A stretch of 44,394 nt of DNA from Sporomusaceae bacterium (lineage in GTDB: Bacteria > Bacillota > Negativicutes > UBA1444). Below the pieces are notes generated by a model. The model was not told where the DNA came from, did not search any database, and saw nothing but the letters and a program-made list of their open reading frames with translations. The stretch's first letter is position 1. Each line of letters opens with the position of its first letter. This document shows, in pieces, positions 1-44,394 of the stretch. The DNA lies in assembly GCA_018434355.1 (NCBI GenBank), contig JAHDPL010000013.1, positions 1-44,394 of the forward strand, written 5' to 3'. Made by a program: the position numbers and the translations under genes.

Positions 1-423
1 AAATCAGTGACCCAGGAACTGCACGGGCGTCTCAAGGCGATGCTGCATGCAACAGATTTGGATACCGGTCGCCATCTCCAGCAGCAGATCCTGACCGAGT
101 TTGCCCAAAAGGCGCCAAAAGCGATGAGTATCTTGGAAGCCGGTTTTGAAGATGCGATGGCGGTGATGGTGCTGCCGGAATCGTATCGCCAACGACTGAG
201 GACAACCAACAGCGTGGAACGGTTAAACGAAGAAATTCGCCGGAGGGAACGCGTAATCCGTATTTTTCCGAACCAGGAATCGGCGCAGAGATTGCTTGGG
301 GCATTATTCATGGAGCATAGTGAGAAATGGCTTAGTGGCAAACGATATCTCTGCATGGAGGAATACCATGCCTGGCGGACAGTTTCTGGAGCTCCTTCTG
401 CTAAAGTGGTCCGACTTCGATAA
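1..423 (+). CDS. IS256-family transposase, C-terminal part (5' end outside window)
   Basis: The reading frame is already open at base 1, so only about 140 C-terminal residues of a protein of roughly 400 residues are visible. The segment TNSVERLNEEIRRRERVI followed by RIFPNQESAQRLLGALF is the conserved C-terminal block of IS256/Mutator DDE transposases and carries the last catalytic Glu. The enzyme would catalyse cut-and-paste or copy-out transposition of its own element. Just downstream lies a sequence resembling the IS256 terminal inverted repeat and then a truncated mgsA, so this is an inserted element and not a host gene. Whether the full transposase is intact cannot be told from this window. 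Confidence 0.9.
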   Translation, partial: KSVTQELHGRLKAMLHATDLDTGRHLQQQILTEFAQKAPKAMSILEAGFEDAMAVMVLPESYRQRLRTTNSVERLNEEIRRRERVIRIFPNQESAQRLLGALFMEHSEKWLSGKRYLCMEEYHAWRTVSGAPSAKVVRLR

Positions 424-440
424 CAGCAAAATAGCTGCCG

Positions 441-469
441 GGCATTTTACACATAATTATGGACTTGAC
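441..469. repeat. Right terminal inverted repeat of the IS256-type element
   Basis: The stretch after the transposase stop contains TTTTACACATAATTATGGAC, which closely resembles my recollection of IS256-family ends (TTTTACACA, an AT-rich step, then GGACTT). It also sits exactly where the mgsA protein similarity stops. The outer boundary is placed near 467-469 by these two facts. The target duplication cannot be checked because the other end is outside the window. Confidence 0.65.
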
Positions 470-641
470 CATTCAGTTCGGTTGCCAGTAGTTGCCCTGT
501 GGTTCCTGTCGCGAACAGTTTGTGTTTTTCCAATAGTTTTCGATTGTAGCGGGCCCATTCGAGCAAAGCGAACTTCTTGTTGTCATGAGCAATCATGGCA
601 ATTTTTTTCTGCCCCTGCATGGTGATCAATCCGGTAGTCAT
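447..641 (-). pseudogene. mgsA: Methylglyoxal synthase, 5' fragment cut by IS insertion
   Basis: The reading frame from 641 gives 64 residues. It contains the family's N-terminal block KKIAMIAHDNKKFALLEWA and LFATGTTGQLL, i.e. the phosphate-binding ATGTTG loop of methylglyoxal synthase (dihydroxyacetone phosphate to methylglyoxal). The usual protein is about 120-150 residues and continues with SGPLGGDQQ and catalytic Asp/His residues. Here the similarity ends at about base 469 and the last codons to the stop at 447 come from the IS end. An AAGGAG site lies 8 bases before the ATG at 641, so the gene was once properly translated. The product should be inactive. The 3' remainder may lie left of the window beyond the element. 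Confidence 0.85.
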
Positions 642-789
642 AAGCGATTCTCCTTTTTTCTTTGTATTGTCATTATCGCAGGTTTGTTGGTTTTGATTGT
701 TAAGATGCTATGAAAAATCGCGACAGCTTCGTAAAAAAACTAAATGGTAAAAAATTCACTAATAAAAAGAGAATTTTTTCACAAATGAG

Positions 790-818
790 TTGAATTTTGA
801 AATTTGTTGCTGTACACT
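790..818 (+). promoter_or_regulatory. Sigma-70-type promoter of the hydrogenase operon
   Basis: TTGAAT at 790-795 and TACACT at 813-818 are separated by 17 bases, 37 bases before the hydC start, in an AT-rich stretch. The rest of 642-855 holds the divergent mgsA leader and AT-rich sequence with no further gene. Confidence 0.55.
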
Positions 819-855
819 ATGAATTATTGAAGAACAAAATGCAGGAGGTCTTGTC

Positions 856-1347
856 GTGAACGCTACGGTCGATTTCAAGGAAGTGGATGAGATTCTGGCC
901 CGATACCGGTATTCTGCAGGCAGCATTATTGCTATCTTGCAGGATATTCAGGCCAAGTATCGTTACATTCCCAGGGAAGTGTTTCCGGTTTTGTCCGAAA
1001 AACTCCACATCAGTACGGCGAAAATTTATAGCGTGGCAACTTTCTACGAGAATTTTTCGCTGCATCCCAAGGGAAAGTATGTGATCCGAGTGTGCGATGG
1101 CACCGCCTGCCATGTTCGCAAGTCGATTCCGATGCTGGAGCGGATGCGCAAAGAACTGGGACTCAGTGAAACAAAAGTGACGACCGACGATTTGCTGTTC
1201 ACGGTGGAGACGGTTTCCTGCTTGGGCGCCTGCGGATTGGCCCCGGTGCTGACTGTGAACGATAAGGTTTATCCGTCGATGACGCCGGATAAGGCAAGTG
1301 AATTGCTGGCAAAGCTTAGGGAGGAAGACTGCGATGCTGTTAACTAG
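856..1347 (+). CDS. hydC: [FeFe] hydrogenase subunit HydC/HndA-like (NuoE family, [2Fe-2S])
   Basis: 163 residues, the normal length for NuoE-type 24 kDa subunits. An N-terminal helical part (YRYSAGSIIAILQDIQAKY, IPREV) precedes a thioredoxin-like domain with four cluster cysteines in CDGTACHVR (about residue 87) and CLGACGLAP (about 128). It should pass electrons between the flavin subunit HydB and the rest of a cytoplasmic electron-bifurcating hydrogenase. The GTG start at 856 is chosen because AGGAGGT ends 6 bases upstream. It overlaps hydB by 14 bases, so the two are translationally coupled. First gene of the operon behind the promoter at 790-818. Confidence 0.93.
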   Translation: MNATVDFKEVDEILARYRYSAGSIIAILQDIQAKYRYIPREVFPVLSEKLHISTAKIYSVATFYENFSLHPKGKYVIRVCDGTACHVRKSIPMLERMRKELGLSETKVTTDDLLFTVETVSCLGACGLAPVLTVNDKVYPSMTPDKASELLAKLREEDCDAVN

Positions 1348-3208
1348 GCAAGATTTGCAAAATGCCCGGAGTCACTATAAGTCAGCGCTGGATTTTCAGC
1401 AAAAGAAGATTCTCGTCTGTGCCGGGACCGGCTGCGTGGCTGGCGGATCGCTGGAGATCTACGCGGAACTGGTCCGGTTGATTGAACAAAACGGCATTGC
1501 CTGTGCGGTCAGTTTGGAGAAAGAACCGCACGACCATTCGGTCGGCGTGAAAAAAAGCGGCTGTCATGGGTTCTGTGAGATGGGGCCGCTGGTGCGGATC
1601 GAGCCGATGGGTTGGCTATATATCAAAGTGAAGTTGGAAGACTGCGCTGAAATCATTAGTCAGTCGATCGTCGGCGACCAGGTAGTGGATCGGTTGACTT
1701 ACCGAAAAGACGGCCAGCAGTATCCGACCCAGGAAGAAATTCCGTTTTACAAAAAACAAACCCGACTGGTGCTGGAGCATTGCGGTCACATCGACGCCAC
1801 TTCGCTGCAGGAGTATTTGGCGATTGGCGGCTATAAAGCGTTTGAGAAAGCCTTGTTCGAAATGACGCCCGACGAGATCGTCAAAGTGATTGACGAGTCG
1901 AATCTGCGCGGACGTGGCGGCGGCGGCTACCCGGCCGGGCGCAAATGGTCGCAGGTAAAGCGGCAGAAGTCAGAAGTCAAATTTGTCGTCTGTAACGGCG
2001 ATGAAGGAGACCCGGGCGCATTTATGGACCGCAGCGTCATGGAGGGCGACCCCCACCGGATGCTGGAAGGGATGATGATTGCCGGTGTTGCCTGCGGTGC
2101 GGCGTATGGTTACATTTATGTGCGGGCCGAGTACCCGCTGGCGATCCAGCGGCTGGAAACCGCGATTGCCCAAAACCGTAGCTTTGGGTTGCTTGGTGAC
2201 AATATCCTCGGTTCCGGTAGAGCATTTGATGTAAAAATTAGCAAAGGCGCCGGCGCATTTGTTTGCGGCGAAGGCAGCGCCTTGACGACTTCGATCGAAG
2301 GCAAGCGCGGCATGCCGCGGGTCAAGCCGCCGCGTACCGTGGAGCAAGGCTTGTATGGCAAGCCGACTGTGTTGAACAATGTGGAGACCTTTGCCAATGT
2401 GCCGTTGATTATCAATCGGGGGTCGGCCTGGTACAAGTCGATCGGACCGGAAAAGAGTCCCGGTACTAAGGCGTTTGCACTGACCGGCAACATTGAGAAT
2501 ACCGGTTTGATTGAAGTGCCGATGGGAACGACACTGCGCGAAGTCATCTTTGATATCGGCGGTGGTATCCGTGGCGGAGCCGAGTTCAAGGCGGTGCAGA
2601 TCGGTGGACCCTCCGGCGGCTGTCTAACGAGGGAGCACCTTGACCTGCCACTGGATTTTGATTCGCTGAAAAAAGCCGGCGCGATGATCGGCTCCGGCGG
2701 TCTGGTGGTCATGGACGAACACACCTGTATGGTGGAAGTGGCCCGTTTCTTCATGAATTTTACCCAGAACGAGTCCTGCGGCAAATGTGTTCCCTGTAGA
2801 GAGGGGACCAAACGGATGCTGCAGATTTTGGAACGGATTGTAGCCGGACAGGGCGAGATGGCAGACCTGGATATGTTGCTGGAGTTGGCAGATACGATTT
2901 CTTCCACCGCGCTCTGTGGACTGGGCAAGACGGCGCCGCTACCAGTGGTCAGCACGATCAAATATTTTCGTGACGAATATGAAGCGCATGTACGGGAAAA
3001 GCGCTGCCCGGCGAAAAACTGTCAGAAGCTGAAAACGATTCTGATCGACCCGGCTCTCTGTCGCGGCTGTTCCAAATGCTCGCGCGCTTGTCCGGTTGGC
3101 GCGATTTCCGGCAAAATCAAGGAACCGTTTTTAATCGATCAGGCCAAGTGCATCAAGTGCGGCGCCTGTATCGACACTTGTCCGTTCAAAGCGATAAGGG
3201 AGGACTGA
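1334..3208 (+). CDS. hydB: [FeFe] hydrogenase subunit HydB/HndC-like (NuoF family, FMN/NAD(H)-binding)
   Basis: 624 residues. In order: N-terminal thioredoxin-like [2Fe-2S] domain (CAGTGCVAGG and CHGFCEMGP), NuoF core with the glycine-rich NADH loop NLRGRGGGGYPAG and FMN site VVCNGDEGDPGAF, a SLBB region, the [4Fe-4S] motif ESCGKCVPCREG, and a C-terminal two-cluster ferredoxin (CRGCSKCSRACP, CIKCGACIDTCP). This is the flavin-containing subunit of bifurcating hydrogenases, which couples NAD(H) and ferredoxin to H2. The ATG at 1334 follows AGGGAGGA and lies inside the end of hydC; an earlier in-frame ATG at 1298 lacks a ribosome site. hydA starts 4 bases after the stop. Confidence 0.95.
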   Translation: MLLTRQDLQNARSHYKSALDFQQKKILVCAGTGCVAGGSLEIYAELVRLIEQNGIACAVSLEKEPHDHSVGVKKSGCHGFCEMGPLVRIEPMGWLYIKVKLEDCAEIISQSIVGDQVVDRLTYRKDGQQYPTQEEIPFYKKQTRLVLEHCGHIDATSLQEYLAIGGYKAFEKALFEMTPDEIVKVIDESNLRGRGGGGYPAGRKWSQVKRQKSEVKFVVCNGDEGDPGAFMDRSVMEGDPHRMLEGMMIAGVACGAAYGYIYVRAEYPLAIQRLETAIAQNRSFGLLGDNILGSGRAFDVKISKGAGAFVCGEGSALTTSIEGKRGMPRVKPPRTVEQGLYGKPTVLNNVETFANVPLIINRGSAWYKSIGPEKSPGTKAFALTGNIENTGLIEVPMGTTLREVIFDIGGGIRGGAEFKAVQIGGPSGGCLTREHLDLPLDFDSLKKAGAMIGSGGLVVMDEHTCMVEVARFFMNFTQNESCGKCVPCREGTKRMLQILERIVAGQGEMADLDMLLELADTISSTALCGLGKTAPLPVVSTIKYFRDEYEAHVREKRCPAKNCQKLKTILIDPALCRGCSKCSRACPVGAISGKIKEPFLIDQAKCIKCGACIDTCPFKAIRED

Positions 3209-3212
3209 CACC

Positions 3213-4901
3213 GTGAGCACAGAGTTTATGATGATAGACAATATGCCGGTGGAGATCGCGGGCGAGCAAAACATCCTCGCGGTCATTCGCAAAGCCGGTA
3301 TCGAGCTGCCGACCTTCTGTTATTATTCCGAGTTGTCAGTATACGGCGCCTGCCGGATGTGTGTGGTCGAAGACAAATCCGGAGAGATTCATGCATCTTG
3401 CTCGACGCCGCCGCAAGCCGGCATGGAGATTCGCACCAATACGCCGCGGCTGCGCAAGTACCGCAAAATGATTCTGGAGCTGCTGCTGGCCAACCACTGT
3501 CGCGACTGTACGACCTGCGAGAAGAACGGCAAATGCAAGCTGCAGGAACTGGCCCAACGCTTTGGCATCAAGCAGGTCCGGTTCAGCAACACTGCCGGAG
3601 ATCCGGAACTGGATACATCCTCGTTGGCGATTGTCCGCGACAAGAGCAAGTGCATTCTCTGTGGCGACTGTGTGAGGATGTGCGAGGAAGTGCAGAATAT
3701 CGGCGCGATCGATTTTGCTCATCGCGGTTCCAAGATGACGATCAGCACGGCATTTGACGAGCCGATCGCGGCGACGAAATGCATCGGTTGCGGCCAATGC
3801 GCGGCGGTTTGCCCGACAGGAGCCATCGTGGTTAAAAATGATACGGCGAAGCTCTGGAAAGACCTCAGCGACCGCAATGCCAAAGTTGTGGTGCAGATCG
3901 CTCCGGCGGTGCGGGTCGGCGTCGGTGCGGAGCTGGGGTTGGCGGAAGGCGACAATGTGATGGGGAAAATTGTCGCAGCGCTGCGCCGGCTTGGTTTTGA
4001 CGAAGTGTTTGACACGACGACCGGAGCCGATCTGACGGTGCTTGAGGAAGCAGGCGAGTTCCTGGGAAAAGTGCAGAAGGGCGAAAAACTGCCGCTGTTC
4101 ACATCCTGCTGCCCGGCCTGGGTAAAATACGCCGAACTGAACCATCCGGAACTGATGGAAAATATCTCGACCTGTCGTTCACCGATGCAGATGTTTGGTG
4201 CGGTATTGAAAGAGCACTACAGTCATTCCAATCGCCGGGTGGTTGTGGTGGCGATCATGCCCTGCACGGCCAAGAAACAGGAGGCGGCGCGCGACGAGTT
4301 CAAAGAAGCGGGCGTTCCTTATGTGGACTATGTCATTACCACACAGGAACTGGTGCAGATGATCCGCGAAGCCGGCATTGTCTTCTCAGAGATTGAGCCG
4401 GAAGCGGTCGATATGCCGTTTGGCGCAACCAGCGGAGCCGGTGTGATTTTCGGCGTGACCGGCGGCGTGACCGAAGCGGTGATCCGGCGAATTTCCGATG
4501 ACAAGTCGGTTCCGGCGCTACGAGCGATTCCCTTCTCAGGTGTACGCGGCTTGCAGGGCGTCAAGGAAACCAGTCTTGATTACCATGGACGGGAAGTGAA
4601 GATCGCCATTGTCAGCGGGATTAAAAACGCTGAGAATCTGATCAAGAAAATGCAGCGCGGCGAAAAATACTATGACTTCGTTGAAGTGATGGCTTGTCCG
4701 GGCGGATGCATCTGTGGCGCGGGACAGCCGGTCACCGACAGTGAAGGCAAGAAGCGACGCAGTGCAGGGCTGTATGAAACAGACCGGATGAGCACGATCA
4801 AGCGTTCCGAAGAAAATCCGGTGATCATGGCGCTCTATGGCGGATTGCTCAAGGGCAAGGTGCATAAACTATTGCACGTGCATTACCATGGAAAGGCGTG
4901 A
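3213..4901 (+). CDS. hydA: [FeFe] hydrogenase catalytic subunit HydA/HndD-like
   Basis: 562 residues. N-terminal plant-type [2Fe-2S] domain (CYYSELSVYGACRMC), His-ligated [4Fe-4S] site (HCRDCTTCEKNGKC), two [4Fe-4S] motifs (CILCGDCVRMCEE, CIGCGQCAAVCPTGA), then the H-cluster domain with all three signatures TSCCPAW, MPCTAKKQE and ACPGGCICGAGQP, and a small-subunit-like C-terminus. All cysteines expected for an active group A hydrogenase are present, including CC in the first signature. Reversible H2 formation in the cytoplasm, probably as HydABC. The GTG start at 3213 follows GGGAGGA of the hydB end. Maturases (HydEFG) are not in the window. Confidence 0.96.
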   Translation: MSTEFMMIDNMPVEIAGEQNILAVIRKAGIELPTFCYYSELSVYGACRMCVVEDKSGEIHASCSTPPQAGMEIRTNTPRLRKYRKMILELLLANHCRDCTTCEKNGKCKLQELAQRFGIKQVRFSNTAGDPELDTSSLAIVRDKSKCILCGDCVRMCEEVQNIGAIDFAHRGSKMTISTAFDEPIAATKCIGCGQCAAVCPTGAIVVKNDTAKLWKDLSDRNAKVVVQIAPAVRVGVGAELGLAEGDNVMGKIVAALRRLGFDEVFDTTTGADLTVLEEAGEFLGKVQKGEKLPLFTSCCPAWVKYAELNHPELMENISTCRSPMQMFGAVLKEHYSHSNRRVVVVAIMPCTAKKQEAARDEFKEAGVPYVDYVITTQELVQMIREAGIVFSEIEPEAVDMPFGATSGAGVIFGVTGGVTEAVIRRISDDKSVPALRAIPFSGVRGLQGVKETSLDYHGREVKIAIVSGIKNAENLIKKMQRGEKYYDFVEVMACPGGCICGAGQPVTDSEGKKRRSAGLYETDRMSTIKRSEENPVIMALYGGLLKGKVHKLLHVHYHGKA

Positions 4902-4906
4902 ATGCG

Positions 4907-5164
4907 ATGATCATTATTAATGTCTGTATTGGCAGCGCTTGTCACATCAAAGGGTCTTACAATGTTATCAACTCTTTGCAGCAACTGACGGAAGAGTATG
5001 GTCTGACCGATCGGGTCGATACCCGGGCCGCTTTTTGTCTGGGCCATTGTACGCAGGCGGTTTCGGTGCGGATCGGCGATGGCGAGGTGCAGAGCGTTTC
5101 CGGTGCGACAGCCCGCGACTTCTTTGCCAAGCAGGTATTGCCGCTCGTCGGGCCTCGCGCTTGA
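4907..5164 (+). CDS. Stand-alone thioredoxin-like [2Fe-2S] ferredoxin 1
   Basis: 85 residues, starting almost directly with INVCIGSACHIKGS and carrying CLGHCTQ near residue 44, i.e. the C-x4-C and C-x3-C cluster ligands of the NuoE C-terminal domain without its helical half. Likely a small electron carrier or accessory [2Fe-2S] subunit. The ATG at 4907 is preferred over GTG 4898 because GGAAAGG lies about 10 bases before it and too close to the GTG. It begins 5 bases after hydA, so it is part of the hydrogenase operon. Partner and electron donor are unknown. Confidence 0.85.
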   Translation: MIIINVCIGSACHIKGSYNVINSLQQLTEEYGLTDRVDTRAAFCLGHCTQAVSVRIGDGEVQSVSGATARDFFAKQVLPLVGPRA

Positions 5165-5185
5165 CCGGTAGGCGGAGGGATGGTA

Positions 5186-5443
5186 ATGAAAAAGATCGAA
5201 CTGGAAATTTGTCAGGGAACTTCCTGCCACCTGCTGGGATCGCAGGAATTGTTTGAAGCGGTTTTGGCATTGCCGGAAAAATGGCGGGAATCCATTGTGT
5301 TGAAGAGGGTCGACTGTTTGAAAAGTTGTCGTCAGGGTCCGAATATTCGGCTTGATGGCGAAATCTTATCAGGCCTGACAGCGGAACGTCTTGTATTGTT
5401 GTTGGAAGAAAAGTTCAGTCTGGCGGCAGTTGGTAGCGCATGA
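5186..5443 (+). CDS. Stand-alone thioredoxin-like [2Fe-2S] ferredoxin 2
   Basis: 85 residues, the same size and fold class as the preceding gene. It starts IELEICQGTSCHLLGS and has CLKSCRQGPNI near residue 46, again C-x4-C plus C-x3-C. The two proteins are clearly diverged copies (about one quarter identical by eye), so this is not a recent duplication. ATG 5186 is chosen over 5180 because GGAGGG ends 6 bases before it. Last gene of the operon before the terminator at 5448-5483. Confidence 0.85.
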   Translation: MKKIELEICQGTSCHLLGSQELFEAVLALPEKWRESIVLKRVDCLKSCRQGPNIRLDGEILSGLTAERLVLLLEEKFSLAAVGSA

Positions 5444-5447
5444 CAAG

Positions 5448-5483
5448 AAAAGTGGAACCGGAAGCAATGCCGGTTCCACTTTT
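5448..5483. terminator. Strong intrinsic terminator, bidirectional
   Basis: A perfect 14-bp inverted repeat with an 8-base loop; each arm carries GTGGAACCGG or its complement, flanked by A4 and T4. It ends the hydrogenase operon (stop at 5443) and can also end the minus-strand gene whose stop is at 5523. Confidence 0.92.
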
Positions 5484-5522
5484 ATATGTATAGTTCAATC
5501 AAATTTGATGGCTGTAGCGATA

Positions 5523-6032
5523 TTAGCGGGTGACCAGAAGTAATGACAGGACGAGGATCTCAATCTGCCGCATTTCATGTTCGTGACGCTGTTCTTCCAG
5601 CCACTGACGGTGGCGCCATTCTCGCTCGTTTTCGTGCGACAACCGGCGCAGTGCCTGCTCGTGGCGCTGATGTTCCCACCACTGGCGGCGGCGCATTTCT
5701 TCCCGTTGATGTTGCAGGCGCTGCTCTTCAAGCCATTGGCGATGCCGCCACTCCCTTTCGTTCTCCCGTTCGTAGCGTCGCAGGGCCTGTTCGCGCCGCT
5801 GGTCGGACTGATGACGCCAATGGGCGAGTTCCCGCTCCTGAACGTCGCGCTTTTCTTGCCACACCCTTTCGTGATGTCTGCGATCAAAACTATCGCGAGT
5901 ATCACGCGATTCGTGATGGGTTCGACGCTGGTCCGGGCCGGAAGCCGCTTCCGCAATGTAGGCGTTGCCGCCTAATTGCAGTAGGCTGATCAGCACCGAG
6001 CAGACAATTTTTTTTGGTGTATTCGTTTTCAA
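5523..6032 (-). CDS. Secreted Arg/Glu/His-rich repeat protein of unknown function
   Basis: 169 residues; family not recognised. The N-terminus (KKIVCSVLISLLQLGG...AEAAS) is a signal peptide with a likely cut after AEA. The mature part is highly charged and rich in Arg, Glu, His, Gln and Trp. It contains two 44-residue repeats, each with EQALRR and then ENEREWRHRQWLEEQR, probably forming long charged helices. The last residues IEILVLSLLLVTR are hydrophobic and could contact a membrane. TTG at 6032 is the start, as GGAGG lies 8 bases upstream. A TATAAT on the minus strand (6099-6104) could be its -10; no good -35 was seen. Cell envelope or periplasmic location is inferred. Confidence 0.75.
   Translation of the reverse strand: MKTNTPKKIVCSVLISLLQLGGNAYIAEAASGPDQRRTHHESRDTRDSFDRRHHERVWQEKRDVQERELAHWRHQSDQRREQALRRYERENEREWRHRQWLEEQRLQHQREEMRRRQWWEHQRHEQALRRLSHENEREWRHRQWLEEQRHEHEMRQIEILVLSLLLVTR
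5588..5801 (-). repeat. Two imperfect direct repeats, 132-bp period, inside the secreted protein gene
   Basis: Copies of about 82 bp at about 5588-5670 and 5720-5801 encode the shared EQALRR...ENEREWRHRQWLEEQR block. The protein repeat is far better conserved than the DNA, so it is an old, selected duplication. Confidence 0.75.
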
Positions 6033-6091
6033 CAGTCATTCCTCCATTTCGCTGTATGATGCGGGAGTGTCAGGCTTGATGAATCGGCTAC

Positions 6092-6103
6092 ATAATTAAT
6101 TAT
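6092..6103. promoter_or_regulatory. 12-bp AT palindrome between divergent genes
   Basis: ATAATTAATTAT is a perfect palindrome that overlaps the presumed minus-strand -10 of the secreted protein gene. In the remaining 6033-6257 gap I see no gene. A regulator binding here is possible but unproven; AT-rich palindromes are common by chance. Confidence 0.25.
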
Positions 6104-6257
6104 AGTGTGGAAAATTTACGGAAAGATGGCGAATTTGTGACAAAACTGTGAACTTTTGCGGTGGGTTTGTACCGTTGCCCCCTGTTAAGCGATGATTTTC
6201 TGTAGTAATATAAGTAAAGTAATTAAGCACAATGAAGACAGGGAGCGAGACTGCCGG

Positions 6258-7496
6258 GTGCGCCAAATTTTTCAAAAACTCTGGTCGTGGGAGCACCTGC
6301 CAATCGTTTCGTTGGTCGTGCTTTCCTTGTATCGGACGCTCAGCCATCCGGTGTGGTTGGTGCTGAGCGGCAGAGGTCTGCCCCGGTCGCAGGACAGCGA
6401 CTGGTATTTAAACTATGCACAAGGATTGCTGACGAATTTTTCGATTCAGATGAACATCGACGAGATTCTCTACCTGGGGTACAATCTGTTGCTGGCGGGA
6501 TTGTTGGCTCTGTTCAGGGACCCGGTGGCAATCGTATATGCGCAGGCGTTGGTGGCGAGTCTGGCAATCATTCTGGTCTATCAGATCGGGCGGATTTTGT
6601 TCAACAAGCGGACTGGCGTGATTGCCGGACTGTTTTACTTATACAACTGGGACGTTACGTTGTGGTCGACCTATGTGTTGTCCGATAGTTTTTTCGTTAG
6701 TTTGCTGATTTTATGTGTCTATCTATTGACTAAGGCTGTCGATTCGCGGCAAAAGACAGATATCGCTTTATTTGCGGTCGCCGCCGTGTATATGTTGTTT
6801 TTCCGACCGACCGGCGTTGTTGTGGCGGCGGTGATGCTGTTGCATATCTTGGTGCAATTGGGGCGCGCACGGTTGCGGCGGTTTTTGCTGCGATATCGCA
6901 GAGTTTTGGCTGGTGCAGCGGCAGTGATTGTCTTGCTGCTTGCTGCGGGCTATGCTGGAAAAATTTTTGATGGATTCATCGAATCGCTGCAGTATAATGT
7001 GAAATTGGTGATTTACAACGTATACGCCAAAGGGAAAATTTATGACATTCCTACCGCTTATGACTATTTTTATCGGCCCGATTATTCGATTGATAAGTTG
7101 AATAGCTTGAGTTTGAGTTTTATCGTAAACAACTGGGACTCTGTCAGTGTGTTGTATGTTCGTCGGACCGTCGCTTTTCTCGGTGTCTGGGCCTGGATGA
7201 CGCCGCTGCGGACTGCGGCCGACTATCTGTTTTACTTATATAAATTACTGCCGGCAATTTTGTTTGCAGCAGGGACGATGGCGGCAATTCGAGCGGGGAC
7301 GTTTGGCCGCGCTGCGGTGCTCTGGGGAATTACGCTGGCGGTATTTGCGTTTTGCATTTTGCTATTCATTGATGCCATGTATCGGTACCGATTCCCGGCC
7401 ATGCCCTTTATCGGCATTATCGCAGCGTACGGTTTGGATAGAATGATCAACGGAGGTCGGATTCTTGCTGCAAAAACTTGGTCCAGAACGACATAA
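6258..7496 (+). CDS. Polytopic membrane glycosyltransferase, GT39/ArnT-like
   Basis: 412 residues with about ten or more hydrophobic segments. The first extracytoplasmic loop holds SQDSDWYLNYAQGL, an acidic motif typical of GT-C enzymes (ArnT/PMT type) that take sugars from polyprenyl phosphate. The following gene encodes a GT2 of the type that makes such polyprenyl-phosphate sugars, which fits the role. The start is uncertain: GTG 6258 has AGGGAG 12 bases upstream, while ATG 6192 (434 residues) has no ribosome site. Overlaps the next gene by 32 bases. First gene of a seven-gene cluster. Confidence 0.8.
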   Translation: MRQIFQKLWSWEHLPIVSLVVLSLYRTLSHPVWLVLSGRGLPRSQDSDWYLNYAQGLLTNFSIQMNIDEILYLGYNLLLAGLLALFRDPVAIVYAQALVASLAIILVYQIGRILFNKRTGVIAGLFYLYNWDVTLWSTYVLSDSFFVSLLILCVYLLTKAVDSRQKTDIALFAVAAVYMLFFRPTGVVVAAVMLLHILVQLGRARLRRFLLRYRRVLAGAAAVIVLLLAAGYAGKIFDGFIESLQYNVKLVIYNVYAKGKIYDIPTAYDYFYRPDYSIDKLNSLSLSFIVNNWDSVSVLYVRRTVAFLGVWAWMTPLRTAADYLFYLYKLLPAILFAAGTMAAIRAGTFGRAAVLWGITLAVFAFCILLFIDAMYRYRFPAMPFIGIIAAYGLDRMINGGRILAAKTWSRTT

Positions 7497-8202
7497 CGGC
7501 ATAGCGGACACGCTGATCGTCGTGCCGGCATTTAATGAACAGAATAATATCCGTGGTGTATTGCGGGAAATACAGGCCAGTTTGCCTGAGGTCGATATTC
7601 TGGTGGTCAACGATTGCTCGCATGACTCAACTGCAGTGATTGCCAGAGAGTTTGACGGAGTGTGCGTGATTGATCTCCCCTGCAATCTGGGGATTGGCGG
7701 CGCGATGCAGACCGGTTTCAAATATGCGTTGAACAAAGACTACCAATACGTCGTACAGGTAGATGGCGATGGACAGCACGTGCCATCGGAAGTCGGCGCC
7801 TTGTTTGAAAAAATGCAGCAGGAACGCTGTGACATGGTAATCGGGTCGCGTTTTTTGGGTGTCGACTCTTTTCGGACAACCTGGTGCCGCCGGATGGGGA
7901 TCAAGGTTTTTTACTGCCTGTTCCGGGCGTTGGTCAATACCCGGATTACAGACGGCACATCGGGGTTTCGTCTGTATAACCGAAAGAGCTTGCAAGTCTT
8001 GGCCCGGTTTTACTCCAGCGACTATCCCGAGCCTGATGCGATCGTGCTGCTGAAGAAACATGGCCTGCGTGTCGCCGAGGTCGGAGTGGAAATGCGGCAG
8101 CGTGAGCATGGAGAATCGTCGATCACACCGATCAAAAGCCCTTATTATATGGCGAAGGTTATTTTGACAATCCTGTTTTCCTGCGCCAGGGCAAGGCGGT
8201 GA
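7465..8202 (+). CDS. GT2 glycosyltransferase, dolichyl/polyprenyl-phosphate sugar synthase type
   Basis: 245 residues. IVVPAFNEQNNI at the N-terminus, VVNDCSHDST, the nucleotide-sugar/metal motif QVDGDGQH and GTSGFRLYNRK are classic for GT-A family 2 enzymes of the DPM1/UppS-sugar class. It has no long membrane tail, only a hydrophobic C-terminal stretch, so it is probably a cytoplasmic-face enzyme that charges polyprenyl phosphate with a sugar. TTG 7465 is the start, with GGAGG 8 bases upstream inside the previous gene. DUF2304 and small EmrE-like genes follow, a common grouping for lipid-linked sugar transfer. Confidence 0.88.
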   Translation: MLQKLGPERHNGIADTLIVVPAFNEQNNIRGVLREIQASLPEVDILVVNDCSHDSTAVIAREFDGVCVIDLPCNLGIGGAMQTGFKYALNKDYQYVVQVDGDGQHVPSEVGALFEKMQQERCDMVIGSRFLGVDSFRTTWCRRMGIKVFYCLFRALVNTRITDGTSGFRLYNRKSLQVLARFYSSDYPEPDAIVLLKKHGLRVAEVGVEMRQREHGESSITPIKSPYYMAKVILTILFSCARARR

Positions 8203-8209
8203 AATATTA

Positions 8210-8590
8210 GTGCCGGCGGGATCGTTCGATAAAATTCAGTGGCTGGGGATCATTTTTAGCCTGATTATCCTGATCTCGGTGATTTTTTTGGTTCGCGAGC
8301 GGCTGATCAAGGAGAAATACTCACTAGTATGGCTGCTTATCGGTTTATTTGTTTTCGTGATGTCGGTGTTTCGCGGTCTGTTGGAAGGATTCTCGGCGCT
8401 GATTGGCGTGGATTATGCGCCATCGGCTTTTTTTGCTTTATTGATCGCTTTCGCCTATCTGTTGCTGCTGAACTTGAGTGTCAGCATTTCGGGACTGAAG
8501 GCGCAAAATAAAGCGATAACGCAAGAAGTCGGTTTGCTACGGCTACGGGTGGAAGAACTGGAAAAAGCGAGGACCCGAACTGACCTATGA
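8210..8590 (+). CDS. DUF2304 membrane protein
   Basis: 126 residues with three membrane segments (about 10-30, 43-60, 70-92) and a charged coiled tail (QEVGLLRLRVEELEKAR). Matches the DUF2304 pattern of small three-helix proteins encoded next to GT2 enzymes. Function unknown; probably assists a membrane glycosylation step. GTG 8210 is preceded by AGGCGG. Its stop overlaps the next start (ATGA). Confidence 0.8.
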   Translation: MPAGSFDKIQWLGIIFSLIILISVIFLVRERLIKEKYSLVWLLIGLFVFVMSVFRGLLEGFSALIGVDYAPSAFFALLIAFAYLLLLNLSVSISGLKAQNKAITQEVGLLRLRVEELEKARTRTDL

Positions 8591-8940
8591 TGAAATTGCT
8601 ACTGCTGTTTGGCAGCGTATCAATGACGGCGCTGGCCAGCACCCTGCTCAAGATCGGTAGCCGGACGATAAATTTTGACGGTGGCCTTTGGACGATTGCC
8701 ATGGGCTATCTGACGTCTCCCGGCGTAATTGCCGGATTCCTTTCCTATGGTGTGGCAGCGGTCCTCTGGGTTTATTGTCTGTCGGTGTTTGACTTGGGCT
8801 ATGTCACCTTTGTCGCCAGTTTTCAGTACATCTTGTTGTTGGCGGTATCGATTTTTGTGTTTAACGAACAGATCAGTCTGCTGAAATGGGTGGGCTGCGG
8901 ATTTATCCTGATCGGCGTAATCTGTTGGTTGAAGGGCTGA
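8587..8940 (+). CDS. Small EmrE/EamA-like four-helix membrane protein, possible lipid-sugar flippase
   Basis: 117 residues, four hydrophobic helices, SMR/EamA fold features: STLLKIGSR in helix 1, SYGVAAVLWVYCLSVFDLGYV, and the C-terminal NEQISLLKWVGCGFILIGV. Half-size EamA proteins such as ArnE/ArnF flip undecaprenyl-phosphate sugars; the neighbouring GT2 and GT39 genes suggest the same here. The substrate is inferred from context only. A drug-export role is possible but less likely. Confidence 0.75.
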   Translation: MMKLLLLFGSVSMTALASTLLKIGSRTINFDGGLWTIAMGYLTSPGVIAGFLSYGVAAVLWVYCLSVFDLGYVTFVASFQYILLLAVSIFVFNEQISLLKWVGCGFILIGVICWLKG

Positions 8941-8945
8941 ACGCG

Positions 8946-9989
8946 ATGTTCCGCCTGACTCCCTATGAAGACATCATGCAACAGGAGTGGGACCGGCTGG
9001 CCCTGCGACAGGGGACAGTGTTTCATACGATTGGATTTCGTCGGATCTTGCTGGAATCGTTCCCGTACCAGTGTGGCTATCAGGCTCTGGTCAACGAGGA
9101 AAACCGCCTTTGCGGCCTACTACCGTTGATTGTCGGACGGGGTCTGAATTTGCAGCGAACCGGCGTTGCGCTACCGTTTGTAAATCAGCTGGATATTTGC
9201 GCCGAAACGAACGAACAGGTTCGCCATATTCTGGACACATTGCCTGAGCAGCAAGAAAAACTGGGATTGTCGGCGCTGGAAATTCGGCTGAAAGACCAGT
9301 CGGTAGCGGCTGACTGCTGGCGGGACAATCAGGCCAATCACACTTTTGTATTGCCGTTGCTGGAGGACGAGGAGCAGACTTTGGCCCAGGCCTCGGCGGG
9401 TTGTCGCAACCACGTGCGCAAGACTTACAAGAATAGCTGGTTCCGGGTGTCATTCGAACAAGACCGTTTACCGGAGTTTTACGAAGTCTACGTCAGGCGG
9501 ATGAAACAACTGGGTTCGCCTGCGCCCAGTCTGGAATTCTTTCAGCGATTTTTTCACTATTTGCCGGGACTGACAACGTTGCTGAGCGTGCTCGAGCCGA
9601 AAACGGACAAAGTGATCGGCGGCATGCTGTTGTTAAAAAGTCCTGGTGACAAAACTTTATATTATCCATACGGGGCAAACCTGATTGAGTATAACCATCA
9701 GTACCTGAACAATTTCATGTACTGGGAAGCGGCGAAATATGGCATTCGCTGCGGATTGCAGACTCTCGACCTCGGACGGTCGCAGACCGGGTCCGGCACT
9801 TATCGTTACAAATCGCAGTGGGGCGCCCAGGCAGTTCCGCTCCATTATCTGCGATGCGGCCCAGCGGCTGGGCAAGCGGTCGCGAATCAGCGTGACAAGT
9901 TTCAGCTGGCGATTGCGCTTTGGCGGCGTCTGCCCAGGGTCGTGACCGATCCGGCGGGGCGGTGGCTGATTCCCTATTTACTGCCGTAA
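8946..9989 (+). CDS. FemAB-like GNAT-fold acyltransferase (XrtA/PEP-CTERM-associated type)
   Basis: 347 residues. Contains paired GNAT-like halves; recognisable parts are HTIGFRRILLESFP, SAGCRNHVRKTYKNSWF, a long FYEVYVRRMKQLGSPAPS segment and LDLGRSQTGSGTYRYKSQWGA near the C-terminus. This pattern matches the FemAB-related proteins found in exosortase (XrtA) exopolysaccharide loci, where they are thought to add an amino acid or acyl group to a glycan precursor. Start ATG 8946 follows AAGGGC and lies 5 bases after the previous stop; an upstream in-frame ATG (8886) would overlap the previous gene deeply. Confidence 0.75.
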   Translation: MFRLTPYEDIMQQEWDRLALRQGTVFHTIGFRRILLESFPYQCGYQALVNEENRLCGLLPLIVGRGLNLQRTGVALPFVNQLDICAETNEQVRHILDTLPEQQEKLGLSALEIRLKDQSVAADCWRDNQANHTFVLPLLEDEEQTLAQASAGCRNHVRKTYKNSWFRVSFEQDRLPEFYEVYVRRMKQLGSPAPSLEFFQRFFHYLPGLTTLLSVLEPKTDKVIGGMLLLKSPGDKTLYYPYGANLIEYNHQYLNNFMYWEAAKYGIRCGLQTLDLGRSQTGSGTYRYKSQWGAQAVPLHYLRCGPAAGQAVANQRDKFQLAIALWRRLPRVVTDPAGRWLIPYLLP

Positions 9990-10024
9990 TTGATCTGACA
10001 TTTTAGAAGCGGAGGCTATGGTTC

Positions 10025-10690
10025 ATGGGAAATTCCCAGTGGCAACAATATTTTGACCAAAAGGCCGCAACGCACGGCGCATCGGTTAAATCATCGGACT
10101 ACTTTGACGATGACAGCTTCTTCGTCCAGCGCGACCATATTCTGCAATGGATCGGCCCGCTGGCCGGCAAACGGATTTTGGACGCCGGTTGCGGCGTGGG
10201 GGCGTTCAGCGAACCGTGGACTCCGGCGAATACGGTTGTTGGCGTCGATTTTTCGGCAAAAAGCCTGGAGTATGCTGCGAAGCGCGGTTTGCAGACGTTG
10301 TCGGCCGATTTGACTGCACTGCCGTTCGAGTCAGGTTCATTTGACTTGGTAGTGTGCATCGGCGTAATCCAGTTGATTGAAAATTTCCAACCGGTGCTGG
10401 CCGAACTGGCCCGCGTGACGAAACCGGGCGGCATGCTGTTGGTGCAGACGTTGCACCGGGGTTCGCTGCAGCGGAAACTGCTGGGGTTGGTGGAGCGCAG
10501 CAAAAAATTCGACCGGATGTATGAAATGGCTGAACTGCGGGATGAATTTGACCGGCTTGGTTTTGGCGAAGCATCCTTTCTAAAGCAGTACCACCCGTTC
10601 AAGACCGTTGACTCGAGTGATAGTTTCGGCGGGATCGGTGACTGGTTCTGCACTTCTTTTGCGATCAGGGGGATCAAACGCGGTGAATGA
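10025..10690 (+). CDS. Class I SAM-dependent methyltransferase
   Basis: 221 residues. Motif I is ILDAGCGVGAFSEP (about residue 45-58), followed by VVGVDFSAKSLEYA, LPFESGSFDLVVCIGVIQ and LARVTKPGGMLLVQT, the full order of a Rossmann-fold methyltransferase (Methyltransf_11). It probably methylates a glycan or lipid precursor, judged by its neighbours; the substrate is unknown. ATG 10025 has GGAGG 9 bases upstream. It overlaps the deacetylase start by 8 bases. Confidence 0.85.
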   Translation: MGNSQWQQYFDQKAATHGASVKSSDYFDDDSFFVQRDHILQWIGPLAGKRILDAGCGVGAFSEPWTPANTVVGVDFSAKSLEYAAKRGLQTLSADLTALPFESGSFDLVVCIGVIQLIENFQPVLAELARVTKPGGMLLVQTLHRGSLQRKLLGLVERSKKFDRMYEMAELRDEFDRLGFGEASFLKQYHPFKTVDSSDSFGGIGDWFCTSFAIRGIKRGE

Positions 10691-11573
10691 ACGCGGCGGC
10701 AGTCAGGTCGTCAATTTGCTGACGTTTGACATCGAAGATTGGTATCATGCCAATTATGACAGTGTGGATTTGTCGGTTGCCAGGGCCGGCGAGTCGCACT
10801 TTCGGGCCAACATGGACATGTTGCTGCAACTTTGCAGCGATGCCGGCTGCAAGGCCACTTTTTTTGTTTTGGGGCAGATTGGCGAGCAGCATCCGGAAAC
10901 AGTGCGCGCGATTGTCCAGGCCGGACACGAAGTCGCTTCGCACGGTTACGGACATCAATTAGCTTATAAACAATCATATGCGGAGTTTAAAGCGGACGTG
11001 AAAAAGTCTGCAGAGATTCTGCAGACTTTAACTGGAGAAAAAGTATGGGGCTACCGGGCGCCTTCCTGGTCCATTGTGAAAAGAAACCATCATTATCTGG
11101 AGGCACTGGAAGAGCTGGGGCTGCAATATGACGCCAGCATTTTTCCAGTCAAGACTTTTCTTTACGGGATTCCGGATGCGCCAACCGAAATTCACCATCC
11201 GACAGTAAACGGGCGGCAGCTCGATCTACTAGAAGTCCCGATGTCGGTGGCGCGAATCGGCAGTCGCAATATCGGCTACTCCGGCGGATTCTATTTTCGC
11301 CTGTTGCCGACCTGGCTAATCAAACGGGTCATCCGGTCCGGCAATGCCGCTGGACGTCACAGTATCGTCTATCTGCATCCTCGCGAACTGGACCCGAGCG
11401 AGCAACGCCTGAAGTTGCCGCTGCTGGAATCGTTCATCCAGTATTACAACGTAGGCGGGACGAAACAAAAGCTGACGGAAATATTGCGTTCGTTCCGGTT
11501 CATTTCGATCCGGCAGCGATTATCTGCTATTGCGGCGTTCCCGGATGAAAAAAGTGGCGGTCAGGCCGATTAG
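10683..11573 (+). CDS. Polysaccharide deacetylase (DUF3473-type, PEP-CTERM locus subfamily)
   Basis: 296 residues. NodB-fold motifs: LLTFDIEDWYH (catalytic Asp and metal Asp), SHGYGHQLAYKQS (metal His pair), GYRAPSWSI, and C-terminal IVYLHPRELDP (catalytic His). FDIEDWYH plus YLHPRELDP is the hallmark of the subfamily encoded in exosortase-linked exopolysaccharide loci. No signal peptide is visible, so it likely acts on a cytoplasmic-side or lipid-linked precursor. GTG 10683 follows AGGGGG; ATG 10608 lies deep in the previous gene. The 3' end overlaps the convergent MFS gene by 54 bases. Confidence 0.87.
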   Translation: MNERGGSQVVNLLTFDIEDWYHANYDSVDLSVARAGESHFRANMDMLLQLCSDAGCKATFFVLGQIGEQHPETVRAIVQAGHEVASHGYGHQLAYKQSYAEFKADVKKSAEILQTLTGEKVWGYRAPSWSIVKRNHHYLEALEELGLQYDASIFPVKTFLYGIPDAPTEIHHPTVNGRQLDLLEVPMSVARIGSRNIGYSGGFYFRLLPTWLIKRVIRSGNAAGRHSIVYLHPRELDPSEQRLKLPLLESFIQYYNVGGTKQKLTEILRSFRFISIRQRLSAIAAFPDEKSGGQAD

Positions 11574-12857
11574 CAAAACAAACAGACAAAGCAGAAACGC
11601 ATGTTCAAAGGCGGCCAGCGGGTAGATTTTCATGCCGTTTTCCGTCAGGCCGGTCCAGTTTCGATCGAGTACCCAGCCGAATGCCGGTTGCATGAGCGCA
11701 GCACCGATGAATGGCCCGCAGTTGGTAATTCCGGCGGCGATGCCGGTCGCCTGCGGCGGATTGACATCCTTAACGCAGGCGATAGTCAAGGTCAGGCCGG
11801 AAATTCCCACCCCAAGCATAAGGGCGATGAGGTAGAGCGCTAGTAGCGGCGGTTTGGCGCCAAAACCAAAAATCAGCAATGCAAGGGATGCGGCAAACAG
11901 CAATGTTGCGCCGATGTAGGGCCAACGGCGGCAATAAATGCGGTCCGACAGGAACCCAAGCAGCGGTGCGCCGATCATATTGCCGATAACCATCAAAAAT
12001 ACATGATGCGCCGCTTCGACGCGCGGGATATGGTAGACCTGCATCAGGTAAGGCGTCCACCAGACCCCGGCGATCGCCATGTAAACCCCGTACAGCGTGG
12101 TGGCGGCGATGACCGGCGGCCAGGTCAGCGGATTTTTCAATACAATCTTGACACAGTCGCTGATGCATAAGGCAGAATTTTCCCAGATGACCGGCGGGTG
12201 TCCTTCGCTGGTCTCGATTTCATTTACGCCCGGCAATCCGCAATCTTGCGGCCGGTTGCGCACAACCAGCCAGCAGACCAGCGCCATCAGCAATGAATAA
12301 AAACCGATTAACTGAAACGCGGTTCGCCAGCCCCACGACTCCACGATGAATGCCATCGGCGAGGCCGACAGCAAAGAGCCTGAATTGCCAATCAGTACAA
12401 TCAGTCCGGACATGGTGGCAAACTCGCGCGCCCGAAACCAGTTGGACTGGATTTTGATCAAGCTGACAAAAATGACGCCGATCCCTGTGGTGGTGATGAA
12501 GCGGGCCGCATATAACAACGAAAGGTTATCGGCCATCGCAAACAGTAGCGCGCCGAGGCCTGATATCAGCAACGCAAGGCTGATGACGCGACGCGGACCG
12601 AATACATCGGCGAAAATTCCGGCGGGAATTTGCAGCGCGGCGTACGTCCAAAAATAAATCGAAGCCAGAATGCCAAGGTCGGTTGCCCGTTCGATGGCAA
12701 AGTCCCGCATCAGGCTATCGGCCACCACGCCAATCACGGTGCGGTGAAAATAGCCGGTCAAGAAGGCGATGGCAATCGTACTCCAGATCAGCAGACGCTG
12801 CCGTTGCCACTGCCTAAGCTTGGCGTTCCAGTCCGCGGACGGCGGGGGCGCGTTCAC
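11520..12857 (-). CDS. MFS transporter
   Basis: 445 residues, twelve hydrophobic segments. MFS signatures include the loop 2-3 motif GIFADVFGPRRVI and the cytoplasmic RNRPQDCG after helix 6. It resembles organic-anion/glycerol-3-phosphate or nitrate-sulfonate-type facilitators, but I cannot fix the substrate. GTG 12857 overlaps the tex stop (GTGA), so it is coupled to tex. The last 54 bases run antisense through the end of the deacetylase gene. Confidence 0.87.
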   Translation of the reverse strand: MNAPPPSADWNAKLRQWQRQRLLIWSTIAIAFLTGYFHRTVIGVVADSLMRDFAIERATDLGILASIYFWTYAALQIPAGIFADVFGPRRVISLALLISGLGALLFAMADNLSLLYAARFITTTGIGVIFVSLIKIQSNWFRAREFATMSGLIVLIGNSGSLLSASPMAFIVESWGWRTAFQLIGFYSLLMALVCWLVVRNRPQDCGLPGVNEIETSEGHPPVIWENSALCISDCVKIVLKNPLTWPPVIAATTLYGVYMAIAGVWWTPYLMQVYHIPRVEAAHHVFLMVIGNMIGAPLLGFLSDRIYCRRWPYIGATLLFAASLALLIFGFGAKPPLLALYLIALMLGVGISGLTLTIACVKDVNPPQATGIAAGITNCGPFIGAALMQPAFGWVLDRNWTGLTENGMKIYPLAAFEHAFLLCLFVLLIGLTATFFIRERRNSR

Positions 12858-15052
12858 TTGCCTGCAGACAGCGACTGGTTTTTTTGCGCCTGTTTTAGGC
12901 TGAGGCCAATGCGGTTGCGACTGGCATCCACATTCAGGATCATGACCTCGATCACATCCCCGACAGAAACGATGTCCAGCGGGTGCCGGAACGGTTTGTT
13001 GCTAAGCTCGGAACGATGCAGCAAACCATTTATTTTTACGCCGATATCGACAAAGGCGCCAAAATCAGTGACGTTGTGCACGGTGCCTTTCACAATCGCG
13101 CCAGGCAATAAATCGTCAAGCTTGACGATGTTTTTCCGGGTTACCGGTAGCGGCAGGTCTTCGCGCGGATCGCGGCCCGGCTTGACCAATGCGGACAGGA
13201 TATCGCGCAGCGTTGGTTCGCCTGCGCCCAACTCTGCTGCCAGGGACGCAACATCGATGGATTGGATGGCCGTCTGCAGTTGCGAAAGCTTTTCGCGGCA
13301 GCGAAGGTCGGCCTTCTTGAATCCGAGACGCTCCAGCAATGCTTCGGCCAACGCATAGGATTCAGGATGCACGGGAGTGTTGTCGAGCGGATCGGTCGCG
13401 TCGGCGACCCGCAGAAATCCGGCGCACTGGACAAATGCTGCCGGTCCGAGACGAGGAATCTTTAGCAGTTCTTTGCGGCGACTGAACCGACCGTTCGCGT
13501 CGCGCCAAGCGACGATGTTTTTGGCGACCGGGCCCTGGATACCGGCGACATGGCGCAGCAGTTCCACTGAAGCAGTGTTCAGGTCGACCCCGACATGGTT
13601 GACCGCCGATTCCACCACGCCATCCAGCGCCTGCAGCAATTCTTTTTGGTCTACATCGTGCTGGTACTGGCCGACGCCAATCGCTTTCGGTTCGATTTTG
13701 ACCAACTCGGCCAGAGGGTCCTGGACCCGGCGGGCGATCGATACCGCGCCGCGCAGCGATACGTCGAGATCAGGCAGTTCGTCTTTGGCCAACTTGGATG
13801 CGGAGTAAACAGAAGCGCCGGCTTCATTGGCAATGACGTAATGCAGCGTTAGTTCGTGGTCGCGGATCAATCCGGCAAGAAATTCTTCCGTTTCGTAAGA
13901 AGCAGTGCCGTTGCCGATCGCAGCAAGACTTACCTGGTGACGGCGAATCAGTTCCAGCATTTGTTTAGCTGCCGACTGGCGCTGCGACTCGCTGTGCGTC
14001 AGGTAAAATACGGCGGTCGCCAGCACGGTTCCCTGCGGGTTGACGATGGCTGCCTTGCAGCCGGTGCGGTAACCAGGGTCCAGGCCGAGCACGGTGTGAC
14101 CGGCCAGCGGCGGAATCAGCAGCAGTTGGCGCAAGTTTCGGCCAAACAGGCTTATCGCCTGCTTTTCGGCGTTCTCGGTCAGGGCGCTGCGAATTTCGCG
14201 TTCCATCGAAGGGAACAGCAGGCGCTTGCAACTGTCCTGAACGGCATCGGCGAGGTCCTGGCTCCATAGCGACGGCGATTTTTGCACTTGCTTCAGGATG
14301 GTGGCGATGAGCGCTTCCTGCGGAATTTCGAAATGGACCTTCAATGCTTTCTTGGTTTCACCGCGATTAACGGCGAGAATCCGGTGCGAAGGCATGTGGT
14401 TGATCGGTTCGCGATATTCCCGGTAGGTTAGAAAATCGGGAGCTTCCGCTTCCGGCACCGCTAACGAAGTCGAAATTGCCGCTGACTTCCAGGTTTCCCG
14501 GCGCAGTAAGGCCCGCAGGTCGGCCCGTTCCGCAACGACTTCCGCCACGATATCCCTAGCTCCTGCCAAAGCGGATTCGGCATTTTCGACGCCGAGTTCC
14601 GGATTGATGAATTCTGTGGTCAGTGCGAGACGATCCGCCGAAGCGGGGTCGGTTTGGGCCAGCATTCGTTCGGCTAATGGTTCCAGCCCTTTTTCCCGCG
14701 CGATTTGAGCTCGGGTTCTTTTTTTCGGTCGATAAGGCAGATAGAGATCCTCAAGCTCCTGCAATTTTTGCGCTCCCTCGATCGCGGCGGTCAGTTCCGG
14801 CGTCAGTTTGCCCTGCGACTCGATGGAGGCCAGAATCTCTTCCTGCCGTTTGGCTACATTGCGCAGATATTGCAACCGCTCCTCCAAAGAACGGATTTTG
14901 TCTTCATCTAGATCACCGGTTGCTTCCTTGCGGTAACGAGCGATAAACGGCAGTGTGTTGCCTGCGTCCAGCAGTTCTACGGTTGCTTCGGCCTGGGCGG
15001 GACGGATGCCGAGCTCCCGGGCGATCATGGCGGGAATGTCTTGTAATTTCAA
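12854..15052 (-). CDS. tex: Tex, RNA-binding transcription accessory protein
   Basis: 732 residues, normal for Tex (about 720-770). N-terminal helical domain with PFIARYRKEATGDLDE, YqgF/RNaseH-like domain with HTVLGLDPGYRTGCKAA, helix-hairpin-helix part (VDLNTASVELLRHVAGI), and a C-terminal S1 domain (GAIVKGTVHNVTDFGAFVDI). Cytoplasmic nucleic-acid binding, linked to transcription and stress. TTG 15052 is the start because AGAGGT lies 8 bases upstream; a longer frame to 15130 would run into the MocR gene. Located 19 bases after the MocR gene. Confidence 0.96.
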   Translation of the reverse strand: MKLQDIPAMIARELGIRPAQAEATVELLDAGNTLPFIARYRKEATGDLDEDKIRSLEERLQYLRNVAKRQEEILASIESQGKLTPELTAAIEGAQKLQELEDLYLPYRPKKRTRAQIAREKGLEPLAERMLAQTDPASADRLALTTEFINPELGVENAESALAGARDIVAEVVAERADLRALLRRETWKSAAISTSLAVPEAEAPDFLTYREYREPINHMPSHRILAVNRGETKKALKVHFEIPQEALIATILKQVQKSPSLWSQDLADAVQDSCKRLLFPSMEREIRSALTENAEKQAISLFGRNLRQLLLIPPLAGHTVLGLDPGYRTGCKAAIVNPQGTVLATAVFYLTHSESQRQSAAKQMLELIRRHQVSLAAIGNGTASYETEEFLAGLIRDHELTLHYVIANEAGASVYSASKLAKDELPDLDVSLRGAVSIARRVQDPLAELVKIEPKAIGVGQYQHDVDQKELLQALDGVVESAVNHVGVDLNTASVELLRHVAGIQGPVAKNIVAWRDANGRFSRRKELLKIPRLGPAAFVQCAGFLRVADATDPLDNTPVHPESYALAEALLERLGFKKADLRCREKLSQLQTAIQSIDVASLAAELGAGEPTLRDILSALVKPGRDPREDLPLPVTRKNIVKLDDLLPGAIVKGTVHNVTDFGAFVDIGVKINGLLHRSELSNKPFRHPLDIVSVGDVIEVMILNVDASRNRIGLSLKQAQKNQSLSAGK

Positions 15053-15071
15053 GGGAATGCACCTCTTTTTC

Positions 15072-16586
15072 TTAAATGATGGGACGTCCGGCGCTGGCGG
15101 CAGGTAGCGATTCTGCCGCGGTTGCGACATTCAACGCTTTGGCCAGGCGGCGGATTCCTTCAGCAAGCCGTTCTTCATCGTGGGTGGCAAAACAAAGGCG
15201 GATTTCATGGCTGACAGCGCCATGGGCATAGAAGGCGTCGCCGGGGATGAAGGAGATGCCGAACGGAGCAGCGCGACGCAGCAACTCGGTCGGCAGGATG
15301 GTCGGGTTTAAACGTCCCCAGATGTAGAGGCCGCCTTCCGGCAGTTCAAATCGCATCGCCGCGCCGCAATACTTTTTGATCGCCGCCGCCATGGCGTTGC
15401 GGCGTTTCTTGTATTCACGCCGGACCATGGCCAGATGCAGCGGCAGGCTGTTTTCTTCCAGTGCGGCGTGGACGATCATCTGGGCCAGATTGTTGCTGTG
15501 CAAATCGACGAACTGTTTTTCCTGGGCCAGGCGATTGATGACCGGCGGCGCGGCATGGACCCAACCGGTCCGCAGTCCAGGGAACAGGTTTTTGGAAAAG
15601 GTGCCAAGTTGGACCACCCCGCCAAAACTGTCCAGCTGTTTCAACGAAGGCGGCGGCGGTGAACCATGATAAAGCAGACTGTACGGGTCGTCTTCGATGA
15701 CTGTGAGCCGATGTTTTTCAGCCAGGCGGAGCAACTCGCGCCGCTCAGCCAGTTCCATCACGCTGCCGGTAGGATTTTTGAACGACGACATGGTATAGAA
15801 TAGTTTGGGCCGATAGCGGATTAGGTAGTCTTCCAGCATCGCCAGGTCAAGCTTGTTGCCGGGAGGCAAAGTCAACAGCCTGGCGCCGGCGGCTTCGAGC
15901 AACTGAATCGCTCCCAGATACGTCGGGGATTCTACAATAACATAGTCGCGCGGTTCGATGAAAGACTTGACAAGTAAATAAAGCCCCTGTTGTGAACCGG
16001 ACACGATGAGGATCTGATCGGGAGTCGCCGGATTGTCCAGACTGGTCTGCCAGGCTGCAAGTGAACGTCTTAGCGGCAGATAGCCTTCGGTCGCGATCAG
16101 GCCGAAATCCGCCGCGTCGATGGCGCGTTTGTTCCTGTCAAGGGCCGATTGGATCATTTGCAGCGGATAAAAGGCAGGGTCCGGCATACCGGCGGCCATT
16201 GAAATCATATCATCGGCGGTGGGAGAGGCGATGATCGAGCGGATGATCGAAGACAGGGGCGCTTTGTAACCGGGGGCAAACAACTGATCCCAGGGCATCT
16301 GCGTTGATTGCGACTGATTGGGCGTGGAACCGGCGCTGACAAAAGTGCCGCTGCCTATTTTTGTAGATACCAATCCGCGTTCTTCAAGCAGACTGTAAGC
16401 GTTGATTGCTGTAGTGCGACTAACGCCGAGCAGACGCGACAATTCACGCTCCGGCGGCAGCTTTGCGCCGACAGGTATTGAGAAGTCGCTGATTTTGGCA
16501 GATAGCGCAGTGGCGATTTGCAGATATAATGGCGTTGATTGTGCGGGATTCAGGCGGATGCCACTTAACATTTTGGTAATGTCCAT
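15072..16586 (-). CDS. MocR-family regulator: GntR HTH fused to PLP aminotransferase
   Basis: 504 residues. Residues about 20-85 are a GntR winged helix (LPPERELSRLLGVSRTTAIN, LEERGLVSTKIGSGTFV). Residues about 110-495 are a fold-type I aminotransferase domain with SGSQQGLYLL, ESPTYLGAIQ and the PLP lysine in GTFSKNLFPGLRTGW. Such proteins usually sense PLP or an amino-compound and regulate a divergent gene; here that is azlC-azlD-aminotransferase. ATG 16586 is used with GGGAGG about 11 bases upstream; GTG 16598 is possible. A 17-bp palindrome overlaps its leader (16602-16618). Confidence 0.93.
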   Translation of the reverse strand: MDITKMLSGIRLNPAQSTPLYLQIATALSAKISDFSIPVGAKLPPERELSRLLGVSRTTAINAYSLLEERGLVSTKIGSGTFVSAGSTPNQSQSTQMPWDQLFAPGYKAPLSSIIRSIIASPTADDMISMAAGMPDPAFYPLQMIQSALDRNKRAIDAADFGLIATEGYLPLRRSLAAWQTSLDNPATPDQILIVSGSQQGLYLLVKSFIEPRDYVIVESPTYLGAIQLLEAAGARLLTLPPGNKLDLAMLEDYLIRYRPKLFYTMSSFKNPTGSVMELAERRELLRLAEKHRLTVIEDDPYSLLYHGSPPPPSLKQLDSFGGVVQLGTFSKNLFPGLRTGWVHAAPPVINRLAQEKQFVDLHSNNLAQMIVHAALEENSLPLHLAMVRREYKKRRNAMAAAIKKYCGAAMRFELPEGGLYIWGRLNPTILPTELLRRAAPFGISFIPGDAFYAHGAVSHEIRLCFATHDEERLAEGIRRLAKALNVATAAESLPAASAGRPII

Positions 16587-16601
16587 TATGAAAAACACCT
16601 C

Positions 16602-16618
16602 CCAATTCGGCGAATTGG
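16602..16618. promoter_or_regulatory. Palindromic operator candidate in the MocR/azlC divergent region
   Basis: CCAATTCG-G-CGAATTGG is a perfect 8-1-8 palindrome. It sits over the ribosome-site region of the MocR gene and about 90 bases before azlC. Nearby (16619-16654) are two TTG-ATAT-like AT-rich steps. Autoregulation by the MocR protein is the simplest reading, but MocR factors often bind direct repeats, so this remains unproven. Confidence 0.45.
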
Positions 16619-16707
16619 TATCTTGATATTATTATATTGGATATTCACAAAGAAAATCCTGCCAGTTAAGATAGAAGAAATCAAAACAATCGGAAAGGCG
16701 GATGCGC

Positions 16708-17403
16708 ATGATCGCCAATGCTGTGGAATTCCGCACCGGGGTCCGTGATACGTTGCCCTTGATGCTGGGGGTGTTTCCCTTTGGTCTCGCATATGGGATA
16801 TTTGCCCAGTCGGTCGGACTCACGCCGGGAGAAACCATTTTAATGTCGTTGACTGTATTCGCCGGTGCGGCTCAGTTCATCAGTTTACCGATGTTTGCCG
16901 CCGGTGCTGGCTGGCTGATGATCAGCCTGACTGCTTTGCTGATCAATCTGCGGCATTTGCTGATGGGAGCCTCGTTGGTCCCTTACATGGAAAAACTGTC
17001 GCTGCCATGGAAAGCGTTTCTCTGCTTCGGGATGGCGGATGAAACGTATGCGGTAGCCATCAGCCGGGCTCAGGCCGTAGGCTATAGCAGAGACTATCAT
17101 TTCGGCTGCAACGCCACCGGCTATGTCACCTGGGCGGTTTCGACCGTGCTCGGCGTCGTTCTGGGCAGCCACATCAGCGACCCGTTGGCCTGGGGACTCG
17201 ATTTTGCGATGCCGGCGACCTTTTTGGCTTTGCTGATTCCCCGACTGACTGACAAAACCAGCATGGCCGTCTGTCTGGTGGCGGCAGTGACAAGCGTGGC
17301 GGTAGCGCTATTGATTCCCGGCAAGTGGTATATCATTGTGGCCTGCCTGACGGCGGTCGTGGCGGGAGCTTTGTTGGAAGGAGAGGAATCGGATGCGGCT
17401 TGA
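16708..17403 (+). CDS. azlC: AzlC-family amino acid exporter, large subunit
   Basis: 231 residues. Matches AzlC: RTGVRDTLPLMLGVFPFGLAYG at the start, FAGAAQFISLPM, LINLRHLLMGASL and the internal ADETYAV segment. Forms a membrane complex with AzlD that exports branched-chain or related amino acids. ATG 16708 is preferred because GGAAAGG lies 9 bases upstream; ATG 16702 is too close. Divergent from the MocR gene and overlapping azlD by 11 bases. The coupled aminotransferase suggests control of a specific amino acid pool. Confidence 0.92.
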   Translation: MIANAVEFRTGVRDTLPLMLGVFPFGLAYGIFAQSVGLTPGETILMSLTVFAGAAQFISLPMFAAGAGWLMISLTALLINLRHLLMGASLVPYMEKLSLPWKAFLCFGMADETYAVAISRAQAVGYSRDYHFGCNATGYVTWAVSTVLGVVLGSHISDPLAWGLDFAMPATFLALLIPRLTDKTSMAVCLVAAVTSVAVALLIPGKWYIIVACLTAVVAGALLEGEESDAA

Positions 17404-17722
17404 GGTGGTTTTGACGATTTTGTGCATGGCGGCGGCAACCTATTTTACCCGTTTTGCCAGTCCATTGCTGCTGGACCGGACAGGGGTTCCCCGCTGGATG
17501 GTACGCCTGCTCAAGCATGTGCCGACTGCGATGCTGGCGGCGCTGATCGCTCCGGCCCTGCTGGCGCCGCAGGGATATCTGCAGATCGGGCCGGGCAATC
17601 ATTATCTGCTGGCAGGTGCAGTGGCCGCCTTTATGGCATGGCGACGCCAACCGCCGGCGGTGACGATGGGGTCCGGCATGGCAGTGATGTTGCTGCTAAG
17701 AATGGGAGGGTTGCCGATATGA
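17393..17722 (+). CDS. azlD: AzlD-family amino acid exporter, small subunit
   Basis: 109 residues with four hydrophobic stretches. AATYFTRFASPLLL near the N-terminus and VPTAMLAALIAPALL in the middle are typical of AzlD. Partner of AzlC. ATG 17393 has GGAGAGGA 5 bases upstream. The stop overlaps the start of the aminotransferase (ATGA). Confidence 0.9.
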   Translation: MRLEVVLTILCMAAATYFTRFASPLLLDRTGVPRWMVRLLKHVPTAMLAALIAPALLAPQGYLQIGPGNHYLLAGAVAAFMAWRRQPPAVTMGSGMAVMLLLRMGGLPI

Positions 17723-18906
17723 GGATGACATTTGCCAAGCGGATTGATTCACTTCGTGCGTCGGATATTCGTGAGATTCTGAAGATCACCCAGCGGGCCG
17801 AAGTCATTTCATTTGCCGGCGGCCTGCCTGCGCCGGAATTATTTCCGGTGGCAGAAATGAAGGAAATATCGCGGCTACTGATGGAAGAATCAGGTCGGGT
17901 GGCGCTGCAGTATTCGACGACCGAGGGCTATGAGCCGCTGCGACAAAAAATTGCCGCCAGGATCGGTTGCAAATTTCACACGCAGGCCAGCGCCGAAGAA
18001 GTGATGATTACTTCGGGTTCGCAACAAGCGCTGGATTTTACTGGGAAACTGTTTTTGGACACAGGAGATGTAGTTCTTTGCGAGAGTCCGACCTATCTGG
18101 CGGCGATTAGCGCGTTTCGGGCTTATCAACCGGAGTTCATCGCTGTACCGACCGATGACGACGGTATGATTATTGAGGAACTGGGACGGATATTGGCAAC
18201 AACCGGCAATGTGAAACTGGTTTATGTCATCCCCGATTTTCAGAATCCAACCGGGCGAACCTGGTCGCTGGACCGTCGCCGGCGTTTCATTGAAACAGTC
18301 AGTCGCTACGGGGTGGCGGTTTTGGAGGACAATCCCTATGGTGAACTTCGGTTTGAAGGGGAGATATTGCCTTCGATCAAGTCGATGGATTATGAAGGAT
18401 TGGTTATCGGCACCGGCACGTTTTCCAAGACGTTTTGCCCCGGCATGCGGATTGGTTGGCTGGTGGCAGCGCCGCCGGTGATTGAAAAATATGTGTTGAT
18501 CAAGCAAGGGGCCGACTTGTGCACTTCCATGCGGAACCAGATGGAAATCGACTTGTTTATGGACCGATTTGATTTTGAAGGTAATTTGGTGAGATTGACA
18601 GAACTATACCGGCAGCGGCGCAATGCGATGGTGGCGGCTCTGGAAACGATGATGCCGGCGGGAGTCAGTTTTACCCGACCGCAAGGCGGGTTATTCCTGT
18701 GGGTCACGTTGCCGGAACGAATCAAAGCAATCGAACTGCTAAAGCGATGTCTGGAACAGAACGTGGCGTTTGTGCCGGGCGATTCATTCTTTCCAAACGG
18801 CGGGGTGGAAAACACCTTGCGGCTCAACTATTCGAACATGCCGGAAGATCGAATCCGCGAAGGCGTTGCACGACTGGCGGCGGCGATCCGTTCGATGGAT
18901 TCGTAG
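17719..18906 (+). CDS. PLP-dependent aminotransferase, class I (2-aminoadipate/aromatic or branched-chain type)
   Basis: 395 residues, no HTH domain. VISFAGGLPAPELFP, LQYSTTEGYEPLR, SGSQQALD, PDFQNPTGRTW and the PLP lysine in GTGTFSKTFCPGMRIGW place it in the LysN/MocR-type aminotransferase group (fold type I). It probably moves the amino group of the amino acid exported by AzlCD or sensed by the MocR protein; the substrate is unknown. ATG 17719 has GGGAGGG 8 bases upstream; the frame is open far upstream but that part is azlD sequence. Ends before the terminator at 18935. Confidence 0.92.
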   Translation: MRMTFAKRIDSLRASDIREILKITQRAEVISFAGGLPAPELFPVAEMKEISRLLMEESGRVALQYSTTEGYEPLRQKIAARIGCKFHTQASAEEVMITSGSQQALDFTGKLFLDTGDVVLCESPTYLAAISAFRAYQPEFIAVPTDDDGMIIEELGRILATTGNVKLVYVIPDFQNPTGRTWSLDRRRRFIETVSRYGVAVLEDNPYGELRFEGEILPSIKSMDYEGLVIGTGTFSKTFCPGMRIGWLVAAPPVIEKYVLIKQGADLCTSMRNQMEIDLFMDRFDFEGNLVRLTELYRQRRNAMVAALETMMPAGVSFTRPQGGLFLWVTLPERIKAIELLKRCLEQNVAFVPGDSFFPNGGVENTLRLNYSNMPEDRIREGVARLAAAIRSMDS

Positions 18907-18934
18907 CGCAAGATAAAAGCAAACGGACGCAAGA

Positions 18935-18969
18935 AAAGGGCGCATCGTGAAAATCACGATGCGCCCTTT
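18935..18969. terminator. Intrinsic terminator, bidirectional
   Basis: Perfect 15-bp stem (GGGCGCATCGTG and its complement, flanked by AAA and TTT) with a 5-base loop. Ends the azlCD-aminotransferase operon and, in the other direction, the 51-residue gene that stops at 18982. Confidence 0.9.
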
Positions 18970-18981
18970 AATGAACGAAAA

Positions 18982-19137
18982 TTAGCAGTAAGTTTCGACG
19001 TATTGTTCGGTCAGGCTTTCGAGGGTGGCTTTGATTTCGTTGATTGCCTGCTCGGACAGAGAATACTGATTCAGGTCTTCGCTGTGCGCCAGAGCGGCCA
19101 GCTTGCTGATTCGGGCCAGAAGTAAGCTTTTTTCCAT
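18982..19137 (-). CDS. Small 51-residue protein of unknown function
   Basis: Starts MEKSLLLARISKLAALAHSE and ends LTEQYVETYC; acidic, predicted mostly helical, no membrane segment, one Cys as the last residue. Support for being real: GAGGT 8 bases before the ATG at 19137, no overlap with another gene, its own intrinsic terminator right after the stop, and codon use like the neighbours. Not recognised. Could be a small regulatory or sporulation-type protein, but that is a guess. Confidence 0.7.
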   Translation of the reverse strand: MEKSLLLARISKLAALAHSEDLNQYSLSEQAINEIKATLESLTEQYVETYC

Positions 19138-19443
19138 TGAATTTACACCTCTTAATTAATAATAATTATAATGAATTGTGAACGATGTTGTTATCTTAGC
19201 AGCCTGCGAAAATAAAAGCTATAGCAAAATCAATAGACGAAATAGCAAGTGTGTTTGCTGTTTTATGACAACGATACGAAAATGCGAAAGCTGTCGGCAC
19301 TCGTTGTAATAATGGCCGAAATGTTACACATATAAATTTTTGAAGGTGGATCATTTGTAAAAAGTGCAAAAGTGCAAATTTTTTTTTTGCAACACGCAAC
19401 GACGCAATGGCGAAAAATTAAGACTATTCGGCAGTGGCCGGCA
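19138..19443. other. AT-rich intergenic region without a gene
   Basis: Holds the divergent leader of the 51-residue gene, a doubled AAAAGTGCAAAAGTGC motif (about 19356-19373) and a run of ten T near 19380 flanked by GCAAA and TTTGC, which could fold or bind a protein. Short frames on the minus strand here lack ribosome sites. The dctP control elements follow to the right. Confidence 0.5.
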
Positions 19444-19453
19444 ATGTATACAT
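19444..19453. promoter_or_regulatory. Palindrome upstream of the dctP promoter
   Basis: ATGTATACAT is a perfect 10-bp palindrome ending 21 bases before the -35. TGTA-TACA fits the yGTM/KACr core of FadR-type GntR regulators, which often control TRAP genes. No GntR-FCD gene is in the window, so the match is only suggestive. Confidence 0.3.
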
Positions 19454-19474
19454 GCGTTGTGTGGTTTACAGAGC

Positions 19475-19503
19475 TAGACATGGGATGCGGATTGGCATAG
19501 AAT
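19475..19503 (+). promoter_or_regulatory. Sigma-70-type promoter of the TRAP operon
   Basis: TAGACA (19475-19480) and TAGAAT (19498-19503) are separated by 17 bases, each five of six matches to consensus. About 67 bases before the dctP start. Confidence 0.65.
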
Positions 19504-19570
19504 AATGTACAGGGTTGTCGTGCCCAAAACCTTGTTTGTTTATCAAGCAAAAAGTGTAGGAGGTTTGTTC

Positions 19571-20623
19571 ATGAATTGGTGCAAAAAAAACGGACTATTA
19601 GCTCTTGTACTCTCCAGCATGCTCGTGCTCGCTCTCGTAGTCGCAGGTTGCGGCGGCGGCAGTAAACCGGCCGAACCGGCAAAAAAAGATGCTCCTCCTG
19701 TAAAATGGGTCGCTAACTCCGTGTGGCCGCCGAACAATCATCAAAGCGTTGGTCTGGTCGAATTTGCCAAGCGGGTCAAAGATGCAACCAAGGGTAAAGT
19801 TGAGATGACGGTTCAAGTCGGCGGCGCGCTGGGCTATAAAGGACCTGAGTTGCTGAAAGTCGTCCGCGACGGACTGGTGCCGGTATCAGACATGTTGACC
19901 AGCGGCGTGGCCGGTGACGAGCCCCTGTTCAATGTCGTTACCCTGCCGTTTTTGATTCAAAGTTTTGACGAAGGCAAAATCCTCAGTGATATTGCCCGTC
20001 CGCATTTTGAAAAAGTCGTCGAACAAAAGTGGGGCCAAAAGCTCCTCTATGTATCGCCTTGGCCTGCGGCCGGCGTTTGGTCCAAAAAGGAGATCAAATC
20101 GCTTGCTGACATGAAAGGGCTCAAAACCCGCACCTATGACAAAAACGGCGGACTGGTCATGCAGGCTGTCGGTGGAACGCCTTATCCCCTGCCGTTCAGT
20201 GAAGTGTATTCTTCATTGGCGACAGGTCTGATTGATTCGGTACTGACCTCGACACCGACCGCGGTCGATGCGAAGTTCTGGGAAGTTCTCAAATTCTATG
20301 CACCGGTCAATGTTACCATGGCAACCGATATTGTTACGGTTAACCTAAAGGAATTCAACAAACTGGACAAAGACACCCAGGCTGCATTGGTGAAACTTGG
20401 CAAAGACATGGAAGCCGAGATGTGGAAAAAAGTCGCTCAACTGGATAAAGACCAGGAAGCGATCAGCAACAAGAACGGCATCAAAACCGTGGCGCCTTCC
20501 AAAGAATTCCTCAATGAACTTTCTGTCGTGACCAAGGGTATCCGCGAAGATTGGCTGAAAACCGCTCCGCCGGAAGCCAAAACTATTATTGACGAGTTCA
20601 ATAAAAAGGTTGGTCGCAAGTAA
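19571..20623 (+). CDS. dctP: TRAP transporter substrate-binding lipoprotein (DctP family)
   Basis: 350 residues. Signal peptide with lipobox LVVAGC, so it is a lipid-anchored binding protein. The mature domain shows the DctP pattern: a KWVANSVWPPNNHQSVGLVEFAKRV start, VTLPFLIQS, the DMKGLKTRTYDKNG arm, and FSEVYSSLATGLIDSVLTS. Binds an organic acid for the DctQM permease. The ligand cannot be read from sequence, though the conserved Arg in KTRTY probably pairs with a carboxylate. ATG 19571 has AGGAGG 8 bases upstream. Confidence 0.94.
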   Translation: MNWCKKNGLLALVLSSMLVLALVVAGCGGGSKPAEPAKKDAPPVKWVANSVWPPNNHQSVGLVEFAKRVKDATKGKVEMTVQVGGALGYKGPELLKVVRDGLVPVSDMLTSGVAGDEPLFNVVTLPFLIQSFDEGKILSDIARPHFEKVVEQKWGQKLLYVSPWPAAGVWSKKEIKSLADMKGLKTRTYDKNGGLVMQAVGGTPYPLPFSEVYSSLATGLIDSVLTSTPTAVDAKFWEVLKFYAPVNVTMATDIVTVNLKEFNKLDKDTQAALVKLGKDMEAEMWKKVAQLDKDQEAISNKNGIKTVAPSKEFLNELSVVTKGIREDWLKTAPPEAKTIIDEFNKKVGRK

Positions 20624-20642
20624 TCTTTAAGTGGAAAATGGA

Positions 20643-20683
20643 GGAGCACGACGGGGTGCACATCTCGTCGTCTCCTTCTTTTT
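20643..20683 (+). terminator. Intercistronic hairpin with U-tract between dctP and dctQ
   Basis: AGGAG-C-ACGACG pairs with CGTCGT-CTCCT (one bulged C) around a 12-base loop, followed by TCTTTTT. Partial termination here would make more binding protein than permease, as is usual for such operons. Confidence 0.65.
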
Positions 20684-20731
20684 ATGTGAACCCTCGCATA
20701 TGCTTTAATCAGTCGGAAGGGAGCAGTTCTC

Positions 20732-21265
20732 ATGGAGAGTTTCGTTCGCCTGAGTGACCGTCTGTCGGTCGTTTGCGGTGTAGCGTCTGGCTTGCTGATG
20801 GTGTTTTCAACGCTGTTGGTAGCGGCTGAAATCGTGGCGCGGACCGCTTTTGACAAGACACTGTACATTACCGAAGAATATTCGGGATACTTGATGGCGG
20901 CGTTGACCTGTTTGGCGCTTGCTTACACATTGAAAGAAAAAAGTCATATCCGGATGACTTTCCTGCATACGGTAGCCAAAGGCCGGGCCAAAGTCTGGGT
21001 GGAGTTGATGGCGTTTGCTGTAGGATTTGCATTTTGCGCGCTGTTGACATATACCACGACGGATTTTTTCTGGGATGCCGTAGTCACGAAGAGTCGCTCA
21101 ATGCAGATATCCCAGACCTATTTGGCGATTCCTCAGTTCTTTATGCCGTTTGGCACTTTTGTTATGATGTTGCAGTTTGCTGCAGAATTTATGCGGGCAA
21201 TCATGTTGCTCCGTGCCGGTCGGGTGGATGAAGTGGAAGCCGAATCCAGCATGCTGGGCCGATAG
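20732..21265 (+). CDS. dctQ: TRAP transporter small permease (DctQ family)
   Basis: 177 residues, four membrane helices, e.g. GVASGLLMVFSTLLVAAEIVAR, and the cytoplasmic YITEEYSGYLMAALTCLALAYT typical of DctQ. It pairs with DctM in the membrane. ATG 20732 follows GGAAGGGAG. Twelve bases separate it from dctM. Confidence 0.92.
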   Translation: MESFVRLSDRLSVVCGVASGLLMVFSTLLVAAEIVARTAFDKTLYITEEYSGYLMAALTCLALAYTLKEKSHIRMTFLHTVAKGRAKVWVELMAFAVGFAFCALLTYTTTDFFWDAVVTKSRSMQISQTYLAIPQFFMPFGTFVMMLQFAAEFMRAIMLLRAGRVDEVEAESSMLGR

Positions 21266-21277
21266 GGAGGGAACGAC

Positions 21278-22579
21278 ATGGATTTATTTACGGTATCCAT
21301 TTCTTTGTTAGCTTGTCTGGCGGCGTTTTTGCTGGGTACGGTCTGGGTGGGAATATCTTTGTTCATGGTTGGACTGGTAGCTTTCTTCTTCTTTACCGGA
21401 AGCCCGACTCTGGCAATATTGTCAAACATCATGTGGAACAGCATCAGCGGTTCGACGATGTTGGCATTGCCCTTGTTTGTGCTGATGGGGGAGATTTTGT
21501 TCCGCAGCAAGATTTCGGAAAACCTATTTAACGGATTATCGCCCTGGATGGATCACCTGCCTGGCCGGCTGGTGCATGTAAATATCGTCGCCTGCACCTT
21601 GTTTGCGGCGGTAAGCGGTTCGTCAGCGGCTACCACGGCGACGGTTGGCAAAATAACGTTGCCGCAACTACTGAAGCGCAACTATGACCGCGGCTTGGTT
21701 CTGGGATCGCTGGCCGGTGCAGGCACGCTGGGATTCTTGATTCCGCCGAGCATGATGATGCTGGTGTATGGAATCTTGGCTGATGTCAGTATCGGCAAAC
21801 TGTTTATTGCCGGAATCATTCCCGGCCTGATTTTGGCAGCGGCGTTTAGCGGATTTGTTTTTTTGCGTTGCCTGATCAATCCGCAGTTGGCGCCGAAAAG
21901 CGACCTGGTTTACTCATGGACTGACCGGCTGAAAACCATTCCTCAGTTGTTACCGGTATTTTCGCTTATTATCATGGTGTTAGGCGCGATTTATCTGGGT
22001 TGGGCGACCCCGACGGAAGCGGCGGCGGTCGGCGTCATCGGTTCGTTGTTTTTCGCCTGGATATCCAAGAGCCTTGACTACGCGGTGTTTCGCGAAGCGC
22101 TGATGGGCTCGGTCAAAACCAGTTGCATGATCATGTGGATTGTCAGCGGCGCCTCATTTCTGTCGGTGGCCGTGGGCTATCTGGGAATTCCGGCGCAATT
22201 GACTGCGTTTATCGGCACGCTCGCCTTGTCCAAATATCTGCTGATTGCAATTCTGTCGGTTATGTATCTGGTGCTTGGCTGCTTGCTTGACGGATTTTCG
22301 ATGATCGTCATGAGCCTGCCGATTGCGTTGCCGCTGATCAAGGCGGCGGGATTTGACCCCTTGTGGTTCGGCATATATCTGGTGGTGATGATTGAGGTGG
22401 CTCAGATCACGCCGCCGGTTGGCTTTAACCTGTTTGTCATCAACGGGTTGGTGCATGATGATTTATTTACAATTGCCAAGTATGCTTTGCCTTCGTTTGG
22501 GATTATGATGCTGTTTGTCGCGCTGATTACGTTTTACCCTGACTTGGTGCTAATGATGCCGAAGTTGATGATCAAATAA
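21278..22579 (+). CDS. dctM: TRAP transporter large permease (DctM family)
   Basis: 433 residues with about twelve to thirteen helices. DctM landmarks: LALPLFVLMGEIL, GSSAATTATVGKITLPQL, GAGTLGFLIPPSMMM, ATPTEAAAVGVIGS and ITPPVGFNLFVINGL. Sodium-driven uptake of the ligand delivered by DctP. ATG 21278 has AGGGAGGG upstream. Followed by the terminator at 22612-22651. Confidence 0.96.
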   Translation: MDLFTVSISLLACLAAFLLGTVWVGISLFMVGLVAFFFFTGSPTLAILSNIMWNSISGSTMLALPLFVLMGEILFRSKISENLFNGLSPWMDHLPGRLVHVNIVACTLFAAVSGSSAATTATVGKITLPQLLKRNYDRGLVLGSLAGAGTLGFLIPPSMMMLVYGILADVSIGKLFIAGIIPGLILAAAFSGFVFLRCLINPQLAPKSDLVYSWTDRLKTIPQLLPVFSLIIMVLGAIYLGWATPTEAAAVGVIGSLFFAWISKSLDYAVFREALMGSVKTSCMIMWIVSGASFLSVAVGYLGIPAQLTAFIGTLALSKYLLIAILSVMYLVLGCLLDGFSMIVMSLPIALPLIKAAGFDPLWFGIYLVVMIEVAQITPPVGFNLFVINGLVHDDLFTIAKYALPSFGIMMLFVALITFYPDLVLMMPKLMIK

Positions 22580-22611
22580 GCGCAACAAGCAACGCCAGTG
22601 GTACGAAACTC

Positions 22612-22651
22612 AAAAAGCCTGCTGTTCCGTTGTGCGGAAAGCAGGCTTTTT
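22612..22651 (+). terminator. Intrinsic terminator of the TRAP operon
   Basis: AAAAAGCCTGCT pairs with AGCAGGCTTTTT, with an inner TTCCG/CGGAA stem, then T-rich sequence. Confidence 0.92.
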
Positions 22652-22703
22652 TATCCGGCATGGCGTATTTTATGACAGAGAAAATCGATGAAAGGGATGC
22701 GGC

Positions 22704-23036
22704 GTGAATATCCAGATTTTTGGCACGAAAAAATGTCGGGAGACACAGAAGACCGAACGCTACTTCAAGGAACGGCGGATTGCCTATCACTTTGTGGATT
22801 TGACCGAAAAAGGACTATCCAAAGGCGAACTGGAAAAAGTGAAAGCGGTGGTAGGAGTGGAGGCGCTGCTGAACCGGAGCGGCAAGGAGTATAACCGGCT
22901 CAACATGCAGTACATCGTGCATAACCGCGAAGAAATGATGCTGAAGCACCCAATGTTGCTCAATACGCCAATCGTGCGAAACGGGCTGCAGGCTACGGTT
23001 GGTTATTGCCCTGATATCTGGCGTGATTGGCAATGA
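22704..23036 (+). CDS. ArsC/Spx-family thioredoxin-fold protein
   Basis: 110 residues, standard for the ArsC/YffB/Spx group. IFGTKKCRETQKTERYFKER carries the single N-terminal Cys after GTKK, and the C-terminal TPIVRNG is the family cis-Pro segment. Likely a thiol reductase or disulfide regulator; true arsenate reductase activity is not shown because the Arg triad cannot be judged by eye. GTG 22704 follows AAAGGGA. The stop overlaps the next start. Confidence 0.88.
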   Translation: MNIQIFGTKKCRETQKTERYFKERRIAYHFVDLTEKGLSKGELEKVKAVVGVEALLNRSGKEYNRLNMQYIVHNREEMMLKHPMLLNTPIVRNGLQATVGYCPDIWRDWQ

Positions 23037-23317
23037 TGGCTGCGTTCACTTATCTGGTCGAGTGCGCCGATGGTTCATATTACGCCGGCTGGACGACTGA
23101 CTTGTCCGCCCGGCTTGCCGCGCATAATTCCGGCATCGGGGCGCGTTACACCCGCTCCCGGTTGCCGGTTCGGCTTGTGTATTGGCTGGAATTCGCCGAC
23201 AAGCAGGCGGCGATGCGGCAGGAAGCGGCAATCAAAAAAATGACCCGCGCACAAAAAAAGCAAATGGTTGAAATTTTCAAGTCTTCCGCAGGAGCGGCGA
23301 CAGGGCAGGGGGAGTAG
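23033..23317 (+). CDS. GIY-YIG nuclease family protein (UPF0213/YhbQ-like)
   Basis: 94 residues. TYLVECADGSYYAGWTTDL is the GIY-YIG core (Y..L...S-YYAGWT), followed by RLAAHNSGIGARYT, ARG-type residues and the late Glu in QEAAIKK. Small single-domain DNA-acting proteins of this type are linked to nucleic-acid repair. ATG 23033 overlaps the previous stop; ribosome site weak. Confidence 0.9.
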   Translation: MMAAFTYLVECADGSYYAGWTTDLSARLAAHNSGIGARYTRSRLPVRLVYWLEFADKQAAMRQEAAIKKMTRAQKKQMVEIFKSSAGAATGQGE

Positions 23318-23319
23318 TC

Positions 23320-25041
23320 ATGCATGGGGGGGCAGCAAAACCGGGCAGCATAATCTACGGCGTAAAAGACGTTCCGCCGATCGGCTCGGTTATTCCGCTG
23401 GTGATGCAGCATGTGGCGATGCTGTCGGTAGAATTGGTTTTTCCGGTGATCGTGGTTACGATGGCTGGTGGTACGGTCGAAATGGCAAGGGATGCCGTCA
23501 GTCTGATGATGATCGCGATGGGTATCGGTACGATTTTGCAGGCTTGGCGCAAGGGGCCGATTGGCTCGGGCTATTTTTGCGCGCATGAAACAGGGACGGC
23601 CTATTTCCCGGCGGTAATCGCAACGATTCAGGCAGGCGGAATCGGTCTGATGAGCGGGATGGTGCTGCTTTCCGGCGTACTGCAGATGTTGTTCAGCCGA
23701 TTGGTTCATCGGCTTCGCATCTTGTTTCCCTCGGAAATCATCGGTTTGATTATCGTCATGATGGCGTTTTCCTATATCGGATACGGCATGAAAGCTTTCT
23801 GGGGAGTAGGAGGCGAACATCACAAAGCGGTTCCGGCCACGCCGGAGGCAATCGCGGTGGGGTTCGTCACTTTGCTGGTGATTATTTCCCTCTATATCTG
23901 GGGTGGCAAACGCATGCGCGAGTATGCGATTTTGGCCGGAATGGCGGTCGGGTACGTTGGCGCCTGGTTTTTTGGCGTGATCGACAACGCGGCGATTGAA
24001 CGGGTTGCGGCAGCGCCGGTTTTTACTTTCCCTAATGTGCAGGGCGGTTGGTCGTTTGATCTGCGGTTTTTGCCGGCATTTGCGGTGGCGGCGTTATGCT
24101 CGAGCATCATTACGATCGGCAACATGTCCACCTGCCAAAAAGTCAATGAACTGGACTGGCGTCGCCTGGACCTGAAATCTGCCGGCAATGGCCTGTTCGC
24201 CGAAGGATTGGCGACGTCGGTCAGCGGAATGCTCGGGGCATTGCCGCAGACGACCAGTCCCGGCAGCGTCGGTTTGTCAGTCGCAACCGGCGCTACCAGC
24301 CGATACCTGGGATTTGCCGTCGGCGGAGTCTTGATTGCATTGTCTTTTTTTAGTCAGATCGCCACTTTCTTGGCGATCATGCCCAAGCCGGTAATCGGCG
24401 TGATTTTGCTTGTGGAAATCGCGTTTATTTTTCCAGCCGGTATGCAAGTATGCACTTCACGGATGCTCGATTTTCGCAAAATGTTTGTGCTCGGACTGGC
24501 AATCGCCTTTGGCATGGCTGTCGACATAGTGCCGGAAATGGGCAAGGCTTGGCCGGATTGGCTCGCCCAGTTGTTCAATTCACCGATTGCGCTTGCCTCG
24601 ATCACGGCGATTTTGTTGACCTTGCTGTTTCGTATCGGCATCGCCAGCCACCAGGTGATAGAGTTGGAACTGAAAGAGTTTCCCGCACGACTGGCGCAGT
24701 TTTTGGAAGAAAGCGGCGAGGCCTGGGGCGCGCGGCGGGAAGTAATCCACCGGATGCTGTTTTCGCTCGAAGAACTGTTTCAACTGCTGGAAGCGGAAAA
24801 ATTGGCCACAAGCCCGATAAAACTCGACATCAGTTTCGAAGAGTTCAACATGGAAGCGTTGGTTATTTATGAAGGTTTGCCGCCGGTGTTATCGCATATC
24901 CGACCGAGCGATGCCGAACTGATGGAAGAAGAAGGCGCCCTGGTCCAGTTGTCGGGATTCTTGGTGCGAAAATATGCGCGGAAAATCAAGATTGAAGAAA
25001 AGGACGGCAAATGCCAGATCCGGCTCGGTTTTGAGCATTAA
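23320..25041 (+). CDS. NCS2 xanthine/uracil permease with extra cytoplasmic C-terminal domain
   Basis: 573 residues; usual NCS2 permeases have about 430-460. Residues 1 to about 440 contain a 14-helix permease core with IPLVMQHVAMLS, the substrate-region FCAHETGTAYFPA and GALPQTTSPGSVGLSVATG. Residues from about 447 to 573 are soluble: RREVIHRMLFSLEELFQLL, YEGLPPVL and EEGALVQLSGFLVRKYA follow the order of N-, D- and G-boxes of GHKL/anti-sigma ATPases, but key Asn/Asp residues are lacking. Uptake of a purine or pyrimidine is inferred from the family. ATG 23320 has GGGGGAG upstream. Co-transcribed with the two small genes before it. Confidence 0.9.
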   Translation: MHGGAAKPGSIIYGVKDVPPIGSVIPLVMQHVAMLSVELVFPVIVVTMAGGTVEMARDAVSLMMIAMGIGTILQAWRKGPIGSGYFCAHETGTAYFPAVIATIQAGGIGLMSGMVLLSGVLQMLFSRLVHRLRILFPSEIIGLIIVMMAFSYIGYGMKAFWGVGGEHHKAVPATPEAIAVGFVTLLVIISLYIWGGKRMREYAILAGMAVGYVGAWFFGVIDNAAIERVAAAPVFTFPNVQGGWSFDLRFLPAFAVAALCSSIITIGNMSTCQKVNELDWRRLDLKSAGNGLFAEGLATSVSGMLGALPQTTSPGSVGLSVATGATSRYLGFAVGGVLIALSFFSQIATFLAIMPKPVIGVILLVEIAFIFPAGMQVCTSRMLDFRKMFVLGLAIAFGMAVDIVPEMGKAWPDWLAQLFNSPIALASITAILLTLLFRIGIASHQVIELELKEFPARLAQFLEESGEAWGARREVIHRMLFSLEELFQLLEAEKLATSPIKLDISFEEFNMEALVIYEGLPPVLSHIRPSDAELMEEEGALVQLSGFLVRKYARKIKIEEKDGKCQIRLGFEH

Positions 25042-25062
25042 AAAAAGCCGGTTGCCCGGCTT
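25040..25062 (-). terminator. Terminator of the diguanylate cyclase gene (minus strand)
   Basis: AAGCCGG / CCGGCTT stem with a 4-base loop; on the minus strand it is followed by seven T. It overlaps the stop codon of the minus-strand gene and touches that of the plus-strand permease. Confidence 0.75.
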
Positions 25063-26203
25063 AAATGTCTCCGTCGCCAAATAACGAGTGAAAAACAATC
25101 CGGTTGCGGCCTTGCAGCTTTGCCAGATACAGTGCGTTGTCGGCGATCCGGAGAGCCTGTTCCGGCGTGTTGCCGGCGGTGGGAACCGCCGTGGTGAAGC
25201 CGGTGCTGATGGTGAGTGTAGGCGCAATTGACGAAAAACCATGAGCAATCGCCAGGTTGAGTACGGCCTGGCGTATTTCTTCCAGTACATGTTGAGCGCC
25301 TGTTGAGTCGGTGTTCGGCAATATTACTGCGAACTCTTCGCCGCCATAGCGGGAACAGAAGTCGGCTGGCCTTCGCAGCGGTTGCTGGATAGCCCTGGCG
25401 ATTGCCTGCAGGCAATGGTCGCCGGCGCTATGGCCATAGTGGTCGTTGTAAGTTTTGAAGAAATCGAGATCCAACATTGCCAGTGATAGCGGGGTTTTGT
25501 CACGTTGCGCCCGAATCCACTCCTGGACCAGCCTTTCGTCGAAGGTCCTTCGATTGGGAATCTGGGTCAGGTAGTCGGTGGCGGCGAGTCGTTCCAGCGT
25601 AGTGACAATATGTTGCGTTTGCAGGCGGGAGAAGGCATGACACAAACGGCTGATCGAATCGGAGGATGCATTGCGGGGTGGGCTGACGATGACGGTTGTC
25701 TGGGGCGACAAGTGTGAGCCGAACAGCTCGTATAGCGCCTTGCCGGGGCCGACATAGGAAATGCCGCCGGTGATATAGCCTGCCGTAGCAATTTTTGCCG
25801 CTACTGCGTCACGGCTTAGTTCTTCATAAGCCACGATTTCATAATTGATATGCATCAGGTCGTAGTGACGGAGATGACGCATCAAGACATCGGTGCCGGC
25901 GGTGCTGTTGTTGAAGACCAGCATCGCGGCTCCGGCTGGAATCTTGCTGAGTGTGAGGAAGTATTCGGTGGGCGGGACAAACTCCAGCGCGACAACCTTA
26001 TCGACGCCGAATGCCGTCTCCATCTCGACGCGGCGGTTGACCAGGCAAACTACCAGATCATTGGCGTGTGCTATGAGGTGATGGTAATTGTCAACGGTGG
26101 CGGTAACGATTTCCATGTCCCCATAGAGACTGGCGGTCACCACTGCCTTGATCTCTTCCACATTGGCCGGGTTGGCGCCAATTACGGCGATTTTTATCGA
26201 CAA
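25061..26203 (-). CDS. Diguanylate cyclase with unrecognised N-terminal sensor domain
   Basis: 380 residues. Residues about 210-375 form a GGDEF domain: TDYLTQIPNRRTFDERL, DLDFFKTYNDHYGHSAGD and the active-site RYGGEEFAV (GGEEF), so cyclic-di-GMP synthesis is expected. No RxxD inhibition site is evident upstream of GGEEF. Residues 1-200 start IAVIGANPANVEEIKAVV and contain GGISYVGPGKALYELFG; this looks like a two-lobed alpha/beta sensor similar in layout to PrpR-type N-domains, but I do not recognise the family. No membrane helix. TTG 26203 has GGGGAGGA 8 bases upstream. It lies 37 bases after the ECF S gene, probably in one operon. Confidence 0.92.
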   Translation of the reverse strand: MSIKIAVIGANPANVEEIKAVVTASLYGDMEIVTATVDNYHHLIAHANDLVVCLVNRRVEMETAFGVDKVVALEFVPPTEYFLTLSKIPAGAAMLVFNNSTAGTDVLMRHLRHYDLMHINYEIVAYEELSRDAVAAKIATAGYITGGISYVGPGKALYELFGSHLSPQTTVIVSPPRNASSDSISRLCHAFSRLQTQHIVTTLERLAATDYLTQIPNRRTFDERLVQEWIRAQRDKTPLSLAMLDLDFFKTYNDHYGHSAGDHCLQAIARAIQQPLRRPADFCSRYGGEEFAVILPNTDSTGAQHVLEEIRQAVLNLAIAHGFSSIAPTLTISTGFTTAVPTAGNTPEQALRIADNALYLAKLQGRNRIVFHSLFGDGDI

Positions 26204-26240
26204 AACTGCATCCTCCCCTCAAGAAATCCTTGTTCTGATG

Positions 26241-26777
26241 CTAACGATTCATCGCTTTGCGAAGTCGTGGCGCCAGTAACAGCGCAATCGGCAACCCGAC
26301 CCCGGAAGTCAAGAGCGAAGCCGGCATGTTGCTGATTGCCACAGCTAGGCTGCCGGTGACCTGCCACCAGGCTACCATATACCCGCCAAGGGTCCAGGCC
26401 GCTGCAACCAGGCAGCCGATTACGGCGCGCAACAACCAGCGCCGGTTTGCGTCAGAGTATTTCAGTTGTTCTTGCGGCCAGAGACCGTGAGCGATGGTTC
26501 CGGCCAGCAGGCCGGCGATGCCTTTGATAAAAAAAGACCAGGGAGTATAGGGTGAAAAACCCATCAATAAATCAAAGAAAGCTGAGCCGATGGCAGCTGA
26601 CAGCCCCGCATACACGCCGCCCTGCACAATTGCCACGGTAAACATGAATGCTGTGCCGAGATGAACCATCGCGCCGACGCCGAGCGGAATCTTCAACGAG
26701 GTGGCAATCGCGCACATGCCGGCCAGCACGCCGATGGTGACGGTATCTTTGATTGTTAGGCGACGTTTGTTATTCAT
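26241..26777 (-). CDS. ECF transporter S component, probably for vitamin B6
   Basis: 178 residues with about six hydrophobic segments. TIKDTVTIGVLAGMCAIATSLKI, GAMVHLGTAFMFTVAIVQG and AAIGSAFFDLLMG are typical of S components (substrate-binding membrane part of energy-coupling-factor importers). It would use an ECF module encoded elsewhere. The start at 26777 overlaps the pyridoxal kinase stop (ATGA) with GGAGGGG upstream, so it is tightly coupled to that gene; a pyridoxine/pyridoxal substrate is inferred from this pairing. A longer frame exists upstream but lies inside the kinase gene. Confidence 0.85.
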   Translation of the reverse strand: MNNKRRLTIKDTVTIGVLAGMCAIATSLKIPLGVGAMVHLGTAFMFTVAIVQGGVYAGLSAAIGSAFFDLLMGFSPYTPWSFFIKGIAGLLAGTIAHGLWPQEQLKYSDANRRWLLRAVIGCLVAAAWTLGGYMVAWWQVTGSLAVAISNMPASLLTSGVGLPIALLLAPRLRKAMNR

Positions 26778-27624
26778 GATTCCCCTCCAGCAAGTTCTTG
26801 AGCGAGGGTTCGAGCAGGACGCCTTCGCGGGCGGGCGAACCAGCGGCATAGGTCCGGGAGACCGCTGAAAATACAAACGAACCGGCCTTTTCCACCGCTT
26901 CCGGCAGGCAGACACCTCGCAGCAACGCTCCCAAAAGGATACTGGCAAATATGTCGCCGGTACCCGGATACCTTACCGGAATCAGATTGCTGGTGCAATG
27001 ATGAAAATGGCCCGTAATACGGTCGTAGCTAAGATTGGCAACCTGTTGGTCTCGCAGCGGCACGCCGGTTATAACGACTTGTCGCGGGCCCAGTCCGGAC
27101 AGCTTCATCAACCAGGGTTCCAGCAGTTTGGGGCGGCTGATTGGCGAAACATAAGGTTGGCCCAACAAAAAACAGGCTTCAGTGTAATTGGGCGTGATGA
27201 TGTCGGCCTGGCGAACTAGTTTTTTGATTTTTTCCTGCATCTGTCCGGTATATACGGAATAGAGCTTCCCTTCATCCCCCATGACCGGATCAACCAGGAC
27301 CAACGGGCGGCTGGCCGAAAAATCGCAAATTAGCTGCGACACGATTTCAATTTGCTCAGTTGAGGCGAGAAACCCGCTATAGATGCTGTCGAACTGAACG
27401 CCTTCCCGTCGCCAGTGCGCGGAAAAATCAGCGATATGCGAAGAAAAATCGCTGAAGGCGACAGCGGAAAAACCACCGAGATGAGTGCTGAGAATCGCCG
27501 TGGGAAGTGGGCAAGCCTGGATTCCCAGGCAGGACAGAATTGGCATGATGACGGTGAGCGAACAGCGTCCGACACATGACAAATCGTGAACAGCCAGAAC
27601 TTTTTTTGGTGGAACGGGGTTCAT
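26770..27624 (-). CDS. pdxY: Pyridoxamine/pyridoxal kinase
   Basis: 284 residues, standard for PdxK/PdxY of the ribokinase fold. VLAVHDLSCVGRCSLTV at the start, STHLGGFS, YSGFLAS, VLVDPVMGDEG and the anion-hole PGTGDIFASILLGALLRG with catalytic Asp. ATP-dependent phosphorylation of B6 vitamers in the cytoplasm. ATG 27624 is chosen because GGGAGG lies upstream at about 7 bases; TTG 27645 is further out and has none. First gene of a minus-strand group with the ECF S component and the GGDEF protein. Confidence 0.92.
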   Translation of the reverse strand: MNPVPPKKVLAVHDLSCVGRCSLTVIMPILSCLGIQACPLPTAILSTHLGGFSAVAFSDFSSHIADFSAHWRREGVQFDSIYSGFLASTEQIEIVSQLICDFSASRPLVLVDPVMGDEGKLYSVYTGQMQEKIKKLVRQADIITPNYTEACFLLGQPYVSPISRPKLLEPWLMKLSGLGPRQVVITGVPLRDQQVANLSYDRITGHFHHCTSNLIPVRYPGTGDIFASILLGALLRGVCLPEAVEKAGSFVFSAVSRTYAAGSPAREGVLLEPSLKNLLEGNHE

Positions 27625-27780
27625 AAGGGGCCTCCCAACGGACAAATTTGCCGGACTGCCGTCAATTGGCAGGAAGAATCATGCAGTGTCTCGAAAATAT
27701 TCCGATACAATTATACTTGCTGAGTATCTGTCTGTATAGCAAATTGTTGACCATTCTAATGAAGATGAGGGAGGTTTACC

Positions 27781-28101
27781 ATGTTTGTCAAAGATGCCGC
27801 AAAACCATTGGTTTCCGTTGTCGCCGGAGTACAGCGAAAGACGCTGGCTGTGGGCGAACACACTCTGATGTCAAAATTTGTCCTGGAAGCCGGTTCGGAG
27901 TTGCCTCTACACAAACACCCCCATGAGCAAATTGGCTTTTTGGTTTCCGGCAAGATCGTCCTGACCATCGGTGATGAGGCATGTTCGCTGGAGCCGGGAG
28001 ACAGCTGGGCGGTGCCCGGCGGCGTCGAGCACAAGGCAGAAGTAATTGAACGGGCCGAAGCGATCGAAGTGTTTTATCCGGTGCGACAGGACTACCTGTA
28101 G
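27781..28101 (+). CDS. Single-domain cupin
   Basis: 106 residues. ELPLHKHPHEQIGFLVSGKI carries the cupin motif 1 metal ligands (H, H, E) and PGDSWAVPGGVEHKA motif 2 (His). A small beta-barrel, likely metal-binding; enzymes, isomerases and sensors share this fold, so no function is assigned. ATG 27781 follows AGGGAGG. Divergent from pdxY; the gap 27625-27780 holds a TATAAT on the minus strand (near 27708) without a clear -35. Confidence 0.87.
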   Translation: MFVKDAAKPLVSVVAGVQRKTLAVGEHTLMSKFVLEAGSELPLHKHPHEQIGFLVSGKIVLTIGDEACSLEPGDSWAVPGGVEHKAEVIERAEAIEVFYPVRQDYL

Positions 28102-28131
28102 GAATTTTGACGTAGCCCCTTTCTCTGCGAT

Positions 28132-28168
28132 AAAATAAGCAAGATTGAATTTCAAGCTTGCTTATTTT
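28132..28168 (+). terminator. Intrinsic terminator after the cupin gene
   Basis: AAAATAAGCAAG pairs perfectly with CTTGCTTATTTT (12 bp), 13-base loop, then T2. Confidence 0.85.
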
Positions 28169-28196
28169 TTATAACCGGGGAGAGAGTTAACAAGAC

Positions 28197-29753
28197 ATGA
28201 GTGTATTAAATGTAGAAAACGTGACGCACGGGTTTGGCGCCCGCCGCATTTTGGAAGACGCCTCGTTTCGCTTGCTCAAAGGCGAACACGTAGGCCTGAT
28301 CGGAGCTAACGGCGAAGGCAAGTCCACCTTCCTCAGCATCATTACCGGGCAACTGCAGCCCGATGCAGGCAAGGTCGAGTGGTCCAACCGCGTGACCGTC
28401 GGTTATCTGGACCAGCATGCCGTGCTGGCCAAAGGCAAAAGCATCCGCGACATCCTGCGGACCGCTTTTCAACAGATGTTCGACTGGGAAGCCGAGATGC
28501 TGGCGATTTACGACAAGATGGCCGAAGCTGCGCCGGATGAATTAGATAAAATGATGGAAGATGTCGGCGAATTGCAGGATCTTCTGGAACACGGCGGTTT
28601 TTACATGCTCGATGCCAAAATTGAAGAAGTGGCCAACGGGCTGGGGCTTGGCGATGTCGGCCTGGACCGGGATGTCAGCGACCTAAGCGGCGGTCAGCGG
28701 ACCAAAGTGCTGCTGACCAAACTGCTGCTGCAAAATCCGTCGATCCTGATTCTTGACGAACCGACCAACTTTCTCGATGTAGAGCACATCGAATGGTTGA
28801 AACGTTATTTGATCAACTATGAAAATAGTTTCATCTTGGTGTCGCACGATATTCCCTTCATCAATGAAGTGGTGAATGTCATCTATCATGTGGAAAACAC
28901 CGTGCTAACCCGTTACACCGGTAACTACGAGCAATTCCAGGCGTTGTACGCAATCAAGAAGAGCCAGGAGTCCCGGGCGTTTGAACGGCAACAGCAGGAA
29001 GTCGAGCGACTGGAAGACTTTATCGCCCGCAACAAAGCGCGGGTAGCGACGCGCGGCATGGCCAACAGCCGGCAAAAATGGCTGGACAAGATGGAAGTGC
29101 TGGAAAAACCGCGCGAGAAGCCGAAGCCGACCTTCCAGTTCCGCGAGGCGCGTACACCGGCCAGGGTGATTGTGGAGGCGGAAAATCTAGTTCTCGGTTA
29201 TGACGAGGCGCTGACCCGTCCGGTCAAACTGCAGCTGGAACGGGGCAAGAAAGTCGCGATACGCGGCGTCAACGGACTGGGAAAAACCACGCTGTTGAAG
29301 ACGTTGCTGGGGCAGTTGCCAGCTTTTGCCGGCAAGGTCGAGTTGGGCGATTATCTATTCCCTGGCTATTTTGAGCAGGAGTCCGGTCGTGACAACACGA
29401 ATACCGCAATGGAAGAAATCTGGCAGGAATACCCCGGCATGGGCAACGGGGAAGTGCGGGCGGCGCTGGCCCGCTGCGGCCTGACCAACGAGCATATCAC
29501 CAGCCAGATGCAAGTGCTCAGCGGCGGTGAAAATGCGAAGGTGCGCCTGTGCAAACTGATGCTGAAGGAAGTCAACTGGCTGGTGCTGGACGAACCGACC
29601 AACCACCTCGATGTTGATGCCAAGGCGGAACTGAAACGGGCATTGATCGAGTTCAAAGGAACGATTCTGCTGGTGTCGCACGAACCGGATTTTTATGAAG
29701 ACTGGGTCAGCGATATCTGGAACGTGGAAGACTGGACAACCAAAGTAATCTAA
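28197..29753 (+). CDS. ABC-F family ATPase (YkpA/YbiT-like)
   Basis: 518 residues, two ABC domains. Domain 1: Walker A GANGEGKST, signature LSGGQRTK, Walker B ILILDEPTN. Domain 2: Walker A GVNGLGKTT, signature LSGGENAK, Walker B LVLDEPTNHLD. Between them is the charged linker (about residue 250-310) typical of ABC-F proteins, which act on ribosomes and lack membrane domains. Length and linker fit the YbiT/YkpA branch, not a known antibiotic-resistance type, but resistance cannot be excluded. ATG 28197 with GGGGAGAG upstream. 32 bases before ridA. Confidence 0.93.
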   Translation: MSVLNVENVTHGFGARRILEDASFRLLKGEHVGLIGANGEGKSTFLSIITGQLQPDAGKVEWSNRVTVGYLDQHAVLAKGKSIRDILRTAFQQMFDWEAEMLAIYDKMAEAAPDELDKMMEDVGELQDLLEHGGFYMLDAKIEEVANGLGLGDVGLDRDVSDLSGGQRTKVLLTKLLLQNPSILILDEPTNFLDVEHIEWLKRYLINYENSFILVSHDIPFINEVVNVIYHVENTVLTRYTGNYEQFQALYAIKKSQESRAFERQQQEVERLEDFIARNKARVATRGMANSRQKWLDKMEVLEKPREKPKPTFQFREARTPARVIVEAENLVLGYDEALTRPVKLQLERGKKVAIRGVNGLGKTTLLKTLLGQLPAFAGKVELGDYLFPGYFEQESGRDNTNTAMEEIWQEYPGMGNGEVRAALARCGLTNEHITSQMQVLSGGENAKVRLCKLMLKEVNWLVLDEPTNHLDVDAKAELKRALIEFKGTILLVSHEPDFYEDWVSDIWNVEDWTTKVI

Positions 29754-29785
29754 ACAAAAGCTTGATGGGAAAGGAGCGATGTATC

Positions 29786-30166
29786 TTGCCAAGAACAGCA
29801 TTTACCGCAGCCGGCGCCGTGGCGGTCGGGCCGTACTCCCACGCGGTGCAGGCCGGGGAGTTATTCTATTTGTCCGGACAAACACCGCTGGACTCTGCCA
29901 CCGGCAAACTGGTCGAAGGCGATATCGCCGCCCAGACGGAAAAATGCTTTGAAAACCTGTTCAAGGTGCTGGAAGCAGCCGGCCTGTCAGAGGCCGATGT
30001 CGTCAAAGCCAATGTGTTTTTGACCGATATGGCCAACTTTGCGGCGATGAACGCCGTATACGCTACGAAATTTTCAGCGCCGTATCCGGCCCGATCCACG
30101 ATTGCAGTGGCGGGACTGCCGCTCGGGGCTCAGGTGGAGATCGAACTGATTGCACGCAAGGGATAA
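29786..30166 (+). CDS. ridA: RidA-family enamine/imine deaminase
   Basis: 126 residues, the usual size. Contains PYSHAVQAGELFYLSGQTPLD at the start, NVFLTDMANFAAMNAVYA and the signature PARSTIAVAGLPLGAQVEIELIA, including the conserved catalytic Arg. Hydrolyses reactive 2-aminoacrylate-type enamines from PLP enzymes. TTG 29786 follows AAAGGAG at a good distance; an in-frame TTG at 29762 precedes the ribosome site. Fits a PLP-rich neighbourhood. Confidence 0.94.
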   Translation: MPRTAFTAAGAVAVGPYSHAVQAGELFYLSGQTPLDSATGKLVEGDIAAQTEKCFENLFKVLEAAGLSEADVVKANVFLTDMANFAAMNAVYATKFSAPYPARSTIAVAGLPLGAQVEIELIARKG

Positions 30167-30190
30167 GGAATAAAGAGAAGAGGCGCCTCT

Positions 30191-30979
30191 ATGTTTTCAT
30201 TGGAAAAAGCAATGCAGGAGATGCAGGTGGTTGCCCGCAAAGTCGGTGCAATGCAGCGGGAAAACCTCGGTCGGCTGGATCTGGCAATGGACCGCAAAAC
30301 GACCAGCATCGACCTGGTCACGGAGATTGACCGGTGTTCGGACGATATGATCGTCGGTTATTTGCGGCAACAATATCCTGCCCATGCGATTTTGGCCGAA
30401 GAATCCGGCGCTTCCGGGCAGGATTCGGAGTACCGCTGGGTGATCGACCCGGTGGACGGCACGACAAATTATGCCCAGGGGTTGCCGATTTTTGCCGTAT
30501 CGATCGCCTTGGAGCATCGCGGTGAAAAAGTTCTGGGGATTGTATATGCTCCGGTGACAGATGAAATGTTCAGCGCAATCAAGGGACAGGGTTCTTACCG
30601 CAACGGGAAGCGACTCCAGGTCGGCGGCAAGAGCGAATTGATCGAATGCGTGCTGGCGACAGGCTTTCCTTATGACATCGCCACTCATCCGGTCAACAAC
30701 ATCGACTATTTTACCAGCTTGGCCAAGAAAACACGGGCAGTCCGTCGGATGGGCTCTGCGGCTTATGATTTGGCCTGCGTGGCATCCGGCGGGTTTGACG
30801 GGTTCTGGGAAATGAACCTGTCGCCATGGGATGTTGCGGCCAGCATTCTGATTGTGACGGAGGCCGGCGGTGACGTAGTGCCGTTTCGTGATGACCGAAA
30901 AATTTCGATCGTGGCCGGCAATCCGCTGATCAGTCAAAAAATTCTTGCTGCGTTGCGCGACGTGGACCGGCTTGCATAG
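30191..30979 (+). CDS. suhB: Inositol monophosphatase family protein
   Basis: 262 residues. EIDRCSDD, ILAEESGA, the metal motif WVIDPVDGTTNYAQGLP and WDVAASILIVTEAGGDV are the full set of Mg2+-dependent IMPase/FBPase-like motifs. Acts on a sugar- or inositol-phosphate; could also be a NADP phosphatase. ATG 30191 follows AGAGGCG. The promoter of the next operon (30972-31000) begins within its last codons. Confidence 0.9.
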   Translation: MFSLEKAMQEMQVVARKVGAMQRENLGRLDLAMDRKTTSIDLVTEIDRCSDDMIVGYLRQQYPAHAILAEESGASGQDSEYRWVIDPVDGTTNYAQGLPIFAVSIALEHRGEKVLGIVYAPVTDEMFSAIKGQGSYRNGKRLQVGGKSELIECVLATGFPYDIATHPVNNIDYFTSLAKKTRAVRRMGSAAYDLACVASGGFDGFWEMNLSPWDVAASILIVTEAGGDVVPFRDDRKISIVAGNPLISQKILAALRDVDRLA

Positions 30980-31000
30980 AGCCGACCGAAATGATATCAT
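30972..31000 (+). promoter_or_regulatory. Promoter of the TPP-regulated operon
   Basis: TTGCAT at 30972-30977 and TATCAT at 30995-31000 with a 17-base spacer. It overlaps the end of the IMPase gene and lies about 25 bases before the riboswitch. Confidence 0.6.
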
Positions 31001-31021
31001 GGATCCGTAACAAAAGAAGTG

Positions 31022-31114
31022 AAGCTAGGGGAGCCGGAGGGGCCGGCTGAGAGTCAGACCGTTGTCTGTTACCCTTGACCTGATCTGGATAATACCAGCG
31101 TAGGAACAGCGACA
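31022..31114 (+). promoter_or_regulatory. TPP riboswitch (THI element)
   Basis: Contains the conserved AGGGGAGCC, CCGGCTGAGA (pyrimidine-sensor region), ACCCTTGACCTGATCTGG and ATAATACCAGCGTAGGA blocks of THI elements in the right order. The conserved CTGAGA and CTGATCTGGATAATACC bind the two ends of thiamine pyrophosphate. Off by default when TPP is bound, through the terminator at 31132-31167. Confidence 0.96.
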
Positions 31115-31131
31115 ACTTGCAACGACATTTG

Positions 31132-31167
31132 GCAGCGCATTCCTACCGGGATGCGCTGCTTGTTTTT
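31132..31167 (+). terminator. Terminator of the TPP riboswitch expression platform
   Basis: GCAGCGCAT pairs with ATGCGCTGC around a 10-base loop, followed by TTGTTTTT, 18 bases downstream of the aptamer and before thiW. Fits transcriptional control. Confidence 0.85.
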
Positions 31168-31195
31168 ATGGGCCGAGTGAAACGGAGGAATGACG

Positions 31196-31696
31196 ATGGA
31201 AACAAGAAAATTGACGTTTACCGCACTGTTTATCGCCGTGGGTGTATTATCGGCCCATCTGGTCTATATTCCCGTCGGCGTAGCCAAGTGTTTTCCGGTG
31301 CAGCATGCGATCAATGTGCTGCTGGCGGTGCTGCTGGGAACCCGTTATTCGTTGGGGGCGGCGTTTGGCGTGTCTGTGCTGCGCAATATTCTCGGCACCG
31401 GTTCGCTGCTGGCGTTTCCCGGCAGTATGATCGGGGCGGCGCTGGCCGGTATCCTTTATGCGCGGACACGCAGCATTTGGGGCGCGGTAGTGGGGGAAAT
31501 CATCGGTACAGGTATTATTGGCGGACTGGTCGCCTATCCGGTGGCAAAAGTATTTCTAGGCTCGGGCGTCGGTGCGATGTTTTTTGTGGTGCCGTTTCTG
31601 GTCAGCACAGTCGGCGGCAGCATGATTGCCTGGCTACTTTACCATACGCCGGTGACGGCGTTTTTGCAGGAGCGGTTGGGCCAACGAGGCCGCTAG
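31196..31696 (+). CDS. thiW: ThiW, ECF S component for thiamine precursor (thiazole)
   Basis: 166 residues, about five to six hydrophobic segments. The stretches YIPVGVAKCFPVQHAINVLL and SVLRNILGTGSLLAFPGSMI are diagnostic for ThiW, the substrate-binding part of an ECF importer for the thiazole moiety. Needs an energy-coupling module from elsewhere. ATG 31196 is preferred over ATG 31190, as GGAGG ends 7 bases before the former. Directly downstream of the TPP riboswitch, so repressed by TPP. Confidence 0.92.
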   Translation: METRKLTFTALFIAVGVLSAHLVYIPVGVAKCFPVQHAINVLLAVLLGTRYSLGAAFGVSVLRNILGTGSLLAFPGSMIGAALAGILYARTRSIWGAVVGEIIGTGIIGGLVAYPVAKVFLGSGVGAMFFVVPFLVSTVGGSMIAWLLYHTPVTAFLQERLGQRGR

Positions 31697-31737
31697 ATTT
31701 CGAAAGAAAAATATACAGGGAATATGGGGGCCATAAC

Positions 31738-33399
31738 GTGGAGTTCAATGCGCAAATCGGGGATAAAATCAAGGCGCTGGCGATCGAACTGACCCGGATT
31801 CGCAGCGTAGTCGGAACGACAGGCGAAATTGCCGTCGCCGAAAAAATCTATGAATATTTGGCGCAGCTCGACTATTTCCGGCAGCATCCCGACCGGCTGC
31901 GGCTGGTTCCCGTAAGGGATGACGAGTTGGGACGAATGAACGTATTCGCGATGATTGAAGGCAAGCCCTCACCAACGCAGGATACGCTGTTGTGCATCGG
32001 CCATATCGATACAGTCGGTGTAGCCGATTATGGCGGGCTTCAAGAATTGGCGACCGATCCGGCTGCATTGAAGCAAACCCTGGCGGCGGCTACTAAATTC
32101 AGTGAACCGGCGCTGTCGGAGATATTATCCGACCGCTGGCTTTTGGGCCGCGGCATTTTGGATATGAAAACCGGCGTAGCGGCGCTGATGGTGCTCATGG
32201 AGTATTATGCCAGGCAACCGGAGGCGTTGACGGGGAATTTGGTGTTTTTTGCTGTGCCCGATGAAGAGGGAAATTCGGCAGGGATGCTGTCGGCGGTCGA
32301 GGATCTCGCCGCATTGCAGGCGAAACGCGGCTGGAATTATATCGCCGCCATCGATACCGACTTCATGACCTTTCGCTATCCGGGCGACGAGAATCGCTAT
32401 GTCTATGTCGGTACAACCGGAAAATTATTGCCGTGCTTCTATATCTATGGCGAAGAGACCCACGTCGGCGAGCCGTTCAACGGACTGGACGCCAACTTGC
32501 TAGCTTCGGAAGTTCTGCAGCGGATCGACCTCAACCCGGAAATCTGCGACATCGCCGATGGCGAAGTTGCCTTGCCGCCAATCAGCCTGCATCAGCGCGA
32601 CAACAAGACCGAGTATTCGGTCCAGACAGCCAATACGGTCAATCTGTACTTCAACTATCCGACCCATTGCAGCGAGCCGGCCGAGGTGCTGGAAAAATGC
32701 CGCGTCAAGGCGGCGGAAGCATTCGCTGCTGTGATTGTGCGGCTGAATATTGATTATGAACGCTACTGCGCCCTGAGTCATATTCCGTTCCGGCGCTTGC
32801 CCTGGCAGTCAAACGTGATGACATACGACGAACTGTACCAGATGGTGAAGCGGGAACGAGGCGAGGAGATTGACCGGATTCTGGCGGAACTGATTGAAAC
32901 CCTGCGCGAGCGGCGGGCCGATGATCGTGAAGTGTCGATGGCGATTGTCAATGAAGTCCACAAGCACTGTTCGGACAAGGATTCGAAGATTGTCGTGTAC
33001 TTTGCGCCACCCTATTACCCGCATAATTTTGTCCGCGACGGCGACCCGCGTAGCGACCGGCTGCTGGCCGCGGTCAGGCAGGCGGTGGCGGAGGCGCGGC
33101 AAAACTTTGACTATCCTATTGTCACCCGCAAATTCTATCCCTATATTTCCGATCTCAGTTACTGCGGAATCGCCGCTGCCGAACACATGGACAAACTGAC
33201 TGAAAACATGCCGGCCTGGCAGCTGACCTACCGCTTGCCGGTGAAAGCGATTCAAGCGATCAGCATGCCGGTGGTCAATATCGGCCCTTACGGCAAAGAT
33301 GCTCACAAGCTGTCCGAGCGGGTCGATACATTTTATTCTTATGATGCCATGCCGCTGATTCTGTGGCGGACGGTGCAGCGTCTGCTGGGAGCGAGCTAA
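31738..33399 (+). CDS. rocB: M20-family hydrolase, RocB-like
   Basis: 553 residues. Metal-binding residues of M20 zinc hydrolases are seen in CIGHIDTVG, GRGILDMKTGVAAL and VPDEEGNSAGM, with a long C-terminal half characteristic of RocB (arginine-utilisation locus protein of unknown exact reaction). Probably removes an amide-bound group from an amino acid or peptide in the cytoplasm. GTG 31738 has GGGGG about 7 bases upstream; the frame is open far upstream through thiW but without a start that makes sense. It begins 41 bases after thiW with no terminator between them. Confidence 0.9.
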   Translation: MEFNAQIGDKIKALAIELTRIRSVVGTTGEIAVAEKIYEYLAQLDYFRQHPDRLRLVPVRDDELGRMNVFAMIEGKPSPTQDTLLCIGHIDTVGVADYGGLQELATDPAALKQTLAAATKFSEPALSEILSDRWLLGRGILDMKTGVAALMVLMEYYARQPEALTGNLVFFAVPDEEGNSAGMLSAVEDLAALQAKRGWNYIAAIDTDFMTFRYPGDENRYVYVGTTGKLLPCFYIYGEETHVGEPFNGLDANLLASEVLQRIDLNPEICDIADGEVALPPISLHQRDNKTEYSVQTANTVNLYFNYPTHCSEPAEVLEKCRVKAAEAFAAVIVRLNIDYERYCALSHIPFRRLPWQSNVMTYDELYQMVKRERGEEIDRILAELIETLRERRADDREVSMAIVNEVHKHCSDKDSKIVVYFAPPYYPHNFVRDGDPRSDRLLAAVRQAVAEARQNFDYPIVTRKFYPYISDLSYCGIAAAEHMDKLTENMPAWQLTYRLPVKAIQAISMPVVNIGPYGKDAHKLSERVDTFYSYDAMPLILWRTVQRLLGAS

Positions 33400-33414
33400 C
33401 AGGAGGGCCTTTCG

Positions 33415-34500
33415 ATGAAATTTGCGATGCCGAAATATATCACCCCCGATTTTGACGCGCTTGGCCTGCGCAATGCTGCCGATGCAAAGGTTGGTGTTGT
33501 GGTGAAGCCAGGTGTTGCACCGGAAAATTTCCATGCCACGACGATTTTCCCGGAATACTTTCGGATTGGTGGTAATTGGCTGCTGTTGGAACAGAGCCGG
33601 ATGGACGGAGTGGTCGTGCTGTCGGCAGACAACCGGCTTGAAGTAAAGGAGTTTCGACGTCTTGCGGTAGGCGACCGCGTGGTTGTAGGCCGCAGCGAGG
33701 ACGGCAGCGAAGGAATTTATGTTCATGCGACCGGCTTTCGTCGCAACGATTGCGAAGGCGACACTTTTGCCTTTCGCACCGGGCGGTCGCGTGAAACCGC
33801 TTATTCACGCGATTACGACCGTCTATATGAACTATTGCGCTTCGAAAAGGAGCACGGCTATATCGTCTGGGTACTGGGGCCTGCAGTCGTTTTTGACTCC
33901 GACTCCAAGCAAGCGATGATTTCCCTAATCGAAAATGGCTATGTCGATGCGATTCTGGCCGGAAATGCGCTGGCGACGCATGATCTGGAAGGGGCGATCT
34001 TCAAGACGGCGCTCGGGCAAGACATTTACACGCAGGAAAGTTGCTGCAACGGTCACTACCACCATTTGGACGTGTTGAACCAGGCCCGTGAACATGCGAC
34101 CTTGGCGGAATTTGTCGCGGCTAAAAATATCAGCGACAGCGTGGTGGCGGCCTGTGTACGGACCGGAACGCCGATGGTGTTGGCTGGTTCGATCCGCGAC
34201 GACGGTCCGCTGCCGGAAGTGTTGGCGGACGCCTATGCGGCGCAGAACGCGATGCGCCGGCATGCCAGACAGGCAACGACGATGATTTGCCTGGCAACGC
34301 AACTGCATTCGATCGCTTCCGGCAACATGACCCCGGCGTACCAAGTGATTGAGGGTCGTGTGCGACCGGTTTTCCTCTATAGCGTCGATGTTTCCGAGTT
34401 TGCCGTGAACAAGTTGAAAGACCGCGGTTCGCTGGAAGTGACTTCAATCGTGACCAATATTCAGGATTTTTTGGTTCATATCCAGCGGGAATTGGTGTGA
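33415..34500 (+). CDS. Ornithine cyclodeaminase-like protein (TIGR00300/ArgZ C-terminal type)
   Basis: 361 residues. Two parts: an N-terminal beta domain (VAPENFHATTIFPEYFRI, LAVGDRVVVG) and a Rossmann-like domain with VWVLGPAVVFDS, GYVDAILAGNALATHDLEGA, GHYHHL and VLAGSIRDDGPLPEVLADAY. This is the LOR/SDH-type ornithine cyclodeaminase module that, in cyanobacterial ArgZ/AgrE, is fused to an arginine dihydrolase; that N-terminal partner is absent here. Expected reaction ornithine to proline and ammonia with NAD+, but not shown. ATG 33415 has AGGAGGG upstream. Between rocB (15 bases) and the UroD-like gene (7 bases). Confidence 0.85.
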   Translation: MKFAMPKYITPDFDALGLRNAADAKVGVVVKPGVAPENFHATTIFPEYFRIGGNWLLLEQSRMDGVVVLSADNRLEVKEFRRLAVGDRVVVGRSEDGSEGIYVHATGFRRNDCEGDTFAFRTGRSRETAYSRDYDRLYELLRFEKEHGYIVWVLGPAVVFDSDSKQAMISLIENGYVDAILAGNALATHDLEGAIFKTALGQDIYTQESCCNGHYHHLDVLNQAREHATLAEFVAAKNISDSVVAACVRTGTPMVLAGSIRDDGPLPEVLADAYAAQNAMRRHARQATTMICLATQLHSIASGNMTPAYQVIEGRVRPVFLYSVDVSEFAVNKLKDRGSLEVTSIVTNIQDFLVHIQRELV

Positions 34501-34507
34501 GCGAGCG

Positions 34508-35338
34508 ATGAGCAGCGTCGGCGGGAAACCTGGCCGGGAGCGGCTATTGAAGCTGTTGGCAGGAGATATGTCCGAGCGGACGCTGCGTGGTGAAATCTGG
34601 CCGTTACCGGGTGGCGGGGATGCTGATGAAATCGTTGCTGCCGCTAAAGGACTGCAAGCCGATTTCTGCTTTTTTGACCGCTTGCCGGGTGCGGGCGGCA
34701 AGGCGCGGGCATTGGGGCTGGCAGCGGGCGCCGTGGTGAATGGTCCCTGGCAACGCTGGCTGAATGAAGTCGGCTGGCAGGAAGCGATGCTGCAACTGGC
34801 CAAGGATAGTGAACTGCTGCGGCAGGGGCTGGCGGCGGCGGCGCAGGGGGCCAGGCAAGAAATCGCCGATTGGCAGGCGACCGGCATCGAGTTGGTATTG
34901 CTGGCCGATGACATCGCTTATGCAGTCGGACCGTATATGTCACCTCAACAGCTGGAGCGATTCTTGCTGCCGCATTACCGCGAACTCGCAGCGATCGGTG
35001 CGTTAGCCGGACTTCCCGTCGGTTTTCACAGTGATGGGTGTGTCGATTTATTGTTGCCCGGTTTGCGGCAGGCCGGATTTCGGTTTTTTTCATTGGAACC
35101 GGAAGGGACCGATCCGCTGCGCGCCTGGGATATTCTTGGCGAAAAGTGGCCTTTGTTTTCCGGGCTGCCGGCGAATTGGCTGATGCCGGGCGGCTTTTAT
35201 CCTAATCGGGAAGGCGAGATTCTGCGTGGGTGGCTTTCGGCCGGACCGCTGGTTCTGAGTTCTGCCTGCGGCCTGTATCATGCCGAGGCGGCGTCGGCTT
35301 TGCGCGAAATCTATCACTGGCTTGACCAGAAAAAATAA
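34508..35338 (+). CDS. Uroporphyrinogen decarboxylase/MtaA-family protein
   Basis: 276 residues, shorter than HemE (about 340-360). The C-terminal half is clear: LVLLADDIAYAVGPYMSPQQ, FLLPHYRELAAI, GFHSDGCVDLLLPGLRQAGF and LSSACGLY. The His and Cys in HSDGC plus the later Cys in SSACG resemble the zinc ligands of MtaA/CmuA-type corrinoid methyltransferases more than HemE, whose N-terminal substrate motifs are not visible. It may move a methyl group or act on an unknown substrate. No clear ribosome site; ATG 34508 follows rocB/OCD genes closely, so translation is probably coupled. Ends before the terminator at 35354. Confidence 0.78.
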   Translation: MSSVGGKPGRERLLKLLAGDMSERTLRGEIWPLPGGGDADEIVAAAKGLQADFCFFDRLPGAGGKARALGLAAGAVVNGPWQRWLNEVGWQEAMLQLAKDSELLRQGLAAAAQGARQEIADWQATGIELVLLADDIAYAVGPYMSPQQLERFLLPHYRELAAIGALAGLPVGFHSDGCVDLLLPGLRQAGFRFFSLEPEGTDPLRAWDILGEKWPLFSGLPANWLMPGGFYPNREGEILRGWLSAGPLVLSSACGLYHAEAASALREIYHWLDQKK

Positions 35339-35353
35339 TGATCAAAATATTTT

Positions 35354-35382
35354 AATCCTGCTGAAAAATCAGCAGGATTTTT
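35354..35382 (+). terminator. Intrinsic terminator of the thiW-to-UroD operon
   Basis: AATCCTGCTGA pairs with TCAGCAGGATT around AAAA, followed by TTT. Confidence 0.9.
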
Positions 35383-35410
35383 GGTTGGAATCGCTAATTA
35401 TATTTATAGT
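35381..35410 (+). promoter_or_regulatory. Promoter of the peroxiredoxin gene
   Basis: TTGGTT (35381-35386) and TATAGT (35405-35410), 18-base spacer; the -35 starts on the tail of the preceding terminator. Confidence 0.5.
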
Positions 35411-35425
35411 GGATAAATATTATCC
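35411..35425. promoter_or_regulatory. Fur/PerR-type 7-1-7 operator at the peroxiredoxin promoter
   Basis: GGATAAATATTATCC directly follows the -10. It matches the GATAATnATTATC core of Fur-family boxes (Fur, PerR, Zur) at 12 of 13 positions counting the free centre, and has perfect GGATAA/TTATCC arms. Placement over the start site fits repression. Which family member binds is not decided. Confidence 0.55.
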
Positions 35426-35447
35426 GTAACTGAACGGAGGGATTTTG

Positions 35448-35912
35448 ATGAAAAGAATTGCTGTAGGCGATATGGCGCCGGATTTTGTATTGCTGGACAA
35501 TCGGAAACAAGAGGTCCGTTTGTCGGACCTGCGTGGAAAAAAAGTATTGCTGTCCTGGCATCCGCTGGCCTGGACCGGAGTGTGCGCCAGTCAAATGAAG
35601 GCTTTGGAAGAAAACTTGGCCGAGTTTGAAAAGCATAACACAGTGCCGCTGGGCCTGAGCATCGACTCAGTGCCAAGCAAGAACGCCTGGGCCAAAGAAC
35701 TGGGCGTGGCCAATGTCAAACTGCCGGCTGATTTCTGGCCGCATGGCAAAGTGGCTCAAGATTACGGTCTGTTCCGCGACGTCGAAGGATTTTCCGAGCG
35801 GGCCAACGTTCTGATCGATGAAACCGGCAAAGTGGTCTGGGTCAAAATTTATGACATTCCGCAACTGCCGGATATCGAAGAAGTGCTGGCGGTAGTGCGC
35901 AGCGACAAGTAG
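35448..35912 (+). CDS. Peroxiredoxin, single-Cys (AhpC/TSA family)
   Basis: 154 residues. The active-site motif is HPLAWTGVCASQM (P-x-x-x-T/V-x-x-C with the peroxidatic Cys), in the thioredoxin-fold context MAPDFVLLDN and VLIDETGKVVW. It is the only Cys in the protein, so it needs an external thiol reductant. Detoxifies peroxides in this anaerobe. ATG 35448 follows GGAGGG; TTG 35445 is too close. Behind a promoter with a Fur/PerR-like box. Confidence 0.92.
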   Translation: MKRIAVGDMAPDFVLLDNRKQEVRLSDLRGKKVLLSWHPLAWTGVCASQMKALEENLAEFEKHNTVPLGLSIDSVPSKNAWAKELGVANVKLPADFWPHGKVAQDYGLFRDVEGFSERANVLIDETGKVVWVKIYDIPQLPDIEEVLAVVRSDK

Positions 35913-35940
35913 GCTGTTGTGGCGGTTCGTTAATCAATAT

Positions 35941-35989
35941 GGCATTAATTTTGAGGGGTTACTTTTAGTAACCCCTCAAAATTAATGCC
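35941..35989. repeat. 49-base perfect hairpin after the peroxiredoxin gene
   Basis: A 23-bp perfect inverted repeat with a TTT loop; arms begin GGCATTAATTTTGAGGGG. It is followed by TTCAGCGG, so no U-tract, and it is longer than needed for termination. Could act as a terminator without U-tract, a 3'-end stabiliser or a MITE/REP-like remnant. Rest of the 35913-36100 gap holds TATAAT-like sequences at 36062 and 36073 but no gene. Confidence 0.8.
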
Positions 35990-36100
35990 TTCAGCGGGCC
36001 GGTGGCTGCGAAGGTCTTGAATGCGCAATAATCCTCTGGCAAACGTAAAGCTGGCCTGTGGTATAATGGCAATATAATATTTGCAAGGAGGATTCGGCGT

Positions 36101-37174
36101 TTGCGGTTGCGTTATTGGGCAAGTCTGATGGTGTTGTTATGGCTGAGTTGTTTGCCGGCGTTGGTTTTGGCTGCGCCGCTGGATACGGTCGCTAAGATTA
36201 CCGGTGCACGATGGACGCGCAGTGTCGATGCGACGACCGGACTGATTAAAGTCCGACTGGAAGTGGAAACAACAAAACCGGCGGAAGTGGAGAGCTTTAT
36301 CACTAAACTGCCCAACTGGCGGTTGATAGTAACATTGAAAGGAACTAACATTGACAAGTGGACGCCGGGATTGTCGCCGGACAGCGTGGTCGTGACCCAG
36401 CTCAGCGCAGTCCAGTCGGAGCAAAACGCCCGCCTGGTTTTGGATTTTCCCGACGAAGTGAAAGCGGGTCAGTATAAAGTGTCGACATTGGCGGCCGATA
36501 GCAAAGCCAAGCGACCGAATCGTGTCGTGATCGAGCTGGAACGGATCGTGCCGGTGGGAAACCTGAAGTTTCTGCCTGGACTGAAAGGGAAAATTGTTGC
36601 AATCGATCCAGGACATGGCGGCACGGACCCTGGCGCACTGGGAGTTCGCGGCAGCTACGAAAAGAAACTGAATCTGGATTTGTCGTTGCTGGCCAAAGCG
36701 AAGCTGGAAAAAGCCGGCGCCAAGGTGATGATGACCCGGATTTCCGACATTGACGTGGCTGGGGCAAAATCGACCGACAGGGAAGAGTTGTCGGCACGGG
36801 CCCAAGTGGGCAACCGCAATAACGCGGATGTGTTCATCAGCGTCCACCATAATTCGTCGGTAAATCGAGAGGCAACTGGCACAACCACTTACTTTTACGC
36901 CAAGACCATTTTTGACGGAGAACTGGCCCGCTCGCTGCAGAATGCGATGGTGCGGTCCGGCGGTTTGCTGGACAAAGGGGCTCGGACCGCCAATTTCTTT
37001 GTGGTAAAAAATACCGTCATGCCGGCAGCGTTGCTGGAAGTAGGTTTCATGTCCAATCCGCAGGAGGAACAGATACTGAACGATCCGGCATTTCAAGACA
37101 AAATTGCGCAAGCGATTGTTGACGGACTGGAACAATTTTTCCTGCAGGCTGCCAAAATGCGAGGTGAACAATGA
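36101..37174 (+). CDS. N-acetylmuramoyl-L-alanine amidase with AMIN domain
   Basis: 357 residues. Signal peptide (VLLWLSCLPALVLAA), AMIN-like beta domain (about 30-150), then Amidase_3 domain with zinc ligands in IAIDPGHGGTDPGALG (His), later Glu in GSYEKKLNLDLS, and SVHHNS (His), plus the catalytic Glu in LEVGFMSNPQEE. Cleaves peptide stems from glycan strands during division, sporulation or germination. TTG 36101 is preceded by AGGAGG. Next gene is a GerMN lipoprotein, which points to a spore or cell-wall role. Confidence 0.93.
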   Translation: MRLRYWASLMVLLWLSCLPALVLAAPLDTVAKITGARWTRSVDATTGLIKVRLEVETTKPAEVESFITKLPNWRLIVTLKGTNIDKWTPGLSPDSVVVTQLSAVQSEQNARLVLDFPDEVKAGQYKVSTLAADSKAKRPNRVVIELERIVPVGNLKFLPGLKGKIVAIDPGHGGTDPGALGVRGSYEKKLNLDLSLLAKAKLEKAGAKVMMTRISDIDVAGAKSTDREELSARAQVGNRNNADVFISVHHNSSVNREATGTTTYFYAKTIFDGELARSLQNAMVRSGGLLDKGARTANFFVVKNTVMPAALLEVGFMSNPQEEQILNDPAFQDKIAQAIVDGLEQFFLQAAKMRGEQ

Positions 37175-37701
37175 TGTGCCAGGCGCGATTTTCCAGGGCT
37201 ATTCTGATGGGCTGTCTGGTATTAACACTGGCTGGTTGCTCCGCTCTGACAGGGAAGCCGACGCCTGAGTCGCAACCGAAGCCGTTGGAGACTGTTACAG
37301 TCAAGGTTTATTATGGCGCGCCGGACGCAGAGCATTTAGCAGCGGAAAGCAATCAAATTACCAAAGACTCGTTGCTGATGCAACGGGCAATGGAAACGCT
37401 GATTGCCGGACCAAAAAACAAAAAACTCTGGCCAGTATTGCCGGCTGAGACAAAAGTGAGATCCGTCGTAGTCAAAGATAAAATCGCCCAAGCAGATTTT
37501 TCCGCCGAACTGAAAGCGAAGAAAAGCGGCGGCTCGACCGAGGAAATCCTTGCTGTTTCGGCGATAATATATACGCTGACCGAGTTTCCCGAAGTGGAAC
37601 GCGTACAGATCCTGATCGAAGGCAAAAAAGTTGCGACGCTTTATGGCCATATGGATCTAAGCGAACCGCTGGGCCGGATGGCAGGCCTGTTGAAAGAGTA
37701 G
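37174..37701 (+). CDS. GerMN-domain lipoprotein
   Basis: 175 residues. Lipobox LTLAGC after the signal peptide. The GerMN domain is seen from about residue 40 on: TVKVYYGAPDAEHL, AMETLIAGP, AETKVRSVVVKDKIAQADFS and STEEILAVSAIIYTLTEFP. Found in spore germination protein GerM and related envelope lipoproteins; here it follows the amidase and shares its stop region. ATG 37174 has GAGGTG 7 bases upstream; ATG 37171 is equally in frame. Ends one base before the convergent trpG stop. Confidence 0.87.
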   Translation: MCQARFSRAILMGCLVLTLAGCSALTGKPTPESQPKPLETVTVKVYYGAPDAEHLAAESNQITKDSLLMQRAMETLIAGPKNKKLWPVLPAETKVRSVVVKDKIAQADFSAELKAKKSGGSTEEILAVSAIIYTLTEFPEVERVQILIEGKKVATLYGHMDLSEPLGRMAGLLKE

Positions 37702-37702
37702 A

Positions 37703-38278
37703 CTATGCCGCTGCAACGCCGGACAGAAAGTTTGCCAGCAGTTTGCTGCCGACCGGCGTCAATATCGACTCGGGGTGGAACTGCACCCCCTGCACATTGA
37801 ACTGGCGATGCCGCAAACCCATGATCAGGCTCTCTTCATTGCGGGCTGTGACTTCCAGACAATCCGGCAAACTGGACTCCTCCACAATCAGCGAATGATA
37901 ACGACCGGCGGTAAATGGCCGGGGCAAATCGGTGTATAAGCCGTCGCCCTGGTGCGCAACCTCGGTCGTTTTTCCATGCACCGGCTGCGGGGCTCGCACT
38001 ACGGTGCCGCCAAACACTTCGCCGATGACTTGGTGGCCGAGGCAGATGCCGAGAATCGGCAATTTTCCGGCGAATTCACGCACGATTTCTTTGCTGATTC
38101 CTGCATCATCCGGCGTGCCGGGGCCAGGCGAAATGATAATCGCGGCATACTTGGCGGCGGCAATTTCAGCCAGACTGATCCGGTCGTTGCGGACCACCTG
38201 CAACGGATGGCCCAGATTGGCGACTGCTTGGTACACATTGTAAGTGAAGGAATCGTAGTTATCGATAAGCAGAATCAT
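37703..38278 (-). CDS. trpG: Anthranilate synthase component II (glutamine amidotransferase)
   Basis: 191 residues. Class I glutaminase triad: Cys in GICLGHQVIGEVFGG, His and Glu in VQFHPES. Starts LLIDNYDSFTYN as in TrpG/PabA. Supplies ammonia to TrpE; may also serve p-aminobenzoate synthase, as no pabA is nearby. ATG 38278 with GGAGGG inside the end of trpE. Last gene of the trp operon; no terminator seen before the convergent gerM-like gene. Confidence 0.96.
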   Translation of the reverse strand: MILLIDNYDSFTYNVYQAVANLGHPLQVVRNDRISLAEIAAAKYAAIIISPGPGTPDDAGISKEIVREFAGKLPILGICLGHQVIGEVFGGTVVRAPQPVHGKTTEVAHQGDGLYTDLPRPFTAGRYHSLIVEESSLPDCLEVTARNEESLIMGLRHRQFNVQGVQFHPESILTPVGSKLLANFLSGVAAA

Positions 38279-38281
38279 GAC

Positions 38282-39760
38282 TCAGTTCCCTCCTAACACT
38301 TGAAACAGCACTTTGGCCTTGTGGCGGATTTCCTGGTATTCGGTTTCCGGTACCGAATCAGCTACGATACCGGCCCCGGTCTGGATCGTCACTTCATCAC
38401 CGTCAATGCTGAAGGTGCGGATCGTGATGCAGGTGTCCATATTGCCACGAAAATCGAAGTAACCGACTGCGCCGGCATAGGGTCCGCGTCGCTGGGGTTC
38501 CAGTTCATTGATGATTTCCATCGCCCGGATTTTCGGCGCGCCGCTGACGGTGCCGGCCGGGAAACAGGCTTTCAACGTATCTGTCGCCGTATAACGCGGG
38601 TCCAGTTTGCCGCTGACTTCCGATACAATATGCATAACATGGGAAAAGTTTTCGACTTCCATCATTTTGGTGACCTGGACGGTGCCCGGCAGGCTGATCC
38701 GACCGATGTCGTTGCGGCCCAGATCGACCAGCATGGCATGCTCGGCGCATTCCTTGCGGTCGGCGAGCAGTTCAACTGCCAACCGGGCGTCCTCGGCGGC
38801 GTCTTTGCCACGCGGGCGGGTGCCGGCGATCGGACAGGTGAACACTTCGCCGTGCTGCAGTTTGACCAACATTTCCGGCGAGGCCCCAACCAACTGTCGT
38901 GGGCCGAAGTTTATATAGAACATATACGGCGAAGGGTTAATCCGCCGCAGACGGCGATATAGTGAAAACGACGGTTTCTTCAGCGGCTGGCGGAAGGGGT
39001 GGGACAGTACGACCTGAAAAATGTCGCCAGCCGCAATGTATTCTTTTGCTTTCAGCACATTAGACATGTATTGTTGGCGAACTGCCTCATCTTCCGGTGG
39101 TTCGGCCGGTTTCCCTGCAGAGGGAACAGGTTCGTCAGCCGGCAGTTGCAATGGTTTTGCGAGCTGGTCGCTGACTTGACTTATCCGCGCGGCGGCCTGT
39201 GCAAAAATTTCATCGCGGTCTCTATCTGTTGCAGTGGCGGGAATCTCGGCCAGATAGATCAGTTTGGCGGAATGGGTCAGGTGGTCCATCGCAACAATTA
39301 GCCGACAAAACATGAATTCGCCGAGAGTCATATCGACCGGGAGTTCTAAACCGCGAATTCGTTCCCAGGTAGTTACTGCTTCAAAACTGAGGTAGCCGAC
39401 CGCGCCGCCGCTGAATGGAGGCAATCCCGGCAAGTCGGCGCAGCAATATTTGCTCAAGATCGACTGTAGCGCTGCGAGCGGCTCGTGTTTAATTGATTCG
39501 GATTTGTTCAACCCGGATAATTGCAGGCTATCCGCTTGCGCAACTACGGTCAGAAACGGCTCGACGCCGATAAACGAATAGCGGCCAAAATTTTTGCTGG
39601 TTTCGGCGCTTTCCAACATGAAGCCGGGGGCGTCGCCGACGATTTTGTAATAGAGAGATACCGGTGTTTCCAGATCAACGGACAGGTCGGCGCACACCGG
39701 CACGATGTTGTGGCTGGCGGCGAGGCGCTGGAAAGTTTCCTTGTCAGGATACAGACGCAT
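38282..39760 (-). CDS. trpE: Anthranilate synthase component I
   Basis: 492 residues. PFSGGAVGYLSFEAV and the N-terminal ESAETSKNFGRYSFIG belong to the tryptophan-feedback domain; the catalytic part has KEYIAAGDIFQVVLS, CPIAGTRPRG, AEHAMLVDLGRNDIGR and CFPAGTVSGAPKIRAMEII. Chorismate to anthranilate. ATG 39760 follows AAGGAGGGG. Overlaps trpA by 17 bases and precedes trpG by 3. Confidence 0.97.
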   Translation of the reverse strand: MRLYPDKETFQRLAASHNIVPVCADLSVDLETPVSLYYKIVGDAPGFMLESAETSKNFGRYSFIGVEPFLTVVAQADSLQLSGLNKSESIKHEPLAALQSILSKYCCADLPGLPPFSGGAVGYLSFEAVTTWERIRGLELPVDMTLGEFMFCRLIVAMDHLTHSAKLIYLAEIPATATDRDRDEIFAQAAARISQVSDQLAKPLQLPADEPVPSAGKPAEPPEDEAVRQQYMSNVLKAKEYIAAGDIFQVVLSHPFRQPLKKPSFSLYRRLRRINPSPYMFYINFGPRQLVGASPEMLVKLQHGEVFTCPIAGTRPRGKDAAEDARLAVELLADRKECAEHAMLVDLGRNDIGRISLPGTVQVTKMMEVENFSHVMHIVSEVSGKLDPRYTATDTLKACFPAGTVSGAPKIRAMEIINELEPQRRGPYAGAVGYFDFRGNMDTCITIRTFSIDGDEVTIQTGAGIVADSVPETEYQEIRHKAKVLFQVLGGN

Positions 39761-40553
39761 CGGATTGCCCCTCCTTGTCGATTTCTTGGCGAATGCTGCT
39801 GAGTAAATCCTTTACTGCGACAATGCCCTTGGTTTCGAGCAGCTGCACCACCGCGCTGCCAACAATGACGCCATCGGCGAAGCGACTGGCTGCCCAGGCC
39901 GACGCCGGCGTACCGATGCCAAAGCCAATCGCTACCGGCAGGTCGGTAACCTGTCGGACCAGTTCAACGCTGGGAACGACAGCGCTGTAATCGATTGCGC
40001 GAACCCCGGTGACGCCGGTGTTGGAAATGCAATAAATGAAGCCGGAGGCGCTGCGGCAAGCCATGGCGACCCGTTCGGCGGTGCTGGTCGGTGTGACGAA
40101 CTGGATCAGGTCCAGGCCATGTTGATTGCAGGGGATTTGCAACAAGTCGCTTTCTTCCGGCGGCAGATCGGGAATGATCAGAGCATCGACGCCGACTTCG
40201 CGACAATCGCGGGCGAATTGTTCCGGACCGTAGCTAAGAATCAGGTTGATGTAAGTCATAAAGCCGAGCGCAATCTGCGACTGACTGCGGATGCGGCGGA
40301 CCAGTTCCAAACAGCTGCGCGGCGTGGTTCCGGCGGCGAGCGAAGCGACGGCCGCTTTTTGGATGACTGGGCCGTCGGCGATCGGATCGGAAAACGGGAT
40401 GCCGAGTTCGATCAGATCGGCGCCCGCCGCCTCAGCCGCCAGTACGGCGGCCAGGGTTGTATCCATATCCGGATAACCCGCGGTGATATAGACAATCAGG
40501 CTTTTTCGTCCCTGCGCCTTGTTGGCGCTTAATTTATCAGCCAGAACGGACAT
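39744..40553 (-). CDS. trpA: Tryptophan synthase alpha chain
   Basis: 269 residues. ELGIPFSDPIADGPVIQ (catalytic Glu), PDLPPEE (catalytic Asp), FVTPTST and GFGIGTPASA. Cleaves indole-3-glycerol phosphate to indole. ATG 40553 overlaps the trpB stop by one base. Confidence 0.97.
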   Translation of the reverse strand: MSVLADKLSANKAQGRKSLIVYITAGYPDMDTTLAAVLAAEAAGADLIELGIPFSDPIADGPVIQKAAVASLAAGTTPRSCLELVRRIRSQSQIALGFMTYINLILSYGPEQFARDCREVGVDALIIPDLPPEESDLLQIPCNQHGLDLIQFVTPTSTAERVAMACRSASGFIYCISNTGVTGVRAIDYSAVVPSVELVRQVTDLPVAIGFGIGTPASAWAASRFADGVIVGSAVVQLLETKGIVAVKDLLSSIRQEIDKEGQSDASVS

Positions 40554-41731
40554 TATAATCCCTCCAGTACTTTTGAAACTTGCTGGACGTCTTTGTCGCC
40601 GCGTCCGGACAGGCAGACAACAACACTCTCATCAGGCCGGGTCCCGGGCATCAGGATTTCCAGATAAGCCAGTGCATGCGAACTTTCCAGCGCCGGGATG
40701 ATTCCTTCGTTGCGGGCCAACCGCTGAAATGCCGCCAGAGCTTCGTTGTCGGTTACCGAAACGTAACTGGCGATGCCTGTATCTTTGAAAAAAGAATGTT
40801 CGGGGCCGACGCCGGGGTAGTCGAGGCCGGCGGAGATCGAATAGGCCGGGATAACCTGACCGTCATCATCCTGCAATAAATAGCTGAGTGCGCCATGCAG
40901 CACGCCGGGGCGACCGAGTGTGAGCGACGCGGCATGTTCAGCGCCCAGCCCCTTGCCGGCAGCCTCAACGCCGATTTTGCGAGTCGCCGCGTCGTTGCGG
41001 AATTCATAGAAAGTGCCCATCGCATTGCTGCCACCACCAACACAGGCGACAACGTAACGCAGCGGCGCGCTGCTGAAACTTGTGACTTGCTGCTTAATCT
41101 CCCGGCCGATAATCGCCTGAAAATCGCGGACAATCATCGGATAGGGATGGGGTCCGACCACCGAGCCGATAATGTAGTGCGTGTCGCGGATGTTGGTCAC
41201 CCAGTAACGGATCGCTTCGCTGGTGGCGTCCTTCAAGGTGCCGCTGCCGCTGGTCACCGGGATGACTTCGGTTCCAAGCAGCTTCATGCGAAACACGTTC
41301 AGCGCCTGCCGTTCCATGTCTTCTTCCCCCATGAATACGCAACACTCCAGGCCGAATAAGGCGGCGACTGTGGCGCAGGCCACGCCGTGCTGACCGGCGC
41401 CGGTTTCGGCCACGATGCGTTTTTTGCCCATGCGGCGGGCCAGCAGCGCCTGTCCGAGCGCGTTGTTGATTTTGTGGGCGCCGGTGTGCAGCAAATCTTC
41501 CCGTTTCAGATATATTTTGGCTTTGCCGTAATATTTGGTCAGGTTCTCAGCATAGTAGAGCAGTGTCGGCCGACCGGCGTATTGTTGAAGATAGCGGCTG
41601 AATTCCTCCTGAAACTCCGAATCGTTTTTTATCCTTGTATAGAAGTCTTCCAGCTCATGCAGCGCAGGCATAACGGTTTCCGGTACGAACCGGCCGCCGA
41701 AGTCGCCAAAACGTCCTTTTTGATCAGGCAT
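40553..41731 (-). CDS. trpB: Tryptophan synthase beta chain
   Basis: 392 residues. [17 protein letters not shown] at the start, PLP lysine in [28 protein letters not shown] and the phosphate-binding [10 protein letters not shown]. Condenses indole with serine. ATG 41731 has GAGGAGG upstream. TrpB1-type length. Confidence 0.97.
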
Positions 41732-41770
41732 GTTGATTCCTCCTCATTCGATGCAAATTCAGGAAACTGT

Positions 41771-42526
41771 TTACCGCAAGGCCAGATCGCGGCAGTGGGC
41801 GGCGATGTCGACTGCCTTGACCAGACTTTCGCCGACCAGAATGCCATGGACCCCAGCTTGCTTTAGCTGACGGGCGTCAGATCGACTACCGATGCCGCTT
41901 TCGCTGATCAGTCGCCAACGCGGATTGCAATGCGGCAATAGTGAAAATATGTTGGCAGTATCGGTGGTGAAGGTGGTCAGGTCGCGATTGTTAATGCCGA
42001 CCAGGCTGGCGCTGGTGCCTTTGACGCGAGCCAGCTCCGCCAGACTGTGCACTTCGACCAGACAATCCATGCCGAACCGGTTGGCAGTTGCCAAGAACTG
42101 ATTTAACTCAGCGTCAGTCAGAATAGCCGCAATCAACAGGATGGCATCGGCTCCGGCGGCGCGGGACTCATAGACCTGGTATTCGTCGATAATGAAGTCT
42201 TTGCGCAGGATCGGCAGCGGACTGACGTCCCGCACGGCGGCAATATCGGCCAATTTGCCTTGAAACGGCGCGCTGGTGTGCACGGATAATGCAGATGCGC
42301 CATTGTCGGTAAAAATCTTTGCAAGTTCCGGCACGCTGCGTGAGTTGCACAGCTGCCCTTTGGCAGGTGACGCCAACTTGCATTCGGCAATTAACGTCCA
42401 GTCGGCGACTTGCATGGCCCGGCTGAGTGCAAAATTCGAGGGCAGGATTGCTGCCGGGTCCAGCGGCCGGGTTTGTTTTAGCGTTGCGACTTGTTCGCGA
42501 ATTGCGGCAACAATTTGGTTCAGCAT
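41771..42526 (-). CDS. trpC: Indole-3-glycerol phosphate synthase
   Basis: 251 residues. LIAECKLASPAKG (catalytic Lys; the usual form is AEIKRASPSKG, so IR are replaced by CL), ILRKDFIIDEYQVYE, VGINNRDLTTF and the phosphate site SESGIGSRSD. ATG 42526 with AAAGGA upstream; overlaps trpF by 7. Confidence 0.95.
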   Translation of the reverse strand: MLNQIVAAIREQVATLKQTRPLDPAAILPSNFALSRAMQVADWTLIAECKLASPAKGQLCNSRSVPELAKIFTDNGASALSVHTSAPFQGKLADIAAVRDVSPLPILRKDFIIDEYQVYESRAAGADAILLIAAILTDAELNQFLATANRFGMDCLVEVHSLAELARVKGTSASLVGINNRDLTTFTTDTANIFSLLPHCNPRWRLISESGIGSRSDARQLKQAGVHGILVGESLVKAVDIAAHCRDLALR

Positions 42527-43131
42527 GAAAAATTCCTTTCTGCGGCGCGGGCCGCTGCGATGAATTGGCGTATTTTTTCCAGATCTTTGACTCCGTCGGT
42601 TTCCACGCCGCCCGAAACATCGACGCCGTCGGGGCGCAGGATGCGGATGGCGTCCGCGACATTGTCCGCGTTCAGGCCGCCGGCGACGAAAAATTTTTGC
42701 CGGGGGCGTTCAATAGCTTGCCAATCGAACGTGACACCGGTTCCGCCCGGTTGACCGACGACAAAACTATCCAGCAACAGCCAACTGTCGGTTTTTGTTT
42801 GAAGCTCCGCCGGGTTGAAACCGGGGCTAACGCGAACGGCGCGGATCAGCGGGCGGATTAAGTTGCGCCGATATTCGGCCGATTCATCGCCATGCAGCTG
42901 AATATAGTCCAATTGGCATTGCGCGGCAATCGTATTGACTTCGGCTAGCGGCTGATTGACGAAAACACCGACTTTGCCGGGACCGGCTACTGATTTGCAA
43001 ATGCTGGCTGCCTTGGCGACATCGATTTGACGCCGGCTGTCAGCGAACACGAATCCGATCAAATCGGCGCCAGATTCCTGGGCGGTTTGCGCGGCTGTTA
43101 ATGAGCGGATGCCGCAGATTTTGATCAGCAT
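42520..43131 (-). CDS. trpF: Phosphoribosylanthranilate isomerase
   Basis: 203 residues. Starts LIKICGIRSL (catalytic Cys), GADLIGFVFADSRRQI, VGVFVNQP, LDYIQLHGDE and the phosphate-binding FVAGGLNADNV. ATG 43131 lies within the end of trpD (7-base overlap), so it is coupled. Confidence 0.95.
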   Translation of the reverse strand: MLIKICGIRSLTAAQTAQESGADLIGFVFADSRRQIDVAKAASICKSVAGPGKVGVFVNQPLAEVNTIAAQCQLDYIQLHGDESAEYRRNLIRPLIRAVRVSPGFNPAELQTKTDSWLLLDSFVVGQPGGTGVTFDWQAIERPRQKFFVAGGLNADNVADAIRILRPDGVDVSGGVETDGVKDLEKIRQFIAAARAAERNFSC

Positions 43132-44144
43132 TGGCTTTGCAGGCTGAGCTGGCGCAACCGTTCCAACTTGCTACGGGCAGCTCCGCTGTCGATACTGCCG
43201 GCTGCCAATTTCAGCCCTTCCCGGATGTTTTCAGCTTTTCCTGCCACCACCAGGGCAGCCGCAGCGTTAAGCATTACCAGATCACGTTTGGCGCCGCGTT
43301 CTCCCTGCAGGATGTTGTTGATGATTTCAGCATTTTCGGCGGGACTGCCGCCGCTGATCGCGGAGTGGTCAGCGGCTGGAATTCCGTATTCACCCGGTTC
43401 GATGACATAGGAGGTTATCTGGCCGTCGACTAACTCTGACACTTGCGTGGGCGCCGAGGTGGAGATCTCGTCCAGTCCGTCTAGCCCGTGCACTACCATC
43501 GCCCGACGCGTGTTGAGCTGCATTAGCACATTCGCCAACTTGTCAGTCAACGACCGCTCGTAAACACCCATCAACTGGCACTCGGCCGCCAAAGGATTGG
43601 TTAACGGACCCAATACGTTGAACACGGTGCGGAAGCCGAGTTCGCGACGCGGCTTTCCGGCGTACTTCATCGCCGGGTGAAAAGTGGGGGCATAGAGAAA
43701 CCCGATCTGTGCGTTCTCAATGCCGTTTGCAACAGTTTGCGCTGGCAAGTCGATGCGAATACCCAAGGCTTTCAAAACATCGGCGCTGCCGCAGGAACTG
43801 GAAACTCCGTGATTGCCGTGTTTGGCGACTGCGACCCCGGCTCCGGCCACTACAAAAGCAACCGCCGTAGAAATATTGAAGGTTCCCTTGCGATCGCCGC
43901 CGGTGCCGCAGGTGTCGAGCAAGCCGGACTGTCGGCAGGCGACTTTGACGGTGTGGCTACGCATACTTTCGGCAAATCCGGCGATTTCCTCGCTGGTTTC
44001 TCCTTTGATCCGCAGCGCGGTCAGCAGACTGCCGATTTGCGCTTCGCTGGCCCCGCCTGTCATGATCGTTTGCATTGAATCCTGCGCCGCTTGGCGGGAT
44101 AGGTTTTCGCCGCCGATGACTTGGTTTAGCACTTCTTTCAACAT
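43125..44144 (-). CDS. trpD: Anthranilate phosphoribosyltransferase
   Basis: 339 residues. LLDTCGTGGDRKGTFNIST (PRPP loop), KHGNHGVSSSCGSAD, and FNVLGPLTNPL are the standard TrpD set. ATG 44144 follows AAGGAGG; the frame runs further upstream into the T-box leader but has no good start. First gene after the leader. Confidence 0.96.
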   Translation of the reverse strand: MLKEVLNQVIGGENLSRQAAQDSMQTIMTGGASEAQIGSLLTALRIKGETSEEIAGFAESMRSHTVKVACRQSGLLDTCGTGGDRKGTFNISTAVAFVVAGAGVAVAKHGNHGVSSSCGSADVLKALGIRIDLPAQTVANGIENAQIGFLYAPTFHPAMKYAGKPRRELGFRTVFNVLGPLTNPLAAECQLMGVYERSLTDKLANVLMQLNTRRAMVVHGLDGLDEISTSAPTQVSELVDGQITSYVIEPGEYGIPAADHSAISGGSPAENAEIINNILQGERGAKRDLVMLNAAAALVVAGKAENIREGLKLAAGSIDSGAARSKLERLRQLSLQSQC

Positions 44145-44187
44145 GACCCCATCCTCCTTATCCCTGCTGAAAATCATTTTGTCAAAT

Positions 44188-44222
44188 AAAAAAACCACTC
44201 CACCCGACAGGGGCGAAATGGT
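44188..44222 (-). terminator. T-box-controlled terminator before trpD
   Basis: Twelve-pair stem (three G-U) with 5-base loop and seven T on the minus strand. The competing antiterminator would use the AGGGTGG T-box. Confidence 0.85.
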
Positions 44223-44394
44223 TCGCGGTACCACCCTACTTCGGAAAACAAAAGTTTTCCCTTGGTTCAGGTACGGGCTTGCGCCGATACCCTAAGCCTG
44301 TTAACGGAGGCAACCGGCCCGGCCTACTATTAGTTCGGCGGGCAGCTCGCGGGGCCATTCGGCATGGACTCTGGACCGGTCATCTCACCTCCGG
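44188..44394 (-). promoter_or_regulatory. Tryptophan T-box leader of the trp operon (5' part outside window)
   Basis: On the minus strand the T-box AGGGTGGTACCGCG (44224-44237) is exact. Downstream is the terminator: ACCATTTCGCCC with GGGTGGAGTGGT, three G-U pairs, then seven T (44188-44222). Upstream, GAATGGCCC holds a TGG triplet (bases 44355-44357) at the position expected for the specifier, matching tRNA-Trp. Uncharged tRNA-Trp would favour the antiterminator. The window ends inside stem I. Confidence 0.92.

Follow-up and report, generated by a model that had tools for sequence, protein, structure and literature searches.

Ornithine-type genes behind thiW and a TPP riboswitch: probable control by location rather than a new vitamin B1 pathway

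Why should three genes, none of which is a known thiamine gene, follow thiW behind a TPP riboswitch? This arrangement is found on contig JAHDPL010000013.1 of a Sporomusaceae bacterium, of which a stretch of 44,394 nucleotides was analysed (the window). The genes code for a RocB-type M20 amidohydrolase, a putative ornithine cyclodeaminase (OCD) and a UroD/MtaA-like protein (gene 4). A first-pass annotation had read them as a trio that might process thiamine breakdown products, possibly in an undescribed pathway.

The leader contains a TPP riboswitch aptamer at 31017-31124 (+), which is the sole Rfam match in the window and covers positions 1-105 of the 105 positions of RF00059 with 66.5 bits (gathering score 54.3; E 5e-11). 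It is followed by an intrinsic terminator at 31131-31160 (+), assigned as the expression platform, with a 13-pair stem, a loop of 4 and a T-rich tail (TGTTTTTATG), and this hairpin is also present in the predicted fold of the leader (z about -2). In a congeneric genome (Negativicutes bacterium UBA1444, loci L032/L039), the aptamer is nearly identical and the hairpin is retained with changed arms. The aptamer and the terminator that had been annotated before thiW are thus supported by the Rfam match and the hairpin scan, but the promoter annotated together with them is only a weak candidate (TTGCAT-17-TATCAT), recognised by eye and lying under the scan threshold. Two further TPP riboswitches in the genome of the window precede thiC and thiM, and ordinary thiamine synthesis and thiazole salvage therefore lie elsewhere in the genome.

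The thiW gene (31196-31696, +) codes for an ECF S component for thiazole and passes TIGR02359 with 155.7 bits (cut-off 84.35), with 174 bits for PF09512. Its start is most likely 31196 rather than 31190, as the ATG at 31190 lies directly against the Shine-Dalgarno sequence and is not retained in L039, in which a GTG aligns with position 31196. ThiW was found in 138 of 200 genomes of the class; the protein of the window is 47-79% identical to those of Negativicutes thiW units, and thiW and thiM-thiW units of Negativicutes share the upstream TPP aptamer in some of the scanned loci (L110, L119, L122). Unlike these units, the window has three amino-acid-type genes after thiW, and its thiM is located elsewhere in the genome. 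The window also contains an S component gene of the ECF riboflavin type (PF07155, 89 bits; below the cut-offs of TIGR04002 and of the riboflavin equivalog), directly downstream of a pyridoxamine kinase gene (NF005491, 322 bits) at 26241-27645 (-), and it may serve as vitamin B6 transporter. An ABC-F protein is encoded at 28197-29753 (+); it scores 398 bits with NF000355, the ribosomal protection-like ABC-F family (cut-off 380), and reaches no resistance subfamily cut-off.

Are the three genes transcribed together with thiW? All four lie on the plus strand, separated by gaps of 41 bases (thiW end 31696, rocB start 31738), 15 bases (rocB end 33399, OCD start 33415) and 7 bases (OCD end 34500, gene 4 start 34508), and behind gene 4 there is a terminator at 35354-35379 (+) with an 11-pair stem plus T run, which is not clearly kept in L039. 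Reading the sequence again, we obtained the same gaps and the same terminator as the first-pass annotation, and its view of a single unit behind the TPP leader is probable, as our scans recognised no internal promoter or terminator. In the gap between thiW and rocB, promoter-like sites that reach 9/12 are absent; one 10/12 site within rocB (33119) does not exceed what chance allows (7 found, 4.3 expected), and terminator-like matches inside genes are near chance as well (13 found, 8.6 expected, sd 2.7), with expected counts taken from the rate in shuffled sequence. Most likely, judged from this anatomy, the trio is co-transcribed with thiW by read-through from the promoter of the TPP riboswitch. 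A separate promoter of the ornithine-type genes, independent of the riboswitch, would find room at the end of thiW and in the 41 bases that follow, could escape promoter scans if it were non-consensus, and would agree with the fact that rocB relatives elsewhere have no TPP riboswitch, but the gap is devoid of promoter-like sites and poorly conserved in comparison to L039, and we therefore regard such a promoter as unlikely.

Gene 2 (31738-33399, +) encodes an M20 amidohydrolase of 553 aa. It matches PF01546 with 39.2 bits (cut-off 24.6), and an alignment of 11 sequences shows no variation in the motifs HxD, GRGxxDMK and DEE or in the His of GKDAH; the invariant residues H89, D91, D142, E176, E177 and H523 are, by analogy with the family, putative metal ligands. 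In so far, the label RocB-like M20 is appropriate. The name RocB itself follows a resemblance and has no model match behind it: only generic M20/ArgE/DapE models match, no equivalog model is passed (best ArgE/DapE, 45 bits; cut-off 217.6), and the structure prediction (pLDDT 40) is too poor for a fold search. RocB is known from the arginine operon of Bacillus subtilis. Literature searches for the function of RocB and for RocB in combination with cyanophycin gave no usable result and no described RocB reaction.

It is the neighbourhood of RocB in other genomes that points to a class of substrates. Relatives were detected in 99 of 398 genomes of a phylum sample (E 0.001 or better), many of them weak, and 42 loci were read, 1 congeneric and 41 from outside the genus. 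In 11 of these 41, ornithine genes (orr, oraS/E, ord, ortA/B or OCD) lie within 9.5 kb of RocB, which under random placement would be expected with a probability under 1 in 10^11 in a rough model that ignores genome relatedness. Representatives of these neighbours were checked by models (Orr-like 430-440 bits with a cut-off of 480, OraE 1380, OrtB 845, Ord 528), the others by tblastn to the representatives. Two of the closest RocB relatives (L085, L086; 60% identical) adjoin an Orr-like ornithine racemase gene; ord, ortA, ortB, oraS and an orr-like gene are near RocB in L094, L150 and L154; L097 has ord, ortA, ortB and oraS with no orr detected, its oraE extending beyond the part counted; and oraE is near RocB in L098, L151 and L156. 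Clusters for oxidative ornithine fermentation (orr, oraS/E, ord, ortA/B) thus can have a RocB relative of 36-60% identity within or beside them, but the genome of the window differs in having no OraE proper and in pairing RocB with an OCD. As ornithine racemase, the ornithine aminomutase operon and OCD are recurrent neighbours of RocB, the RocB substrate can be sought among ornithine and arginine conjugates.

The other 30 of the 41 loci have no ornithine genes near RocB, and several of them adjoin isoaspartyl dipeptidase or branched-chain transporter genes. In four related loci the partner of RocB is isoaspartyl dipeptidase, and dipeptides that contain arginine could be indicated by this pairing. 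In L086, a sigma-54 regulator beside RocB is nearest to PrdR, the proline reductase regulator, at a score below the PrdR cut-off. A P-loop protein of the CobW/CbiA type with an MGAAGRDFH motif and no NCBIfam match recurs near RocB (L089, L092, L093, L104, L085, L086, L098, L151, L156), in many of these loci accompanied by a PrdR-like sigma-54 regulator, and it may belong to a gene cluster for the catabolism of ornithine or arginine. In genome G326 (L096), a stretch of about 14 kb contains three paralogues of RocB; two of them are nearly alike and in opposite orientation, and the paralogues adjoin TRAP and amino-acid symporter genes.

Gene 3 (33415-34500, +) codes for an OCD variant that is putatively dependent on the nickel-pincer nucleotide (NPN). 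It passes NF052526, the 'putative NPN-dependent ornithine cyclodeaminase', with 593 bits (cut-off 440), which bears out the label ornithine-cyclodeaminase-like, and scores 202 bits with PF21570 and 237.7 bits with TIGR00300, the latter under the cut-off of 410.8. Structural relatives are the C-terminal domains of AgrE/ArgZ (6lrf, 6juy) and also 3c2q. The Rossmann domain is common to the OCD of the window, the AgrE/ArgZ C-terminal domain and the OCDs of NF052526/TIGR00300, but the N-terminal arginine dihydrolase domain of AgrE/ArgZ is missing. For the nickel-pincer cofactor, LarC and LarE were found in the genome; a literature search for an NPN-dependent ornithine cyclodeaminase gave no usable result. 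Genomes with the OCD variant are enriched for RocB (5 of 7, three of the five being from one genus, versus 68 of 398), and at the OCD-variant loci L033-L038, L040 and L041 neither rocB nor thiW adjoins. A role as sole proline route was rejected, as proB and proC are present, and an arginine deiminase route as ornithine source was rejected in the absence of ArcA from the genome. Candidates for an ornithine aminomutase were restricted to weaker matches below the OraE cut-off, and their size is what one would expect of lysine 5,6-aminomutase. For these three reasons, the OCD probably carries out a catabolic or interconversion step, as far as the gene content tells.

Gene 4 (34508-35338, +) is a diverged, genus-restricted protein of the UroD/MtaA superfamily that remains below every cut-off. 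It scores 23.1 bits with TIGR01463 (cut-off 235.4) and hence falls outside the MtaA/CmuA methyltransferase model, and with PF01208 (UroD) the window copy reaches 18.1 and the L039 copy 21.7 bits, both under 23.9. A weak profile match to the MtaA structure 4ay7 (E 1e-3) covers the 136 residues 94-229; the structure prediction (pLDDT 48) is too poor for a fold search. The zinc ligand set of MtaA is His-Cys-Cys. Gene 4 keeps the His as His174, but has Asp176 in place of the first Cys, the congeneric copy carries a Ser where gene 4 has Cys254, and the N-terminus of gene 4 is short. The label UroD/MtaA-like can therefore be retained for a diverged protein without two of the three zinc ligands of MtaA. 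Among 60 relatives, a close copy was found in its own genus only.

How far does this arrangement extend? The whole stretch including the leader is kept in the congeneric genome, with identities of 80% for ThiW, 80% for RocB, 81% for OCD and 65% for gene 4. Outside the genus, synteny of the trio with thiW was not seen, an outcome that the first-pass annotation itself had named as a refutation of its reading. A rocB-OCD pair, 65 and 71% identical, is adjacent in a Selenomonadales MAG (L042), at a locus that has neither thiW nor a TPP riboswitch. These data bear on the idea of a thiamine-linked pathway, in which the M20 enzyme would act like YlmB on thiamine degradation products within a functional salvage operon. 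The position after the TPP riboswitch and thiW, which is kept in the congeneric genome, and the membership of gene 2 in the M20 superfamily agree with such an operon. However, rocB-OCD occurs without thiW, RocB has ornithine-fermentation genes among its neighbours elsewhere, and no ThiW, ThiM or ThiC was found near RocB in the 41 non-genus loci. The 30 best-scoring loci with thiW in the class, which extend only some 1.5 kb to either side, contain no RocB, OCD or gene 4, while 8 of them have thiM. Moreover, the OCD is recognised by a curated model for ornithine cyclodeaminases, and among the 60 relatives it is present in only two genomes, both of its own genus, in spite of the wide occurrence of thiW in the class. 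The proposed processing of thiamine breakdown products hence finds no support, and we consider a thiamine-linked pathway very improbable.

We rather favour, with fair confidence, a rocB-OCD ornithine module plus a UroD-like gene that stands behind thiW and is co-transcribed from the riboswitch leader. The large margin of the OCD model, the presence of LarC and LarE, the ornithine neighbours of RocB, the L042 pair, the RocB enrichment in OCD-variant genomes and the order and leader kept in L039 argue for this reading. Against it are the 30 RocB loci without ornithine genes, the absence of ArcA, which leaves the source of ornithine doubtful, and the presence of proB and proC, which makes a need for the OCD in proline synthesis doubtful. 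In such an ornithine module, TPP scarcity would let transcription pass the leader into thiW and onward through the trio, as the anatomy suggests. RocB then probably acts on ornithine or arginine that is N-substituted or bound in a peptide and sets it free, and the OCD would convert ornithine to proline and ammonia, if families and neighbourhoods are a guide to substrate and activity in this organism. The common ancestor of the genus would already have had the module at this place after thiW, probably following its acquisition. As the genes look ornithine-type (plus one unknown) and the arrangement is seen in one genus only, the TPP control of the trio is probably due to location and does not indicate a new vitamin B1 pathway.

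Could the TPP control nevertheless be selected? The linkage to thiW, conserved across a protein divergence of 20-35%, leaves room for this. Thiamine status then would tune the flow from ornithine to proline in an amino-acid fermenter in which downstream 2-oxoacid metabolism needs TPP enzymes. Two genomes of the genus share leader, terminator and gene order, but no other lineage shows the arrangement, the unit itself contains no TPP enzyme, and a pair of related genomes does not allow one to tell selection from inertia; we therefore consider selected control quite improbable. Hardly better are the prospects that in this genus the conversion of ornithine to proline is truly under the control of the TPP riboswitch, with RocB as the enzyme that frees ornithine for it. 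If this were true, thiamine status would be coupled to amino-acid fermentation. While the finding is otherwise mostly ordinary, it removes a false lead, namely that of a new thiamine-breakdown pathway, and offers as its main useful lead the association of RocB with ornithine genes, which makes the RocB substrate testable within a class of compounds that can be screened.
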